Assembly (NCBI GenBank): GCA_021774785.1
Contig: JAJFIQ010000019.1
Span: forward strand, 744,001 to 808,000
Origin: Emcibacter sp.
GTDB taxonomy: Bacteria; Pseudomonadota; Alphaproteobacteria; Sphingomonadales; Emcibacteraceae
DNA: 64,000 bases
Direction of reading: 5' to 3'
Below, piece by piece: positions 1 to 64,000 of the stretch. Position 1 is the stretch's first letter; every line of letters starts with the position of its first letter. The notes beneath the pieces are model-generated. The model had not been told where the DNA came from. It saw only the letters and a list, made by a program, of their open reading frames with translations, and did not search any database. The translations under genes and the position numbers were made by a program.

Positions 1-1170
1 AAATTATCGGAAAACCATAGCCTGCAACTAATCAGCCGCTATGTAGATAGCCGCACTGAAATTGACGGCACACCGCCACCATTTTTCAGTTTAACCGATA
101 CGGATGAAGTCAGCTTTTCAGAAGAATTTCTGATTGCGGGGCGCGGGTTCTTTAACTATTTTGACAATATCGTGCAAAATACTCTGTCCGTGGAATATTC
201 CACCATAAACCGCCGTGGGGAAGCAGATGGTGTTCCGGTCTCTTTCCTGACTTTTGAAGGCTCGCGTCTCAACCTGGATTATTTTAGCCATTATAGTATC
301 AGCGACGAATTTGGAATTTCTTTTGGTCTTCAGCATGAAGAAACCAAGGCTGAAACCACTTCACCGCAAAAATTCAACATTGACAGTGTATTTTCCGAAT
401 TGAGCTGGCAGGGAATGGAAGGACTTACCCTTACCGCAGGCCTGCGTTATGACGACCATAACCAATATGGCGGCACCACAACACCACGCATCACCGGGTC
501 ATATTATATTGCCGAAAGCGGCACCAAGGTTTTTGCTAACTGGGGCGAAGGGTTTAAAGCCCCCAGCATCTTCCAACTGACCTTTATTTGCGGATTTTGC
601 GGATTAACAGAACCAAATACCAACTTGAAACCGGAAGAATCCAATGGCTGGGAAATTGGGTTTGAGCAGTCATTTATGAATGACAGATTTCATTTAGGTG
701 CTACCTATTTTGACCAAAAAATTACTAATCTGATTGATTTTGATTTTACAGTTGGTTTTGGCAATGTGGCAAATGTCCATACTAAAGGTATCGAGCTATC
801 CCTGGGGGCACAGTTGACTGATTCCTTGTCCATCAATGGTAATTACACCTATACCGATGCTATGGACAATGATACTAATGAAAAACTGATACGAGTACCA
901 AAAAACACGGTACATGCAGAAATTCAGTGGCAGGTTATGACTGAACTGGACGTGGCCTTAAGCATGACCCATAACGGCGAGGAAAGTGACAGCTTTTCAC
1001 CCGGTACCGAGGGCTGGACACGTTTTGACCTTAGGGCATCTTATGACATAAACGATACAATTGAAGTTTACGCCAGAGTTGATAACCTGTTCGACACGGA
1101 ATATCAGCAGGTCTTCGGATTTGGCACAGCTGACCAGTCTTTTTATGCCGGTATCAGAGGAAAATTCTAA
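1..1170 (+). CDS. TonB-dependent outer membrane receptor, C-terminal part (5' end outside window)
   Basis: The reading frame is open from base 1 and ends at 1170, so only the C-terminal ~389 residues are present. The sequence has alternating hydrophobic/polar strands and aromatic girdle residues of a 22-strand beta-barrel, a stretch typical of receptor barrels (NWGEGFKAPS, then LKPEES and WEIGFEQ), and ends in Phe as expected for BAM-recognised outer membrane proteins. TonB receptors take up cobalamin, siderophores or haem across the outer membrane. It lies 3 bp before a periplasmic binding protein and an ABC importer, which suggests one uptake system; a BtuB role is an inference from that layout. 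The plug domain, TonB box and any upstream riboswitch are outside the window. Confidence 0.9.
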   Translation, partial: KLSENHSLQLISRYVDSRTEIDGTPPPFFSLTDTDEVSFSEEFLIAGRGFFNYFDNIVQNTLSVEYSTINRRGEADGVPVSFLTFEGSRLNLDYFSHYSISDEFGISFGLQHEETKAETTSPQKFNIDSVFSELSWQGMEGLTLTAGLRYDDHNQYGGTTTPRITGSYYIAESGTKVFANWGEGFKAPSIFQLTFICGFCGLTEPNTNLKPEESNGWEIGFEQSFMNDRFHLGATYFDQKITNLIDFDFTVGFGNVANVHTKGIELSLGAQLTDSLSINGNYTYTDAMDNDTNEKLIRVPKNTVHAEIQWQVMTELDVALSMTHNGEESDSFSPGTEGWTRFDLRASYDINDTIEVYARVDNLFDTEYQQVFGFGTADQSFYAGIRGKF

Positions 1171-1173
1171 CAG

Positions 1174-2025
1174 ATGATGCATGCCGCAACCAGAATAGTA
1201 ATTACGACTCTGCTATCTGTTGCGGCATGCATTCCCTTTTCTAATGCGCAGGATAAGCCGAAAGCCGTATCCTTGGATTATTGCGCGGATCAGTTCATGC
1301 TATCACTGGCGGACAGAGATCAAATCATGGCCCTGTCCCTTGCCGCCGTACAGGAACATTCCTTTTACCGGAATAGAGCACAGGGCATACCCCTGTTCCG
1401 CGCCACTGCTGAAGAAGTGCTTCATATGGCACCGGATATGGTGATCCGTAACTGGGGCGGCTTTGATATGTTGCCTTTGTTAAAACGCGCCAACATTCCG
1501 GTTTCCTCTGCTGAATATGGCACTGGCCCGGAAATATTATATCAGAATATGCGCCGTATCGGTCTGGCCCTTGATCAGTCTGAACGGGCAGAGCAAATGA
1601 TCCGTGACCACAAAGACCGCTTGTCAGATTTGAAAAAGCGGGTAGCGGGCACCCCTGTACGCAGATTGCGCGCTGCCTATATCGCGCCCGGCGGCATCAC
1701 TGCGGGTGAAAATACTTTTGTCAATGGCATCATAAAACTGGCCGGACTCGCTTCTATGTCTGAAGAACTGGGCCTCATCGGATGGCAACCCTTACCATTG
1801 GAAGGGCTGATAAGAAATCCGCCTGATATAATCATTGGCAGCTTCTTTGATCAGAAAAACATTCATGTATCAAACTGGAGCCTGTCCCGCCACGGACGTA
1901 TCAAGGAAATGATTGAAACAATCCCGACTATCATTGTGCCGGGCCGGTATCTATCCTGTAACGGCATTTTTTCAGTTGATGCAGCAGAATTTATCCATGA
2001 CAAGTTGGAGAGGTTATTAAAATGA
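1174..2025 (+). CDS. ABC transporter periplasmic substrate-binding protein (BtuF/FepB-like, Peripla_BP_2)
   Basis: 283 residues with a Sec signal peptide (about 1-25, cleavage after SNAQ or nearby). The mature protein has the two-lobed class III fold pattern: N-terminal LDYCADQFMLSLAD, a long central helix around residues 125-160 rich in Glu/Lys/Arg, and a C-terminal lobe. Such proteins deliver cobalamin, haem or Fe-siderophore to a BtuCD/FecCD importer. It begins 3 bp after the receptor stop codon and overlaps the permease gene by 4 bp, so the four genes look like one operon. The ligand cannot be told from sequence; cobalamin is the preferred guess. Confidence 0.85.
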   Translation: MMHAATRIVITTLLSVAACIPFSNAQDKPKAVSLDYCADQFMLSLADRDQIMALSLAAVQEHSFYRNRAQGIPLFRATAEEVLHMAPDMVIRNWGGFDMLPLLKRANIPVSSAEYGTGPEILYQNMRRIGLALDQSERAEQMIRDHKDRLSDLKKRVAGTPVRRLRAAYIAPGGITAGENTFVNGIIKLAGLASMSEELGLIGWQPLPLEGLIRNPPDIIIGSFFDQKNIHVSNWSLSRHGRIKEMIETIPTIIVPGRYLSCNGIFSVDAAEFIHDKLERLLK

Positions 2026-3017
2026 AAATCAACCCCCGCCTTCTCACCTTAATCCTAAGTATTTCACTGCTCATCATCGCATTCCTGTCCCTTTTTATTG
2101 GCGCTGCAGATATCCCAGCAGTTGATATTCTTGCGGCCCTGTCCGGAACGGCGGATACCTCAACCGAAATTATTATCATAGAGCTTCGACTTCCCCGTGT
2201 ATTGCTGGGCATATTGGCCGGAGCCTCTCTGGGCTTGTCTGGTGCCGCCTTACAAGGTTTGCTCAGAAATCCCCTGGCCGACCCCGGTGTTATCGGGGTT
2301 TCCGCCACCGCCGGTCTTGGTGCCGTCATTGCTATATATTTTGGCCTGTCTTTGCTATTTCCCCTGTCAATTCAGATATTGTCCATGGGCGGGGCGTTAC
2401 TGGCAACCCTAATTCTATCCTTCATTTCCAGCCGCGATAGCAGTGTCCTGACCCTGATCTTGGCCGGGATCGGCATTAGTTCGCTTTCAACGGCAGCTAT
2501 AGCCCTGACCATGAATTTTGCCCCAAATGCCATGTCCTTACAGGATATGATCCTATGGCTTCTGGGTTCACTGGAAAACAGAACCATGACCGACATCTCA
2601 CTTGCCGGGCCATTCATTATCGGTGGCTGGCTGATCATGCGCGGCGTGGGACAAGGGCTGGATGCCAGCAGCCTTGGCGAAGACACCGCACATACCCTTG
2701 GCATCAACCTGAAACGGTTACGTATGAAGGTTATCTTGGGCAGTGCCATCAGTGTGGGAGCCACGGTATCTGTCTGTGGTGCTATCGGATTTGTCGGGCT
2801 TGTGGTGCCTCATATGGTAAGGAGCCTGATTGGTCATGCCCCCGGTCACCTTCTTGTGCCAAGCGCCCTGTTTGGGTCCATATTGCTGACCATTGCCGAC
2901 CTGATAACCCGTATCCCTTTGGGACATGGTCAATTAAAACTTGGCGTAGTGACGGCCTTTGTAGGGTCGCCATTGTTCCTCTATATCATCTATAAAACAC
3001 GGGGTGCTATGAGATGA
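2022..3017 (+). CDS. ABC transporter permease, FecCD/BtuC family
   Basis: 331 residues, close to the family norm, with about nine to ten membrane helices. Family hallmarks are visible: LRLPRVLLGILAGASLGLSG near residue 55 and GFVGLVVPHMVR around residue 255, the segment that contacts the ATPase. It forms the inner membrane channel for the metal-chelate or cobalamin importer. Its start overlaps the binding protein gene by 4 bp and its end overlaps the ATPase gene by 4 bp, so the genes are probably translationally coupled. Confidence 0.92.
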   Translation: MKINPRLLTLILSISLLIIAFLSLFIGAADIPAVDILAALSGTADTSTEIIIIELRLPRVLLGILAGASLGLSGAALQGLLRNPLADPGVIGVSATAGLGAVIAIYFGLSLLFPLSIQILSMGGALLATLILSFISSRDSSVLTLILAGIGISSLSTAAIALTMNFAPNAMSLQDMILWLLGSLENRTMTDISLAGPFIIGGWLIMRGVGQGLDASSLGEDTAHTLGINLKRLRMKVILGSAISVGATVSVCGAIGFVGLVVPHMVRSLIGHAPGHLLVPSALFGSILLTIADLITRIPLGHGQLKLGVVTAFVGSPLFLYIIYKTRGAMR

Positions 3018-3802
3018 CACTGGAAGCCCGAAATATTCATGTGACCATCAAGGATAATACCATACTCAAGGGCGCATCCCTGTCAGTACCAAAGGGAAAA
3101 CTGATCGGATTGATCGGCCCGAATGGCGCGGGGAAAAGTACGCTTCTCAGAGCTGTTCTTGGGCTAGTAGATACGCAGTCTGGCACGATATCTCTGGATA
3201 CAGAAGCGTTGTCAAACTGGACCCTGAAACAGCGGGCTAAAAAAATTTCCTATGCCGCGCAGGGCGCCCCCGTCCATTGGCCTCTTGATGTGGAGCATAT
3301 CATTTCCCTTGGTCGAATACCTCATTTGGACCCATGGCAGAAAATCAGCGACACGGACAACGAACTTATCCAGCAGGCCATGATAAAAACGGATACACTG
3401 CATCTGGCAAACCGGCTTGTGACCACCCTGTCCGGTGGCGAACGGGCCTGCGTGATGCTGGCAAGGGCCATTGTGTCAGAAGCCGACTATCTCTGTGCCG
3501 ATGAGCCTATCGCCTCCCTTGACCCCTACCATCAAATACAGGTCATGGATATATTGCGTGATCTGGCCAATGATGACCACGGGGTGTTGATTGTCCTCCA
3601 TGACCTGACACTGGCACAACGGTATTGTGATGAGCTAATTCTGTTACATCAGGGGGAGGTTTTAAGCACGGGTACTGCCGAACAGGTTTTAACACCAGAC
3701 AATCTTGATAAAGCGTATCATATCCGGGCTAGTCGTTGGCAGGAAAATGGTGATAGCTTCCTTAGCCCGTGGAAAATATCAGGCCGCCCCGACCATAGAT
3801 AA
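3014..3802 (+). CDS. ABC transporter ATP-binding protein (BtuD/FecE-like)
   Basis: 262 residues. Walker A GPNGAGKST is at about 35-43, the Q-loop near 80, the signature LSGGE at about 139, and Walker B (CADEP followed by the D-loop SLDP) at about 160-170, then an H-loop LHD near 200. It powers the permease encoded just upstream. The usual L-L-L-D in Walker B reads Y-L-C-A-D, which is tolerated in the family. The gene's 3' end overlaps the convergent ATP12 gene by 24 bp. Confidence 0.93.
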   Translation: MTLEARNIHVTIKDNTILKGASLSVPKGKLIGLIGPNGAGKSTLLRAVLGLVDTQSGTISLDTEALSNWTLKQRAKKISYAAQGAPVHWPLDVEHIISLGRIPHLDPWQKISDTDNELIQQAMIKTDTLHLANRLVTTLSGGERACVMLARAIVSEADYLCADEPIASLDPYHQIQVMDILRDLANDDHGVLIVLHDLTLAQRYCDELILLHQGEVLSTGTAEQVLTPDNLDKAYHIRASRWQENGDSFLSPWKISGRPDHR

Positions 3803-4474
3803 GTCAAGAAACCGCACGGCAGCATCCAATTCGGCTTTCATATTGTCATGACGGTTTTTGGCCTCATCATCAATGCCCCACTGGGCAATCTGGTAATTTT
3901 CATCCAGTTGCGCTGCCGCCCATGCCTGCTCTGCGGTAATATTACCCCCCAAAACATTGAGCGCCACCGACACAGACCCACAAAGGGTCGTAATATTGTA
4001 AAAAGCTGCCAGACGAAAGCTATCTATAGCTTGTAATAATTTTTCAAGCTGCGCCACATCCTGTTCTACATGCAAAATACCCGTAGTGACCTTCAGTGTG
4101 ATGTCATGCTTTGCAGAAACCCAGTCAAGGAGGGGTTGCCATGTATCAGCCTGTAATTTAACCAAAGCTTCAGGGAATTCAGCCCGGTAACAAAGTAAAT
4201 CTGTTCCGGCATATTTTACCAATTCAGCTATCAGGTCATGTCGTCTGGTCTCCACCCGGTCAATGGCCGTATTCTGAATCTTGGCAATGGGCATGCTGTC
4301 CGGCTCTACGTTATCACCCTGATCATTCCATTCCTGACATATGGCATCTGCCATCACCTTTGTCGGGCTGATATTTTGTCTTTTTTCCGGTGTTTTTACT
4401 TCACGACCATCCAGTTCAACCAAAAAGCCATTGTCACGTTTCACAACCGTGGCTTTCTCATAAAAACGCTTCAT
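3779..4474 (-). CDS. ATP12 family F1-ATPase assembly chaperone
   Basis: 231 residues from the ATG at 4474. A longer open frame reaches 4624, but that part lies inside the HAD gene and has no family similarity, so the start MKRFYEKATVV is preferred. ATP12 proteins chaperone the F1 alpha subunit; bacterial members occur mainly in alphaproteobacteria, fitting the mitochondrial link. Recognisable blocks are VELDGREVKTP near the N-terminus, EWNDQGD.V.PDSMP around 60, and a C-terminal LGG..TAEQAWAAAQLDE.YQ..QWG block. The start overlaps the upstream HAD stop by 17 bp. Confidence 0.85.
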   Translation of the reverse strand: MKRFYEKATVVKRDNGFLVELDGREVKTPEKRQNISPTKVMADAICQEWNDQGDNVEPDSMPIAKIQNTAIDRVETRRHDLIAELVKYAGTDLLCYRAEFPEALVKLQADTWQPLLDWVSAKHDITLKVTTGILHVEQDVAQLEKLLQAIDSFRLAAFYNITTLCGSVSVALNVLGGNITAEQAWAAAQLDENYQIAQWGIDDEAKNRHDNMKAELDAAVRFLDLSMVGAA

Positions 4475-5117
4475 CAAGTACCTTCCTGATATGAGAAATA
4501 TGATCCAGCATATAATGCGCCCCGGCCTGTAGCAATTTATCACGGTCATGGTAACCCCATGACACGCCCACCGCACGAACATTTGCCGCCAAAGCCATCT
4601 GAATATCAAACGTGGTATCACCAATCATAAGGGTATTTTTCGATTCTACCCCCACATCCCGCATGGCATTGTGCAACATAGAAGGGTGAGGTTTTCCCGG
4701 CCCGTCATCGGCGGTATTCAATGTTAGGAAATAGTCACTAAGACCATGATTTTTCAAGGTAATTATTAATCCCCTTGTGGATTTCCCTGTTGCCACCCCT
4801 AACATATAACCCTCACCATGCAATTGCTCTATGATGTCGCGAACACCGTCAAAGAGTGGTTCATCGTCTTCATCCCGCAGGCGGAGTTCCTGAAAACGTT
4901 CAACAAAGGCGTCTTTCAGGGCATGGTGGGTTATTTCAGACTCTTTCGGATGACATATCTCAATGGCTTCCAGCAATGACAGCCCGACAATCTGACGAAT
5001 TGCCTCATCCCCCGGATAAGCCGTTTCACAGACCCGACATGCTGTCTGCATGGCATCAAGTATCAAATGTTGCCCATCAACCAATGTTCCATCACAATCA
5101 AACACGATCAGTTTCAT
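4458..5117 (-). CDS. HAD family hydrolase, phosphoglycolate phosphatase-like
   Basis: 219 residues with HAD motif I FDCDGTLVDG (nucleophile Asp7, acid Asp9), motif II/III region ATGKS near residue 115 and the Lys in KPHPSML near 143, and motif IV GDTTFDIQMA near 160. An alpha-helical cap of subfamily I lies between motifs I and II. Members hydrolyse phosphoglycolate or other small phosphate esters in the cytosol; the substrate is not decidable here. It lies between the MAPEG gene (1 bp gap) and the ATP12 gene, in one leftward transcript, an arrangement common in alphaproteobacteria. Confidence 0.88.
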   Translation of the reverse strand: MKLIVFDCDGTLVDGQHLILDAMQTACRVCETAYPGDEAIRQIVGLSLLEAIEICHPKESEITHHALKDAFVERFQELRLRDEDDEPLFDGVRDIIEQLHGEGYMLGVATGKSTRGLIITLKNHGLSDYFLTLNTADDGPGKPHPSMLHNAMRDVGVESKNTLMIGDTTFDIQMALAANVRAVGVSWGYHDRDKLLQAGAHYMLDHISHIRKVLDEAFL

Positions 5118-5118
5118 C

Positions 5119-5646
5119 TTAACCCCCTATACGCCATGCGGTTACTAGCATCAGGGTGACCGTTGGATAAAATGTTACCGCAAAGCCAAAGGATCTGGAC
5201 AAGGCATTTTGGTGATAACCGACCCAGAAACAGATACGTCCAACAATGAACAGACTGACTAATATGGGAATGATCTTCATGTCCCCACTGTCTGCCGTAG
5301 CCGCATATGCCATATGAGCGATCACCAACAGGATTAACTGTTCCAAAGTATTCTGGATATAACGCTGATTTATGATAATGGCGTCTGGTAACCCCGTTGT
5401 TTGCCCTTCGATGGCCTTATCAGAGAAAAACCGTTGGCCTGCCACGGCCATCACCCCGAAAAGCAACATCAGGGATGCAAAGAATTCACATTTTGCTACA
5501 TAAGCCAGGCGATCCCCCGTTGTCACCCATAAAGGTAGCTCAATATTAATAAAGCCGTAGCCCATCCAGACCCAAACCACGCAAAAGAGAGCGCCGGCGA
5601 CCATACCAACACGCACGTCTTTTTGTTGTTGGTTGAGTGTGATCAA
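5119..5646 (-). CDS. MAPEG family membrane protein
   Basis: 175 residues with four predicted membrane helices. The family signature is seen in NQRYIQNTLEQL (about 90-101) and the helix-4 region GRICFWVGYHQN (about 133-145). MAPEG proteins include microsomal glutathione transferases and eicosanoid enzymes; bacterial ones are mostly of unknown substrate. Its start overlaps the end of the pseudouridine synthase gene by 4 bp, so it belongs to the rluA-HAD-ATP12 transcript. Confidence 0.75.
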   Translation of the reverse strand: MITLNQQQKDVRVGMVAGALFCVVWVWMGYGFINIELPLWVTTGDRLAYVAKCEFFASLMLLFGVMAVAGQRFFSDKAIEGQTTGLPDAIIINQRYIQNTLEQLILLVIAHMAYAATADSGDMKIIPILVSLFIVGRICFWVGYHQNALSRSFGFAVTFYPTVTLMLVTAWRIGG

Positions 5647-6638
5647 ACGTCATTCTCCAAATCGAAAGGATTGCTTTTATCATTCTTATCAAAGCCGAAC
5701 ATATCCCAGCTTTCTATCATGTGACGGGGCAAATCAGCGGTCACCGATAGGGTCCCGCCGTCCGGATGATCAATTTCAATACTACGGGCGTGCAGATGAA
5801 GTTTTTTGCTAACCACACCATCAAGAAAGGCATGCTTGCCGCCGTATTTGCCATCACCGACAATGGGCGCGTCCAGTACCGTGGCATGAACCCTGATCTG
5901 GTGGGTACGTCCGGTCACCGGCTTGAAGGCAATCCAGCTTGTAGACTTGAGTGCACTATCCATGACATAAAAATCCGTAACCGCCTTTTTACCTTTATCC
6001 GCCACCATCATACGTTCACCGCGGGTTCCCGGTTCTTTATCAAGGGGGGCATTAACCGTACCCTCATTGCGCTCCGGCCTGCCAACAACCAAAGCCCAGT
6101 AAATTTTTTGGGTTTTACGATTGCGAAAGGATTCGGTCAGGCTTTTGGCCGCTTTACTGTTGCGTGCTATGACCAAGACACCACTGGTATCCTTGTCAAG
6201 ACGGTGGACAAGCTTTGGCCGTTCAGGATTATCACCCTGAAGACAGTCCAGAAGTCCATCCACATGACGGGTGATCTTGCTGCCGCCCTGCACCGCTAGA
6301 CCGGGTAGCTTATTTAGGACAATCACACTGTTATCCTGATATATCACCATGTCGCGAATGTAACGGCTGTCTTCTTCACTATGCTTTTTCTTATTTGGTG
6401 ACGTTATGCGCTCCTTACCGGAATTGGGATTGACGCCAATGGGGGGCACACGAATTTCCATACCTTCTTCCACGCGGAAACCGGCCTTGATGCGTTTGCC
6501 ATCGGCCCGAATCTGTCCTGTTCGCATTAACTTTGACAGGCGGCCAAAGCTTAAATCTGGAAAATTATTTTTAAACCATTTATCAATGCGCCAATCATTC
6601 TCAAATGACTGGACCTTATGGTGTGTAACACCTGACAT
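5643..6638 (-). CDS. RluA/RluC family 23S rRNA pseudouridine synthase
   Basis: 331 residues. An S4-like RNA-binding segment occupies roughly 18-70 (SFGRLSKLMRTGQI), followed by the catalytic motif HRLDKDTSG at 145-153 with catalytic Asp148, and a second conserved motif GRTHQIRVH near 240. It isomerises uridines in 23S rRNA, probably at RluC-type positions. It is first in the leftward group rluA-MAPEG-HAD-ATP12, just downstream of crcB, a conserved alphaproteobacterial order. Confidence 0.92.
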   Translation of the reverse strand: MSGVTHHKVQSFENDWRIDKWFKNNFPDLSFGRLSKLMRTGQIRADGKRIKAGFRVEEGMEIRVPPIGVNPNSGKERITSPNKKKHSEEDSRYIRDMVIYQDNSVIVLNKLPGLAVQGGSKITRHVDGLLDCLQGDNPERPKLVHRLDKDTSGVLVIARNSKAAKSLTESFRNRKTQKIYWALVVGRPERNEGTVNAPLDKEPGTRGERMMVADKGKKAVTDFYVMDSALKSTSWIAFKPVTGRTHQIRVHATVLDAPIVGDGKYGGKHAFLDGVVSKKLHLHARSIEIDHPDGGTLSVTADLPRHMIESWDMFGFDKNDKSNPFDLENDV

Positions 6639-6665
6639 ATATATTCCTTTTGTTGGGCGTTGGTC

Positions 6666-7043
6666 TTACGCCAAATAGCGTCCCGCGTAAAGGCCCATAA
6701 ACAAAGCAGCGACCCCAAAAAACAACGATCCCATTGCATAAAGGGCCGCTTGCGTGATTTCATCCCGCTCCAGCATCAGTCCAACTTCCATGGAAAAGGC
6801 AGAAAAGGTCGTAAAGCCACCCAAAACACCGATAACCAGAAACCCCTGCCAGTGATGGGACAGATTATATCGGCTGGCCAGAAGCGTCACAACCACACCG
6901 ATAATAAAGGAACCAAGAATATTAACCGTAAACGTACCCCACGGAAAACCCGGCCCCATAAGCCGAAACATCATCTTGCCCACCAGAAACCGCCCCGTGG
7001 CCCCCAAGGCACCGCCAGTTGCTACGGCAAGGATCATCTTCAT
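6666..7043 (-). CDS. crcB: Fluoride channel CrcB/Fluc
   Basis: 125 residues from ATG 7043 (MKMILAVATGG). An upstream TTG at 7064 lies within a GAGGAG-like ribosome site and is unlikely to be used. Four short membrane helices, the N-terminal GGALGATGRF motif, the central GTFTVNILGSF motif with the pore Asn, and GGFTTFSAFSMEV near 75 are diagnostic of Fluc fluoride exporters. I looked for a fluoride riboswitch in the 84 bp upstream and did not see one. It is followed on the same strand by the rluA gene after 27 bp. Confidence 0.92.
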   Translation of the reverse strand: MKMILAVATGGALGATGRFLVGKMMFRLMGPGFPWGTFTVNILGSFIIGVVVTLLASRYNLSHHWQGFLVIGVLGGFTTFSAFSMEVGLMLERDEITQAALYAMGSLFFGVAALFMGLYAGRYLA

Positions 7044-7127
7044 CACTTTTATATTACTCCTCAATTATGATATTGCGTAACATACGACAAAATGGCATGA
7101 TCACGCAAATATTAATGGGGATAGCAT

Positions 7128-8318
7128 ATGCTTCTACTATCTTTTTTTCTGAAAAAACTAATCTGTGAAGGTACGCTTCATGTCATTGATGCGTCTGGAA
7201 AAAAACACAGCTTCGTTGGCAGTCCGACACCTGAGGTTACTGTTCGATTCCATAATAAATCTGTTCCTTTGAAGCTTTTCTTCAAACCTGACCTTAAGGC
7301 AGGAGAATGTTATATAGATGGCTCGCTGACCGTTGAGGAAGGCAAGGACATATATGATTTTCTTAATCTGGTTCTCAAGAATATGGAATGGCGACCGGAT
7401 AATGCCATGCATCTGACCGGTGGCGATCCTTACAGTCGTTTCAAAAGCTGGGTTTCTCAAATCAATCCCATTGGTCGCTCACAACAAAATGTTGCCCATC
7501 ATTATGACTTGTCCGGTGAACTTTATGATCTGTTCCTTGATGCGGACCGACAATATAGCTGTGCCTATTTTCGCTCAGAAAATGACACATTGGAACAGGC
7601 TCAGGAGAATAAGAAAAATCTTATCGCCACCAAGCTCCTGCTTGAGGATCATCATGACGTTTTAGACATAGGCTGTGGCTGGGGTGGATTAGCGCTGCAT
7701 TTAAACAAATTATCCGGGGCAAATGTCACCGGGGTCACACTCAGTCAGGAGCAGTTCGATATTGCCCAAGATCGTGCGCAGGATAATGAAAAAGTTCAGT
7801 TCAAATTTCAGGATTATCGGAATGTTAGCGAAAAATTTGATCGAATTGTTTCCGTTGGTATGTTTGAACATGTGGGACGGCGGCAATATAAAACTTTTTT
7901 CGATAAGGTCTATGACAGCCTCAAAGACGATGGCGTGGCTCTTCTCCATACCATTGGACGGGCCGATGGTCCGGGTTCAACCGACCCCTGGACATTGAAA
8001 TATATCTTTCCTGGCGGATATGCGCCAAGCCTGTCAGAAATAGCCCCTGTTATTGAGAAAGCTGGACTTTATATCACCGACATGGAAGTCTGGCGGCTGC
8101 ATTATGCCGAAACCTTAAAAGAATGGCGCGCCCGGGTCTATAAAAACAGGGAAGCCATTGTTAAGCTCTATGATGACCGTTTTTTCCGCATGTGGGATTT
8201 TTACCTATCCAGTGCAGAAGCATCTTTTAGAAACATGGGGCATGTGGTATTCCAGTTCCAACTGGCCAAAAAGGTGGACACCGTCCCGCTCACCCGTGAT
8301 TATCTATTTAAAAAGTGA
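7128..8318 (+). CDS. cfa: Cyclopropane-fatty-acyl-phospholipid synthase family methyltransferase
   Basis: 396 residues. The SAM-binding motif VLDIGCGWGGLALHL lies near 178-192 and the family blocks VAHHYDLSGELYDLFLD (about 123) and QYSCAYFRSE follow the CFA synthase pattern, as do the later VSVGMFEHVGRRQY and HTIGR segments. It transfers a methylene from SAM to cis double bonds of membrane phospholipids. A purine-rich GGGG precedes the ATG by about 7 bases. The next gene starts 8 bp downstream and is probably co-transcribed. Confidence 0.9.
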   Translation: MLLLSFFLKKLICEGTLHVIDASGKKHSFVGSPTPEVTVRFHNKSVPLKLFFKPDLKAGECYIDGSLTVEEGKDIYDFLNLVLKNMEWRPDNAMHLTGGDPYSRFKSWVSQINPIGRSQQNVAHHYDLSGELYDLFLDADRQYSCAYFRSENDTLEQAQENKKNLIATKLLLEDHHDVLDIGCGWGGLALHLNKLSGANVTGVTLSQEQFDIAQDRAQDNEKVQFKFQDYRNVSEKFDRIVSVGMFEHVGRRQYKTFFDKVYDSLKDDGVALLHTIGRADGPGSTDPWTLKYIFPGGYAPSLSEIAPVIEKAGLYITDMEVWRLHYAETLKEWRARVYKNREAIVKLYDDRFFRMWDFYLSSAEASFRNMGHVVFQFQLAKKVDTVPLTRDYLFKK

Positions 8319-8326
8319 AATAATAT

Positions 8327-8989
8327 ATGTCTATTCCTATGTATCTACTTCCTGCCACCTATGTTGACAGTGATGCAGAAAAAATTATTGCCTATACCAA
8401 TGACATCACCAAAGGCATAGACAATGATCTGGAGCGTGCCGTAGCCCTTTATTACCGTATTCGGGATGATATAGCCTACACCCCTTATGTCGATTACAGC
8501 GATCCGAATGTATACCGCGCCAGTTGGACATTAGAAACGGGTATTGGATTTTGTATGCCAAAGGCCGCCCTTCTTGCTGCCTGTGCCCGCGTACTGGGCA
8601 TTCCGGCCCGTCTTGGCTTTGCTGATGTGAAGAACCATATCACCACCAAACGTATGAGAGAATTCGTCGGCAGCGACATCATGCCATGGCATGCCTATAC
8701 GGAGCTGTTTCTGGAACGAAAATGGATCAAGGCAACGCCAGCCTTTAACCTTGAGCTATGTCAGAAATTCAAAATCAAGCCGCTTGAGTTTGATGGCCGG
8801 GAAGATTCCATCTTCCACCCCTTTACCGAGGAAGGCGAGAAACACATGGAATATATCCGCGACCGCGGCATTTATGCGGATGTGCCATTGGCTATGATTC
8901 TGGAAACTTTTAAAGGCTTGAACCCGTCTGCCAAAATTTCTGACTTTGTAAAAGGTGATTTTGCCGCCGAAGGGGAAGCGGAGAGCTAA
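8327..8989 (+). CDS. Transglutaminase-like superfamily protein
   Basis: 220 residues with a transglutaminase-like core: catalytic Cys in GFCMPKAALLAA (about residue 70), His in MPWHAYTELFLE (about 122) and Asp/Asn following in KATPAFN. The core resembles cysteine-protease-like transglutaminases of COG1305. No signal peptide is seen, so it is probably cytosolic. It follows the cfa-like gene by 8 bp, and its last bases overlap the convergent rarA stop. Substrate unknown. It is 50 kb from the Anbu gene in this window, so I do not link the two. Confidence 0.8.
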   Translation: MSIPMYLLPATYVDSDAEKIIAYTNDITKGIDNDLERAVALYYRIRDDIAYTPYVDYSDPNVYRASWTLETGIGFCMPKAALLAACARVLGIPARLGFADVKNHITTKRMREFVGSDIMPWHAYTELFLERKWIKATPAFNLELCQKFKIKPLEFDGREDSIFHPFTEEGEKHMEYIRDRGIYADVPLAMILETFKGLNPSAKISDFVKGDFAAEGEAES

Positions 8990-10290
8990 TCCTTCAAATC
9001 AGTCCGCAATTTCTCCCAATAATCCAATCGTTTTTTGATCTCTCGCTCGAAGCCGCGTTCTTGGGGGCGGTAGAATTCTTCGCGTTTTAAATCATCCGGG
9101 AAATAATCCTGACCGGAAAAACCGTGTTCTGTATCATGGTCATAAGCATAATCCTTTCCGTAACCCATTTCCTTCATCATTTTGGTGGGTGCATTGAGGA
9201 TATGCATGGGAGGGTTGAGCGATCCGGTTTCCTTCGCTCGCTTGGTTGCCACCTTATAGGCCTTATAAGTAGCATTTGATTTCGGGGCTGTTCCTAAATA
9301 AATCACCGCTTGCGCAACATGCAAGTCACCTTCGGGGGAACCAAGGAAGTCATAGGCACCTTTCGCGGCTAAGGTCTGCACAAGCGCGTTGGGATCAGCA
9401 AGGCCGATGTCCTCAGAAGCAAAGCGTACAAGCCGGCGCAGGATATAAAGCGGATCTTCCCCGCCCGCCAGCATCCGCGCTGTCCAATAGAGGGCCGCGT
9501 CCGTATCTGAACCACGCAGGGACTTATGCAGGGCGGAAATGAGGTTATAATGCCCTTCCCTATCCTTGTCATAGACGGGCGCTCGTTTTTGCAGGACTTT
9601 AACCAAGGCCGCCGCATCCAGTGTTTCCTTAAACTCAAGGCCCAGCAGAATATCCGTAAGGTTCAATAGATACCGTCCATCACCGTCTGCCATGCCATAC
9701 AGAATGGCTCTGGCTTCATCACTGACAGGCAGTTTTTTACCCTCAAGTTTTTCTGCCCGATTAAGCAATTCTTCCAAATTTGCATCATCAAGCCGGTTTA
9801 GGGTCAGGACTTGCAGGCGAGACAGCAAGGCCGCATTCAACTCAAAAGACGGGTTTTCCGTGGTTGCCCCCACAAGAATGATCGTGCCATCCTCAACATA
9901 AGGCAAAAAGCCATCCTGCTGCGATCTGTTAAAACGGTGAATTTCATCCACGAACAACAGCGTTCCCTTGCCGGTCTTGCGTCGGCCAGCCGCTGCCTCA
10001 AAGCATTTGCGCAGGTCCGTCACGCCGGAAAATACGGCTGATATCTGTTCAAAATAAAGATCAGTACTCTGGGCCAGAAGCCGCGCCATGGTGGTCTTTC
10101 CCGTACCCGGCGGTCCCCAGAAAACAAGCGATGTCAACCGACCCGCCGATAACATTCGCCCGAGAGGTGCATCCGGCCCAATCAGATGGTCCTGTCCCAC
10201 CACCTCATCCATGGTTTTCGGACGCAACTTATCGGCCAAGGGACGTGGGGCGTCCTGTTCCAGTCCTGCTGATGTAAACAGATCACTCAT
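8986..10290 (-). CDS. rarA: Replication-associated recombination protein A (RarA/MgsA AAA+ ATPase)
   Basis: 434 residues with Walker A GPPGTGKT (59-66), Walker B LLFVDEIHRFN (about 110-120), sensor 1 GATTENP, and the C-terminal MgsA tetramerisation domain. RarA acts at stalled forks and gaps, removing or loading factors on single-stranded DNA ends. Its ATG overlaps the TGA of the upstream HtrA protease gene (ATGA), a pairing often seen in alphaproteobacteria, so the two are probably co-translated. Confidence 0.95.
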   Translation of the reverse strand: MSDLFTSAGLEQDAPRPLADKLRPKTMDEVVGQDHLIGPDAPLGRMLSAGRLTSLVFWGPPGTGKTTMARLLAQSTDLYFEQISAVFSGVTDLRKCFEAAAGRRKTGKGTLLFVDEIHRFNRSQQDGFLPYVEDGTIILVGATTENPSFELNAALLSRLQVLTLNRLDDANLEELLNRAEKLEGKKLPVSDEARAILYGMADGDGRYLLNLTDILLGLEFKETLDAAALVKVLQKRAPVYDKDREGHYNLISALHKSLRGSDTDAALYWTARMLAGGEDPLYILRRLVRFASEDIGLADPNALVQTLAAKGAYDFLGSPEGDLHVAQAVIYLGTAPKSNATYKAYKVATKRAKETGSLNPPMHILNAPTKMMKEMGYGKDYAYDHDTEHGFSGQDYFPDDLKREEFYRPQERGFEREIKKRLDYWEKLRTDLKD

Positions 10291-11714
10291 TTACAATATG
10301 ATCTTCCATTAACACGGATGACACATTCTATCTGTCGACCTGCACGGTTGATAGTGAAATCAATATTCCGGGAATCCTTATAGAGTGCTTCCTGAATATC
10401 CTTTATCACGGTTACTTTTTCACCATTAACTGATTTAAAGACATCACCGTTGCGAACGCTTGTTCGGCGCATAACGCCGCGAGGTACAGCTAAAACAATT
10501 ACCCCCCTCTCATATATGCTCGTGCCAATTTCCTGTGAATAGGCCGGAGACAGGTTGGCAAGCTTTATGCCGTAAAATATACTGTCTGCCTCTAATGTTG
10601 TGATGTTCCGTGGTGGTTCTTCCGGTGCGGCTTCCAACGGAATTTTCAGCGTTTGTCTTTTCTCCCCACGCAGAATTTCAATGGGAATTGTCCCGCCAAC
10701 GATTTCCAGTCCGGTGTAATAGCGCAGGGCCTGTGGGCTGGATACAAGCTTACCATCAATACTCAGGATCACATCTCCCTGCTCCAACCCAGCCTTATCC
10801 GCCGGCCCACCGGGGTAGATATCATCCACCAAAATGCCGCCGGGACGATCAAAGCCAAGGCTTTCGGCAATATCAGAAGTAACCGCTTGCCCGCCGCCGC
10901 CGAACCACGGCCTGACAAGCTCGCCCCCCATCACGGCGGATGAGACAACATGGCGGACCATATTAGCCGGAATGGCAAAACCAATGCCGTTTGAGCCACC
11001 AGAGCGGGAGAAAATCGCCGTATTTATGCCAATCAACTCACCATCCATGCCAATGAGCGCACCGCCACTATTACCCGGATTAACAGCCGCATCGGTCTGA
11101 ATGAAAAATTGATAATCCTGACCGCTGACCTTTGTACGAGCCAGAGCAGAAACAATGCCACTGGTGACCGTTTGGCCCACACCAAAAGGGTTGCCAATGG
11201 CAAGTACCAGATCACCAACCTCAATAGTGTCAGAATCTGAAAATTTTAAAGTTGGCAGCTTTTCACCACCCGTATTTATACGCAGGATGGCAAGGTCGGT
11301 CTTTTCATCATCCAGTATGATTTCCGCATCATACTCCCGCCTGTCTGACAGCGCGACAGTGATCTCGTCGGCCCCCTCAACTACATGGTGATTGGTGACA
11401 ATCACCCCATCGCCCTCGACTATAACGCCGGACCCAAGGGAACGTTGTATGCGCTCACGGGAGGCACCGCCCAAACGATCGCCAAAAAACCGCTGGAAAA
11501 AGGGATCATTGGCAAATGGAGAGTAGTTACGAGTTTTGACCACCCGCTTGGTATAGATATTTACCACGGCCGGGGCGGCTTGCTTTACTACAGGTGCATA
11601 GGACAACTGTACCTCAATTTTTGAGGCAGGTATTTTTTTATCTGCGGCAAATGTTTCGCCGGAAATAAAACCCATTAAAATCAAAGATAAAATGAACAAT
11701 CGGGACAGATTCAT
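10287..11714 (-). CDS. Do/DegQ-like periplasmic serine protease (HtrA family)
   Basis: 475 residues with a signal peptide (about 1-23, ending TFA). Trypsin-like triad: His110 in TNHHVVEG, Asp140 in KTDLAIL and Ser216 in NPGNSGGAL. Two PDZ domains follow: about 255-345, including the GGILVDDIYPGGPADKAGL block, and a divergent second one at about 375-465. HtrA proteases remove misfolded periplasmic proteins and can act as chaperones. The promoter region 11715-11770 contains a TATAAT on the minus strand (11750-11755) overlapped by the short palindrome CCTATA/TATAGG, which could be an operator. Confidence 0.92.
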   Translation of the reverse strand: MNLSRLFILSLILMGFISGETFAADKKIPASKIEVQLSYAPVVKQAAPAVVNIYTKRVVKTRNYSPFANDPFFQRFFGDRLGGASRERIQRSLGSGVIVEGDGVIVTNHHVVEGADEITVALSDRREYDAEIILDDEKTDLAILRINTGGEKLPTLKFSDSDTIEVGDLVLAIGNPFGVGQTVTSGIVSALARTKVSGQDYQFFIQTDAAVNPGNSGGALIGMDGELIGINTAIFSRSGGSNGIGFAIPANMVRHVVSSAVMGGELVRPWFGGGGQAVTSDIAESLGFDRPGGILVDDIYPGGPADKAGLEQGDVILSIDGKLVSSPQALRYYTGLEIVGGTIPIEILRGEKRQTLKIPLEAAPEEPPRNITTLEADSIFYGIKLANLSPAYSQEIGTSIYERGVIVLAVPRGVMRRTSVRNGDVFKSVNGEKVTVIKDIQEALYKDSRNIDFTINRAGRQIECVIRVNGRSYCK

Positions 11715-11740
11715 ATATTATTCCAGTCAGTTGTATTTTT

Positions 11741-11759
11741 CCTATACCTATTATATAGG
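11741..11759 (-). promoter_or_regulatory. Candidate -10 and palindromic operator upstream of the HtrA protease gene
   Basis: A TATAAT hexamer on the minus strand (11750-11755) sits inside the inverted repeat CCTATA-N7-TATAGG, 36-41 bp upstream of the protease ATG. No good -35 box is visible at the right spacing, so use of an alternative sigma factor or activator is possible. Inference from position only. Confidence 0.35.
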
Positions 11760-11795
11760 TTTGTTGACAGATTATTGAATATAAATGGCAAAATT

Positions 11796-12137
11796 ATGAA
11801 ATATATAATCTTCCCCTGTTTGATTTTTAGCCTTGCGGCCTGTGATTATATGCCACTGAACTCCATGGAACAAAAGACTTGCAAAGAAATAGCTGTCAGC
11901 CGCTTGAAACATCCGGCCAGTTTTGATTTTATTTCTGTATCCGAAAAGGAAATTGACCGCGATCAGATCGAAGTTAAACTCAATTTCGATGCCTGGAACG
12001 ACTTTAAGGTTCCTATGCTGCATAGCATTTCATGTCGTTATCAGGGCAAAAATTCCCATGACCTTCTGTCCATACGATGGAATGGTCGCCTGATCCGGCA
12101 GCATGAACTGGATGAAATTCGGGAAAATCTGCAATAA
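11796..12137 (+). CDS. Small lipoprotein of unknown function
   Basis: 113 residues from ATG 11796. A TTG at 11775 in frame would add seven residues ahead of the signal peptide and is less likely. The N-terminus is a type II signal peptide with lipobox LAAC (Cys16), so the protein should be lipid-anchored in the periplasm. The mature part has three further cysteines in conserved-looking contexts (MEQKTCKEIAVSRLKHPASF, ISCRY) and no family I recognise. It is followed at once by a strong bidirectional terminator and faces the ATP synthase operon. Confidence 0.7.
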   Translation: MKYIIFPCLIFSLAACDYMPLNSMEQKTCKEIAVSRLKHPASFDFISVSEKEIDRDQIEVKLNFDAWNDFKVPMLHSISCRYQGKNSHDLLSIRWNGRLIRQHELDEIRENLQ

Positions 12138-12163
12138 AAAACCCGGAACCAAGTCCGGGTTTT
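12138..12163. terminator. Bidirectional intrinsic terminator between lipoprotein gene and atpF
   Basis: Perfect 10 bp stem AAAACCCGGA / TCCGGGTTTT with a six-base loop. T-rich ends occur on both strands (TTTT on plus; six T on minus after the stem), so it can end both the lipoprotein transcript and the leftward atp operon. Confidence 0.85.
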
Positions 12164-12185
12164 CAAATTCAATCACACTATGAAA

Positions 12186-12746
12186 TTAATGCAGCTGGCT
12201 ATCCAGTTTATCAATACCTGATTTAATCAGCGCATTGTGATCTGCTTTTTTCATATTACCTGAAATCAACTCGCGGGCCGCATCAGATGCTACCTGCACC
12301 GCAACCTGCTGAATCTCCTTCAGGGCATTTGCTTCTGATTGTGCAATTTTTTGCTCGGCTAACTTAGTCCGACGTTCAATCATATCCTGAACCTGAACCT
12401 TGGCTTCACCGGCTAAAAGTTTCACTTCCGTTTCCGCATGGGCAATCATGTCTGCTGCGACTTTTTCTGCATCACGCTGATCACGCTGATATTTTGCCAA
12501 AAGAGCAGATGCCTCTTCCCTCAATGTTTGTGCATTATCAAGCTGTGCAGAAATTTCATTGACTTTTCCGTCAAGCATATTACCGATCATGGCCGGAATT
12601 TTCTTCCAAATCATAAACAGGAAGAATGTGATAATTGCCATCGCTACCCAAAAGGCCGGATCCTGATACAAATGATCATAGCCGTGTGGCACTTCTTCAT
12701 GCCCAACTTCTGCTACATGGGCATCCGTTTGATGTTGATCAGCCAT
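12186..12746 (-). CDS. atpF: F0F1 ATP synthase subunit b
   Basis: 186 residues from ATG 12746, which has GAAGGG at good spacing; an in-frame ATG two codons upstream (12752) is too close to that site. One N-terminal membrane helix (about 34-53, FWVAMAIITFFLFMIW) is followed by a long charged coiled-coil (about 60-150) that forms the peripheral stalk. Last gene of the atpI-B-E-b'-b operon; it overlaps the b' gene by 8 bp. Having distinct b and b' is usual for alphaproteobacteria. Confidence 0.92.
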   Translation of the reverse strand: MADQHQTDAHVAEVGHEEVPHGYDHLYQDPAFWVAMAIITFFLFMIWKKIPAMIGNMLDGKVNEISAQLDNAQTLREEASALLAKYQRDQRDAEKVAADMIAHAETEVKLLAGEAKVQVQDMIERRTKLAEQKIAQSEANALKEIQQVAVQVASDAARELISGNMKKADHNALIKSGIDKLDSQLH

Positions 12747-13245
12747 TGGCATTTCCCTTCACCGCATCAAACTTACTATCAACATTTGCAGAAACGATTT
12801 TTTCATCAAGTTCAAGACCGGAAACGGACAGGATAATATCTTTACAGACATCCGCAGCCATTGTGCGTACCTCATCAAGAGCCTTATTCTTGGCTTTAGC
12901 AATTTTTGCCTCTGCTGTTGCGGCTTCGCCACCCAGCTTTTCACTCAACTTGTTATATTCCGCTTCAATGTCAGCCTTGATGGCTTCACGTTTTGCAGCA
13001 ACCGTTGATGATGCTTTGGCGCGGGCTTCTTCCAGTGCTTTTTCATAAGCAGCCCTGGCTTCTTCCGCTTGTGCTTGCAGCTGTTCAGCCTCTTGCAGGT
13101 CGGATGCAATTCTATCCTGACGTCTTTCCAGCACTTGAGTGATTTTCGGCGCAGCACTATAAGCGATGAACAGATAAATCAGTCCAAAGATAATGAACAG
13201 CCAGAAAATCTGGGGTAGAAAGACTGCGGGGTCTAATTGTGGCAT
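12739..13245 (-). CDS. atpG: F0F1 ATP synthase subunit b' (second b-type subunit)
   Basis: 168 residues: the opening MPQLDPAVFLPQIFWLFIIFG is typical of b' subunits of alphaproteobacteria and cyanobacteria, then a membrane helix (about 12-32) and an Ala/Glu/Lys-rich coiled coil. It pairs with subunit b to make a heterodimeric stator stalk in the inner membrane. Lies 48 bp downstream of atpE. The symbol follows the convention that names b' atpG or atpF2. Confidence 0.92.
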   Translation of the reverse strand: MPQLDPAVFLPQIFWLFIIFGLIYLFIAYSAAPKITQVLERRQDRIASDLQEAEQLQAQAEEARAAYEKALEEARAKASSTVAAKREAIKADIEAEYNKLSEKLGGEAATAEAKIAKAKNKALDEVRTMAADVCKDIILSVSGLELDEKIVSANVDSKFDAVKGNANG

Positions 13246-13293
13246 TGTCTTCTTCTCCTTGACCCTATATTTCGGATCAGGCCTGCGGAAACT

Positions 13294-13518
13294 TTAAGTG
13301 AACAGGATGATAAAGGCAATAACCAGACCAAACAGACCTGTTGCTTCAGCAAGAGCAAAACCAAGCATGGCATTACCAAAGAACTGAGGGGCAGCAGCAG
13401 GATTACGGATCGCAGCGGAAACATAGCTTCCGAAGATGTTACCAATACCAATACCAGCACCAATAAGAGCGGAACATGCGATACCCGCACCGATCATTTT
13501 TGCAGCTTCTACTTCCAT
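13294..13518 (-). CDS. atpE: F0F1 ATP synthase subunit c
   Basis: 74 residues, two membrane helices joined by the conserved polar loop RNPAAAPQ (38-45). The proton-carrying carboxylate is Glu58 in FALAEATGL. The N-terminal helix carries the Gly-rich GAGIGIGN pattern for tight packing of the c-ring. No Na+-type ligand set (Gln/Ser-Thr) is obvious, so the ring is presumably H+-driven. Preceded by AAGGAAG at good spacing. Confidence 0.95.
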   Translation of the reverse strand: MEVEAAKMIGAGIACSALIGAGIGIGNIFGSYVSAAIRNPAAAPQFFGNAMLGFALAEATGLFGLVIAFIILFT

Positions 13519-13569
13519 TTTAACTTCCTTTTTTTATAAAATTTAATAACTAAAAACGTAATTCAAACC

Positions 13570-14295
13570 CTAATGCAAATGCAGGGCATCATTTAAATAC
13601 ATACATGTTAGGATGGCAAACACATAGGCTTGTAAACAGGCCACCAACAATTCCAATCCGGTCAAGGCGACGATAAAGGCAAAAGGCACGACACCAAGTA
13701 CGCCGAGAGCCACAACAAAACCGCCGAACACTTTCAACATGGTATGTCCAGCCACCATGTTGGCGAACAGACGAACAGAAAGACTTATGGGACGTGACAG
13801 ATAAGATACAAGCTCAATAAGAACCAAAAGCGGCATCAAAGCCAATGGCGCCCCTTTGGGTACAAAGAGCAAGAAGAATTTAAAACCGTGCTTAAACAAG
13901 CCAATCAACGTCACCCCAATAAATACAAAAGACGCCATGGCAAATGTTACCGCGATATGGCTGGTAAATGTAAAGCCGAAATAAGGGACCATACCAATCA
14001 GATTAGCAAACAGAATGAACATGAACAGCGTAAAGACGAAGGGGAAATATTTCCGCGCCTCCCGTCCTGCCGTATCATGTAGCATATTGGCGACAAATTC
14101 GTAGCACATCTCCACAGAAAGCTGCCAACGACCCGGTACCAAGGCGCCTTTGCGCATACCAGCCGTCATGAAAACCATCACTGCAATTACAGTAAAAGCC
14201 ATAAAAAGGGCAGAGTTTGTGAAAGAAATATCATAGCCACCGACATGCAGCGGGATGAGCGTTTTGATTTCAAATTGCGCGAGCGGACTAGCCAC
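13570..14295 (-). CDS. atpB: F0F1 ATP synthase subunit a
   Basis: 241 residues with five to six membrane helices. The essential stator arginine is Arg175 in [14 protein letters not shown], and the [14 protein letters not shown] motif near 96-109 is typical. It forms the two proton half-channels facing the c-ring. Lies 5 bp downstream of atpI and 51 bp upstream of atpE in the leftward operon. Confidence 0.95.
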
Positions 14296-14300
14296 TTTTG

Positions 14301-14639
14301 TTATCCTTCATTACTGTTAGCCTTTTCGGCTGCTTCTTCCCGTTTACGCGCTTGCTTTTCTTCGATCTGCTTTGCCGCACGTAACACATTAAAAATCCCG
14401 GCACCAAGGCCAAGAAAAATAAATATTATCAACAACCATGGTTTCGTTCCCAGTGCCTTGTCCAGAAAATAACCAATTATCAATCCGACAATCAGTCCCG
14501 AAACCAATTCCGCCACAAGACGCATAGCCATCCCGTAAGCATGTTGCTCGTTAATTCCGCTCTCATTTTTAGGCTCAATAGCCTTCTGAGCTTTTTTAAC
14601 GCGGGTCTTTAAACTTTCAATCGGCGGCTCTTCATCCAT
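14301..14639 (-). CDS. atpI: ATP synthase accessory protein AtpI (AtpZ/AtpI family)
   Basis: 112 residues from ATG 14639, which has AAGGGAG about 8 bases upstream; a longer frame to 14732 would cross the promoter. Two membrane helices (about 38-58 and 68-90) with the [20 protein letters not shown] signature, and a charged C-terminal tail. AtpI helps assemble the c-ring and supports Mg2+ uptake in some species. First gene of the F0 operon. Confidence 0.88.
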
Positions 14640-14682
14640 AAAAGCACACTCCCTTGATTTAAAGGCCCATAAAATTGACTGC

Positions 14683-14711
14683 AACATAGTTTCTGCTCTA
14701 TGGCCTGTCAA
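14683..14711 (-). promoter_or_regulatory. Sigma-70 promoter of the atpI-B-E-b'-b operon
   Basis: On the minus strand a perfect -35 TTGACA (14706-14711) is followed after 17 bp by TATGTT (14683-14688). The start would fall near 14676, giving a leader of about 37 bases before atpI. The position lies between the smc stop and atpI. Confidence 0.75.
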
Positions 14712-14749
14712 GCAACAAAGCACACGTCTCAAAGGAAAAAATCATATAT

Positions 14750-17700
14750 CTATGCTGGAATAGATTCGCTTGCCCGCTCACGCATTCTTTCAGCACTTTC
14801 CAGATCAACAGAAACAAGCTGTGACACGCCGCGTTCAGCCATTGTAACCCCAAAAAGCCTGTTCATACGTGACATAGTAACCGCATTATGGGTCACGATC
14901 AGGAAGCGGGTAGCCGTATTAGCCGCCATTTCATCCAGAAGATCACAGAATCGACCCACATTGGCATCATCAAGTGGCGCATCCACTTCATCCAGAACAC
15001 AGATAGGTGAAGGATTAGTTTTGAAAACTGCGAATATCAGCGACAGAGCGGTTAAGGCCTGTTCACCGCCGGATAGCAGGCCCAGATTCTGCATCTTTTT
15101 ACCGGGCGGACTCGCCATAATTTCCAAACCGGCATCCAATGGATCATCGGATTCTGTCAATTCTAAATGGGCAACCCCGCCCCCGAACAAAGTGGTAAAG
15201 AGATGCTTGAAATGCTCATTCACTTCATCAAAGGCCTTGAGGATACGGGCCCGCCCTTCCCGGTTAAGGTCAGAAATGGCCCGACGTAAGGCGGAAATCG
15301 CTTTTTCCAATTCCTCGCGCTCCGTAATGGAAAGTTCAAGCTGCTCCTGAATTTCAGTAAGTTCAGCATCGGCACGCAAGTTTACAGCACCCAGTCTTTC
15401 CCGTTCTGCCTTCAGGCGTTCCAACCGATGCTGAGTAACTTCAGGGTCCGGCAATTCCTGCTCTTGCTCTAGTTTTGCAATTTCCCTGAGCAAATTAGGC
15501 TGACAATCAAATTCATCCAAAATACGCCTCTTCAGATGAATTTCCTGTTCTTCATATTGCTCCAGATTGGTTTCCAGCCGGACTTTTTGCTCTCTCATCG
15601 CTGTCAAACTGGTTTGAACTTCTCGGATTACCCTGTCCTTACCAGCCATTAGATTTTCACAATCCAATAAAGCCTGAGCCGCAAGTTTACGTTCATCCTC
15701 TGCCTGATCAATCAGATTGTTAAGTTTCCGGCGTTCTTCAACAATTTCACCAGGTCTGTTTTCTAGTGATTTAAGTTCGCCTGTGGTTTTTTCATGGCGG
15801 TCTTTCAGGTCGCTAATATGAATTTCCACATTCTCAATACGCAGTTTCCATGCGGATAGTTCAGTTTCAATCTGTTCAAGGCGGTCACGTCTGGCATCGC
15901 TTTGTGATATGAAACTGTCATGGTTAAAGCGAGCTTCAGATAAATATTTGCGTTTATCTTCAACATTCTGGCGAGCAATTTGAATTTTCAGGCCCAAATC
16001 TTCTTCCTGTGGCAAAGCCGCAAGATCCCTTGTAATTTCCTGAGTACGGATTTTGACCTGATCCATATCTTCAATCAAATGCCCCAGACGGTCTTTCAGC
16101 GCACTTTCTTCTGATTGATGGCGGGTGGCTTGTTTTTCCGCCTCAGTCAGGCTACGACGAGAACGGGCCGCCTTTTCTTCTGTCTCACGCCATTTAAGAC
16201 GGGCATCCCTTGAGTTCTGCCTGACTGCCTCTAATTCTTCCTGTGCGTGATGCAACACTTCCCGCGCTGCGCCCACATCTTCGGTATGTTTAGAAAATTC
16301 CCTTTCCAATTCGACAAGTCGATTTTTCTGGGCCAATTTTATGGCCGTTGTACTGGGTGCATCTGGCGAAACACATAAGCCATCCCAACGCCATACCCCA
16401 CCGTTCAGGCTAACCAGTCGTTGACCGGGTTTTAACTGGCCAAGAAGGGATAGAGCTTCCACCTCACTACCGACAATGCCGATCTGGGACAAACGCCTTG
16501 TGAGTAGTCGCCCGGCACTAACATGGCTCGCCATATTTTCCACCCCTACCGGCAGTTCCTGTAGACGTTCATATTCCCCAAGCGAGCGCCAGTGAACCTT
16601 TGCTGTCACATCATCCGGAGCTTCCAAATCCGCATCCAGCGCCGCACCCAGTGCTGCCTCATATCCGGGATTAACGGTAAGCTGTTCCATGATTGGGGTG
16701 TTGCTTTCCTCATTCCCAAGGACAAGCAACTCTTCCAGCCCTTCTTTTTCAGCCTGAACCCGTGCCAGCTTGCCCTGAAGGGACTGTAATATATCCCGTG
16801 CATCCTGTTCTTTTTGCTGAAATAATTGGCGGCTATCCTCAGCCTCCTTCGCTTTAAGTGACATCACACTAATGGCATTTTCAGCTTCGGCGAGCGTATT
16901 TTCCGCACTGGACAGCGCATTAGTGAACAGATTATTACTTTCCAGACGGACCAGACGTTCCTCAATGGTTTTCCGCTGTTCAATCAGCGTATCGAGCCTA
17001 ACTTCGGCTTCTTCACTATTTCGGCTCAAATTATCTTTTTCTGCGGTCTGCTGGGCTTGTCTCTGGGTCAGTTCTTCCAATCCCCATTCCGCCTCAAGGG
17101 TTGCTGTTTGTTTGACCTTTAAAATGCTGGATAGTTCATCCACATTGTCGGTCTGATTTTCTATCTGATCCAGTAATTCCTGTTTTTCCGTCAATAAACC
17201 TTGCAAAATGGTGGATGTATCTGCGACAACATCCCTCTCCCGCACCTCATCCTGATCAATCTGCTCAAGCAACTCATTCAGCTTGCCCTGAGTTTCTGTC
17301 AGGCGGACTTCCTCGCCATCCAATCCGTCCCGCGTTACCGTAATACGGTGTAGCTTGGCAGCAAGCTCGGCTTCTGTCTGGCGCAGGTTTGGTAATTTTG
17401 CCGCATGAATAGCCTGTTGCCGGTTTAATCCCCCAAGTTCCGTGGTAATAGCGGCAACCTGCACCACAACGGCGCGTAATTCCTTGTCAGATAATTGCTT
17501 ATGATCCTGAATAGAAAGCCATTCCATATAATTAATCATGGCCTGCAGGGTACGGATTTCGCCACTGATTTTCTTATAACGGGTGGCCTGACGAGCCTGT
17601 TTCTGAAGCCCCCGAATCTGTTCATTCAACTGAATTTCAATGTCGGCAAGACGTTCAAGATTATGTTCTGCGGACCTTAACTTGCTCTCAGCCTCTTTCC

Positions 17701-18229
17701 TTCTGGAATGAAGTCCGCTGATACCGGCAGCCTCTTCCAGTACTTTACGTCTTTCCTTTGGTTTGGCATTCACCAGACTGCCAATCCGGCCCTGACTGAC
17801 CAGTGAAGGCGAATGGGCCCCCGTTGAGGCATCGGCGAAGAGTAGCTGGATATCCTTTGCCCTGACATCCTTGGCATTTAGCCGGTATGCTGACCCGCAT
17901 TCCCGCTCAATCCGCCGGGAAATTTCCATCTGTAACTCATGATTAAAGATGGCAGGTGCTGAACGGTCACTATTTATGATAGAAAGGGTAACTTCCGAAA
18001 GATTGCGCGCAGGTCGCGAAGTTGTTCCGGCAAAAATTACATCGTCCATGCCTGACCCACGCATGCTTTTTGCTGAATTTTCACCCATCACCCAGCGCAG
18101 GGCTTCCAGCAGGTTTGACTTGCCACAGCCGTTCGGCCCAACCACCCCCGTCAGTCCATCCTCAATGATCAGCTCTGTCGGGTCCACAAAGGACTTAAAA
18201 CCAGATAACCGAAGCCGTGTAAAATCCAA
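14750..18229 (-). CDS. smc: Chromosome segregation protein SMC
   Basis: 1159 residues, the usual length. Walker A GPNGCGKSNLLEALRW lies at 31-46; two long coiled coils flank a hinge at about 500-620 (NPGYEAALGAALDADLEAPD to PGQRLVSLNGGVWRWDG); the C-terminal head carries the signature LLSGGEQALTALSL and Walker B CVLDEVDAPLDD. SMC dimers with ScpA/ScpB organise and segregate the chromosome. It lies downstream of two DsbA-like genes and the DciA-like gene, the standard alphaproteobacterial neighbourhood. Confidence 0.97.
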   Translation of the reverse strand: MDFTRLRLSGFKSFVDPTELIIEDGLTGVVGPNGCGKSNLLEALRWVMGENSAKSMRGSGMDDVIFAGTTSRPARNLSEVTLSIINSDRSAPAIFNHELQMEISRRIERECGSAYRLNAKDVRAKDIQLLFADASTGAHSPSLVSQGRIGSLVNAKPKERRKVLEEAAGISGLHSRRKEAESKLRSAEHNLERLADIEIQLNEQIRGLQKQARQATRYKKISGEIRTLQAMINYMEWLSIQDHKQLSDKELRAVVVQVAAITTELGGLNRQQAIHAAKLPNLRQTEAELAAKLHRITVTRDGLDGEEVRLTETQGKLNELLEQIDQDEVRERDVVADTSTILQGLLTEKQELLDQIENQTDNVDELSSILKVKQTATLEAEWGLEELTQRQAQQTAEKDNLSRNSEEAEVRLDTLIEQRKTIEERLVRLESNNLFTNALSSAENTLAEAENAISVMSLKAKEAEDSRQLFQQKEQDARDILQSLQGKLARVQAEKEGLEELLVLGNEESNTPIMEQLTVNPGYEAALGAALDADLEAPDDVTAKVHWRSLGEYERLQELPVGVENMASHVSAGRLLTRRLSQIGIVGSEVEALSLLGQLKPGQRLVSLNGGVWRWDGLCVSPDAPSTTAIKLAQKNRLVELEREFSKHTEDVGAAREVLHHAQEELEAVRQNSRDARLKWRETEEKAARSRRSLTEAEKQATRHQSEESALKDRLGHLIEDMDQVKIRTQEITRDLAALPQEEDLGLKIQIARQNVEDKRKYLSEARFNHDSFISQSDARRDRLEQIETELSAWKLRIENVEIHISDLKDRHEKTTGELKSLENRPGEIVEERRKLNNLIDQAEDERKLAAQALLDCENLMAGKDRVIREVQTSLTAMREQKVRLETNLEQYEEQEIHLKRRILDEFDCQPNLLREIAKLEQEQELPDPEVTQHRLERLKAERERLGAVNLRADAELTEIQEQLELSITEREELEKAISALRRAISDLNREGRARILKAFDEVNEHFKHLFTTLFGGGVAHLELTESDDPLDAGLEIMASPPGKKMQNLGLLSGGEQALTALSLIFAVFKTNPSPICVLDEVDAPLDDANVGRFCDLLDEMAANTATRFLIVTHNAVTMSRMNRLFGVTMAERGVSQLVSVDLESAERMRERASESIPA

Positions 18230-18249
18230 TTTTCCCTCTTCCTGTTACG

Positions 18250-18987
18250 TTACTTTTCTGCTGCCTCAATAGCTTTTTCTAGTGAAGCAATATCACCTTG
18301 GCCCATCTTTATACCGTTCACAATCACTGTCGGTGTACTATTCACCTGATAAGTTTCAACCGCTTCTTGCCGGACTTTCAACAGGTAATTTAATACCTCT
18401 TTATTGTCGAAGCATTTTTGGGCACCTGCTGTACTGATACCAGCCTGCCCCCCTACTCTTGTCACCTCACCTTGGGCAAATTTTATGGCAGCATTTCTAC
18501 CATCTGATTCAAAAATTCGTTTCAATTCAGACAGCTTGTTCCAATCCCGTTGATCATGAAAAAAAGCCTCAACAGTTGGTAAAAAATTTTCTTCCGGCAC
18601 GCAACGCGTCAAGGTAGCGGCAAACACATCAAATGGATTGTCAAATATAAAATTGCGATAAACTAGCTTTGCCCTCCCGGTATCCAGAAATTTTTCCTTC
18701 AATTGGGGGTATATATCAGCATGAAAATTCGCACAATGTGGGCAGGTAATGGCCGCATATTCGATAATTTCAACCGGTGCCTCTTTATCCCCGATGATGA
18801 TGTCATAATCCAGAAAACCTGCCTCAGAAATCTCCGCAGGTTGAATTTTGACAACCATCTTTTCACTTTGTGCCTGTGCCACATCATTGGTGGTTTGTAT
18901 TTCCGATTTTTGCCTTTCATTGGCAAAATAGATGCCACCCCCGATAATGATGATGACAGCAATGAGCATAGTGCTTTTACTGGTCAT
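18250..18987 (-). CDS. DsbA-like thiol:disulfide oxidoreductase, membrane-anchored
   Basis: 245 residues. An N-terminal hydrophobic helix (about 5-22) without a clear cleavage site is probably a membrane anchor; a linker of about 35 residues follows, then a thioredoxin-fold domain with the CPHC active site (Cys82-Cys85) and a cis-Pro loop STPTVIVNG near 218. It should oxidise cysteines in the periplasm. It overlaps the adjacent paralogue by one base (TAATG), so the pair is a tandem duplication read as one unit. Confidence 0.9.
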   Translation of the reverse strand: MTSKSTMLIAVIIIIGGGIYFANERQKSEIQTTNDVAQAQSEKMVVKIQPAEISEAGFLDYDIIIGDKEAPVEIIEYAAITCPHCANFHADIYPQLKEKFLDTGRAKLVYRNFIFDNPFDVFAATLTRCVPEENFLPTVEAFFHDQRDWNKLSELKRIFESDGRNAAIKFAQGEVTRVGGQAGISTAGAQKCFDNKEVLNYLLKVRQEAVETYQVNSTPTVIVNGIKMGQGDIASLEKAIEAAEK

Positions 18988-19658
18988 TATTTGCTCTCCG
19001 CCAAGATAGCTTTTTCAACTTCTTCAAATTGATAACTATCGAGTTTTTTACCGTTCACTATGATAGTTGGTGTAGAATTAAGATCATATTTTTCCACGGC
19101 TTCCTTATTAGTATCCATCAGATATTTCAGCACATCTGTCCGGGCCAGACATTTATAGGCATCAGATTCCTTCATGCCCGCTATTTTGGCAATCTTTATG
19201 GCCTCTCCCTTGGCAAAACCCAGTGCCGCATATTTACCATAGGGCTTCAACTCAGAAAATTCCTTAAATTTGACCCACGATGACTGGCGTTTAAAATAAA
19301 GCCCGAGAAGAGGAAAGAATTTTTTCTCCGAAACACACCGGTTTAGGGATGCCGCGAAAACATCAAACGGCTGTTGAAAAACATAATTCCGGAAAATAAT
19401 TTTTGCCTTGCCCGTTTCCACATATTTCTTTTTAAGTTCTGGCAAAATTTCTCTGTGAAATGTTGCACAATGCGGACAGGTAGTTGAAGCATATTCAATA
19501 ATTTCAACAGGGGCGTTTTTATCGCCAATAACCATGTCATAATTTAAAAAATCACTTTTCTGATCTGCGGCATTTGCCACTGAGCAATAGGAAAAAGCAA
19601 TTGCAAAAACAATAGCAATAATTGGTGAAATTCGTTTATATAGTTGTTTAGTCATCAT
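18987..19658 (-). CDS. DsbA-like thiol:disulfide oxidoreductase, secreted paralogue
   Basis: 223 residues with a cleavable-looking signal peptide (about 1-30, ending SVANA), the CPHC motif at 61-64 and cis-Pro loop STPTIIVNG near 195. It is clearly a paralogue of the next gene (shared GDK.APVEIIEYA, CPHC, FRNYVF, LNRCV blocks) but has no long linker. The CPHC dipeptide is the same as in E. coli DsbA, so a strong oxidant is expected. Most alphaproteobacterial smc clusters hold one such gene; here there are two. Confidence 0.9.
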   Translation of the reverse strand: MMTKQLYKRISPIIAIVFAIAFSYCSVANAADQKSDFLNYDMVIGDKNAPVEIIEYASTTCPHCATFHREILPELKKKYVETGKAKIIFRNYVFQQPFDVFAASLNRCVSEKKFFPLLGLYFKRQSSWVKFKEFSELKPYGKYAALGFAKGEAIKIAKIAGMKESDAYKCLARTDVLKYLMDTNKEAVEKYDLNSTPTIIVNGKKLDSYQFEEVEKAILAESK

Positions 19659-19721
19659 TGATCCACAATATGTTGTATGAAAGTATAAAAATTAACGAGC
19701 ATAAAAATCAAGTAAAGAATC

Positions 19722-20264
19722 TTATTCTAGTGTTTGGCTCCCCATGCCACGTCGCATAAATCGGCGTCTGTTCTTTGTTTTCTCTGGTTTTTTGACCGAA
19801 ACCACCTCACTGCCCAACCGATAAAGAGCCTTGTATAATTCCGGGTTCTTGACACCCACTAACTGACCTTCCAGATCTTTTTTTTGAGAATCGGTTAAAA
19901 TAGGGTCTGGGTGTTTGGTATTTCGGGTTCGCGTTGGCACTACTCCATGCCTGTATATAAGCCTCTCCACAGCTGCATAACCATAGTAAGAATTGATCCG
20001 CTCTATCACCATAGGCTCAAAATGTTGCAACTCAGGTGCCATACTACCCTGAACCCTTATATATAGTGTGCCACCGCGCTTTTCATCACGGGGAAAAGTC
20101 AAACGTTCCGGAAGACTGCAATCTGCCAACGCCGGCCCCACAATATCCGACCAGCGAGAGATAATTTCCCGCTGGGAAAAACCATACCGGCGAAAAGCTC
20201 TATCACCAGCTTTTTTTACCGCCTCTGCGACAGTCTTTGTTTTATGTGTACCTTTACGCGACAT
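19722..20264 (-). CDS. DciA-like protein (DUF721)
   Basis: 180 residues. The DUF721/DciA core is visible at about 8-105: AVKKAGDRAFRRYGFSQREI, WSDIVGPALADCSLPERL, LYIRVQGSMAPELQH, INSYYGYAAVERL. DciA loads the replicative helicase DnaB in bacteria lacking DnaC. The C-terminal third is basic and low-complexity, as in the family. Located between the DsbA pair and the divergent DUF3667 gene; the order mutY-dciA-dsbA-smc is conserved in alphaproteobacteria. Confidence 0.8.
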   Translation of the reverse strand: MSRKGTHKTKTVAEAVKKAGDRAFRRYGFSQREIISRWSDIVGPALADCSLPERLTFPRDEKRGGTLYIRVQGSMAPELQHFEPMVIERINSYYGYAAVERLIYRHGVVPTRTRNTKHPDPILTDSQKKDLEGQLVGVKNPELYKALYRLGSEVVSVKKPEKTKNRRRFMRRGMGSQTLE

Positions 20265-20346
20265 GGCCCTAATATATCCATTTAGAACAGAATAAACAGC
20301 ATTATGACAAAATTGTGATATTCAGAAAAATCAAAAGGCCGGAAAA

Positions 20347-21378
20347 ATGTCAGAGGAAATTCTAGCGGATGAATTGCCAAATACTAAAAACAACTCTGAT
20401 GAAGATTTACCAGAATTAATCGTCAAAATTTGCCCTAATTGCACCGAAGTGCTGACGGGGCGTTTTTGTATGGCCTGTGGTCAAAAAGACTTCAATATGC
20501 TGCGGCCTTTCTGGGCATTGCTGGAAGATACACTTGGTGATCTTTTTTCCTTTGATTCACGATTTTTCGGGACCGTTATCCCCTTATTTCTCAGGCCTGG
20601 TTATATAACATGTGAATTTAACCGTGGACGAAGAGCCAAGTTTGTTCCACCTTTCCGTCAATATCTTGTAATCAGTATTGTTTTTTTCCTTCTTCTGGTC
20701 AGTTTTGACATACAATTATTTAATACAGAAGACATAAAACTGGATAAGAGTGGCGATATTGTAGCAACAGATATCAACGAAGTTCCATCACAGCAGGAAG
20801 CGCAAAATCAAATATCACTAAAAGATAAAGAAAAACAAACCCAATCCGTGGATAAAATTCTTGATGAAGTCGCAGACGATATGACCAAATCCCGCACAGA
20901 AAAAATGAAGGACGCCACGGATACCGAAAAAGAATTCTATGATTCTACTGTTGGATTCATCGGGGGTTTAAAGAAAGTCTGGCTAGACCCCAAACTACTG
21001 AATGTTGTGCTTGCAGACTGGATACCAAAGATGATGTTTCTGATGCTGCCAATATTTGCCTTGATATTGAAATTAATCTATATCCGCCGGAAGAAATTTT
21101 ACATTGAGCATTTGGTTTTTTCCATGCATTACCATGCCTTCCTGTTCCTGCTCTTCACTTTTATGTTGTTACTATATCAATTTATGCCAATGTCACATGC
21201 TTATCTGTCGTATCTTTTTTGGTATGTACCAATTTATTTATTTTTTGCCATGTGGAAGGTTTATGGTCAGGGGCCTATCAAGACATTCCTGAAAGGCATA
21301 TTCCTCAGCTTTACCTATTTTATATTTATAAGTATCGGCTTATCCATCGCAATTGGTTACGGCTTATCAAAAGTATAG
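20347..21378 (+). CDS. DUF3667 membrane protein with zinc ribbon
   Basis: 343 residues. An N-terminal zinc ribbon (Cys29, Cys32, Cys41, Cys44; CPNC then CMACG) is followed by a DUF3667-type segment (LLEDTLGDLFSFDSRFFGT, LFLRPGYITCEFNRGRRAKFVPPFRQY), one helix near 100-118, a charged lysine/aspartate-rich periplasmic or cytosolic loop (about 125-205), and four C-terminal membrane helices. Function unknown. It is inserted between the dciA-like gene and mutY, with its own start preceded by AAGGCCGGA. Confidence 0.75.
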   Translation: MSEEILADELPNTKNNSDEDLPELIVKICPNCTEVLTGRFCMACGQKDFNMLRPFWALLEDTLGDLFSFDSRFFGTVIPLFLRPGYITCEFNRGRRAKFVPPFRQYLVISIVFFLLLVSFDIQLFNTEDIKLDKSGDIVATDINEVPSQQEAQNQISLKDKEKQTQSVDKILDEVADDMTKSRTEKMKDATDTEKEFYDSTVGFIGGLKKVWLDPKLLNVVLADWIPKMMFLMLPIFALILKLIYIRRKKFYIEHLVFSMHYHAFLFLLFTFMLLLYQFMPMSHAYLSYLFWYVPIYLFFAMWKVYGQGPIKTFLKGIFLSFTYFIFISIGLSIAIGYGLSKV

Positions 21379-21431
21379 GATTCATATACTCAGTCATGTA
21401 TAGTCGCGTTTTTTCGTAATTTCGCAGGCCC

Positions 21432-22523
21432 ATGGACACTATTTCATCACCATTACAAGATATGAGCGAACTGGCAGATGCACTGTTGGATTGGTATGAT
21501 GAGAACGCACGGGAACTTCCATGGCGCATCCCGCCGGGGAGTGGAAAAAAACCTGATCCTTATCGTATCTGGCTCAGTGAAATTATGTTGCAGCAAACGA
21601 CCGTAGTCACGGTAATCCCATATTTTGAGAAGCTTCTGGCTCTTTGGCCTACTGTCTTCGATTTGGCTAATGCTGAACTGGATCAGATATTAGCAGCATG
21701 GGCCGGACTTGGTTATTACGCACGCGCCCGAAACCTGCATAAATGTGCGGACTATATCGTGCGTGAGCTTAATGGTATCTTCCCCGACAACGAAGTAGAA
21801 TTATTAAAGCTTCCAGGCATTGGTAACTATACGGCTGCAGCCATAGCTGCCATCGCCTTTGGCAGGCAGGCGACGGTTATGGACGGCAATATAGAACGGG
21901 TAATGGCCCGTATGTTCAATGTGGCCACCCCCCTGCCCGAAGCCAAGCCAATATTAAAAGAACACGCCAGAGAAATAACCCCCGCACACAGGGCTGGCGA
22001 TTATGCCCAAGCGGTAATGGACTTAGGCTCCGATATCTGCGGTTCAAAAATATTAAAATGCAAGGGCCGTTGTCCGTGGGAAGAAAATTGTGCGGCCAAC
22101 GCATTGGGTACCGCTGATGCGCTACCGCACCGCAAATCAAAGACAGCAAAACCTACTCGGCGTGGTTATGCTTTCTGGGCAGAATATAAAGGACATTTAT
22201 GGCTATGTCGACGGCCCGAAACTGGGCTACTGGGTGGTATGATGGAAGTCCCAAGTTCAGACTGGCTGGAAACACCGGACTGGGACGCGGTGCCCATACC
22301 GCAAATTCCCATTATTGCTAACTGGAAAGAAACACCGGGTCTGGTGCGCCACAGCTTCACCCATTTTCACCTTGAGTTAAAGATAATCAGGCTTGAGCTA
22401 CTGGAAATGATTGAGCTTCAGGAAGGCGACTGGTTTCTCTTCAGCCGCATAGAAGACCTTGCCCTGCCTACAGTGATGATGAAGATCATCCATCATCTGC
22501 GCCAACCTGTTCTTGATTTATAG
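21432..22523 (+). CDS. mutY: A/G-specific adenine glycosylase MutY
   Basis: 363 residues. Catalytic Glu50 (WLSEIMLQQT), helix-hairpin-helix LPGIGNYTAAAIAAIA (127-142) and Asp151 (VMDGNIERV) are present, and a C-terminal NUDIX-like domain begins near 240. It removes adenine paired with 8-oxoguanine. The [4Fe-4S] loop has cysteines at 203, 210, 214 and 220, i.e. C-x6-C-x3-C-x5-C, one residue longer than the usual x6-x2-x5. The next gene follows after 11 bp. Confidence 0.95.
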   Translation: MDTISSPLQDMSELADALLDWYDENARELPWRIPPGSGKKPDPYRIWLSEIMLQQTTVVTVIPYFEKLLALWPTVFDLANAELDQILAAWAGLGYYARARNLHKCADYIVRELNGIFPDNEVELLKLPGIGNYTAAAIAAIAFGRQATVMDGNIERVMARMFNVATPLPEAKPILKEHAREITPAHRAGDYAQAVMDLGSDICGSKILKCKGRCPWEENCAANALGTADALPHRKSKTAKPTRRGYAFWAEYKGHLWLCRRPETGLLGGMMEVPSSDWLETPDWDAVPIPQIPIIANWKETPGLVRHSFTHFHLELKIIRLELLEMIELQEGDWFLFSRIEDLALPTVMMKIIHHLRQPVLDL

Positions 22524-22534
22524 GAGACATTAAA

Positions 22535-23158
22535 ATGCTCATTCTTCATGACAATATAGAATCCGGCAACGCCTTTAAGGTGCGTCTTCTGTTAAGTCAG
22601 CTTGGGCTTAGCTTCAAAACAATCCAGTATGATGTGACAAAGGGCGAAACACGCACGGCAGAATATCTAAAACATATTAATGAAAATGGCCGAATTCAGG
22701 TTATTGAATTTGAAGATGGCAAATGTCTGGCTGAATCCAATGCTATAATATATTATTTTGCTCTTGATACAGATTTTTTCCCAAGCGATAAATGGCAACA
22801 GGCACAGGTAATGAAATGGTTATTCTTTGAACAATATAGCCATGAACCCTGCGTTGCCGTTGCCAAATATATTCTGACTATGCTACCAAAAGACACGCCG
22901 CGCAGGTCAGAAATACCAAACTTGCACACTAAAGGATATGACGCCCTTAACATTATGGAAGACCGGTTGAAAGATCATGATTTTCTGGTGGCAGATAAAT
23001 ATACTATCGCGGACATCGCTTTATTTGCCTATACTCATAAGGCGGAGATGGGCGGCTTTGACCTGTCTTGTTTTCCGGCAATAGTAAACTGGATAAAACA
23101 TGTTGAAAATACCGATGGTTTTGTGACAATGTATCCCGACGGGTGGAGCAGATCATGA
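22535..23158 (+). CDS. Glutathione S-transferase family protein
   Basis: 207 residues with an N-terminal thioredoxin-like GST domain (about 1-80; the ESNAIIYYF segment at about 67-75 binds the glutathione gamma-Glu) and an all-helical C-terminal domain including the YTIADIALFAYTH motif near 155-167. Cytosolic conjugation or thiol chemistry; substrate unknown. Ribosome site TAGGAGAC precedes the ATG. Its stop overlaps the start of the broken GFA gene (ATGA). Confidence 0.88.
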   Translation: MLILHDNIESGNAFKVRLLLSQLGLSFKTIQYDVTKGETRTAEYLKHINENGRIQVIEFEDGKCLAESNAIIYYFALDTDFFPSDKWQQAQVMKWLFFEQYSHEPCVAVAKYILTMLPKDTPRRSEIPNLHTKGYDALNIMEDRLKDHDFLVADKYTIADIALFAYTHKAEMGGFDLSCFPAIVNWIKHVENTDGFVTMYPDGWSRS

Positions 23159-23552
23159 CCACTGAAATACATACAGCAAGCTGCATGTGCGGTGCCATTA
23201 AACTGGCAGCCGCTGGCCCCCCGCCAAATTCACTGAATATTGCCATTGTAAATGGTGTCAGCAGTCATCTGGCTCTGCTTTCATAGCATGGGTCATCTTT
23301 GCCAAAGATAAAGTCCGAGTCACCTCAGGCCAGCTAAGCTATTATTATTCCAGCGAGAATTGCAGACGTGGTTTTTGCAAGGATTGCGGATCAACCATGA
23401 GTTTTCATTCTCACAAAAACTTTGACATAGCTTTAGGTGTAATGGATGACTCTGAACCGTTCAAATCACGTCAGCATATCTGGATCAAAAGCCAGATCAG
23501 CCACATAAATATTGTCGATAATTTGCCAAGGTTTGATGAAAGTGATGACTAA
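23155..23552 (+). pseudogene. GFA family (glutathione-dependent formaldehyde-activating-like) gene with one frameshift
   Basis: Reading from ATG 23155 gives a GFA start (SCMCGAIKLAAAG) and then loses the frame at a run of six C (23217-23222). One missing base there restores EYCHCKWCQQSSGSAF, FCKDCGST and DNLPRFDESDD to the stop at 23552, about 132 residues in all. The zinc-binding cysteine pattern (CxCG, CHCxxC, CxxC) is complete across the two frames. The defect is a single indel in a homopolymer, so it could be a real recent mutation or a sequencing error. If intact it would be translationally coupled to the GST gene. Confidence 0.8.
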
Positions 23553-23555
23553 ATT

Positions 23556-24812
23556 TTAGAACCATGTCGCAACTTTATCGTAATCTTCCAGATGTGACAA
23601 AGGCCCGACAGCGGCGAGGGAAAGTTTGTTACCAGACAACATCCGGTCCATGTAACGCATAACCGACACATCATCAACCTGTTTGATTTTTTCCATAATC
23701 TCAGCATGGGGTATGGGCCGTCCAAAAATCATCATCTGTCGGCCCAGCTGTTCCATGCGGCTTGTGGTGCTTTCCAGCGACATCATCAATCCGGCCTTCA
23801 TCTGGGCGCGTGCACGCATGATCTCTGCCATAGATACTGACTGGGATAATTTTTGCATTTCCTCAGCTACCACGGGGATCAATTCAGCCACCTGTGTCTC
23901 GCCGGTTCCGGCATGAATGGCGAAACTGCCACCATCTACATAGGACTGCATGAAGCTGTAAATGGAATAGACCAGACCACGCTTCTCCCGGATTTCCTGA
24001 AACAGGCGCGATGACATACCACCGCCTAAAATCATTGACATGGTTTGCGCCGCATAAAAATCGGGATCGTCGAAAGCGACACCCTCAAAACCAACCAGCA
24101 GATTTACCTGTTCCAGATCGCGATTGTCCTGTTGAACGCCGCCGTGATAGGTGGCATTTTCAACTTGCACTTCCCGTGCATGACCGAGCTCAGAAAATTC
24201 TTGTGCTACCTGATCAATGAAGCTGTCGTGATCAATATTACCCGAAGCGACTACAACCATCTGTTCTGCCTTGTAATGATCGGACATATATTCGGCCAAA
24301 GCATTACGGTTAAAGCTGTTTACCAGATCAGTTGTACCCAAAATTGGGCGCCCGACGGATTGGTCGGGATAGGCCGCATTTTGGAAATGATCAAAAACAA
24401 TATCATCCGGTGTATCATTGGACTGACCGATTTCCTGAATGATTACCCCCCGTTCTCTTTCCAGTTCCTTAGTCTCAAAGACAGAATTCTGAAGTATATC
24501 TGCCAGCACATTGAGGCCGAGCGTCAGGTCATCTTTCAAAAGACGGGCGTAATAGGTAGTATGCTCACGCGAGGTATAGGCGTTAAGATAACCACCAACA
24601 TTTTCCACGACCTCCGCAATGTCGCGGGAATTACGTTTCTCGGTACCCTTGAAAGCCATATGTTCCAGCATATGCGACAGACCGTTCTGTTCCGGCCTTT
24701 CATGGCGACTGCCCACATCGGTCCAGACACCGACAGTGACCGTCTCTACATGGGGTATTATATCGGTAACGATACGAAGGCCATTATCCAATGTAGTTAC
24801 ATCACAATTCAT
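23556..24812 (-). CDS. M16 family zinc metallopeptidase (processing-peptidase-like)
   Basis: 418 residues with the inverted zinc motif HxxEH at 47-51 (HMLEH) and the downstream Glu in the EVVENVGGYLNAYTSREHTTYY block, followed by the second inactive-type half. It resembles mitochondrial processing peptidase beta and bacterial PqqL-like single-chain M16 proteases. The gene follows thrC with a 4 bp overlap; this thrC-M16 pair next to SURF1 and the oxidase genes is conserved in alphaproteobacteria. Confidence 0.93.
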   Translation of the reverse strand: MNCDVTTLDNGLRIVTDIIPHVETVTVGVWTDVGSRHERPEQNGLSHMLEHMAFKGTEKRNSRDIAEVVENVGGYLNAYTSREHTTYYARLLKDDLTLGLNVLADILQNSVFETKELERERGVIIQEIGQSNDTPDDIVFDHFQNAAYPDQSVGRPILGTTDLVNSFNRNALAEYMSDHYKAEQMVVVASGNIDHDSFIDQVAQEFSELGHAREVQVENATYHGGVQQDNRDLEQVNLLVGFEGVAFDDPDFYAAQTMSMILGGGMSSRLFQEIREKRGLVYSIYSFMQSYVDGGSFAIHAGTGETQVAELIPVVAEEMQKLSQSVSMAEIMRARAQMKAGLMMSLESTTSRMEQLGRQMMIFGRPIPHAEIMEKIKQVDDVSVMRYMDRMLSGNKLSLAAVGPLSHLEDYDKVATWF

Positions 24813-26197
24813 AGGTTAGACCGGATATAAGATTTCAGAGCATCAAGGTCGTGATCAAGGCGGTCATATTTTTCTGTCCGCTCAAACAGGTCTTCCATAT
24901 GGGCTGGCAGGGCTGGATGCTGGCCGGTTACTTTTTCCACGGCTTCGGGGAATTTGGCTGGATGGGCTGTGCTTAATGTTACCATGGGAATGCTTGTGTC
25001 AGTATTTTTGAGGCTAGCTGCCTTAACACCAACCGCAGTATGGGGGTCAATAAGCATCCCCGTCTGTTCAAAGATAGCCTTGATCGTGGCTTCTGTATCC
25101 TGTTCATCCACCTGAATGGCATCAAAAATCTGTTTGGCTTTATTAAGCTGTTCACTATCAATGGTAAAGCTCTTAGACTGGTTTAGATTATCCATCAGAC
25201 GACGGACATTTTCTCCGCGGCCATCATAAAGATTATATAGCAGCCGCTCAAAATTGCTCGACACCTGAATATCCATACTGGGGCTAATGGTCGGGCTAAC
25301 CTTCCCAACCGTATAATCTCCCGATGTCAAAACTCTAGTCAATATGTCATTGCGGTTGGTAGCGACAATCAATTGTTTAATGGGAAGTCCCATCTGCTGT
25401 GCTACATAACCCGCATAAATATCACCAAAATTACCCGTGGGTACGGTATAGGATACTTCCCGGTCCGGTGCACCCAAAGCAACCGCAGAAGTAAAATAAT
25501 ATACGATCTGCGCCATTACCCGCGCCCAGTTGATACTGTTTACTGCCGAAAGCGTAATCTCATCCCTGAAAGCCAAATCATTGAACAGTGCCTTGACCAT
25601 GGCCTGACAATCATCGAAATTTCCCCCAACCGCCAGATTATGCACATTAGACGACAGAACCGTTGTCATCTGTTTACGTTGAACATCGGACACCAGACCC
25701 TTAGGGTGCAGCATGAAAATTTCCGCACATTCCCGATCCTTGACACATTCAATAGCCGCAGACCCCGTATCGCCGGAAGTGGCACCAACAATGGTTACTT
25801 TCCGTCCCTGCTTGGTCAGGACATGATCAAATAAATGCCCCAGTAGCTGTAGAGCAACATCCTTGAACGCCAAAGTGGGGCCATGGAACAGTTCCAGAAT
25901 CCAGTCATTACTGCCGGTCTGGGCCAATGGCACGATAGTCTTATGGCGGAATGTGCTGTAGGCCTTGTCAATTATCTCTGCAAAATCATCTTCGGAAATC
26001 TCAGGGCAGACAAAAGGCTTCATCACCCTAAAGGCCACTTGACTGTATGGTACACCACGGAATGACCGTATTTCATCTGCACTTAGCTGCGGAATTGTCG
26101 CGGGCACATACAGCCCGCCATCACGCGCTAGTCCTGTAAGCAGGACATCTTCAAACCCAAGCTCCGGTGCCTGACCCCTGGTACTGACATATCTCAC
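24809..26197 (-). CDS. thrC: Threonine synthase
   Basis: 462 residues of the long (fungal/proteobacterial) threonine synthase type. The PLP lysine is Lys112 in GPTLAFKDVALQ, and the phosphate-binding VGATSGDTGSAA motif lies near 140. It converts O-phosphohomoserine to threonine in the cytosol. The start MRYVSTRGQAPELGFEDVLL is the family's typical N-terminus. About 70 bp separate it from the SURF1 gene. Confidence 0.96.
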   Translation of the reverse strand: MRYVSTRGQAPELGFEDVLLTGLARDGGLYVPATIPQLSADEIRSFRGVPYSQVAFRVMKPFVCPEISEDDFAEIIDKAYSTFRHKTIVPLAQTGSNDWILELFHGPTLAFKDVALQLLGHLFDHVLTKQGRKVTIVGATSGDTGSAAIECVKDRECAEIFMLHPKGLVSDVQRKQMTTVLSSNVHNLAVGGNFDDCQAMVKALFNDLAFRDEITLSAVNSINWARVMAQIVYYFTSAVALGAPDREVSYTVPTGNFGDIYAGYVAQQMGLPIKQLIVATNRNDILTRVLTSGDYTVGKVSPTISPSMDIQVSSNFERLLYNLYDGRGENVRRLMDNLNQSKSFTIDSEQLNKAKQIFDAIQVDEQDTEATIKAIFEQTGMLIDPHTAVGVKAASLKNTDTSIPMVTLSTAHPAKFPEAVEKVTGQHPALPAHMEDLFERTEKYDRLDHDLDALKSYIRSNL

Positions 26198-26266
26198 TAT
26201 TAAAACCTTTAAAATTTTACTGCGAATCTAGGCTGCAAGATAATCAGCTTAGCCCTTTGATTCAAG

Positions 26267-27013
26267 TTAGAAATGGTCTTCAGGTCGTCCATTCTTTTGT
26301 AGATTGAAAATAACATAAATAACCAGCAACACTACGGCCAACCCATACCACGTCATGGCATAATCAAGATGATTATTTACAAGTTTCAACCGCGTGCGAC
26401 CACCAATGGGAAGATTACCCTGTTCCGTATCTTTATCTGCATAAAGAAACATAGGAAAAACCTGATCCAAATCCTGTGCTTCTGCCATGGCCTGCAGGTC
26501 ACCATAATACCATATATTGCGGACGAGGTCATTTTCCGGTGCAAAGCGTTCCCTATTCCAACTTTTACGAAGAACACCGGTTATTTGAACCATGTCTGAT
26601 TTAATAGTATCAGGCCGTAAGATTTGCTCTTTCATATCCTCCGGCACCCAACCTCTGTTTATGATCACATAATTACCGTTACGGGTCAGTAGCGGCGTAA
26701 ACAGATCATAACCGGGCCTACCGTTTGGGCCAATACTATACAGCGGCATTTCCCGCATATGAAGATAGCGTCCAGAAACGCTCACATGGCGATAAACCCA
26801 TTCGTCAGGATCAGAAACAGTTGAAGGAATAGCAATTGAAGGGAGACCATAACGGGTATCCAGCTTTTCGATCAGGTCAAGTTTCCAGTTAAGCCTTTCC
26901 ACCTGCCAGTTACCCAAAATACACAGAAGGATTAACATTGGAATGGTCATAACCGTGGGCCAAAGGCGTGGCTTAAAATGATATTTACTGATCGAGTTTT
27001 CCTTCGCTGGCAT
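26267..27013 (-). CDS. SURF1 family cytochrome oxidase assembly protein
   Basis: 248 residues with two membrane helices (about 19-37 and 222-240) enclosing a periplasmic domain with family blocks RHVSVSGRYL, GRPGYDLFTPL, VIINRGWVP and an NNHLDYAMTWYGLA motif before the last helix. SURF1 helps insert haem a into subunit I. Its start overlaps the DUF983 gene by 29 bp; last of the oxidase-related genes. Confidence 0.93.
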   Translation of the reverse strand: MPAKENSISKYHFKPRLWPTVMTIPMLILLCILGNWQVERLNWKLDLIEKLDTRYGLPSIAIPSTVSDPDEWVYRHVSVSGRYLHMREMPLYSIGPNGRPGYDLFTPLLTRNGNYVIINRGWVPEDMKEQILRPDTIKSDMVQITGVLRKSWNRERFAPENDLVRNIWYYGDLQAMAEAQDLDQVFPMFLYADKDTEQGNLPIGGRTRLKLVNNHLDYAMTWYGLAVVLLVIYVIFNLQKNGRPEDHF

Positions 27014-27362
27014 TAAAGTGATATTGCGCCGCTACCATAAGGGCTTTGGCAGGGCGCAGCAACAATAATGAACCACCGATTATGCTTGGAACCCATAACA
27101 GCAAATGCACCCATATAGGCGGTTCGAACTTTACCTCCACCACAAGTGCAAGTCCAACAATGATGAAGCCCAGGAACATGATGATAAAAGCGGCTGATCC
27201 GTCACCGGCATCAAAGCTGTTATAATCCAAACCACAATGGGTGCATTTATCCCCAAAGGTAAGAAACCCGCTATAGAGCTTCCCCACACCACATTTAGGA
27301 CATTTACACAAAAGTCCCGCCCGAAAGGGCGAGACTGTGTTTTTTTCTGATAAGTTATTCAC
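26985..27362 (-). CDS. DUF983 family membrane protein
   Basis: 125 residues. Two CxxC pairs form a zinc ribbon (CPKCGVGKLYSGFLTFGDKC and CTHCGLDY, about 20-45), followed by two membrane helices (about 56-76 and 83-102). DUF983 proteins are regularly encoded between ctaE and SURF1 in alphaproteobacteria, so a role in oxidase assembly is inferred; no biochemical function is assigned. Lies 10 bp after ctaE. Confidence 0.88.
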   Translation of the reverse strand: MNNLSEKNTVSPFRAGLLCKCPKCGVGKLYSGFLTFGDKCTHCGLDYNSFDAGDGSAAFIIMFLGFIIVGLALVVEVKFEPPIWVHLLLWVPSIIGGSLLLLRPAKALMVAAQYHFNASEGKLDQ

Positions 27363-27372
27363 TTGCTATTTC

Positions 27373-28209
27373 TTAATGAACACCCGTTCCGGCACCGCCC
27401 ACATAAATGCTGACGAAAAGAAATAACCAGACAACATCAACAAAATGCCAATACCATGCGGCAGCTTCAAAGCCAAAATGATGTTCAGGTTTAAAGTGCC
27501 CTTTCAATCCGCGAAACAAACAAACCGTAAGGAAGATCGTGCCGATCAGAACATGAGCTCCATGAAAGCCAGTTGCCATATAGAATGTTGAGCTATAGAT
27601 GTTTTCATCAAAAGCAAAAGTGGCATGGGAATACTCATAAATTTGAACACCGGTAAACGATGCGCCAAGCAGGATCGTAAAAACAAGCATATTGATAAAT
27701 GTCTTGCGATCACCCTTTTGCAATGCATGATGCGCCCAAGTCACTGTCGTACCGGAGGTGAGCAATATGATCGTGTTAACCAGCGGTAGATGCCAAGGGT
27801 CAAGGGTCTGAATATCTTCCGGTGGCCAAACAGAACCAATGGCCTCTACCGGAAAGATGCTGGCATTAAAATATGCCCAGAACCAAGCCACGAAAAACAT
27901 AACCTCTGAAATTATGAAAAGGAACATACCGTAGCGCAGACCAAGCTGCACGATTGCCGAGTGATGCCCTTGATGTTCGCCTTCCTTTACCACATCACTC
28001 CACCAGCTATATGCGCCGTATAGAACGATTATTACACCAACATAAAACAGGGCGCTATATGACCCCTCCATGCTCGAAATCAGAGGGATTTCATGCATAT
28101 ACATCATGGCGCCAACAGCCATAAGAAATGCGCCAACAGAGCAGACAATGGGCCATGGGCTTGGGTCTACAAGATGGTAATCATGTTTTTGTGCATGTGA
28201 ATCTGACAT
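27373..28209 (-). CDS. ctaE: Cytochrome c oxidase subunit III
   Basis: 278 residues, seven membrane helices. Family motifs: HDYHLVDPSPWPI at the N-terminus, FMFIISEVMFF-like MFLIISEVMFFVAWFW near 95-111, and the C-terminal EAAAWYWHFVDVVWLFLF. Subunit III stabilises the aa3 oxidase and proton uptake. It lies 73 bp after ctaG in the leftward cta cluster. Confidence 0.96.
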   Translation of the reverse strand: MSDSHAQKHDYHLVDPSPWPIVCSVGAFLMAVGAMMYMHEIPLISSMEGSYSALFYVGVIIVLYGAYSWWSDVVKEGEHQGHHSAIVQLGLRYGMFLFIISEVMFFVAWFWAYFNASIFPVEAIGSVWPPEDIQTLDPWHLPLVNTIILLTSGTTVTWAHHALQKGDRKTFINMLVFTILLGASFTGVQIYEYSHATFAFDENIYSSTFYMATGFHGAHVLIGTIFLTVCLFRGLKGHFKPEHHFGFEAAAWYWHFVDVVWLFLFVSIYVGGAGTGVH

Positions 28210-28282
28210 TTTGATCCCTTATACCTTAAGTTAAAAGTTATGTGAACGGGCCTTTACACCTGCTCCCCTACTAGTCCTCTAT

Positions 28283-28831
28283 TTAGTCTTCTTCGGCCCT
28301 GAAAAATGTATAGGAAAGTGTAATTTCCTTAACTTCCTCCAAGCGTTTGTCTTTGGCTATTTCCGGGTCAATATAAAAAGAGACTGGCATGTCCACTTCC
28401 TCGCCCGGGACCAATGTTTGTTCTGTGAAACAGAAACAATCAATTTTGTTAAAATACTGAGCGGCCTTAAACGGTGTTACGTTAAAGGTTGCAGTACCGG
28501 TTATTGTTTCATTGCTATTATTCATAGCTTTGTAGAATATCAATGCCTCTTCACCAACTTTGACATTAACTGATCTTTGAACCGGCTTAAAGTGCCATGG
28601 TAGTTCATTATTCACGTCAGAATTAAACCGTACAGTCATATTTCGCGCTAGAACAACACCAGTAGCTTCTTCCGCGACTTGTGTTGTGCCGCCGTAACCA
28701 GTTACCTGACAAAATAGTCTGTATAACGGTACTGAAACAGCCACCAACCCTACCATGCACGCGAGGATAACCAGTAAAACCATCAAGGTTTTAAGGTTGC
28801 TCGCTTTATGGTTTTCGGCAATGGCATTCAT
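28283..28831 (-). CDS. ctaG: Cytochrome c oxidase assembly protein CtaG (Cox11-type)
   Basis: 182 residues with one N-terminal membrane helix (about 15-37) and a periplasmic immunoglobulin-like domain. The copper-binding CFCF motif is at about 131-134 (KIDCFCFTEQ), with VPLYRLFCQVTGYGG just after the helix. It delivers copper to the CuB site of subunit I. A 39-residue gene lies 4 bp upstream. Confidence 0.95.
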   Translation of the reverse strand: MNAIAENHKASNLKTLMVLLVILACMVGLVAVSVPLYRLFCQVTGYGGTTQVAEEATGVVLARNMTVRFNSDVNNELPWHFKPVQRSVNVKVGEEALIFYKAMNNSNETITGTATFNVTPFKAAQYFNKIDCFCFTEQTLVPGEEVDMPVSFYIDPEIAKDKRLEEVKEITLSYTFFRAEED

Positions 28832-28835
28832 CAGA

Positions 28836-28955
28836 TTAAATCACATTTAATTTAACAAGGGTTACAACAAAAAATAACACGATCATCGCCAGCAGAATGC
28901 CCGCCAACGCATAATTTCGACCTGCGCGTTTTTTATGTTCTTCATGCAACGGCAT
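28836..28955 (-). CDS. Small single-helix protein of the oxidase cluster (CoxF-like position)
   Basis: 39 residues: a basic N-terminus (MPLHEEHKKRAGRNY) and one membrane helix (about 16-35). Its ATG shares one base with the ctaB stop codon (TGATG) and it ends 4 bp before ctaG, so it is tightly fitted into the operon. Short proteins with this layout sit between ctaB and ctaG in many alphaproteobacteria and are thought to be accessory to haem a or oxidase assembly. Identification is by position and topology, not by a catalytic motif. Confidence 0.8.
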   Translation of the reverse strand: MPLHEEHKKRAGRNYALAGILLAMIVLFFVVTLVKLNVI

Positions 28956-29869
28956 CAGATCATTCTCCCGATAATTATTTCACTACCCATAACGGCAAAC
29001 AATAAAAACAAATAAAGAATTGAATAGAAAAAGGTTTTCTTTGCTGTCTTTATGTCTTTTTTACGGGCAAGTGAAACTGACAACCAGATAAAAACAGCAC
29101 CACTGACAGCAGCAATAATGCCATATACCGGTCCGGCAAAACCCATAATCCACGGTAAAAGAGATACAGGCACCATAAGCAGGGTATAGATTAAAACCTG
29201 TTTACGGGTTTCATTTTCACCGGCAACTACAGGCAGCATGGGAATACCCGCTGCTTTGTAATCCTTGCAAGCAAAGAGCGACAATGACCAGAAATGAGGC
29301 GGTGTCCACATAAATATTATGCCAAACAATACGATTGATTCAATGCTGACACTGCCGGTTACTGCGGCCCATGCAATCATCGGTGGAAAAGCCCCGGCTG
29401 CCCCGCCTATGACAATATTCATAGATGTTCTGCGTTTAAGCCAGATAGTATAAACCACAACATAAAACAGAATAGTCATCAGCAGCAATGCACCCGCTAC
29501 CATATTGACCATCAACCCCATCACCAGAACAGATGCCGTGGACAAAGCGACACCAAAGTGAAGGGCTGTCTGCGGGTCCATGCGACCGGATGGGATCGGG
29601 CGGTCTTTAGTTCGTTTCATACGAGCATCAAGATCAGCCTCATACCACATATTCAAACAACCGGACGCTCCGGCCCCCACCGCTATACACAGAATCGCAG
29701 TGAAAGCTATCACGGGATGAATATCACCCGGCGCCATAACCATGCCGATAAAGGCGGTGAATATAACAAGAGACATGACCCGCGGCTTTAGAAGCGCGAA
29801 AAAGTCACCGGCCCCGGGAAGATAATCTTCCCGGACTGTTTGATCTATAGTGGAGGCCGTCATCTGCAC
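28955..29869 (-). CDS. ctaB: Protoheme IX farnesyltransferase (haem O synthase)
   Basis: 304 residues with eight to nine membrane helices. The UbiA-type Asp-rich motif is NMWYEADLDARMKRTKDRPIPSG (about 73-95, given in parts: NMWYEADLD, then RTKDRPIPSGR). It adds farnesyl to haem b, giving haem O for the aa3 oxidase. Lies 12 bp after ctaD. Confidence 0.96.
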   Translation of the reverse strand: MQMTASTIDQTVREDYLPGAGDFFALLKPRVMSLVIFTAFIGMVMAPGDIHPVIAFTAILCIAVGAGASGCLNMWYEADLDARMKRTKDRPIPSGRMDPQTALHFGVALSTASVLVMGLMVNMVAGALLLMTILFYVVVYTIWLKRRTSMNIVIGGAAGAFPPMIAWAAVTGSVSIESIVLFGIIFMWTPPHFWSLSLFACKDYKAAGIPMLPVVAGENETRKQVLIYTLLMVPVSLLPWIMGFAGPVYGIIAAVSGAVFIWLSVSLARKKDIKTAKKTFFYSILYLFLLFAVMGSEIIIGRMI

Positions 29870-29881
29870 GTGAACCCACCC

Positions 29882-31504
<1,623 letters not shown>

Positions 31505-32362
31505 TTACTGCTGAGCCGGTAGCGCAGAAGCCACCCGGGTCAGATTATCTTTTTCAATTGTGGCATATTCTTCGCGGGCCATTTCGATCCAGGCATCGTA
31601 TTTCTCTTGAGAAACCACCTCGACCATGATCGGCATAAATCCGTGATCTTTACCGCATAGTTCAGAACACTGACCGTAATATATGCCTTCCCGTTCCACA
31701 TTGAACCATGTTTCATTCAATTTGCCGGGAACCGCATCAATCTTCACACCGAAAGCCGGAATTGCCCAAGAATGAATGACATCACTTGCTGTCACGATAA
31801 GCCGTACCGTCTTATTCACGGGTACAACAATATGTGTGTCCGTGCCAAGCAGCCGCGGATGCCCTGCGGCAACGGCTTCTTCATCAGTAAGCATTATTGA
31901 ATCAAATGAGAAATCATCATGATCAGGATATTCATATGTCCAATACCATTGATTACCAATAGCCTTCACAGTCAAATCTGATTCCGGAATAACATCTTGA
32001 AGATAAAGCAGTTTAAAAGATGGAATTGCGATAACAAGCAGAATGATGATCGGAATCGTTGTCCAGACGATCTCTAGACCCGTATGATGTGTCGTCTTAG
32101 ACGGTGTCGGGTTTGCTTTGGCATTAAATCTGAAAAATATAATTAACATCAGAGACAAAACAAACAGACTGACCACAATACACATGATCAACAAACCATC
32201 ATGGAAACTTACAATATCACGCATGACCTGAGTTGCAGGTTCCATGAAACCCAACTGATCCGGTTTTGCTTTATATATACCGTCCGCAAGTGCCACGGTT
32301 CCACTCGTAAGAAATGTGACTAGGAATGCAGTCACCACATTGAATATTTTATTGAGAGACAT
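31505..32362 (-). CDS. ctaC: Cytochrome c oxidase subunit II
   Basis: 285 residues: signal peptide about 1-26 (ALA), two membrane helices (about 55-78 and 98-118), and a periplasmic CuA domain with His197, Cys232, Glu234, Cys236 and His240 (GQCSELCGKDH). The aromatic electron-entry patch GNQWYWTYEYP is at 136-146. No C-terminal cytochrome c fusion. It is the first gene of the leftward oxidase operon; two FNR-type boxes lie 121-183 bp upstream. Confidence 0.97.
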   Translation of the reverse strand: MSLNKIFNVVTAFLVTFLTSGTVALADGIYKAKPDQLGFMEPATQVMRDIVSFHDGLLIMCIVVSLFVLSLMLIIFFRFNAKANPTPSKTTHHTGLEIVWTTIPIIILLVIAIPSFKLLYLQDVIPESDLTVKAIGNQWYWTYEYPDHDDFSFDSIMLTDEEAVAAGHPRLLGTDTHIVVPVNKTVRLIVTASDVIHSWAIPAFGVKIDAVPGKLNETWFNVEREGIYYGQCSELCGKDHGFMPIMVEVVSQEKYDAWIEMAREEYATIEKDNLTRVASALPAQQ

Positions 32363-32482
32363 AATTCGTCCTACCCCTTAAATCCACAAATGAATTAAGA
32401 AACAATCGCATCGTCCGAGCAATATTATATTTCTAGCTCCACCCCGAAAAATACGACAATTCCGAATCTTATAGCTACAAAA

Positions 32483-32496
32483 TTGATCTAGCTCAA
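32483..32496. promoter_or_regulatory. FNR/FnrL-type box, one mismatch (TTGATctagCTCAA)
   Basis: TTGAT-N4-CTCAA differs from the consensus TTGAT-N4-ATCAA at one position. It lies 121 bp upstream of the ctaC start and 49 bp from the second, perfect box (start to start), close to five helical turns, so two dimers could bind the same face. Confidence 0.6.
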
Positions 32497-32531
32497 GGAC
32501 GTATTATCCAATCTATTAAACAGAATTAGCA

Positions 32532-32545
32532 TTGATCTATATCAA
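32532..32545. promoter_or_regulatory. FNR/FnrL-type box, perfect consensus (TTGATctatATCAA)
   Basis: Exact match to the Crp/Fnr-family oxygen-sensor consensus TTGAT-N4-ATCAA. It lies 170 bp upstream of ctaC and about 100 bp upstream of the proposed tldD -10. In alphaproteobacteria FnrL-type regulators control oxidase genes, so control of ctaC-ctaD-ctaB by oxygen is a reasonable inference. Confidence 0.7.
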
Positions 32546-32621
32546 TCCGTTCAACTGTAACGGTTTTTTATGTAATTTTTTTTTCTGAATAGAAGAAAAA
32601 TAGCCCTTTATTATCCAAATC

Positions 32622-32651
32622 TTGCCAAAGCAATCCCCCCTCGTTTATAGT
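32622..32651 (+). promoter_or_regulatory. Candidate sigma-70 promoter of tldD
   Basis: TTGCCA (32622-32627), 18 bp spacer, TATAGT (32646-32651). Transcription would start near 32658, some 38 bases before the tldD ATG. Confidence 0.55.
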
Positions 32652-32695
32652 CACGTCATCTTTGAACAATAAGCTTATTTAGGTATTTTACACGT

Positions 32696-34129
32696 ATGAC
32701 TATCAATAACGACTCTGATTCACATTTTTTTGTAGAATCAGAACTTGACTCACTACGTACCCAGCGCATTGTCGATACTGCGCTTCATGGCATGGACGAT
32801 GGCGAGCTTTATCTTCAATATGCCCAGTCCGAGAGCTTTTCCTTTGACGATGGCAGATTGAAATCTGCGGCCTTCGATACCACCAAGGGATTCGGCCTGC
32901 GCAGCGTACAAGGCGAGGTGAGCGGCTATGCCCATTCCACTGAACTTAGTGAAGAGGCGCTACTGAGGGCAAAGGATACTGTCCAGTCCATAAAATCGGG
33001 CAAGGATGCCACCCTTGCCATCCACCCAAAGGGCACCAATGAAAAGCTCTACGGGCAGGAAAACCCCCTGCTCGGTATAGCGTTCAGGGAAAAGATTGCC
33101 TTGCTGGAAGAAATTGATGACTACGCCAGATCGCGCGACCCGAAAGTCTGTCAGGTCAGCAGCTCCATTACCGGCGAATGGCAAACCATCGAAATCATCC
33201 GCCCCGGCGGCCATCGGGTGCGCGATATCCGCCCCCTCGTCCGCCTGAATGTGAGCGTTGTGGTCAAAGACGGCGACCGCATGGAAAGCGGCTATCAGGG
33301 AGCCGGAGGCCGCTATGAATACGCCCAGCTTCTTACCGAAGAAAACTGGAAAGATCAGGTTCATGAAGCCCTGCGCCAGGCCATGGTCAATCTGGACAGC
33401 ATCGCCGCCCCTGCCGGGGAAATGGATGTTGTACTTGGCCCCGGATGGCCCGGCGTCCTGCTCCATGAAGCCATTGGTCACGGGCTAGAGGGCGATTTTA
33501 ACCGCAAGGGAACATCGGCCTTCGCCGGATTGATGGGCCAACAGATCGCCGCCAAGGGTGTGACCGTGGTCGATAACGGCACGATACCAAACCGGCGCGG
33601 CAGCCTTACCTTCGATGATGAAGGAAGCCCTACCAACTGCACGACACTCATAGAAGACGGCATATTGGTCGGCTATATGCAGGACCGCATGAATGCACGG
33701 CTTATGGGGGTGGACGCCACCGGTAATGGCCGCAGACAGAGCTATGCCCATCAGCCCATGCCCCGCATGACCAATACCTATATGCTGGCCGGAGAGCAAG
33801 ACCCGCAGGAAATATTGGAAGGCGTCAAAGATGGCCTTTATGCGGTCAATTTCGGCGGTGGGCAGGTGGATATCACCAACGGCAAATTTGTCTTTAGCTG
33901 CACCGAAGCCTATCTGATCAAGAATGGCAAGATCGGTGCGCCGGTCAAGGGCGCAACCCTGATCGGCAATGGCGCCGATGTGCTGACCCATGTGGCCGCC
34001 ATCGGCAATGACCTTGAATTGGACTCTGGTGTCGGCATCTGTGGCAAAGGCGGACAGAGCGTCCCCGTTGGTGTCGGTCAACCAACCTTAAGAATAAACG
34101 GATTAACAGTAGGGGGAACAGATGGCTGA
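32696..34129 (+). CDS. tldD: Metalloprotease TldD
   Basis: 477 residues, typical length. The zinc motif HEAIGHGLEGD (HExxxH type) is near residue 258, with the downstream Cys/Asp-rich C-terminal block (FSCTEAYLIKNGKIGAPVKGATLIG, in parts). TldD and TldE form a heterodimer that cleaves unfolded peptides such as microcin B17 precursor and CcdA. It is divergent from ctaC, a common alphaproteobacterial arrangement. Overlaps the following gene by 8 bp. Confidence 0.96.
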   Translation: MTINNDSDSHFFVESELDSLRTQRIVDTALHGMDDGELYLQYAQSESFSFDDGRLKSAAFDTTKGFGLRSVQGEVSGYAHSTELSEEALLRAKDTVQSIKSGKDATLAIHPKGTNEKLYGQENPLLGIAFREKIALLEEIDDYARSRDPKVCQVSSSITGEWQTIEIIRPGGHRVRDIRPLVRLNVSVVVKDGDRMESGYQGAGGRYEYAQLLTEENWKDQVHEALRQAMVNLDSIAAPAGEMDVVLGPGWPGVLLHEAIGHGLEGDFNRKGTSAFAGLMGQQIAAKGVTVVDNGTIPNRRGSLTFDDEGSPTNCTTLIEDGILVGYMQDRMNARLMGVDATGNGRRQSYAHQPMPRMTNTYMLAGEQDPQEILEGVKDGLYAVNFGGGQVDITNGKFVFSCTEAYLIKNGKIGAPVKGATLIGNGADVLTHVAAIGNDLELDSGVGICGKGGQSVPVGVGQPTLRINGLTVGGTDG

Positions 34130-34676
34130 TTTTTTTGACGCATTAGAACAAAAACATATTGATTTTATCAACGCGCAACAGATGTTCTTCGTCGCTACCG
34201 CACCAAAGGATGGCCGCATAAACCTGTCACCCAAGGGATTGGACTGTTTCCGCATCCTCTCCCCGACCGAAGTCTGCTACATTGACTATATCGGCAGCGG
34301 CAACGAAACCGCCGCACACCTGCTCGACGATGGCCGGATAACGGTCATGTTCAACAGTTATAATCGCAACGCGCTGATCATGCGGCTCTACGGCACGGGT
34401 CAGTCCCACGCGCGGGGATCGGCACGTTTTGAAGAGCTTATGGAATTATTTGAGGACGCCCCCGGCATCCGCCAGATTTTCACCATCCAAATAAACAACC
34501 TGCAAACTTCCTGTGGTTATGGGGTTCCAATTTATGAAGGCGTAGAAGAACGCAAGACCCTCGGCAAATGGATAGACAGCAAAGGTGAACAAGGCCTGAA
34601 AGACTATTTCGAAGAACGTAACAGGGTCAGTATAGATGGGTTGCCAGCGACCGAAAATAAAGGTGACAGAATATAA
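34122..34676 (+). CDS. Pyridoxamine 5'-phosphate oxidase family flavoprotein
   Basis: 184 residues. The split-barrel FMN fold is indicated by FVATAPKDGRINLSPKGLDCFRI (about 22-44, in parts FVATAPKDG and NLSPKG), IDYIGSGNETAAHLLDDGRITVMF and LRLYGTG-like MRLYGTGQ. The C-terminal part (SCGYGVPIYEG, LGKWIDSKGEQGLKDYF) is typical of a general-stress or F420/FMN-binding group rather than true PdxH. Cytosolic redox function unknown. Translationally coupled to tldD by the 8 bp overlap. Confidence 0.85.
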   Translation: MADFFDALEQKHIDFINAQQMFFVATAPKDGRINLSPKGLDCFRILSPTEVCYIDYIGSGNETAAHLLDDGRITVMFNSYNRNALIMRLYGTGQSHARGSARFEELMELFEDAPGIRQIFTIQINNLQTSCGYGVPIYEGVEERKTLGKWIDSKGEQGLKDYFEERNRVSIDGLPATENKGDRI

Positions 34677-35177
34677 GAACATCGTCCCTAATTTTCTCCT
34701 AATATCTCTTCCATTAATCTTTGCACTCAGGATTATTCCGGTAAACGCATTGCAAAGCCCCTCACCAGTAGTCCTTCCAATCCCTTTAACTGCCTGACTT
34801 GCGGCTAATACACTACCGGCCAGCAATACAACAACGCCACCTATAATATATCCCGTTTTACTTCCTCCTTTACCGTTTTCATCTTCAGAAGCCATGAGAA
34901 CGCCATATTTGTATATAAGCATCTTTCGACCAGCCAGTGACAGGCCATTGAAGCCATTTTCCGAGAAGTTAAGGGAAATAATTTCAGCATTAATGGTTTG
35001 GGTAGAATTCAGGTAACGGCCATTATTCCATTCACCTGTACTGTGAAAATTCCGACGCAAGTTTAACTGGAAACCATATTTTATTTTATCTTCAGTTTTT
35101 TTTGTGGGACCAAAGGGAATTCGAAGGCGAAAACTGGCGTTTACGCTATTTCTTATACTAAATGAGTCATTGTACAA
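34446..35177 (-). CDS. Hypothetical protein with one membrane helix; 3' end runs antisense into the PPOX gene
   Basis: The open frame gives 243 residues. The first ~165 (down to about 34680) look protein-like: a polar N-terminal domain (FRLRIPFGPTKKTED, YGFQLNLRR), a charged linker (ASEDENGKGG) and a membrane helix (about 110-130). The rest is antisense to the PPOX gene and is probably not natural. The only start is a TTG (35177) without a clear ribosome site, and a stop lies two codons upstream. It may be a gene that has lost its stop codon and proper start. No family recognised. Confidence 0.4.
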   Translation of the reverse strand: MYNDSFSIRNSVNASFRLRIPFGPTKKTEDKIKYGFQLNLRRNFHSTGEWNNGRYLNSTQTINAEIISLNFSENGFNGLSLAGRKMLIYKYGVLMASEDENGKGGSKTGYIIGGVVVLLAGSVLAASQAVKGIGRTTGEGLCNAFTGIILSAKINGRDIRRKLGTMFLYSVTFIFGRWQPIYTDPVTFFEIVFQALFTFAVYPFAEGLAFFYAFINWNPITTGSLQVVYLDGENLADAGGVLK

Positions 35178-35257
35178 TGAAAATTAATCACCGTAAGCAT
35201 GAACCGACTGGAACGAAAATGACACAACAACGGCTGATAAGAGAACTGAAAAACTGG

Positions 35258-35277
35258 ATTCCCGCCCACGCGGGAAT
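35258..35277. repeat. Palindromic intergenic repeat ATTCCCGC-CCAC-GCGGGAAT
   Basis: Perfect 8 bp inverted repeat with a four-base loop, 26 bp before the end of the Lrp/AsnC gene on the opposite strand. Short GC-rich palindromes of the form TTCCCGC.GCGGGAA are dispersed in many proteobacterial genomes. It may also act as a transcription end for the convergent genes. Confidence 0.6.
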
Positions 35278-35302
35278 GTCGAAGAGCGGTAAGGGATAAA
35301 TC

Positions 35303-35788
35303 TTATTCAGCCCCCTCTTCCAACAACCTTAACGGCAATCGTGTCGTATGCTTTTTCTGCTTCAGGACAAAGCTCGTACTTATTGAACGCACCACAGGCA
35401 AGCGCATCAGGAACCCTGTTTGGAAATCTTCATATTCCTTGATATTGCGGGCGATGACCTTCATCAGGAAATCATAGTCGCCGCTCATGGAATAATATTC
35501 CAATACCTCTGGCCGTTCGCAGATGGCGGCATCGAACTGGTCAAGCATCTCCATCTGGTGTTTTTCAAGCATCACATGGGCGAAAGCGATAAGGTGAAAA
35601 CCGGCTTTTTCCCCATCCAATATGGCCGCGTAATGGTCAATAATACCATCGTCTTCCAGTCGTTTTACCCGCCGCCAGCAGGGGGACGGCGACAGGCCGA
35701 CCTGCTTGGCAAGATCATGATTGGAAAGCCGTCCGTTTTCCTGCATGAGTCTCAAAATGTTAAAATCTATTTGATCCAACTTAAGCAA
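35303..35788 (-). CDS. Lrp/AsnC family transcriptional regulator (first copy)
   Basis: 161 residues. Helix-turn-helix at about 14-48 (LRLMQENGRLSNHDLAKQVGL, then SPCWRRVKRLEDDGII) and a C-terminal RAM ligand-binding domain (about 65-150, with SGDYDFLMKVIARNIKEYE). Lrp-type proteins sense amino acids and form octamers. It is divergent from the indolepyruvate oxidoreductase gene (147 bp gap) and so is its likely regulator. Confidence 0.93.
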   Translation of the reverse strand: MLKLDQIDFNILRLMQENGRLSNHDLAKQVGLSPSPCWRRVKRLEDDGIIDHYAAILDGEKAGFHLIAFAHVMLEKHQMEMLDQFDAAICERPEVLEYYSMSGDYDFLMKVIARNIKEYEDFQTGFLMRLPVVRSISTSFVLKQKKHTTRLPLRLLEEGAE

Positions 35789-35935
35789 AGAACAATCCTT
35801 CTACAAAATACATACTTTTTGAAATAGTCTTGCCTCTTATTGGCATATATCGATCGAAATCGCAAGGACATACCCTCTCTTTTAGGCGTATCATCTATTT
35901 AACAGGTTAAAGAATTCAAACATCAGGGCAAGACT

Positions 35936-38900
35936 ATGAAAGCATCCGTAAAACCCGATGCTCATTTGGATGACTATCATCTGGATGACAGATATAAACG
36001 AACCACGGGTCAAGTCTTCCTCACGGGGACCCATGCCCTCGTCCGTATCCCCATGCTACAGGCCGAGGCCGATAAAAAACATGACCTGAACACCGCCGGT
36101 TTCATTTCCGGTTATCGCGGATCGCCCCTAGGCAATTATGACCGTGAGCTATGGCAGGCCGAACAGCTTCTGGAAAACCATAACATTAAATTCAAGCCCG
36201 GCATAAACGAGGAGCTAGCGGCGACCGCCGTTGTGGGATCTCAACAGGTGGAAACATCAGATTTTGCCGACTATGACGGAGTTTTTGGCATCTGGTACGG
36301 CAAGGGTCCGGGTGTGGACCGGGCAAGTGACGCCTTGAAACATGGCAACAGCTTTGGTTCCTCCCCCCATGGTGGGGTACTGGTCATTGCGGGCGACGAC
36401 CACGGCGCAGTATCCAGCAGCATGAACCATCAGAGCGAGCAGATCATGCAGTCATGGATGATGCCCGTCCTCGCCCCCTCCAACCTTCTGGATTATCTTA
36501 ATTTCGGCCTTTATGGCATTGCCATGAGCCGTTACAGCGGCTGTTGGTCAGGTTTTATTGCCGTAAGCGAAGTTCTGGAAAGTGCGGCCACAGTCAATAT
36601 GGACATGGTAAATGATCGTTTCGTCACGCCTGAACATATGGGTTATGACACGGCAGCCCTTCATTACCGCTGGCCCGACCCCATGCCCTTAGCTGAAGGC
36701 CGCCTGATTGATCATAAATTAAAGGCGGTCCATGCCTTTGTCCGCGCCAACCCTATTGATAAGTTAATCTGGGATTGCAGCCCACATTTTCCCGGAAAAA
36801 ATATCCCGGGGGGGGAGTGTCCCACGGACGTGGGCGGGACTCAAGTGGCGAGCTTGCTAGCGGTAGACCCACCCATCAGAAAAAAACTCCCTTTAGGAAT
36901 TGTCACTTGTGGAAAAGGTTACCTTGACCTGATTCAGGCCTTTGCCAATGCCAACATTGATCAGGAGACAGCGGAAAAAGCAGGTATCTCCATCCTTAAG
37001 ATCGGCCTGACATGGCCTATTGAACCGGAAGGCATAACCGCCTTTGCCAGCCAGTTCAGGAAAATTATTGTAGTAGAAGAAAAACGCAGCTTTGTGGAGA
37101 GCCAAATCAGGGATATTTTTTATAATATGCCGCCTGAACAACGGCCAGCTATCATGGGTAAAAACGATAAATATGGCGCACAGATGATTGATCCTGTGGG
37201 TGAAATTTCGCCGGAAGAAGTCTTGATGGCCCTGACCCCTCACCTCCGTGAAATTGGTCTGGCAAGATATATTGATGACCTGAATAGTCAAGTTGACCAA
37301 AAAACCGCTGAAATACATGCTATTCATGCCAAGGATTTCCGAACGCCCTTTTTCTGTTCCGGCTGTCCCCATAGTACATCAACCAAAGTACCCGAAGGTA
37401 GCCGCGCCATGTCCGGCATCGGTTGTCATTTCATGGCAAACAGTATGGATCGCAACACCGCTTACTTGACCCAGATGGGTGGCGAAGGAGTCAACTGGGT
37501 CGGCCAGAGCGCTTTCACCCGCGAGACGCATATTTTCCAGAATTTAGGCGATGGTACCTATTATCATTCCGGCCTGCTCGCCATACGGCAATCGGTGGCG
37601 GCCAAAACCAATATCACCTATAAACTGCTGTATAATGATGCCATCGCCATGACTGGTGGACAGCCCCTGGAAGGCACCCTGACCGTGGACCAGATCAGCC
37701 ACCAGCTATATCACGAAGGGGTTAGACCCATCTATGTGGTCACGGACGAGCCGGAAAAATACAAAGATGTCGCCAATTTCGCTCCGGGGGTAACGGTTCA
37801 TCATCGGGATATACTGGATGATATTCAGCGTGAATTGCGCGAGATCAAAGGGGTTTCTGCCCTGATATATGATCAGACCTGTGCCTCCGAAAAACGTCGC
37901 CGCCGCAAGAAGAAAGAATTTCCCGACCCGCCGATACGGGCTTTTATCAATGATCTGGTATGTGAGGGTTGCGGCGATTGTTCGGACGCATCCAACTGTG
38001 TGTCCATTGTCCCGAAAGAAACCGAACTAGGGCGCAAACGGGCCATTGACCAATCAAGCTGTAACAAGGATTATTCCTGCGTTAACGGTTTCTGCCCATC
38101 ATTTGTTACAATTCATGGCGGGTCTGTTAAGAAAGGGGCCCGCACCAATCCCGCTGAATTAATGAATGATATCCCCCTGCCTGAATTTGCCCCCCTGAAT
38201 GGCGGATACGACATTATGATTACCGGAATCGGCGGTACAGGCATCGTTACTATCGGCCAGATTATGGTCATGGCGGCTCACCTGGAAGGCTTCGGTGCCA
38301 GCGTGCTTGATTTCACAGGATTTGCCCAAAAAGGGGGTTCTGTAATCAGTTATCTTAGATTAGCAAAATCTGCTAACGATCTGAAAGCCATACGTATTGG
38401 AACGGGTGCTGCGGATCTTCTTCTGGGTTGTGATATGGTGGTTGCGGGGAGCCGGGAAAGTCTGCGCACCCTGAAAAAAGATAAAACAGCCGTAATATTG
38501 AACACTCAGAAAAACCAGACCGCACAATTCGTCCTTAACCGAGATGCAGACATTCATGATAATGAAATCAAGGGCCATATCGCTTCTGTTGTAGGGGAAA
38601 ATTTACTGGACAATGTTGATGCGACTAAAATTGCCACCGCCCTCATGGGTGACAGTATTGCCACCAATATGTTCCTGTTCGGCTATGCATGGCAGAAAGG
38701 GAAAGTGCCCCTGTCTCTGAACGCCATAAATAGGGCCATTGAACTGAATGGTGTGGCGATAAATGGTAATAAACAGAGCTTTAGCTGGGGACGCATAGCC
38801 GCTACAGATATGATGCTGGTGAAGCAGTCCCTGCCCCATCCCATCAAACAGGATGCCACATTGACCACATTAGAGGATATGGTTAAATATCGTGGGGAAT

Positions 38901-39523
38901 TGCTCAAAGACTATCAGGGACAGGCCCTGGCAGACAAATATTCCAATGCCGTTAAAAAAATCCGTGATCTTGAAGATACATTTGATACTGAAAACCACGA
39001 TTTATCCAAGGCCGTTGCCCGGAATTATTTCAAGCTTCTGGCCATCAAGGATGAATATGAAGTAGCCCGTCTCTATACCAGTGGTGAATTTAAGAAGAAA
39101 ATCCATCAACAGTTTGATGGCGACTTTAAAATCCATTTTCATATGGCCCCATCGCTAATGGCACGCAAAGACAGCAAAGGCCATTTACGTAAAATGGAAT
39201 TTGGTGGCTGGATGTTTAAAATGCTGAAACTGGTGGCCCGTATGCGGGGGCTTCGCGGCACGGTATTTGACATATTTGGCCGGACATCAGAACGGAAAAT
39301 GGAACGGGAATTAATCCGGGATTATGAAGATATATTAGCTGAATTTAGCAATTCCTTGACAAAAGATAAAATATTTTCCGCCATCGCTCTCGCCTCAACA
39401 CCCTCTGAAATAAGAGGTTTTGGACATGTTAAAGAAAAAGCGATTGAAATTTCAACTAAAAAATCAAGTGCGCTATTGAAAGATTATCATTCTGGAGATA
39501 AGTATACAGCAGCCGCAGAATAA
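35936..39523 (+). CDS. Fused indolepyruvate ferredoxin oxidoreductase family protein
   Basis: 1195 residues, the length of the single-chain alphaproteobacterial form. N-terminal ThDP-binding/alpha domain (about 1-420; GFISGYRGSPLG, GKGPGVDRASDALKHGN), a central ThDP domain (about 460-640; MGGEGVNWVGQSAF, NDAIAMTGGQP), a Cys-rich 4Fe-4S segment (about 680-735; VCEGCGDCSDASNC, CNKDYSCVNGFCPS) and a C-terminal gamma domain starting ITGIGGTGIVTIGQ near 765. It decarboxylates aryl-pyruvates (from Trp, Phe, Tyr) to aryl-acetyl-CoA, with ferredoxin or a similar acceptor. The adjacent aminotransferase and HppD fit this role. Confidence 0.93.
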   Translation: MKASVKPDAHLDDYHLDDRYKRTTGQVFLTGTHALVRIPMLQAEADKKHDLNTAGFISGYRGSPLGNYDRELWQAEQLLENHNIKFKPGINEELAATAVVGSQQVETSDFADYDGVFGIWYGKGPGVDRASDALKHGNSFGSSPHGGVLVIAGDDHGAVSSSMNHQSEQIMQSWMMPVLAPSNLLDYLNFGLYGIAMSRYSGCWSGFIAVSEVLESAATVNMDMVNDRFVTPEHMGYDTAALHYRWPDPMPLAEGRLIDHKLKAVHAFVRANPIDKLIWDCSPHFPGKNIPGGECPTDVGGTQVASLLAVDPPIRKKLPLGIVTCGKGYLDLIQAFANANIDQETAEKAGISILKIGLTWPIEPEGITAFASQFRKIIVVEEKRSFVESQIRDIFYNMPPEQRPAIMGKNDKYGAQMIDPVGEISPEEVLMALTPHLREIGLARYIDDLNSQVDQKTAEIHAIHAKDFRTPFFCSGCPHSTSTKVPEGSRAMSGIGCHFMANSMDRNTAYLTQMGGEGVNWVGQSAFTRETHIFQNLGDGTYYHSGLLAIRQSVAAKTNITYKLLYNDAIAMTGGQPLEGTLTVDQISHQLYHEGVRPIYVVTDEPEKYKDVANFAPGVTVHHRDILDDIQRELREIKGVSALIYDQTCASEKRRRRKKKEFPDPPIRAFINDLVCEGCGDCSDASNCVSIVPKETELGRKRAIDQSSCNKDYSCVNGFCPSFVTIHGGSVKKGARTNPAELMNDIPLPEFAPLNGGYDIMITGIGGTGIVTIGQIMVMAAHLEGFGASVLDFTGFAQKGGSVISYLRLAKSANDLKAIRIGTGAADLLLGCDMVVAGSRESLRTLKKDKTAVILNTQKNQTAQFVLNRDADIHDNEIKGHIASVVGENLLDNVDATKIATALMGDSIATNMFLFGYAWQKGKVPLSLNAINRAIELNGVAINGNKQSFSWGRIAATDMMLVKQSLPHPIKQDATLTTLEDMVKYRGELLKDYQGQALADKYSNAVKKIRDLEDTFDTENHDLSKAVARNYFKLLAIKDEYEVARLYTSGEFKKKIHQQFDGDFKIHFHMAPSLMARKDSKGHLRKMEFGGWMFKMLKLVARMRGLRGTVFDIFGRTSERKMERELIRDYEDILAEFSNSLTKDKIFSAIALASTPSEIRGFGHVKEKAIEISTKKSSALLKDYHSGDKYTAAAE

Positions 39524-39547
39524 ACAACTCATAAAGCCAAGGATAAC

Positions 39548-40642
39548 ATGATGCCTCCGATCAAACCACGCAATGGTATTTTGAATATCACCCCCTATAA
39601 AGCCGGTGACGCCAAAATTGAGGGTTTTGACAAAGTGATCAAACTGGCCTCCAACGAAAGTCCAATGGGGCCAAGTCCATTGGCTGTGAAAGCGGTCATA
39701 AAAGCCGCAAATGACGGCATGCAGCTTTATCCTGATCCATCCTGCGGCGCATTAAGGCAGGCCATTGGTGAAGTTCATGACATTGACCCTGAACAGATCA
39801 TCTGTTCCGGCGGCTCTGAAGAATTGCTCCACCTGCTGGCGAAGGGCTATGCCTCTGACGGGGATGAAGTTATCTATTGCCAATATGGTTTCATTGCCTA
39901 TCCCATCACAATTCACGCTGTCGGCGCGACACCGGTTATGGTTCAGGAGGATAATTACACAGCCAGTGTGGATGCGGTCCTTGCTGCAGTGACCGACCGG
40001 ACAAAAATTGTTAATCTGGCCAATCCCAATAACCCAACCGGCACCTATCTTGTCGAAAGTGAAATTAAACGGCTTCGTGACGGACTTCGGGATGATATCC
40101 TGCTGGTGTTGGATGCCGCCTATGCAGAATATGTTGACAAGCAAGATTATGACGCCGGATTTAATCTGGTGAATAATGGTATGGAAAATGTCATCGTCAC
40201 CCGTACTTTCTCAAAGATATACGGACTGGCGGGCGTGCGGGTTGGCTGGGCATATGGCCCCAAATCAGTTTTAGATATATTGCATCGGATCCGGGGTACT
40301 TTTAATGTTACCGCCCTCGCCCAGGTTGCGGCAACGGCCGCCATGCGCGATCAGGATCATATGCTGAAGGCCAAGGCCCATAACCTGAAATGGGTACCCA
40401 AACTTAGCCAGGCCTTGGAAGAATTAGGCCTAACGGTTACCCCAAGTCAGGGCAATTTCATCTTGGTTCATTTTCCGGACGGGCCCGAACAATCTGTTGC
40501 TATGGATAAGTTTCTGCGCTCCAAAGGCATTATAGTTCGTCCTGTAGGCAATTATGATCTGGCAGGGGCACTGCGGATCACTATCGGGACGGATTCCGAG
40601 AATGAGGCTCTACTAGCAGCAATGAGTGCGTTTTTCGCTTAA
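39548..40642 (+). CDS. HisC-like histidinol-phosphate / aromatic amino acid aminotransferase
   Basis: 364 residues, fold-type I aminotransferase. PLP lysine in TFSKIYGLAGVRVGW (Lys about 222), NPNNPTGTY at about 158-166, and GGSEELLHLLAK near 88-99. By similarity it is HisC; by position, between a fused indolepyruvate oxidoreductase and HppD, it probably transaminates Phe, Tyr or Trp to the corresponding keto acid. Dual HisC/aromatic specificity is known in the family. Starts 24 bp after the oxidoreductase gene. Confidence 0.88.
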   Translation: MMPPIKPRNGILNITPYKAGDAKIEGFDKVIKLASNESPMGPSPLAVKAVIKAANDGMQLYPDPSCGALRQAIGEVHDIDPEQIICSGGSEELLHLLAKGYASDGDEVIYCQYGFIAYPITIHAVGATPVMVQEDNYTASVDAVLAAVTDRTKIVNLANPNNPTGTYLVESEIKRLRDGLRDDILLVLDAAYAEYVDKQDYDAGFNLVNNGMENVIVTRTFSKIYGLAGVRVGWAYGPKSVLDILHRIRGTFNVTALAQVAATAAMRDQDHMLKAKAHNLKWVPKLSQALEELGLTVTPSQGNFILVHFPDGPEQSVAMDKFLRSKGIIVRPVGNYDLAGALRITIGTDSENEALLAAMSAFFA

Positions 40643-41292
40643 GATCTGTATCGATCCAGCCAAAATGCCAATGCCGTAAAAACTATAAATACGCCAATCG
40701 ATGTAACGGAAGCAGTCATCACCGTAAGATTAGGGTCAAAAGGCATATTTACCGCCATTATATAAAAAGAAACCATAAAACCGACAAAAATTATCATGGC
40801 ATATTTACCCATACTTCCGCTTGCTGTGGTTGACCGCAGATAGAGGATCAAGGCACCTATAATCAAAGAAACTTCAATAACAATAGTTGCCAGATAATTA
40901 TTCCACAGACCAAAACCCACCTTGGGGCTATTATCCCCTAGCAAGGGCAAATCAGGTGTATGTACAACTAAGTCTATGAACCAATGAGATAAAACCGCCA
41001 GAGCCATAACGACTGCCATTCGCCTATTACCCTTTCCTTTCAGCCACAGCACATAAATCAATGCCGCCCACAGAAACGAAGCCAACAAGCCATGAGTATA
41101 GGGATAAAAATAAAGCTCAAAATGATTGATGGCCGTATAATTTTCAACAAGCCTGAATTTCTCGATACCGAAAGGCGCAAAAGCAAAGAATAAATAATCC
41201 ACAAACTGCACGGCAATAAACAGCATGCCCAGCGAAGCTTTTTTCTCTACTGATTTTAAAGCTAATCCCGCCGCATAATGACCAATAAACAT
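40639..41292 (-). CDS. Membrane protein, YdjM/metal-dependent hydrolase-like
   Basis: 217 residues with six to seven membrane helices. The opening MFIGHYAAGLAL, the QFVDYLFFAFAPFG segment and the SHWFIDLVVHTPD motif (about 110-122) place it with PF04307-type (YdjM, LexA-regulated) inner membrane proteins, which have conserved His/Asp in helices. Function unknown. Its end overlaps the convergent HisC-like gene by 4 bp; the next upstream gene is an Lrp regulator 9 bp away. Confidence 0.75.
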   Translation of the reverse strand: MFIGHYAAGLALKSVEKKASLGMLFIAVQFVDYLFFAFAPFGIEKFRLVENYTAINHFELYFYPYTHGLLASFLWAALIYVLWLKGKGNRRMAVVMALAVLSHWFIDLVVHTPDLPLLGDNSPKVGFGLWNNYLATIVIEVSLIIGALILYLRSTTASGSMGKYAMIIFVGFMVSFYIMAVNMPFDPNLTVMTASVTSIGVFIVFTALAFWLDRYRS

Positions 41293-41301
41293 ATCGTCTC
41301 T

Positions 41302-41772
41302 CTACATATTTAATGAATGTGCTGTGGTGTACTTCACACGCCGCAAAGTAAAACTTGAATTGGAAGATGCCACTAAATGATGGCTGAGTAAATGGCGGGA
41401 CAGAAAAATTTCGTAATCTTCAACATTTGGCACCATAACCACAAGCATATAATCATAATTGCCAACTACTGCATAACATTCCATGACTTCTGAGCGAGAT
41501 GCGATGAAATCCTCAAAATCAATTCTTGTATCTTCCCCGTGGCGCACAAGCCGAAGATTTATTAAGGCACAAACCTGCATTCCGACCTTCTTCGGGTCAA
41601 GCAAAGCAACCTGCCCCCGGATGACCCCAACCTCTTCCAGATTTTTAATCCGCCGCCAGACAGATGTGGCAGAAACGCCCGTTTGCTCTGCAATATCCTG
41701 ATGAGTGAGCGTTGCATCTTTTTGAATCAGGTTTAATATTCTCTTATCTGACTCATCCAATGAAATATTCAT
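41302..41772 (-). CDS. Lrp/AsnC family transcriptional regulator (second copy)
   Basis: 156 residues. Helix-turn-helix at about 10-45 (LNLIQKDATLTHQDIAEQTGV, then TSVWRRIKNLEEVG) and a RAM domain (VVGNYDYMLVVMVPNVEDYE). It is only loosely similar to the first Lrp protein. It is divergent from hppD with a 128 bp AT-rich gap, so it probably senses an aromatic amino acid and controls hppD. Confidence 0.93.
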   Translation of the reverse strand: MNISLDESDKRILNLIQKDATLTHQDIAEQTGVSATSVWRRIKNLEEVGVIRGQVALLDPKKVGMQVCALINLRLVRHGEDTRIDFEDFIASRSEVMECYAVVGNYDYMLVVMVPNVEDYEIFLSRHLLSHHLVASSNSSFTLRRVKYTTAHSLNM

Positions 41773-41900
41773 TTCAAATTTCCTCTATATTCAAATTTAA
41801 ACTTCAATTTTAAAGCAATATAGCTAAAAATAAAAACAATATTTCACCATTTAAGGAGTATACATACATTTATTAATGACTTAAATCTCAGGAGATTAAA

Positions 41901-42959
41901 ATGGCTAAATATAATCTGGGCGATAACCCAATGGGTGTTGATGGCTTCGAATTTATTGAATATGCCTCCCCCAAGCCGGAAGAATTGCGTGTTTTATTCA
42001 GAAAACTTGGGTTTAAGGCCGTGGCCCGTCACCGTTCAAAAGACGTTACTCTGTATCGTCAGGGCGATGTCAATTTCCTGATCAATGCAGAACCGGAAAG
42101 CTTTGCCCAGCGTTATGCCTATGCACACGGACCAAGCATTTGCTCCATGGCTTTCCGAGTTAAAGATTCCAAAAAAGCCTACAAACATGCTCTGGCCAAT
42201 GGTGGACAGGCTGTACCCAGCGATGCGGGGCCAATGGAATTAAACATCCCTGCAATTGAAGGAATAGGCGGTAGCCGTCTGTATCTGGTCGACCGTTACG
42301 GCGATCAGACCATATATGATGTTGATTTTGTTCCCTACACCGATGAAGCAGATACGAAGGTTGAGGATTGCGGTATGCTGATGATCGATCATCTGACCCA
42401 TAATGTATATCAGGGCCGCATGTCTTACTGGGCAGAGTTTTACGAGAATATCTTTAACTTCCGTGAGCTGAAATATTTTGATATTGACGGCCAGAAAACC
42501 GGCCTGACCAGTAAAGCCATGACCAGCCCTTGTGGCAAAATCCACATACCCCTCAATGAATCCAAGGATGGCAAGTCACAAATCGTTGAGTATCTAACCG
42601 AGTATCGCGGCGAAGGCATCCAGCATGTGGCCTTTGGTACCAAGGATATATACAAAACCGTTGACCAGTTGCGGACGAATGAAGTCTCGCTGCAGGATAC
42701 GCTGGACGCCTATTTTGATCTGATCAATGATCGCATCGACAAACATGATGAAAGCATAGAGGAGCTTCGCAAGCGCCGTATTCTCATAGACGGATCAGAA
42801 AAAGATGGCATCCTACTTCAGATATTCACCAACACTGTCATCGGGCCGATATTTTTCGAAATCATACAACGCAAAGGTAACAACGGTTTTGGTGAAGGCA
42901 ACTTCAAGGCTCTATTTGAATCCATAGAACTGGATCAAATGCGTCGCGGCGTAATTTAA
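41901..42959 (+). CDS. hppD: 4-hydroxyphenylpyruvate dioxygenase
   Basis: 352 residues, two vicinal-oxygen-chelate halves. Fe(II) ligands: His164 (IDHLTHNVYQG), His242 (GIQHVAFGT) and Glu320 (FFEIIQRKG), followed by the conserved C-terminal NNGFGEGNFKALFESIE. It converts 4-hydroxyphenylpyruvate to homogentisate in tyrosine breakdown. Ribosome site CAGGAG precedes ATG. Homogentisate dioxygenase and fumarylacetoacetase are not in the window. Confidence 0.97.
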   Translation: MAKYNLGDNPMGVDGFEFIEYASPKPEELRVLFRKLGFKAVARHRSKDVTLYRQGDVNFLINAEPESFAQRYAYAHGPSICSMAFRVKDSKKAYKHALANGGQAVPSDAGPMELNIPAIEGIGGSRLYLVDRYGDQTIYDVDFVPYTDEADTKVEDCGMLMIDHLTHNVYQGRMSYWAEFYENIFNFRELKYFDIDGQKTGLTSKAMTSPCGKIHIPLNESKDGKSQIVEYLTEYRGEGIQHVAFGTKDIYKTVDQLRTNEVSLQDTLDAYFDLINDRIDKHDESIEELRKRRILIDGSEKDGILLQIFTNTVIGPIFFEIIQRKGNNGFGEGNFKALFESIELDQMRRGVI

Positions 42960-42961
42960 AC

Positions 42962-42990
42962 AAAAAAAAGCCCCGGTTAAACGCCGGGGC
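42962..42990 (-). terminator. Intrinsic terminator for the leftward small-protein transcript
   Basis: Stem GCCCCGG (42970-42976) / CCGGGGC (42984-42990) with a seven-base loop. On the minus strand it is followed by eight T (42962-42969), a classical terminator for the genes at 43054-43743. On the plus strand it lies 10 bp after hppD but has no T-run there. Confidence 0.85.
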
Positions 42991-43053
42991 CAATAGAACT
43001 CAGTTGGAAGATATCAGGGGTTAATTCCTGATGGAAATTCTGGATCGTCAGTT

Positions 43054-43290
43054 TCACACCATCTTGCAGGCTTCAAGACCACAATTTGCCAGCATCGTAT
43101 CATTATTTACCTGATCGGCATCAACATTGGCTTGAGCCATACGTGTTATTGCGATAATCAGAAAGAGTGATGCAAGTCCCGCATTTATAAGACTCCGCAG
43201 CGAGGACGTAACCTTACCTCTCGTGCGGCTTGCCTTAATCAATCCCATAAAGCTTAGGGGGTCAGTTTTACTTATTAGAATGCCGAACAT
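43054..43290 (-). CDS. Small membrane protein with SFMGL motif (paralogue of next gene)
   Basis: 78 residues from ATG 43290, which has GAGGAG seven bases upstream; an in-frame ATG at 43311 lies before that site. Layout: short polar N-terminus with LSFMGLIKA (about 13-21), a basic stretch (SRTRGKVTSSLR), one membrane helix (about 36-50), and a short C-terminal tail with two Cys (NCGLEACKMV). The same motif and layout occur in the gene upstream, so they are probably distant duplicates in one transcript ending at 42962. No family recognised. Confidence 0.6.
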   Translation of the reverse strand: MFGILISKTDPLSFMGLIKASRTRGKVTSSLRSLINAGLASLFLIIAITRMAQANVDADQVNNDTMLANCGLEACKMV

Positions 43291-43356
43291 TTCAATTCTC
43301 CTCATGATCATCTAATCCAGGGATATGGGCTTCCCTATCCTTGGCGTAATCTCAGC

Positions 43357-43743
43357 TTAGATCAAAGCCTGATGTATATTTTTACGTACAAGCTGGATAT
43401 TATCAACATTATCGATTTCAACTTCAGCCAGATTAATTTCAGCTTCATTCAGGTTAAAACTTGACGTTTTAATCATTTCGATCTCAATTATTTCACCGTC
43501 AAGCTCCATAGTTACTGGTGATGAATATTGAGCAAATTCCATTTTCTGTTGTGAAATAGATCCTGCAGTCAGCCCCAGTAGTATGACTACGGTCGCAATT
43601 GCCATGTGCCGTAAGATTTCTTTGCTTTCAACGCCAATAAATGCTTTGCGTGCTATTGAAAGGCGACTGTTCTTTTTCTGTGTATCCGTAACCAGGCCCA
43701 TAAAGCTGTTTACTTCGATGTCGTTTGTAAAAATGGTGTTCAT
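43357..43743 (-). CDS. Small membrane protein with SFMGL motif and acidic C-terminal domain
   Basis: 128 residues, ATG with AGGAGA seven bases upstream. N-terminal cytosolic part carries NSFMGLVTDTQKKNSRLS (about 12-29), then a basic linker, a membrane helix (about 48-63), and an outer domain rich in Glu/Asp/Asn with a repeated N-L-N-E-A-E-I pattern (about 96-115), which could form a beta-roll or binding surface. A consensus-like promoter lies 80-110 bp upstream. Function unknown; no family recognised. Confidence 0.65.
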   Translation of the reverse strand: MNTIFTNDIEVNSFMGLVTDTQKKNSRLSIARKAFIGVESKEILRHMAIATVVILLGLTAGSISQQKMEFAQYSSPVTMELDGEIIEIEMIKTSSFNLNEAEINLAEVEIDNVDNIQLVRKNIHQALI

Positions 43744-43824
43744 AACTTTTCTCCTAAAATCAGGGTTTAAACTTTTTGACCAAGTTCTCGCTGTTTCTCT
43801 GTACTAGCGACTTGGTGTGCTACA

Positions 43825-43854
43825 TATATAGTACACTAGATCGATAACAGTCAA
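43825..43854 (-). promoter_or_regulatory. Promoter of the SFMGL small-protein operon
   Basis: On the minus strand TTGACT (43849-43854), 18 bp spacer, TATATA (43825-43830). An imperfect palindrome (GTGCTAC... GTACAC on the plus strand, 43817-43836) overlaps the -10 and may be an operator. Confidence 0.55.
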
Positions 43855-44159
43855 TAGAAAAGCAAAATAAAAATTTTATCCTTTAATTTCAAGGGGTTGT
43901 AGAATTACTTCTGTTGCCCTATGGTGTTCTATTGGTGTGTTAAATGCAGAAAACAGTTATTATAGGGCGACTCAGTTGTTATGATTCGCATGAAATTTAG
44001 TATAAATCGAAACACCTCAAGAACACCTGCCCGGTTATTTCAACAATAGACTTAATTTTACTTTCATTTTGAAATCATTTATACTATTGAGTATGTAATT
44101 TATCAGCTGATTTATTGAATTCGGCTGTATTGTCCAGATTATTATTATAGAGTATTGAA
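43855..44159. other. Gene-free AT-rich stretch before the ThDP enzyme gene
   Basis: About 305 bp, very AT-rich. I see no open frame of note, no tRNA and no clear terminator. The ThDP gene has a weak ribosome site (GAGTATTGAAATG). Confidence 0.5.
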
Positions 44160-45794
44160 ATGGTCCAAATGAATGCCAGCGAAGCCATCGTTAAAGGCTT
44201 GATAAAAAATAACGTCGACACTGTGTTCGGTCTGCCCGGTGCGCAGATGTATGATCTGTTCGATGCCTTTTATCAACATCAGGATGAAATCCGTGTCATT
44301 GGTGCCCGCCATGAACAGGGGCTTGGCTATATGGCTTTTGGTTATGCACGCTCCACGAACAAATTAGGTGTGTTTTCACCGGTTCCGGGGCCAGGCGTTT
44401 TAAATACAACGGCGGCCCTATGCACAGCTTATGGCTCTTCCACATCTGTTTTATGCCTTACCGGAGAGGTCCCAACCAGTTTCAAGGGACAGGCACGCGG
44501 ACACCTTCATGAATTACCGGATCAGCTGTCTATTCTTAAAGGGCTAACCAAATTGGCAACCCACGTGGGCGACCCTGCCCAAACCCCTGCCCGGTTAAAT
44601 GATGCAATAGGCGCGGCCTGTTCGGGGCGACCTGGGCCGGTATCATTGCAACTTTGCTGGGATGATTACGGACGCCCCGCTGATATGGCGGCCCCATCAC
44701 AAGCAGGAATTCCCTCCACCCCCGTGGTCAATAGCGATGAAATTGCACAGGCCGTCAAGCTGCTTAAAGATGCCAAAGCACCGATGATTTTTGTCGGCAG
44801 CGGGGCTCAACACGCCAGCACAGAAATAAATGAGCTTGCTGACCTGCTTGAAGCGCCCGTTGTCGGCTTTCGCGGTGGCCGGGGAATTGTGGGTGATGAC
44901 AAGGAAATGGGCCTTAACATTGCATCTGCCTATAAGCTATGGCCTGAAACCGACGTTATGATTGGTATCGGCACACGGCTAGAAATTCCTTTCATGCGCT
45001 GGGGCAGTTTTATGGAATATCTGCGCCGGATACCGGGCAAGCAACTTATTCGACTGGATATCGACGCAAGTGAAATGAATAAGCTGGACACAAACGCCCC
45101 TGTTGTTGCGGATGCGGCAGAGGGGACAAGGGAACTGATCAATGCTTTGATCAGACAAGCCGTTCCCGCTTCTGGAAGACGGGACAATATTGCTACAGCC
45201 AAAGCCCAATCAGCACAGGAAGTTCAGGACATACAACCGCAACTGGATTATCTGAAGGTTATTCGGGATGTGCTTCCAAGGGATGGTTTTCTGGTCGATG
45301 AAGTCTGCCAAATGGGATTTGCTACTCCCTACGGCTTTCCGGTCTATGAGCCATTGACCTTTGTCAGTGGTGGTTATCAAGGAAATCTGGGTTTTGGTTT
45401 CCCCACGGCTCTGGGGGTTAAGGTCGCCAACCCCGATAAGGCCGTTATTTCCATTGCTGGTGATGGTGGTTTTATGTTCGGTGTGCAGGAACTGGCTACA
45501 GCTGCTCAATATAATATTCCCGTGGTTACAATCGTCTTTAACAATTCGGCCTATGGCAATGTGCGCCGCGACCAGCAATATAAATATAACAGTAACCTGA
45601 TTGGGTCGGACCTGCAAAACCCGGATTTTGTCAAACTGGTGGAAAGTTTTGACGTGACAGGTTTCCGGGTCACTAGCCCAGCGGAATTGAAACCCGTTTT
45701 GGCCCGTGCCCTTGCGCTAGGCAAACCCGCCGTCATTGAAGTATTACAGGACAAGGGCTGTGAACAATCGCCCTGGAAATATCTGATAGCCTAA
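44160..45794 (+). CDS. Thiamine diphosphate-dependent enzyme, acetolactate synthase large-subunit-like
   Basis: 544 residues with three domains: N-terminal pyrimidine-binding (catalytic Glu52 in ARHEQG), central FAD/nucleotide-like domain (about 190-330), C-terminal diphosphate-binding domain with GDGGFMFGVQELATAAQ and FNNSAYGNVRR (about 438-470). It is close to IlvB-like decarboxylases/synthases, but there is no small-subunit gene next to it, so a biosynthetic IlvB role is unlikely. Substrate unknown. Its end overlaps the convergent PAS protein by 4 bp. Confidence 0.87.
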   Translation: MVQMNASEAIVKGLIKNNVDTVFGLPGAQMYDLFDAFYQHQDEIRVIGARHEQGLGYMAFGYARSTNKLGVFSPVPGPGVLNTTAALCTAYGSSTSVLCLTGEVPTSFKGQARGHLHELPDQLSILKGLTKLATHVGDPAQTPARLNDAIGAACSGRPGPVSLQLCWDDYGRPADMAAPSQAGIPSTPVVNSDEIAQAVKLLKDAKAPMIFVGSGAQHASTEINELADLLEAPVVGFRGGRGIVGDDKEMGLNIASAYKLWPETDVMIGIGTRLEIPFMRWGSFMEYLRRIPGKQLIRLDIDASEMNKLDTNAPVVADAAEGTRELINALIRQAVPASGRRDNIATAKAQSAQEVQDIQPQLDYLKVIRDVLPRDGFLVDEVCQMGFATPYGFPVYEPLTFVSGGYQGNLGFGFPTALGVKVANPDKAVISIAGDGGFMFGVQELATAAQYNIPVVTIVFNNSAYGNVRRDQQYKYNSNLIGSDLQNPDFVKLVESFDVTGFRVTSPAELKPVLARALALGKPAVIEVLQDKGCEQSPWKYLIA

Positions 45795-46354
45795 GGCTCG
45801 TTATTCAGCTCAGTATACATGAATAGCATATCAATATCAGTACCGTTTCGTGAAAACGGAATTGCCAGATTTCGTATTTTCCAATAGGAGCGCTCTGCAC
45901 TCACCTGATCACTGAACAGGCTGACAGCTTTCCTTTTTATTAGGAGTAGAGCGGTCATGGCAAAAATTCTTTTATATGTTTTAGGATGGGTCAGTTTTAA
46001 CGAATCTTTCCGATCATCCGCTTTAAGATAGCGTCCGGTCCATTCACCATAAAAATCCGAAAGCGCGGTACCAAACAACCTGACCTTTATGTCGTTTATC
46101 TCTCCCCTATCGTTAACATCCAAATCAAAGATTGTAACATAAGGCAGATATTTGATAATCTCTTCAGGCTCAAAATCATTTCGGTTGGCTAATCTTTTGC
46201 CATCTGTCTTGCTTTCAAAAAACTCCACAAGGAATTTCTGATTAACCGTCAAACTGCTGTGATCATCAGCAACCACTGACATTTCAAACCCATTGAGGTT
46301 CAATTCACTTCGTCGAGGAACACCTGATCCATCTAAAAGATTTACTTTGGGCAC
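45791..46354 (-). CDS. PAS_5 domain protein
   Basis: 187 residues. The PAS_5 pattern of alphaproteobacteria is visible from about 50: RLANRNDFEPEEIIKYLPYV, VTIFDLDV, IKVRLFGTALSDFYGEWTGRYL and a C-terminal IPFSRNGTDIDMLF strand pair. No output domain is attached. Such proteins are common single-domain sensors of unknown ligand and location. The N-terminal 40 residues are not conserved-looking. Start preceded by no strong ribosome site. Confidence 0.8.
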   Translation of the reverse strand: MPKVNLLDGSGVPRRSELNLNGFEMSVVADDHSSLTVNQKFLVEFFESKTDGKRLANRNDFEPEEIIKYLPYVTIFDLDVNDRGEINDIKVRLFGTALSDFYGEWTGRYLKADDRKDSLKLTHPKTYKRIFAMTALLLIKRKAVSLFSDQVSAERSYWKIRNLAIPFSRNGTDIDMLFMYTELNNEP

Positions 46355-46437
46355 TCAATATATTTCCATTTAACGGTTATACGCAAAACCCATAGTAACA
46401 TATATTTGCTAAAATTCAACTTATCCGTATGTGCTAA

Positions 46438-46836
46438 TTAAAGCTCAAAAGATATGCCATCCATACATTTTTTATAAAAAATATTTGCATCTCTTTCTTC
46501 ACTGAAAAACACACAGACACAAACAGATTTAAATTTATCGACTTCACGCTGAATACCAAAAGTCTCCGTTGGCGGCGTGCTTATATAAACTACACCACGC
46601 ATTTTATTATCAATTTCAAAAATAATATCTTTGATTTCTGTTTCTATTTTATCAACAACCACGTGAGCCGTATTATCTAATATAGCGACGCTATCCCGCG
46701 AAGGCGTCAACAATATTCGTGATGAAAATGCGGCATTTGCAGATTCTCGCGGAATCACTCTTAAGTATGTTTCCCACTCATATTTAGTGAGAATTTTATG
46801 ATTTCTTCGAAGGTTATATTTGACCAGCTTACTCAT
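46438..46836 (-). CDS. Hypothetical protein
   Basis: 132 residues from ATG 46836 (MSKLVKYNLRRNH), which has GGAGA about seven bases upstream; the frame is open to 46884 but those extra residues look unlikely. It has alternating strands and helices with no signal peptide or membrane helix, and a C-terminal half with VCVCVFFSEERDANIFYKKC. No family recognised. Codon use is AT-rich compared with neighbours, so it may be horizontally acquired. Confidence 0.6.
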   Translation of the reverse strand: MSKLVKYNLRRNHKILTKYEWETYLRVIPRESANAAFSSRILLTPSRDSVAILDNTAHVVVDKIETEIKDIIFEIDNKMRGVVYISTPPTETFGIQREVDKFKSVCVCVFFSEERDANIFYKKCMDGISFEL

Positions 46837-47177
46837 CAATGGGTCTCCAAAGACACACAACAACTTGTGATGTAATTTCAACAATACTTGCTGTGTTTTG
46901 ATACATCTTTTTTTTACCTATGTTGTCATCCAGGTTTTATAACTATCGTATTTATCAATATCGCATGGCCAAGGATAAATACACAAAGACACTCATCCGA
47001 CCAAAGACAAAATCATGGAGACTCCAGCCGTCGGGCATATTATATTCCGCTTAGTTATTACAAATGGTTAACTCTTAAGAATTAGTACCCATAAAGTTGA
47101 TTTTAATCACAAGCGTGAGGTGACAGTGCGATTGATAAGGGCAAAACTATATGCTAGAAGGCATCATATTTGATAAT
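46837..47177. other. Intergenic region upstream of tRNA-Arg
   Basis: About 340 bp with no convincing gene, hairpin or repeat. I could not find a consensus promoter at proper spacing for the tRNA. Confidence 0.4.
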
Positions 47178-47254
47178 GGTCCCGTAGCTCAGCAGGATAG
47201 AGCACCAGATTCCTAATCTGGGGGTCACGCGTTCGAATCGCGTCGGGATCACCA
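47178..47254 (+). tRNA. tRNA-Arg (CCT)
   Basis: 77 nt with encoded CCA. Acceptor GGTCCCG pairs with CGGGATC (one G-T), D arm GCTC/GAGC, anticodon stem CCAGA/TCTGG with loop TTCCTAA (anticodon CCT), T arm ACGCG/CGCGT around TTCGAAT. Reads AGG. Its 3' half is repeated perfectly at 49445-49489, so the gene is probably an integration target. Confidence 0.97.
47210..47254 (+). other. attL-like site: 3' half of tRNA-Arg, 45 bp
   Basis: The last 45 bp of the tRNA gene, from the anticodon loop to the CCA end, is identical to 49445-49489. Anticodon-loop-to-3'-end cores are the usual target of tyrosine integrases at tRNA genes. Confidence 0.6.
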
Positions 47255-47410
47255 CTCTTTTTTAAGGCTAATTTGGGGGTTAGAAAGCCATTATATCATA
47301 AAAAATAAGGCATGTAACCTGTGGTAGATTACGGGGTTTTTGGAAAAATTCGCCTCGCCTGAAGACTTTTAACAAAAATTTACCGAATAATGCGTGACGG
47401 CGGTCGCGCC

Positions 47411-47620
47411 TTAACCAGACCGTGCAGCACCGCGGCTAGAGGCTACCAAGTTGGGAATATTCTTACCGCCGCCGCCTTTAACGCCTTTGTTTAATTGAGT
47501 ATTAAATTTGCCCGTATTATGTTTTTGCTCCGCGACGGCAGCTGGGATAGGGTCTACGCCTGTCTCATGTGCTCGGGCTAATCTTTTTTTCTTGCGCTCA
47601 CATGCTCTGGCTTTGCTCAT
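47411..47620 (-). CDS. Small basic protein, copy 1 (duplicated gene)
   Basis: 69 residues, rich in Lys, Arg and Gly: a basic N-terminal helix (MSKARACERKKKRLARAHETG), then KHNTGKFNTQLNKGVKGGGGKN and a C-terminal ASSRGAARSG (quoted in parts). It could bind nucleic acid or the ribosome, but I recognise no family. A second copy at 49643-49852 differs at two residues (Cys/Arg and Val/Ala) although the genes differ at nine bases, so six of eight changed codons are silent and both copies look constrained. Ribosome site GAGAGGG is weak. Confidence 0.7.
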   Translation of the reverse strand: MSKARACERKKKRLARAHETGVDPIPAAVAEQKHNTGKFNTQLNKGVKGGGGKNIPNLVASSRGAARSG

Positions 47621-48030
47621 CGGACTGCCCTCTCTTTTCGATTTATATATACATTAGTCTATATACAAAAAAAAGGAAGAGAGGTTGTATTGGATAACCA
47701 AAGGAGCAGTTTTGGCGGATAAGTCCTTTGGCAAGTCTATCATCCCAAAGAAAGCTGCTAATTAATGTCCGCCAACAAAGGCATTGTTAAATTCAACCCT
47801 CAAGAGGTCATCCAAAAAACGGGTGGCCTCGAAAGGCGGAAACTGACCAAACACCATTGACAAACCACCTTACATACCTAAGATCATGAACGAAAAAATT
47901 CAATACAAATTACTGATCAATTGCGTGAGGATTTCTCGGATTCTATTCCCATCGATCAGGACGTGTTAAATAACAGAATACATGCTTAAACAATCAGATA
48001 GGTTGAATAGTGTAAATACAGGAGATAAAA
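47621..48030. other. Gap between small basic-protein gene and serine hydrolase
   Basis: 410 bp. The first 84 bp belong to the direct repeat and hold the small gene's upstream region; the rest contains the 31-codon relic and no other feature I can support. Confidence 0.4.
47765..47860 (+). pseudogene. Possible gene relic, 31-codon open frame
   Basis: ATG-initiated frame reading MSANKGIVKFNPQEVIQKT then GGLERRKLTKHH and a stop. The composition looks protein-like, and it lies inside the putative element. There is no ribosome site and nothing I can match, so it may be a leftover of an element gene or chance. Confidence 0.25.
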
Positions 48031-49200
48031 ATGAGATACAGCTTATTATGGTCAATAATTGCAGGTTCGTTTTTTTTAGGGGCATCAAATGCAACTTACG
48101 CTGATATGGTTGAGGCCCGTACCATCGAAACCAAAAAAAAATCTCAAAAAACCGATGAACAACTGGTTGCACGCTATGATTCATTAATGAAAAACAACGA
48201 AGAAAATGGCTTCTCGGGTGTTGTATTGATCGAAGAAAGGGGCAAGCTTATTTATAATAAGGCTTTCGGATATGCCAACAAGAAAAAGAAAAACAAGACC
48301 ACACTGGAAACATTATTTGATATAGGTTCCATCACCAAACAGTTTACGGCCGCAGCCATTTTAAAATTGATGGAAAACGGCGATCTTTCCCTGCATGATC
48401 CCTTGTCAAAATTCTTTGACGGGATACCGGCCGACAAAAAAAATATCACCATTCATCACCTACTGACACATACCTCGGGAATTTCCGCCCATACTGGCGA
48501 AGATTATGAATATCTGTCCTCCGAAGATTTTCTGAATCAGGTTTACAACCGAAAGTTAGTGGCAAAACCAGGAAAGGGATTCATCTATGCTAATGTCGGC
48601 TACAGTCTTCTTGCAATGATCATTGAACGCGTTTCTGACCAACCTTACGAAACATTCCTGTATGAAAATATTCTCAAACCGGCAGGACTTGAAAATACTG
48701 GCTACATAAGGCTTGATTACAGCCAATATGTTGTTGCACAGGGCCATAGTTATGAAAAAAACAAACCGTGGGGGTCAAATGTTGAACGCTGGGCGGAAGA
48801 TGGCGGCGTTTCTTGGCATTTGAAAGGCAATGGCGGCATTATGTCTACCACACTTGATATGTATAAGTGGCATCGTGCTATCCAGACCGCAAAAATACTC
48901 AAACCTGAAACGATCGAATTATACCAGGCGCGGCATGTTGCAAATAATCCAAAAAGGCATTACGGCTATGGATGGAATATTCTCACTAGCAGCACAAGGG
49001 GTAAAGTTGTAATGCACAGTGGTGGCAATGGTATTTTTTCTGCCTATGTGCTGCGTTATGTAGACACCAATGCAGCAATCATTTACATGACGAACGAGAC
49101 AAGCCCCGGTACGAAGAAACTGCTCCAGGAACTGGTTTTTATCCTTCTCAGACCAGATTACGAACCAGAGATAATTCAAAAACCGACATTGGTTGATTGA
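48031..49200 (+). CDS. Secreted serine hydrolase, class C beta-lactamase / PBP-like family
   Basis: 389 residues with a signal peptide (about 1-24, ATYA). Active-site motifs: Ser100-x-x-Lys103 in GSITKQF, Tyr186-x-Asn188 in IYANVGYS, and HSGG at 329-332 replacing KTG. This set is shared by EstB-type esterases, D-aminopeptidases and PBP4*-like proteins; resistance to beta-lactams should not be assumed. It is the only clear cargo of the putative tRNA-bound element. AGGAG precedes the ATG. Confidence 0.88.
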   Translation: MRYSLLWSIIAGSFFLGASNATYADMVEARTIETKKKSQKTDEQLVARYDSLMKNNEENGFSGVVLIEERGKLIYNKAFGYANKKKKNKTTLETLFDIGSITKQFTAAAILKLMENGDLSLHDPLSKFFDGIPADKKNITIHHLLTHTSGISAHTGEDYEYLSSEDFLNQVYNRKLVAKPGKGFIYANVGYSLLAMIIERVSDQPYETFLYENILKPAGLENTGYIRLDYSQYVVAQGHSYEKNKPWGSNVERWAEDGGVSWHLKGNGGIMSTTLDMYKWHRAIQTAKILKPETIELYQARHVANNPKRHYGYGWNILTSSTRGKVVMHSGGNGIFSAYVLRYVDTNAAIIYMTNETSPGTKKLLQELVFILLRPDYEPEIIQKPTLVD

Positions 49201-49444
49201 AAAATTTCAGGCCTAGTAAGTCCGCATAAACCTGCAAAGATAATCTTGCACTACACAGCAACACAAAATGTTAGATTATGGATCAACCCTCTGAAAATAC
49301 TTAGAAAATAACATGGTCAAAATGCCCATATCAGCAAGTGCGGCGTTTTAATTTATGTGTAAATTGGAATTTTTAGAATTTGTAAAAAAACAACTCATTG
49401 ATTTTATTATTTAATTAGGAATAATTACCAATAGTTGCAAATTT
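49201..49444. other. AT-rich gap between the serine hydrolase and attR-like site
   Basis: 244 bp. No open frame of note, no promoter, no terminator with a T-run. Confidence 0.4.
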
Positions 49445-49489
49445 TTCCTAATCTGGGGGTCACGCGTTCGAATCGCGTCGGGATCACCA
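49445..49489 (+). other. attR-like site: 45 bp copy of tRNA-Arg 3' half
   Basis: Identical over 45 bp to 47210-47254, starting in the anticodon loop and ending with CCA. The upstream half of a tRNA is absent, so this is not a working tRNA gene. Confidence 0.7.
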
Positions 49490-49642
49490 TTTCTTTTTTT
49501 GCTGGTTTGTGTTTAGAAAGTCATAATATCACAATTATCAGAGCCGTAACCTGTTGTAGATTACTAGGTTTTTGGAAAAATTTGCCTCGCCTAAAGACTT
49601 TTAACAAAAATCTACCAAATAATGCATGACGGCGGTCGCGCC

Positions 49643-49852
49643 TTAACCAGACCGTGCAGCACCGCGGCTAGAGGCCGCCAAGTTGGGAATATTCTTTCCG
49701 CCACCGCCTTTTACGCCTTTATTTAATTGAGTATTAAATTTGCCCGTATTATGTTTTTGCTCCGCGACGGCAGCGGGGATAGGATCTACGCCTGTCTCAT
49801 GTGCTCGGGCTAATCTTTTTTTCTTGCGCTCACGTGCTCTGGCTTTGCTCAT
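49643..49852 (-). CDS. Small basic protein, copy 2 (duplicated gene)
   Basis: 69 residues, same as copy 1 except Arg for Cys at residue 7 (MSKARARERKKKR) and Ala for Val at residue 58. The sequence is arginine/lysine-rich at the N-terminus with a central GGGG. This copy may be the resident chromosomal gene next to tRNA-Arg before the upstream 2.2 kb arrived; that is inference. Function unknown. Confidence 0.7.
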   Translation of the reverse strand: MSKARARERKKKRLARAHETGVDPIPAAVAEQKHNTGKFNTQLNKGVKGGGGKNIPNLAASSRGAARSG

Positions 49853-50095
49853 CGGACTACCCTCTCTTTTCGATTAACACATACATTAGTCTATATTCAA
49901 AAAAAAGGAAAGAGAGGTTGTTTTGGATAACCAAAGGGTCTGCTTTGGGTCAGAATAGATAATTCATTATCATTATTTTTCCCACCTCATATGAACATAC
50001 GAAATCGTCAACCCCTTCATACATACAAATTGCAGGGTATATTTAATATGGCCAATTATGATATAAATGGGCAAAATTCCACTACCTAATATGCT

Positions 50096-50533
50096 TTAAG
50101 GGACCAATACTATAGGTACACCTGCTGTATGGGCCAAAGAGTTAGCAACACTTCCCAAAAGCAAATTTGCCACTTTTGATCGCCCCCGGCGTCCGACAAA
50201 TATCATATTCGCATGTGTTATTTTGGCTTGGTCCTTGATAACATCAACAGGATGTCCCCAAAATAATTTGCTACTTATTTCCACACCAGAATCCGCGTAA
50301 CGTTTTTCCAAGGGAGCAAGTATATTTTCACGTTCGAATTCTTCTTCCTTTGATGTATCCTGCGGTGGCGCCGAGAAATCCCCGACATATAAGGGCTGAT
50401 ATTTTGACCATTGCAATGCCGTTACAAAGAGAACTTCCGCTTCCGTTTTCTGGGCAAGGGATACGGCCCTTTCGGCGGCCCTGTCACTCCATTCACTGCC
50501 ATCAATGGCCACTAAATAAATTAATTTCCCCAT
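50096..50533 (-). CDS. Universal stress protein UspA family
   Basis: 145 residues from ATG 50533, which has AGGAGA at good spacing; the ATG two codons earlier is too close to it. The fold is evident from LVAIDGSEWSDRAAERAVSLA at the start and the nucleotide-binding G-x2-G-x9-G(S/T) motif in VGRRGRSKVANLLLGSVANS near 113-132 (given in part: GRRGRSKV, LLGSVANS). Such proteins bind ATP and respond to stress. It follows the antiporter gene by 137 bp on the same strand. Confidence 0.93.
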   Translation of the reverse strand: MGKLIYLVAIDGSEWSDRAAERAVSLAQKTEAEVLFVTALQWSKYQPLYVGDFSAPPQDTSKEEEFERENILAPLEKRYADSGVEISSKLFWGHPVDVIKDQAKITHANMIFVGRRGRSKVANLLLGSVANSLAHTAGVPIVLVP

Positions 50534-50670
50534 TCTCATTCTCCTAAGCTGAATTAAAATTCATTGTTCAAAATAATCAACCAATACTTCTTAAGTATAC
50601 TAAGGATAATTCTACACTCAACAGAAAAATGATGCTTGATTTGCGTCAATATTTTTCAGTGATTACCGTC

Positions 50671-52236
50671 TCAGCCCTCCAGTGCAAGAATGGTTTGATC
50701 TGCAAAACCCGCACCTGCTTTTTGATAAAAATTAAAGACGACATCAACACCGGCAGCAAGTAATCTTTCTCTATCATCTTCATATTTAACAATACCCGCA
50801 GTTTTTCCCCCATATCCAGCATGGCGAAGCTGCTTAAGAACCTCTAAAATATCCAGATAATTCGGCATAGCAAACATAATCAGTTTTATAGGTTCAAGAC
50901 TTATATATTCCCAAAAATCAGGATCTTCTGCATCAGCAAAAATGACATTTCTATTCTCGTTATGATGTGCCGATACCCGTTCCTTGATCATTTCTATGCC
51001 ACAGACATCTTTGCCCAGATTTTCCCTCAAGCTATCATAAGCACCCGTTCCAACGCGCCCCATTCCAATGACAAGGACTGTTGCATTTTCCGGGCGAGAA
51101 TACTGGTCTTCGGGCAAACGTCCTGAATTTTCAAATCGCTTAATAACGTCGCGCCAACGGGCATACATCCCGTGGGCATGGGCATTAATGATACTGGAAA
51201 AAACAAAGGATATGGAAACGGTTAACGCCATAATAACCAGCCATTCTTTGGCCAACAAACCATGCATAACACTTGCAGAGCATACAATAAGACCAAATTC
51301 ACTATAATTTGTGAGACTTAACGAAGCGAGGAACGCGCTACGTGCGCGAAGCTTTAATCGAGCCAGCAAAAGGAAAAATATTCCTGATTTTATGGGAAGC
51401 GCAATCGACATAATCAATGCTGCCCCCAACATATCAAACGTCGGTAATGCCGTAAATCCGATTGAGAGGAAAAACCCGATAAGGAAAAGATCTTTAAAGT
51501 TCAGTAATGATTTCGCAAGTTCATTTGCTTTTTCATGACCACTTAACAAAACAGCAAAGATCAAGGCACCAAGTTGGGCTTTCAAACCAACCAGTTCAAA
51601 CAATTCTCCGCCCGTTATAGCTAGAAAAAAACCCGCTAACGGCAAGAGTTCACCATGTCCGCTTTTCTGAAGAATTTTGGTAAGAAATGGCCTTGCCAAA
51701 GGTAAAGCCAGCAAAGCCAGTGCCCACCATGATGGTGATTTATCGGTAGAAAATGTGACAAATATTACAGCCGCAATATCCTGAATGATAAGAATACCAA
51801 TAGCCACCTGCCCGTGCCGGGAACGCATCTCGCCTCTATCTTCAAGAATTTTTACGGCGCAAACGGTACTGCTAAAACTCACGGCAAACCCGACCAAGGC
51901 TGCTGCTGTCCAATCCAGTCCGGTAAAATAGGCTACTCCTATATAAGCAAAGAAAAGGCAATTGAATATCGTCAGGATTACAATGGCCATCATATGACCC
52001 GTTGCCCCGCCCCATATTTCAACCTTAAACAGGCTCTTGATATTGAGCTTCAAGCCAATGGTAAACAAAAGCAGGGTTACCCCAAGGTCGGACAGGGTTT
52101 CGAGGGAGCCATCAGGTACAACACCAAGGGCATGTAGACCAAATCCTGCCGTAAGATAACCAACTAACGGTGGCAGCTTTATTTGTTTAACAAGAAAACC
52201 ACAGGCGAATGCGACTGCAACCCATATATAATCCAT
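50671..52236 (-). CDS. CPA2 family cation:proton antiporter with TrkA-N domain
   Basis: 521 residues from ATG 52236; a GTG three codons upstream overlaps the ribosome site. Twelve to thirteen membrane helices (about 3-370), a long helix link, then a cytosolic Rossmann domain beginning VLVIGMGRVGTGAYDSL (GxGxxG, about 390-405). The KefB/YbaL-like layout suggests K+ or Na+ efflux gated by NAD(H) or glutathione. The adjacent stress protein could be part of its control; that is speculation. Confidence 0.9.
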   Translation of the reverse strand: MDYIWVAVAFACGFLVKQIKLPPLVGYLTAGFGLHALGVVPDGSLETLSDLGVTLLLFTIGLKLNIKSLFKVEIWGGATGHMMAIVILTIFNCLFFAYIGVAYFTGLDWTAAALVGFAVSFSSTVCAVKILEDRGEMRSRHGQVAIGILIIQDIAAVIFVTFSTDKSPSWWALALLALPLARPFLTKILQKSGHGELLPLAGFFLAITGGELFELVGLKAQLGALIFAVLLSGHEKANELAKSLLNFKDLFLIGFFLSIGFTALPTFDMLGAALIMSIALPIKSGIFFLLLARLKLRARSAFLASLSLTNYSEFGLIVCSASVMHGLLAKEWLVIMALTVSISFVFSSIINAHAHGMYARWRDVIKRFENSGRLPEDQYSRPENATVLVIGMGRVGTGAYDSLRENLGKDVCGIEMIKERVSAHHNENRNVIFADAEDPDFWEYISLEPIKLIMFAMPNYLDILEVLKQLRHAGYGGKTAGIVKYEDDRERLLAAGVDVVFNFYQKAGAGFADQTILALEG

Positions 52237-52245
52237 TATTATCAC

Positions 52246-52508
52246 CCAAAAATGTGCATTCCAAGGCTCTAATCACCATACAGTTACGACGACATGGCCC
52301 TAAATAATTTATCACGCTATGTACGGCTTAAAGGAATAATCGCACCATTTTCCAATCGAATTCTATAATCTTCATTCTGCATTGGTGCAACCTCAGAAAT
52401 TTTGTCCCTATTTGAAAACGATTAGTCCCAACCTACTGAAGTTCATCCCTTCATTACTATCAAACATACACAAAAAGATGTCAATACAACCCACTTACGG
52501 CCTATTGA
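52246..52508. other. Gene-free stretch upstream of the outer membrane protein relic
   Basis: No gene, promoter or hairpin that I can support. Dense stop codons in all frames. Confidence 0.35.
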
Positions 52509-52769
52509 AATAATTCCCAATATGCGTTCGGTATAACAGCCAACTATGTCTTTGATCAGAATAGGAACTGGCTCACAAGTATTTATGTTTTCAAAACAAA
52601 ACACAATTATGATGTCCTCATTGCACAACCAAGCACCACGTTAATTCAACAGGACAAACAAGGCATGCTTCGTTATGGGGTCATTTTAGAAAAGCATCAT
52701 GCAAGACGAGTTTTCATCCGTTACCCAGTAGTGGTAACACAGTTAATTATTTTATCAGCCTGCGGGTAA
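52509..52769 (+). pseudogene. Remnant of an outer membrane beta-barrel protein, C-terminal
   Basis: An open frame without a start codon, 86 codons: SQYAFGITANYVFDQNRNW, LTSIYVFKTKHNYDV, then MLRYGVILEKHHARRVFIRYP. The alternating pattern of aromatic and polar residues looks like beta-hairpins of an outer membrane barrel. Nothing upstream continues it (stop at 52506-52508), so it is most likely a decayed gene. Recognition is by pattern only. Confidence 0.4.
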
Positions 52770-53081
52770 ATAGGGAATTGATCCTGCAATATCAGTGTCA
52801 TCAATCATATGGAAATTGCTAACGCTTCCGTCCTGCCGCGCTTTGCTTAAGGGCGCATATTCTGGGTCCTGAACAAAACCCATAAGGTTTTCTTTTGTCG
52901 GAAATTCTATTATTGCAATCAATGTGCTATCTTTATCGGATCCTTCTACGGTTTCAATATTACCACTACGGCTAAGGTATTTACCGCCATGTTTTTCAGC
53001 AATATTGTGAACATGCGCGGCATACTCAGGAATCCAACTGTCATCGGTGACCTTAACGTCGGCAATTAAAAAAACACTCAT
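52755..53081 (-). CDS. DUF1330 family protein
   Basis: 108 residues. DUF1330 (dimeric alpha-beta barrel) features: FLIADVKVTDDSWIPEYAAHV, the KHGGKYLSRSG segment and IIEFPTKENLMGFVQDPEY. Cytosolic, unknown function. Start preceded by AGGAGACTATT. Its end overlaps the beta-barrel relic on the other strand by 15 bp. Confidence 0.88.
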   Translation of the reverse strand: MSVFLIADVKVTDDSWIPEYAAHVHNIAEKHGGKYLSRSGNIETVEGSDKDSTLIAIIEFPTKENLMGFVQDPEYAPLSKARQDGSVSNFHMIDDTDIAGSIPYLPAG

Positions 53082-53148
53082 AATAGTCTCCTACAAAATT
53101 TTGGGGAATTATATACTTCACACAGATTTGAGAAAAACAAAATAAAGC

Positions 53149-53946
53149 TCATGCAGCCAGTTTCAGTTTTTGTAAGCGCTCGGTATCGCTGTCATGAAGG
53201 AGTATGAAATTTTCCAAATCTTTTTGATGATGATGAAGTTTAAGGTCATATTCTGTGGATGGCAATATTTTTTCGCCATCCATAAAGAAAATCCGATAGC
53301 CATTGCCTTCAGCCCAACTGAATAATTTTTCAATGGCTTTTGGTAAATGACTATTATTTGCCTCCACCAACATGGCAGGTTTATTTTTCTCGATCGTATG
53401 AAACCCTCCCTCCAAGACAGCTTGCTCATGCCCCTCAACATCAATTTTTATAAAACCAATATTTTCAATGTTCAAATCATCCAAACGTGCTGTTTCAACG
53501 GCAAATTCATCACAACCATCAATTTCTTCATATTCAAGTTTATTTTCTTCTTCAATACTTGATCGGCCGTAACAGGGATTGCCAGACTTATATAAAGGCG
53601 TTCTCATTGTGACTTTTCCCGACTTTTGAGATAATGCCAACGGCATAATATCAACAGACTGTTTCCTGAAGATTTTTGAAAGGGCAATATTGAGCTCCTG
53701 GATTGGCTCAAATACTATCACATTTTTAGAATATCGGTTCATTCGATATGTATACATTCCAAATTTTGCGCCCACATCAAGACTAGCCATGTCTGCCCGG
53801 CATAAAATTGATAACAATTTCATTTCCGGTTCTTTGTTTACGCGAACACATATGCGGATTAAAAAAAGTAATTTTGGAAAAATTCTGTAAAGCAATTTAA
53901 TAAGCATCAAAGATGGTCCATAAAGTTTAATTCTACTATTACACAT
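53149..53946 (-). CDS. FkbM family SAM-dependent methyltransferase
   Basis: 265 residues. The SAM motif I ASLDVGAKFGMYTY is near 54-67, VFEPIQELN near 78-86 is motif II, and IKIDVEGHEQAVLEGG (about 165-180) is the FkbM hallmark. It O-methylates sugars or similar small molecules. No glycan biosynthesis genes are nearby. AT-rich and isolated between two unrelated genes, so it may be acquired. Confidence 0.88.
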   Translation of the reverse strand: MCNSRIKLYGPSLMLIKLLYRIFPKLLFLIRICVRVNKEPEMKLLSILCRADMASLDVGAKFGMYTYRMNRYSKNVIVFEPIQELNIALSKIFRKQSVDIMPLALSQKSGKVTMRTPLYKSGNPCYGRSSIEEENKLEYEEIDGCDEFAVETARLDDLNIENIGFIKIDVEGHEQAVLEGGFHTIEKNKPAMLVEANNSHLPKAIEKLFSWAEGNGYRIFFMDGEKILPSTEYDLKLHHHQKDLENFILLHDSDTERLQKLKLAA

Positions 53947-54102
53947 AATATTCGGAACTCTATAAAGGATACAGGATAATTTATTATTTTCATAAATATT
54001 ATTTATAGAATAAATGTTTTGATTATTTTATGACTATTCACCCATTGAGGAGTCGGTTAATATCTGCAAACAAACTAAATTGAAATAAGGGGATAACCAC
54101 AA

Positions 54103-55788
54103 ATGGCATCAAATTCATATCTAAGCGACATTGAAATCGCGCGAGCAGCAACGACCAAACCTATCGAAGATATTGCAGAGAAAATTGACATCCCCGCTTC
54201 TGCCCTCATTCGCTACGGCAATGACAAAGCAAAGGTAAGCCTTGATTATATCGATAGCCTGAAGGACAAACCAGATGGTAAACTGATACTCGTAACCGCC
54301 ATAACCCCTACCCCCGCCGGCGAAGGCAAAACCACGACAACTGTTGGCCTTGGTGACGGGCTTAATAAGATCGGCAAAAAGGCCATGATCTGTATTCGGG
54401 AGCCATCCCTTGGCCCCTGCTTTGGTATGAAAGGCGGGGCGGCCGGTGGTGGCCATGCGCAGGTAATACCTATGGAAGATATAAATCTTCACTTTACCGG
54501 AGATTTTCACGCCATCAGCACCGCCAATAACTTGCTGGCGTCTTTGATCGACAATCATGTCTATTGGGATAATACAACGGGCCTAGATACCAGACGGATT
54601 ACATGGCGGCGGGTAATGGATATGAATGACCGTTCGCTGCGCCAAATTACCACGTCACAGGGCGGGGTTCCCAACGGATACCCCCGCGAAGGTGGCTTTG
54701 ACATTACCCCCGCATCCGAGGTTATGGCCTGCTTCTGTCTCGCCACCGACATAAAAGACCTGCGCCGTAGGCTGGGTAAAATACTGGTTGGCTTTACCAA
54801 AGATCGCAAGGAGGTTTACGCCAGAGATGTATTGGCCGATGGCCCCATGGTAACGTTGCTCAAAGATGCCATGATGCCCAACATTGTTCAGACACTTGAA
54901 CATAATCCGGCATTTATTCATGGCGGCCCTTTCGCCAATATAGCCCACGGCTGTAACACGGTAGTCGCCACAAAAGCCGCCCTAAAAATGGCTGATTATG
55001 TAGTGACAGAAGCTGGATTTGGTGCGGACCTTGGTGCCGAAAAATTCTTCAACATTAAATGCCGCAAGGCAGGTCTGAAACCTGATGCGGCGGTACTGGT
55101 TGCCACAATTCGTGCCCTAAAAATGCATGGCGGCGTGAAAAAGCAGGATTTAGGGGCCGAAAATGTCGCTGCGGTGAAAAAGGGCCTGAAGAACCTAAAA
55201 CGTCATGTGGAAAATCTCGCCAAATTCGGCGTTAAGGAAGTTGTTGCCATTAACCGCTTCCCCACCGATACCGACGCAGAGGTTAATTGTGTGGTTGAAG
55301 GATGCAATAAAATGGGCATTAAGGCTTTTGAGGCCACCCACTGGGCCAATGGCGGTGACGGTACGACCGAACTGGCTCAATATGTGGCGGATATGGTTGA
55401 TAACAACGAAAACACCTTCCATACCCTTTATAATGATAACATATCACTCTGGACCAAAATTCAAACTGTCGCTCAGGAAATTTACCGCGCAGATGAGGTT
55501 GTTGCCGATCAAAAAGTCCGTAACCAAATTAAGCAATTTCAGGATCAGGGGTTTGGTCATTACCCCGTCTGTATGGCGAAAACCCAATATAGCTTCTCAA
55601 CCGACCCCAACCTGAAAGGCATCCCGAAAAATCATGTAGTGCCTATTCGTGAGGTAAGACTATCCAATGGGGCTGAGTTTCTGCTAGTGGTTTGCGGTGA
55701 TATCATGACCATGCCCGGCCTGCCCCGTACCCCCGCCGCCAATAATATCGAGGTCGATGAGGACGGGGTGATACAGGGATTGTTTTAA
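54103..55788 (+). CDS. fhs: Formate-tetrahydrofolate ligase
   Basis: 561 residues. P-loop-like [20 protein letters not shown] at about 69-88, [18 protein letters not shown] near 130, and the C-terminal [18 protein letters not shown]. It makes 10-formyl-THF from formate, THF and ATP for one-carbon supply. Stands alone with its own region; AAGGGGAT precedes the ATG. The downstream region holds a decayed gene and repeats. Confidence 0.97.
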
Positions 55789-55849
55789 GGGAAAATGCAT
55801 TTTTCAATGTTTTATTGTAATTAAAATCAGAAAAGGCAAACTAATAATA

Positions 55850-56166
55850 ATGGTATATGATGATATAAAACTACGATTAAAAAAGGGAGATACAATTACC
55901 AATTAGACTGTATTAAAAGGATTTTTTGGAGAATCTTTTAATATCACTGAGGTTAATGATAAATACATTTTAGTAAAACCACCTTCTGCTTAGTAAAACC
56001 ACCTTCTGCAAGAAATGAACAAAAAATTCTTAAGATTGATTTTAAAGAAATAATTTCTATTTGGGAATCCTACTGCCAAAAGAAAATACAACGACAGTCC
56101 ATTAGAGAAAAAACTCGTTTTTCAAAATACATAATTAGCATTTTACACCATATAGAAACATCGTAA
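55850..56166 (+). pseudogene. Decayed small gene with nonsense codon and 20 bp tandem duplication
   Basis: Reading from ATG 55850 gives MVYDDIKLRLKKGDTITN, a TAG, then TVLKGFFGESFNITEVN and KYILVKPPSA, where a 20 bp tandem copy (55971-55990, 55991-56010) adds a stop and shifts frame. Removing one repeat unit restores RNEQKILKIDFKEIISIW, ESYCQKKIQRQSIREKTRF and SKYIISILHHIETS to a TAA at 56166. About 98 residues when repaired. No family recognised. Clear example of recent decay. Confidence 0.75.
55971..56010 (+). repeat. 20 bp tandem duplication inside the decayed gene
   Basis: Two copies of TAGTAAAACCACCTTCTGC plus one base, identical except the last base (T or A). It arose by slippage or unequal exchange and breaks the reading frame. 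Confidence 0.9.
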
Positions 56167-56176
56167 TTTCATAGTC

Positions 56177-56256
56177 ATTCCGGCCTCCGAGCCGGAATCC
56201 ATGTTAGTGGCATGCTAAGCAGGTTGGGAAATCGACCCCGGATCAATGTCCGGGGT
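56177..56256. repeat. Two intergenic palindromes, dispersed-repeat type
   Basis: ATTCCGGC-N6-GCCGGAAT (56177-56198) and ACCCCGGA-N6-TCCGGGGT (56235-56256), 36 bp apart, between two convergent genes (relic and thiC). The GTCATTCCGGC and CCGGGGTGACA ends match a type of short repeat common in proteobacteria. They could also serve as transcription ends. Confidence 0.6.
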
Positions 56257-56288
56257 GACAATTGTAATATATTATGCCGCTTTAGCTT

Positions 56289-58333
<2,045 letters not shown>

Positions 58334-58412
58334 ATTTGCCATATGCTGAGCCTTTTTTAAACAAACATCAAGGGAGAAATTTTAAAATACTGCTTTTTCT
58401 GATTTTCTTTTG

Positions 58413-58418
58413 TATAAC
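58413..58418 (+). promoter_or_regulatory. Candidate -10 (TATAAC) for leaderless ruvX
   Basis: TATAAC ends six bases before the ATG at 58425. The transcript would begin at or next to the A of the ATG. The -35 region (TGCTTT) is weak. Confidence 0.4.
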
Positions 58419-58424
58419 CCCCTC

Positions 58425-58901
58425 ATGTTAGTAGATCTGGAAGATATAAATAATCATATGAAGACTGGGCAACGTCTCCTTGGACTTGATCTGGGTAGCA
58501 AAACCATTGGTATCGCCCTGTCAGATATTATGTGCCGTATTGCAACCCCGATGGAAACTATCAAACGCAGCAAATTTACCAAAGATGCCGAACAGTTAAT
58601 CTCAATCATTACAGCTCAGAATGTGGGCGGAATGGTGTTGGGCCTACCATTAAATATGGATGGCAGCGAAGGCCCCCGTTGCCAGTCAACAAGAGCCTTT
58701 GCACAGAATATTTCTGGAAAAATAGAAATCCCCATCGCCCTGTGGGATGAAAGACTATCTACCATTGCCGTCACCCGAACGCTGCTTGAGGCCGATGCCA
58801 GTCGCAAACGCCGTAAAGAAGTAGTCGATAAAATGGCCGCCGCCTATATCCTGCAAGGGGCATTGGATAAGATGTCCAACGCTACAGCAAAAGATTTTTG
58901 A
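58425..58901 (+). CDS. ruvX: Holliday junction resolvase-like YqgF/RuvX
   Basis: 158 residues from ATG 58425. RNase H-like core: GLDLGSKTIGIALSD (about 19-33; catalytic Asp in first strand), GLPLNMDGSEGPRC near 78, and the WDERLSTIAV motif (about 108). YqgF is needed for 16S rRNA 5'-end processing and was first proposed as a resolvase. TATAAC lies six bases before the ATG, which suggests a leaderless transcript. Another ATG at 58458 (MKTGQRLLGLDLG) has GGAAGA eleven bases upstream and remains possible. The end overlaps the convergent Anbu gene by 20 bp. Confidence 0.88.
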   Translation: MLVDLEDINNHMKTGQRLLGLDLGSKTIGIALSDIMCRIATPMETIKRSKFTKDAEQLISIITAQNVGGMVLGLPLNMDGSEGPRCQSTRAFAQNISGKIEIPIALWDERLSTIAVTRTLLEADASRKRRKEVVDKMAAAYILQGALDKMSNATAKDF

Positions 58902-59601
58902 ATTTCTTTTCAGATGGCAGTCTCGCAATAAGGTCTCGCAAATTCCCGTTCCACCATTGATTTAGTGAGGACAAGTCATCATATTCAAATAATTCATGAC
59001 GCCAGCATTCATCGTGGATAAAGGTGAGCAAATCGATGGGGTAACCCACATCAACGGCACTTACCCTTGTCGAATCAAATGAGAGGTAGGCTATCTTTAA
59101 CACCGTCGCCATGGGGGTATCATACCTTATCGTACGATCAAGAAAAGTTTTACCGTATGACGTGGCCCCGATAGACATATATATGGTACGCTCATTCATT
59201 TCGACCCAGTTACCTTCTGGATAGACAAGATACATGCATGGCCCCTCATCATTTTCCAGCTTGCCTCCAATCAAGGCATGAAGATCAAAACGCAGATTAG
59301 ACCGCTGGAGTGAGTCCCAATCCTCTGCAGCCACCTGACGCAGGGCTTGGGTGTAAAATTTTAACACATCCCGCAGCCGCATCTGATGTTCCGGCCCGCT
59401 CTCGGCGCATAGGTCATCAAAATAGGCCAGCGTTTTATCCCGAATGGAGCGCAATCCAGAGGTCATAATGCATATTTCATGGGAGTTTATTTTATGTAAA
59501 CTAACCTTGCCCGCACTATAGGCCTGCATTCCACTTGTCAGGCGTCCATCAGCCAGACAAACCAATCCTTCTTTCACACGAATTCCGAGACAATAGGTCA
59601 T
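58882..59601 (-). CDS. Proteasome-type protease Anbu (COG3484)
   Basis: 239 residues. The N-terminal MTYCLGIRVKEGLVCLADGR has the predicted catalytic Thr at position 2, followed by LTSG and a KVSLHKIN block, with the beta-fold typical of the 20S superfamily. Anbu forms ring or helical assemblies in the cytosol; its substrates are unknown. Usually Anbu is encoded with a transglutaminase, an alpha-E protein and an ATP-grasp protein; here none is adjacent. Its end overlaps ruvX by 20 bp. Confidence 0.93.
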   Translation of the reverse strand: MTYCLGIRVKEGLVCLADGRLTSGMQAYSAGKVSLHKINSHEICIMTSGLRSIRDKTLAYFDDLCAESGPEHQMRLRDVLKFYTQALRQVAAEDWDSLQRSNLRFDLHALIGGKLENDEGPCMYLVYPEGNWVEMNERTIYMSIGATSYGKTFLDRTIRYDTPMATVLKIAYLSFDSTRVSAVDVGYPIDLLTFIHDECWRHELFEYDDLSSLNQWWNGNLRDLIARLPSEKKFKNLLL

Positions 59602-59655
59602 AACGACTCCTTTGGTTTCTGTCGTTATTATATTAGAAAAACAAGAAATAAACTA

Positions 59656-59684
59656 TTGAATTTTAGCACTTTCTAAAGTATAAT
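59656..59684 (+). promoter_or_regulatory. Strong sigma-70 promoter upstream of Gln-rich protein gene
   Basis: TTGAAT (59656-59661), 17 bp spacer, perfect TATAAT (59679-59684). Start expected near 59691, leaving a leader of about 133 bases before the gene at 59824. The leader has T-rich stretches and a possible long-range pairing of GAGCCCGC with GCGGGTTC. Confidence 0.7.
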
Positions 59685-59823
59685 GCGAAACATCTCGCGT
59701 GAGCCCGCGTCTTTTTTTTATTTTACTTTTTTTCTATTTTTTTGAGTTTTTCGTAACCAACTTATTGCGGGTTCGGACGGGTTTTTCTATTACAATTCAC
59801 ATTTTAAAAAAGGAGACACTCAA

Positions 59824-60108
59824 ATGCCTGAAAAAAAAGCCCCTACCCCAGCCTATGAAAGCCTTGTTCCGGGAGTCCCAAGTCAACATCTCAATAAAAT
59901 TCAATTTCAACAAACACAGGAATGCTTCCAGCTGCAGCAGGCGCAGCGGCAGGAATTATTGCAGATGCAACAACAGCAGGCTCAGGAATTGAGACAATTA
60001 CAGCAGAGCCAAATGCAGCAATTTAGCCAACTGTCCCAGAAACAGACAGTTGAAATAGTTGAATATGAAGATGCTATCTGGCAGGCAACCAAAGCTACCC
60101 AAATATAA
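59824..60108 (+). CDS. Gln-rich coiled-coil small protein
   Basis: 94 residues; ATG with AGGAGA at good spacing. About 35% Gln, in a heptad-like repeat (QQTQECFQLQQAQRQEL, LQMQQQQAQELRQLQQ, SQMQQFSQLSQKQT) at about 27-75, flanked by a Pro/Ala-rich head and an acidic tail (EIVEYEDAIWQAT). No signal or membrane segment. Likely forms a long helical bundle; function unknown. Followed by a good terminator, so it is a separate transcription unit inserted between Anbu and pyrB. Confidence 0.65.
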   Translation: MPEKKAPTPAYESLVPGVPSQHLNKIQFQQTQECFQLQQAQRQELLQMQQQQAQELRQLQQSQMQQFSQLSQKQTVEIVEYEDAIWQATKATQI

Positions 60109-60132
60109 AAAGAAGCCACCCCGTATTTTTTA

Positions 60133-60159
60133 AAGCCCCGTCATTTTTTGATGGGGCTT
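60133..60159 (+). terminator. Intrinsic terminator after the Gln-rich gene
   Basis: 11 bp stem AAGCCCCGTCA / TGATGGGGCTT with loop TTTTT (60144-60148). The T-run after the stem is short, but the stem is stable and placed 25 bp after the stop codon. Confidence 0.75.
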
Positions 60160-60183
60160 CACTATAGGGAAATAGAAATTGTC

Positions 60184-60212
60184 TTGCTTGTGATGACTAT
60201 TATTCCTATAAA
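60184..60212 (+). promoter_or_regulatory. Candidate promoter of pyrB
   Basis: TTGCTT (60184-60189), 17 bp spacer, TATAAA (60207-60212). Start near 60219, about 38 bases before the pyrB ATG. Confidence 0.55.
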
Positions 60213-60256
60213 ATGTTTTTTCAGTGATAAATATAATAAATTCAAGGACTGAAAAC

Positions 60257-61276
60257 ATGTCAGAAGCCGAAAATACGGCGAATTTACTTTTCCCACATCA
60301 ACATCTTCTTGGCATAGAAGGCCTGAAAGAACAGGATATTAACTGCATCCTTGATCTTGCCGATAAATATGTCGAACAGAATAGAAAAACCAATAAAAAA
60401 ACCGATATTCTGACCGGACTGACCCAAATTAACCTCTTTTTTGAAAATTCAACAAGAACCCGCATGTCCTTTGAGCTTGCCGGAAAAAGACTGGGGGCGG
60501 ATGTGATTAATATGTCCAGTAGTGGGTCATCCATCAAAAAGGGTGAAACGTTGCTGGATACGGCTTCCACTTTGAATGCCATGCAACCTGATCTTCTTGT
60601 GGTACGCCACGGCAGTTCCGGTGCTGTGAAGCTTTTGTCCAGAAAGGTAAATTGTGCGGTACTTAATGCCGGTGACGGTAAACATGAACATCCGACACAG
60701 GCCCTGTTGGATGCACTGACAATAAGACGACGGAAGGGCAGAATAGCCCAACTAACCATAGCCATTTGCGGTGATGTCCTGCACAGCCGGGTTGCACGCT
60801 CAAACATCCACCTACTAAATATCATGGGCGCAAGGGTACGGGTAATAGGCCCGTCAACCTTGGTTCCCGCCAACTTAACAGAGCTTGGCGCAGAAGTTTA
60901 TCATGATATGCGAGAAGGCCTAAAGGGCTGCGACGTTGTTATGATGCTGCGCCTTCAGACCGAACGCATGCATGGTGGTTATTTCCCAACGATCAGTGAA
61001 TATTTCTCTCTCTACGGTCTGGATTATGACAAATTATCCGTTGCTAAAGAGGATGCCATGATCATGCATCCCGGTCCCATGAACCGTGGTGTGGAAATTG
61101 ACGCCGCTGTTGCCGATGATTTAACCCGAAGTGCCATTCAGGAACAGGTTGAAATGGGAGTTGCGGTGCGTATGGCTTGTCTGGATTTGCTGACCCGCGA
61201 GAAAAGAGGGGGAAACGCGCAAGTGCGGGGGGGGGCTCAAGTAGCCCACCCATCAAACAAGAAAATGGGGATGTAA
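60257..61276 (+). CDS. pyrB: Aspartate carbamoyltransferase catalytic subunit
   Basis: 339 residues from ATG 60257, with AAGGA upstream; the frame extends to 60224 without a site. Carbamoyl-phosphate loop [13 protein letters not shown] (61-73), [14 protein letters not shown] near 147 and a C-terminal [15 protein letters not shown]. It makes carbamoyl aspartate in pyrimidine synthesis. pyrC follows after 1 bp. The C-terminal 25 residues are Gly-rich ([13 protein letters not shown]) and longer than usual. Confidence 0.96.
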
Positions 61277-61277
61277 A

Positions 61278-62558
61278 ATGAGCCGCTATATAAAATATAA
61301 AAACGCCCGTCTTCTGGACCCTGCATCTGGCATGGATATGATGGGCGAGATCATGACCCAAGACGGCAAAATAGCAGAAGTTGATGAACATATTGATGCC
61401 CCTTCTGATGCTGAGGTTATTGATTGTATGGGTAAATGCCTTTGCCCCGGCCTTATCGACATGCGGGTTTTTGTCGGCATACCCGGGGCCGACTATAAAG
61501 ACACAATAGAAAACACTGGTGAAGCGGCCGCTGCTGGTGGCATAACAACCGTTTGTGTGCAGCCGGTAACTGACCCGATCATTGACGATATGGCGCGGGT
61601 GGAGTTCATGGAAAACAGGGCCAAAAAGGCCATAGTCAATTTCATTTCATTCCCGGCGATCACCAAGCAGCTTGAAGGCCGGGAAATGACTGAAATAGGT
61701 CTGATGTGTAAAGCCGGTACCAAAGCCTTTACAGATGGCAACAAAAGTGTTGCAAACCCCGCCCTGATGTCGAAGGTATTAAAATATTCCTCCATGTTTG
61801 ATGCCCTTATCATTCAGCATCTAGCGGTGCCGGAACTATCCGAAAACGGGTGCATGAACGCCGGCGCACTGGCAACACGGCTTGGTCTTCCCGGAATACC
61901 AACATCAGCAGAAACCATTATGCTGGAACGGGATATACGACTGCTAAAATCTACCCCTGCCCGCTATCATGCGGCACAGGTCACCTGTCAAGACAGCATA
62001 GATGTGCTCCATGCTGCAAAAAGAGACAAGATGTCTGTGACGGCAGGCGTTGCTGTATCTCATTTTTCCCTGAATGAATATGCCATCGAAGAATATCGCA
62101 CCTTCACCAAAATATCACCCCCCCTCAGGTCCGAAGATGACAGGGTCGCGGTTTTGGAAGGGCTGAAAGACGGTACAATTGACGTCATTGTCAGCAGCCA
62201 TGATCCGGAAGACCCGGAAAGCAAACGGGTTCCCTATGAGCTTGCGGAATCTGGTGTTATTGGGCTGGAAACCATGATGACCATATCTTTGGAGCTTTAT
62301 CATAACAAGACTATGCCGCTACTGGATATTCTAGCAAAAATGACCTGTAATCCGGCACGAATTTTAGGGCTGGCCAGTGGGACACTTAAAGTAGACGCCC
62401 CGGCTGATCTCTGCATCTTTGACACTGACGTCCCCTATAAAATAGACCCGGAAAAAATGGTGTCTCTTACCAAAAACACACCCTTTGACGGGCGGCCTGT
62501 ACAGGGGCGGGTCCTGCGAACCATTGTTGGTGGCAAAACAGTATTTGAGTATAAATAA
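61278..62558 (+). CDS. pyrC: Dihydroorotase-like protein PyrC, lacking the HxH metal motif
   Basis: 426 residues of the long amidohydrolase type I family. Where active enzymes have DxHxH, this has CPGLIDMRVFVG (Arg63, Phe65), so both zinc histidines are missing. Downstream parts are partly kept: IQHLAVPELSENGCMNAG near 187 and the final SSHDPEDP near 307. In proteobacteria such forms often partner PyrB as an inactive structural subunit, with a second PyrC elsewhere doing the reaction. That is family knowledge; whether this one is inactive is inference. Overlaps the plsY start by one base. Confidence 0.9.
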   Translation: MSRYIKYKNARLLDPASGMDMMGEIMTQDGKIAEVDEHIDAPSDAEVIDCMGKCLCPGLIDMRVFVGIPGADYKDTIENTGEAAAAGGITTVCVQPVTDPIIDDMARVEFMENRAKKAIVNFISFPAITKQLEGREMTEIGLMCKAGTKAFTDGNKSVANPALMSKVLKYSSMFDALIIQHLAVPELSENGCMNAGALATRLGLPGIPTSAETIMLERDIRLLKSTPARYHAAQVTCQDSIDVLHAAKRDKMSVTAGVAVSHFSLNEYAIEEYRTFTKISPPLRSEDDRVAVLEGLKDGTIDVIVSSHDPEDPESKRVPYELAESGVIGLETMMTISLELYHNKTMPLLDILAKMTCNPARILGLASGTLKVDAPADLCIFDTDVPYKIDPEKMVSLTKNTPFDGRPVQGRVLRTIVGGKTVFEYK

Positions 62559-63181
62559 TGACGGTATTAATCAATGATATTGGCCTAAGCTTTTATGTGA
62601 TGAGCCTTATAGGTGGCTACCTTCTCGGCTCTCTGCCCTTTGGTCTGATTTTAACACAACTGGCGGGGCTGGGTGATCTTCGCAAAATGGGCAGTGGCAA
62701 TATTGGGGCTACCAATGTACTGAGAACAGGCAATAAACCATTGGCACTGGCAACATTGATTCTGGATAGTGGTAAAGGTGCTTTAGCTGTATTACTGGCT
62801 TATATAATTTTTGGGGAGCCAAATCTGTTATATTATGCCGGCGGCGGCGCATTTTTGGGTCATCTCTATCCAGTTTTTCTGAAATTTAAAGGTGGAAAGG
62901 GTGTAGCAACCTTCATGGGAACCCTTCTCGCCATATCCTGGCCATTGGGTCTTGGTTGCAGTCTGGCTTGGATTTTCACAATGATCATATTTCGTATTTC
63001 TTCACTATCGGCATTGATTGCATCGACTATGTCACCCTTATATGCTTATTTCATTTTTGAAAATTCCGAGCTTGCAATTTTTACGGGTATACTGTGTATT
63101 ATGATCTTCATCCGTCATACGGATAACATCAAGAGACTTCTTTCCGGTACTGAACCCAGAATAGGAAAAAAGTCTGAATAA
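62558..63181 (+). CDS. plsY: Glycerol-3-phosphate 1-acyltransferase PlsY
   Basis: 207 residues with five membrane helices. Loops GSLPFG (about 25), GSGNIGATNVLRTGN (about 46-60) and KFKGGKGVATFMGTLL (about 108-123) bind acyl phosphate and glycerol-3-phosphate. It starts phospholipid synthesis. Its ATG overlaps the pyrC stop (TAATG), and dprA follows after 18 bp; this order is typical of alphaproteobacteria. Confidence 0.96.
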   Translation: MTVLINDIGLSFYVMSLIGGYLLGSLPFGLILTQLAGLGDLRKMGSGNIGATNVLRTGNKPLALATLILDSGKGALAVLLAYIIFGEPNLLYYAGGGAFLGHLYPVFLKFKGGKGVATFMGTLLAISWPLGLGCSLAWIFTMIIFRISSLSALIASTMSPLYAYFIFENSELAIFTGILCIMIFIRHTDNIKRLLSGTEPRIGKKSE

Positions 63182-63199
63182 TAAAATATCGGGGGAAAT

Positions 63200-64000
63200 A
63201 TGTCAGATCATTCAGGTAAAAAAGACCTAAGCCAAAATGAAAAAATGGCCCGTCTCCAGTTAATCAGAACTGAAAATGTCGGGCCAGTAACATTTCGACA
63301 TCTAATTTCCCGTTATAAAACTGCATTAAATGCGCTGGATGCCCTGCCCGAGCTTGCCCGCCGTGGCGGACGGAAAAGACCACTCTTTGCCGCCAAAAGA
63401 TCTGACATCGAAAAAGAAATTGAAGCATTAGCAAAAGTGGGTGGAACATTAATCGTGGGAGGCGATCACCTGTACCCCAATGCTTTAATGGCCATAGAGG
63501 ATGCGCCGCCCGTTATGATGGCACTGGGACACCCTCACTTGCTTGAAAGCAAGAACTTTGCAATTGTGGGGGCCAGAAATTGTTCTGCTGTTGGAACAGG
63601 GCTCGCCACGTCCCTTGCCCGTGAAATGGGTCAGGCCGGATATATTATTTCTTCCGGTATGGCACGCGGCATAGATACAGCAGTCCATCAGGGGGCAATT
63701 GAAACAGGAACTATTGCCGTGCTTGCCGGCGGTGCGGATGTCATATACCCCAAAGAAAATAGCAGACTATATGATACCATTATAAATACAGGTCTGATCC
63801 TGTCAGAAATGCCAATGGGAACCCAACCCACAGCCCGGCATTTTCCACGAAGAAACAGAATTATCTCTGGACTGGCGGCTGGACTGCTTGTTGTTGAGGC
63901 AACATATAAATCCGGGTCGCTGATAACGGCTCGTCTTGCCCTTGAACAGGGTCGGGAGGTTTTTGCTGTTCCCGGTTCCCCGATGGACCCAAGGGCTAAA
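63200..64000 (+). CDS. dprA: DNA-processing protein DprA, N-terminal part (3' end outside window)
   Basis: 267 codons visible. A SAM-like N-terminal domain (about 1-80, LIRTENVGPVTFRHLISRY) is followed by the Rossmann DprA core: FAIVGARNCSAVG near 118, SSGMARGIDTAVHQGAI near 152, VLAGGADVIYPKEN near 173, FPRRNRIISGLAAGLLVVEA near 215 and GREVFAVPGSPMDPRAK at the cut end. DprA loads RecA on incoming single-stranded DNA. AT-rich GGGGGAAAT precedes the ATG. Confidence 0.96.
   Translation, partial: MSDHSGKKDLSQNEKMARLQLIRTENVGPVTFRHLISRYKTALNALDALPELARRGGRKRPLFAAKRSDIEKEIEALAKVGGTLIVGGDHLYPNALMAIEDAPPVMMALGHPHLLESKNFAIVGARNCSAVGTGLATSLAREMGQAGYIISSGMARGIDTAVHQGAIETGTIAVLAGGADVIYPKENSRLYDTIINTGLILSEMPMGTQPTARHFPRRNRIISGLAAGLLVVEATYKSGSLITARLALEQGREVFAVPGSPMDPRAK

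Follow-up and report, generated by a model that had tools for sequence, protein, structure and literature searches.

The 64,000-nucleotide stretch of Emcibacter DNA considered here (the window) contains a single tRNA gene called by ARAGORN, a complete tRNA-Arg(CCT) at 47178-47254 on the forward strand (Rfam tRNA, 66.3 bits). Its 3'-terminal 45 bp recur at 49445-49489, also on the forward strand, with 45 of 45 positions identical, just as the original prediction for this locus had stated, and this tRNA half has exactly two copies in the window at a search tolerance of 12 mismatches. A search of the whole genome gave seven matches, namely the two window copies, each more than 500 bp long, and five others of 36-77 bp at 77-86% identity, such as other tRNA genes would be expected to give. 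The repeat is longer than the 45 bp to which it had been taken to be confined: it extends over ~505 bp at ~90% identity (47210-47715 and 49445-49948) and takes in the tRNA half, a right arm and a gene for a 69-aa basic protein. Beyond the perfect half, the next 59 bp agree in 39 of 60 alignment columns, after which similarity is 89/97 over 97 bp, 201/210 over the 69-aa reading frame (95.7% DNA identity) and 85/96 over the following 95 bp; past 47716 the copies are no longer alike (9/26). The poor conservation noted for 100 bp of flank holds, in other words, for ~60 bp next to the tRNA half and not beyond. On the 5' side the copies are unrelated, one being preceded by the tRNA 5' half and the other by what is described below as a cassette left end.

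The repeat boundaries, together with a profile of left ends from relatives (model R1), delimit a unit of 2,235 bp from core to core (47210-49444, forward strand), which is the size originally proposed. It opens with the core TTCCTAA (47210-47216, forward strand) in the anticodon loop, which would be the strand-exchange (overlap) region, and the 3' half of the complete tRNA, from 47210 onwards, would be an attL supplied by this, the putatively newest, unit. A right arm (P'-like) follows at 47272-47349 on the forward strand, includes GTAACCTGTGGTAGATTAC, and scores 79 bits against the right-arm model R2, of whose training set it is a member, with no mismatches to the right-arm pattern. The recognised genes between the cores are the first copy of the 69-aa gene (47411-47620, reverse strand) and a 389-aa serine hydrolase of the beta-lactamase/PBP-like family (48031-49200, forward strand; PF00144, E 1.2e-65), such that the cargo is indeed without an integrase. 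The unit closes with its left end, or P-like arm (49195-49444, forward strand), of which 49351-49443 fits model R1 with a leave-one-genome-out E of 7.2e-12. Thereafter come the displaced tRNA 3' half (49445-49489), a candidate attR core, then the right arm of a presumed older unit (49498-49581, forward strand; model R2 71.9 bits, again as a training-set member; one mismatch to the pattern) and the second 69-aa gene (49643-49852, reverse strand). Model R1 recognises no left end 3' of this older unit. The 69-aa protein matches no Pfam family, and its second copy no NCBIfam, PHROGs or PADLOC family; for the hydrolase, all 25 NCBIfam matches listed of 48 lie far under their cut-offs. Among nine proteins compared with each defence or phage library there was just one weak PHROG match, to a family of unknown function.

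The perfect state of the half copy within drifted flanks had been offered as the sign of site-specific recombination. By hand calculation, the chance of 45 identical bases is ~0.06 if divergence is 6% and 0.009 if it is 10%, which makes the observation unusual and yet not decisive. The flanks differ because the arms belong to different units, and the displaced half is still perfect probably because it formed part of the functional tRNA up to the most recent insertion. What decides the interpretation is the left end that the window has in common with its relatives. Arrays or traces of them are present in nine of the 16 genomes of the genus Emcibacter, in a comparison in which one genome stood for each species. 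In six (the window genome G000, G008, G009, G010, G013 and G014) they adjoin the tRNA or a half copy of it, the trace in G007 lies beside a decayed half, and those in G012 and G015 are known from ends alone. The same tRNA locus thus recurs in relatives with variable content, as is typical of additive islands, and the genes upstream of the tRNA vary between clades among the loci listed.

A left end of ~97 bp stands immediately 5' of TTCCTAA at ten junctions in seven genomes, and leave-one-genome-out profiles recover all ten, with E between 1.4e-7 and 3.5e-19. Both models were built from these same junctions, and the leave-one-out control applies to R1 only. Moreover, the junctions were picked by a pattern that contained the core, so its invariance is partly circular; model R1, which omits the core, nevertheless finds TTCCTAA after ten of its 11 array matches, the core of the 11th (G015) being decayed. 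On the 3' side of the core, the ten junctions carry five displaced tRNA halves, one decayed half and four starts that are not derived from a tRNA, termed type 2. The left ends are conserved over 97 to ~350 bp and the right arms over ~80 bp. In this regard, the segment 49195-49580 of the window is 82% identical to the matching junction in G013, where the unit has a different cargo, and apart from the tRNA no known RNA was found by Rfam in the ends at the window and at four relatives' loci. The left end was also considered as the remnant of a gene, but this was rejected, the reading frames being, by eye, inconsistent between copies.

These junctions bear directly on segmental duplication, which the original prediction had held to be the main alternative, and by which a 505-bp piece comprising half a tRNA and a small gene was copied without any mobile element. 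The length of the repeat, and its inclusion of the small gene, are what such an event would leave. However, five of the seven half copies, which are distributed over five genomes, start precisely at TTCCTAATC with a left end before them, and the other two (the first in G009, the second in G008) are decayed at this boundary and have no recognisable left end. In addition, the conserved left end precedes the boundary in genomes with other cargo, and type 2 starts follow the same type of left end without any tRNA. Plain duplication is therefore largely refuted, and very little probability attaches to it; the att-like ends that had been proposed are instead borne out by the constant boundary at the anticodon loop and the common left end.

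The tRNA is intact in all five genomes in which it was found together with an array or right arm (G000, G008, G009, G013 and G014). A core at the anticodon combined with a restored tRNA is characteristic of a tyrosine-integrase site in a tRNA gene. Between cassettes there are likewise copies of the 3' end of this gene, type 2 junctions being without them. As to an unoccupied site, the tRNA of the single-contig genome G011 is accompanied by neither a half copy nor a left end nor a right arm, so that the two-copy layout is not common to all relatives, although no precise empty site bearing the right flank of the arrays was found among them.

Right arms are found behind both half-tRNA and type 2 starts. 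All 11 matches to the right-arm pattern in 32 genomes of the family lie on array contigs, as do 13 of the 16 matches to the right-arm model in the 16 genus genomes, these being the ones with E ≤ 1.5e-5; the half copies in G008 and G010 have no recognisable right arm. One right-arm match with E 0.003, on contig C20 of G012, adjoins what appears by eye to be a transposase. Type 2 cassettes were found solely at internal junctions. The attC sites of integrons fold as single strands; among the four type 2 starts, three hold an inverted copy of the core, and the DNA folding z-scores of the four are -2.96, -1.78, -1.12 and 0.09. In one simple alignment test, arm-type binding repeats between the two arms were not significant: of 1000 shuffles, 602 reached the score for direct repeats and 776 that for inverted ones.

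As had been anticipated, the relatives have further small cargos with this core at their limits, and both layouts and cargos differ among them rather than repeating the two-copy arrangement of the window. Eight measured units of 742-3751 bp are unlike in cargo, hold one to three cargo genes each and contain no PF00589 (integrase) match. The range of cargo, window included, covers the hydrolase, YcaO with JmjC, CNNM/CBS, a TonB receptor and an AlaDH-like gene. The hydrolases of the window and G009 are only 27% identical, which rules them out as orthologues and points to separate acquisitions of one family. Nor do the ends follow host descent: identity between left ends is uncorrelated with that between Xer loci (Spearman -0.13, 42 pairs), which disfavours vertical inheritance of one ancestral repeat, even if part of the missing correlation may reflect saturation in short, non-coding sequence. 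The AlaDH-like cargo of G010 and G012 is 97.8% identical over 730 bp where the Xer loci of these genomes are 71.7% identical, the clearest case of transfer, which comes from two metagenome assemblies (contigs C62 of G010 and C30 of G012), near a contig end, and could thus stem from mis-assembly.

None of the relatives' array contigs has a PF00589 match, and the single one on the window contig lies ~590 kb from the array. Within the units, 0 of 26 proteins scanned with Pfam, a subset of the unit reading frames, reach the integrase family cut-off, and no integrase or transfer family appears in this subset, while the att sites are kept. On the reading given below, the original prediction is right in proposing site-specific recombination with an integrase in trans. 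In G009, G007 and G014 the PF00589 genes are the Xer-like pair only, so that no further PF00589 integrase is common to all array genomes as assembled; equally, the array-less G003, G004 and G005 have just two such genes, and integrase number therefore does not separate the groups. The grouping used the integrases of G000 and the Xer-like genes as queries and covered the integrases of relatives in part. Host XerC/XerD could on these grounds be the catalysts, the cassettes being Xer-exploiting, since G009, G007 and G014 carry arrays or traces and their two PF00589 genes each group with the conserved pair. Against this, these genomes are 95, 83 and 67% complete, respectively, and an integrase may for that reason be absent from the assembly; further, the dif-like site CGCATAAT(A/T)TATATTATGGTAA, found in two of the 16 genus genomes (G005 and G013) and not in G000, is by eye unlike the core. 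Catalysis by the Xer pair is accordingly most improbable.

No autonomous element with the same ends was found in 396 sampled genomes of the order, in viral contigs, in phages or in plasmids, and no integrase-bearing neighbour or relative with these ends was found, several of the metagenome assemblies having short contigs. Some left-end match at E ≤ 0.1 was given by 58 of the 396 genomes; ten strong matches (E < 1e-13) lie in seven genomes, the degenerate G015 follows at 8.7e-5, and matches of 8.8e-4 and weaker are taken as noise. By eye, one weak-match locus (L193) shows no obvious integrase. Viral contigs gave six loose matches that scored at noise level, phages one 35-bp match and plasmids none. 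A pattern search of genome contigs gave 11 matches against ~7.5 expected by chance (by hand). Five of them are on Emcibacter-like contigs, and the remaining six, from other phyla or classes, have no R1 score.

Taken together, the window segment is best read, with a probability of about 80%, as the newest member of a tRNA-Arg(CCT)-anchored array of small non-autonomous integrative cassettes on which a tyrosine integrase acts in trans. As the cassettes have no integrase gene, a recombinase from elsewhere probably inserts them, and they are possibly reshuffled by RecA. Each cassette would consist of a conserved left arm, the anticodon-loop core, then a tRNA 3' half or a type 2 side, in most cases a conserved right arm, and its cargo. 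The integrase, supplied in trans, would recombine the core of a circular cassette with the tRNA, which would be restored by the incoming 3' half, the old half being displaced away from the gene, where it would mark the unit inserted earlier. Type 2 cassettes cannot restore a tRNA. Within this reading, the junction anatomy, the common ends with unlike cargo, the failure to find an integrase in the units and the discordance with host divergence are observed, whereas the class of integrase, its action in trans, the circular form and the insertion order are inferred.

The array could alternatively be a fossil, in which an integrative element, since lost, inserted a few times long ago and RecA-dependent exchange at the repeated ends then shuffled, duplicated and deleted cassettes, with no integrase needed now. 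Arrays without integrase, the Xer-like nature of both PF00589 genes of G009, the near-identity of the two G009 left ends (97% over ~97 bp, 85% over 344 bp), which fits duplication or conversion, and the duplicated 69-aa gene of the window are all in keeping with it. Conversely, in both G000 and G013 the half adjoining the tRNA-proximal unit is perfect, and the last insertions there therefore look recent, the left ends inside G010 are just 62% identical to each other, and homologous exchange leaves unexplained both the type 2 starts and insertion precisely at the core. Overall, a fossil origin is unlikely, if still deserving of some weight. Returning to cassettes inserted in trans, an extended form, of fairly low probability, is put forward speculatively: an integron-like capture system on the tRNA gene, in which standard-ended minimal cassettes would be exchanged between Emcibacter species, with the integrase outside the array and often non-resident, and two cassette types (tRNA-restoring and internal-only type 2) would build an ordered array.

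The significance of the locus lies in its compact cassette format, about 0.7-3.8 kb, at a tRNA hotspot of a marine lineage, with ends defined sharply enough for searching any genome. Should the recombinase be found, it would offer a testable case of cassettes moved in trans without their own integron, transposase or conjugation genes. Single-gene transfers of the kind indicated here would escape integrase-based searches.

Among known systems, tycheposons are tRNA-anchored cargo elements of marine bacteria, and the cargo here is likewise tRNA-anchored in marine bacteria. Tycheposons are, however, described as spanning 4-200 kb, and those of Methylophilaceae as having a tyrosine recombinase (PMC10872708), whereas the present units are below 4 kb and lack one, and so fall outside that class. 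Dehalococcoides ssrA islands also lie in tandem behind an RNA gene, are bounded by repeats of its 3' end, with a conserved motif just 5' of the repeats as here, and in some cases have no recombinase (PMC3146451); yet serine recombinase modules are reported for 16 of those islands, and their site is the T-loop of tmRNA (PMC3146451), while no recombinase-bearing unit was found here, where a tRNA anticodon loop is the site. CALINs, too, are arrays of small cassettes that lack an integrase and are mobilised in trans (PMC11389934); the present array appears to be set apart from them in having tRNA-derived cores with long arms in place of attC sites. Closer are the additive flexible genomic islands (fGI-2 of Methylophilaceae and those of Alteromonas), with variable cassettes at one tRNA and repeats of the tRNA 3' end (PMC10872708). 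The Methylophilaceae fGI-2 islands span 330 bp-42 kb with 20-bp tRNA-Lys repeats (PMC10872708), whereas the units here are of 742-3751 bp, with left arms of 97 to ~350 bp, right arms of ~80 bp and some non-tRNA right sides; arms common to units, present here, are not described for fGI-2 in the available portion of that account (PMC10872708). CIMEs, too, keep their att sites, lack recombination genes and occur in tandem, and are defined as decayed ICEs or IMEs (PMC7563491), the difference being that the array contigs of the relatives show no integrase-bearing partner. The array is thus kin of both additive tRNA islands and CIMEs.

The sole tRNA gene of the window, a tRNA-Arg(CCT) (47178-47254, plus strand), ends in 45 bases (47210-47254) that are found again exactly at 49445-49489 (45/45), just as the original prediction had it. 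The repeat is not, however, limited to the 45 bp that were predicted, since it extends over 47210-47715 and 49445-49948 at ~ 90% identity, with one gene for a 69-aa basic protein in each copy (47411-47620 and 49643-49852, both minus strand). By piece, the half tRNA matches at 45/45 positions and the 59 bp after it at 39/60, followed by 89/97, 201/210 in the 69-aa reading frame and 85/96 thereafter; beyond 47716 only 9/26 positions match, and to the left of the core (TTCCTAA in the anticodon loop, 47210-47216) the two copies are unrelated in sequence. A search of the whole source genome gave seven matches, of which two, longer than 500 bp, are the window copies and five are of 36-77 bp at 77-86% identity.

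When 60 relatives were searched with the tRNA and the region downstream, several half copies were found on single contigs. A contig scan counts seven displaced halves in five genomes (one in the source genome, two each in the relatives G008 and G009, one each in G010 and G013), and across the family 16 places in 10 of 32 genomes comprise these seven halves, eight full tRNA genes and one place in G015, which starts at a contig end such that full tRNA and half are not distinguishable there. Measured by hand from the coordinates, core to core, the window unit is 2235 bp long and carries a serine hydrolase. The expectation that relatives would hold other small cargos bounded by the same core is borne out by seven further units of 742-3751 bp, in G008 (758 and 2056 bp), G009 (3751, 1717 and 742 bp), G010 (2271 bp) and G013 (1691 bp). 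Their cargo is varied: OsmC-YcaO and JmjC proteins in the first G009 unit, a hydrolase unrelated to that of the window (27%) in the second, a CNNM/CBS protein in G008, DUF7683 and weakly PsbP-like proteins in G010 and a TonB receptor in the G012 array, with some unknown proteins. In G009 and G013 the last half is followed by a cold-shock gene.

Five of the seven displaced halves are immediately preceded by a conserved sequence that has CCAATAGTTNNANANNN at its end and to which TTCCTAATC is joined, the same place being decayed at the first half of G009 and the second of G008. This left end is conserved over ~ 97 bp, with some pairs reaching ~ 350 bp. As a pattern with at most three mismatches it occurs 12 times, in 9 of the 32 family genomes (reversed control, one match), 10 of which, with 0-1 mismatches and in seven genus genomes, are array junctions: five before halves, one before a decayed half (G007) and four before a non-tRNA right side, the type 2 start. 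The remaining two, from other genera and with 2 and 3 mismatches, are regarded as chance. Profiles built without the test genome recover all ten left ends in 369 kb (E 1.4e-7 to 3.5e-19), that of the window at E 7.2e-12, and their sole match outside the loci of the seven genomes is a degenerate end in G015, also an array locus. In the genome collection the pattern finds 11 stretches, five in Emcibacter or alphaproteobacterial contigs (G008, G009, G010, G012, G013) and six in unrelated groups, the latter not far from the ~ 7.5 that chance would give (hand calculation).

The core is followed either by the tRNA 3′ half or by the type 2 start, TTCCTAA(T/G)CTNGG..., which occurs at one junction each in G008, G009, G010 and G012 and has an inverted core copy inside in three of the four. 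This copy lies ~ 40 bp on (TTCCTAA ... TTAGGA; L066:4533-4599, L064:497-560 and L062:1904-1968 in relatives' loci), and some copies can fold into a hairpin (z -2.96, -1.78, -1.12). After half and type 2 start alike there can come a common right arm around GTAACCTGTGGTAGATTAC, whose pattern has 11 matches in 7 of 32 family genomes, all on array contigs. A model trained on 11 of these same arms gives 16 matches in the genus, 13 of them with E <= 1.5e-5, in 8 of 16 genomes and on array contigs; no right arm is recognisable at the G008 tRNA or at the halves of G008 and G010. In the G015 locus L069 (bases 1100-1, minus strand), right arm, small gene, left end and a degenerate type 2 start follow in order, and then sequence resembling that before the G009 cold-shock gene; it is a decayed unit, which illustrates the erosion of cassette ends.

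The simplest account of these junctions is a tyrosine integrase that exchanges strands within the TTCCTAA of the anticodon loop. A circular unit, consisting of left arm, core, tRNA 3′ half and right arm, would insert at the tRNA, which would take the incoming 3′ half while the old half is pushed out; each internal junction would join the left arm of a newer unit to the right side of an older one. The original prediction had read the perfect half within drifted flanks as att sites. The site-specific part of that reading fits, but in this account the half is perfect because it was a working tRNA end until the last insertion, and its flanks differ because they are the arms of two different units. 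If the newest unit is nearest the tRNA, the farther half should be more decayed, as in G008 (0 mismatches in one copy, 6 in that farther along), albeit with its tRNA on another contig than the halves; G009 gives no clear order (near copy four mismatches, far copy a 2-base insertion). In each of the five genomes that show the complete tRNA along with an array or right arm, the tRNA ends in its own 3′ half, and type 2 starts are found inside arrays only; an inability of type 2 units to restore the tRNA would lead to just this. Arm-type repeats did not reach significance. Further shuffling may come from RecA exchange between repeated ends.

The integrase would have to act in trans. In this regard, the prediction of a cargo lacking an integrase agrees with the absence of any recombinase family at the Pfam cut-off among 26 proteins (part of the reading frames of the window and array loci) and of any PF00589 match on the relatives' array contigs in whole-genome searches of 16 genus genomes; the window's contig has one such match, ~ 590 kb off. 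G009 (95% complete), G007 (83%) and G014 (67%) each have two PF00589 genes, belonging to two Xer-like groups common to the genus, which we take to be XerC/XerD. The array genomes, as assembled, therefore have no other PF00589 gene in common. The array-less G003, G004 and G005 likewise have just two, such that genomes with and without arrays cannot be told apart by PF00589 number. A dif-like site, unlike the core by eye, was found in 2 of 16 genomes.

Left-end identity does not follow host divergence as measured at the Xer loci (Spearman -0.13 over 42 pairs from different genomes, reached by 1453 of 2000 label permutations): the ends of G008 and G012 are 92% identical and their Xer loci 69%, whereas the sister pair G009 and G012 has 91% at the Xer loci and 76% at the ends. 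G010 and G012 (Xer loci 71.7%) share a weakly AlaDH-like array gene at 97.8% identity over 730 bp, although mis-assembly must be kept in mind, since both are MAGs from one series and the G012 copy is close to a contig end. Other shared units look vertically inherited, such as the G009 and G012 small-gene unit (95%; Xer loci 91%). As for the predicted empty tRNA-Arg(CCT) site, the G011 tRNA, on a single contig, adjoins the same upstream gene as in the window (75% protein identity), and neither a half nor a left end nor a right arm is found there. This fits an unoccupied site, although a right flank unlike that of the arrays keeps it short of a precise empty site. In the window, the array is separated from a DUF1330 gene (52755-53081) by genes for a universal stress protein and a KefB/KefC-like cation antiporter (50096-52245, minus strand). 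The DUF1330 orthologue in G013 adjoins the cold-shock gene behind the half tRNA, so that this stretch differs by rearrangement. Farther on is a TPP riboswitch aptamer (58180-58339, minus strand; Rfam RF00059, 59.4 bits, cut-off 54.3).

The 69-aa gene is taken as cargo, outside the mechanism, because several of its carriers (23 of 99 genomes searched, the source included) belong to other genera, for example G020, G025 and G026, where family searches find no such ends. Its protein matches no family in four libraries (both copies in Pfam, copy 2 in the other three). At the DNA level the gene of G026, from another genus, is 91% identical to that of G009, above the 84% between G009 and G010 of one genus, which hints at transfer. 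Both the newest and the older window unit carry it (95.7% identical in DNA), the older with no recognisable left end, and the newest may possibly have arisen by fusion of two cassettes, one with the small gene and one with the hydrolase.

Among the open-licence PMC papers listed, including those on Emcibacter and genomic islands, no title or abstract opening describes these cassettes. The closest published systems, as excerpts of the respective papers describe them, include the additive flexible genomic islands of Methylophilaceae, which have repeats of a tRNA-Lys 3′ end (PMC10872708), the additive islands of Alteromonas (PMC5217437) and CIMEs (PMC7563491). Also among them are the Dehalococcoides ssrA islands, 16 of which carry serine recombinases while others lack them, with a motif upstream of their repeats (PMC3146451), and the CALINs and tycheposons treated in a review (PMC11389934). 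The array resembles the tRNA-anchored additive islands and, like a CIME, lacks an integrase, but no ICE/IME partner is seen here. The cassettes are filed as a CIME-like variant of tRNA-anchored additive islands.
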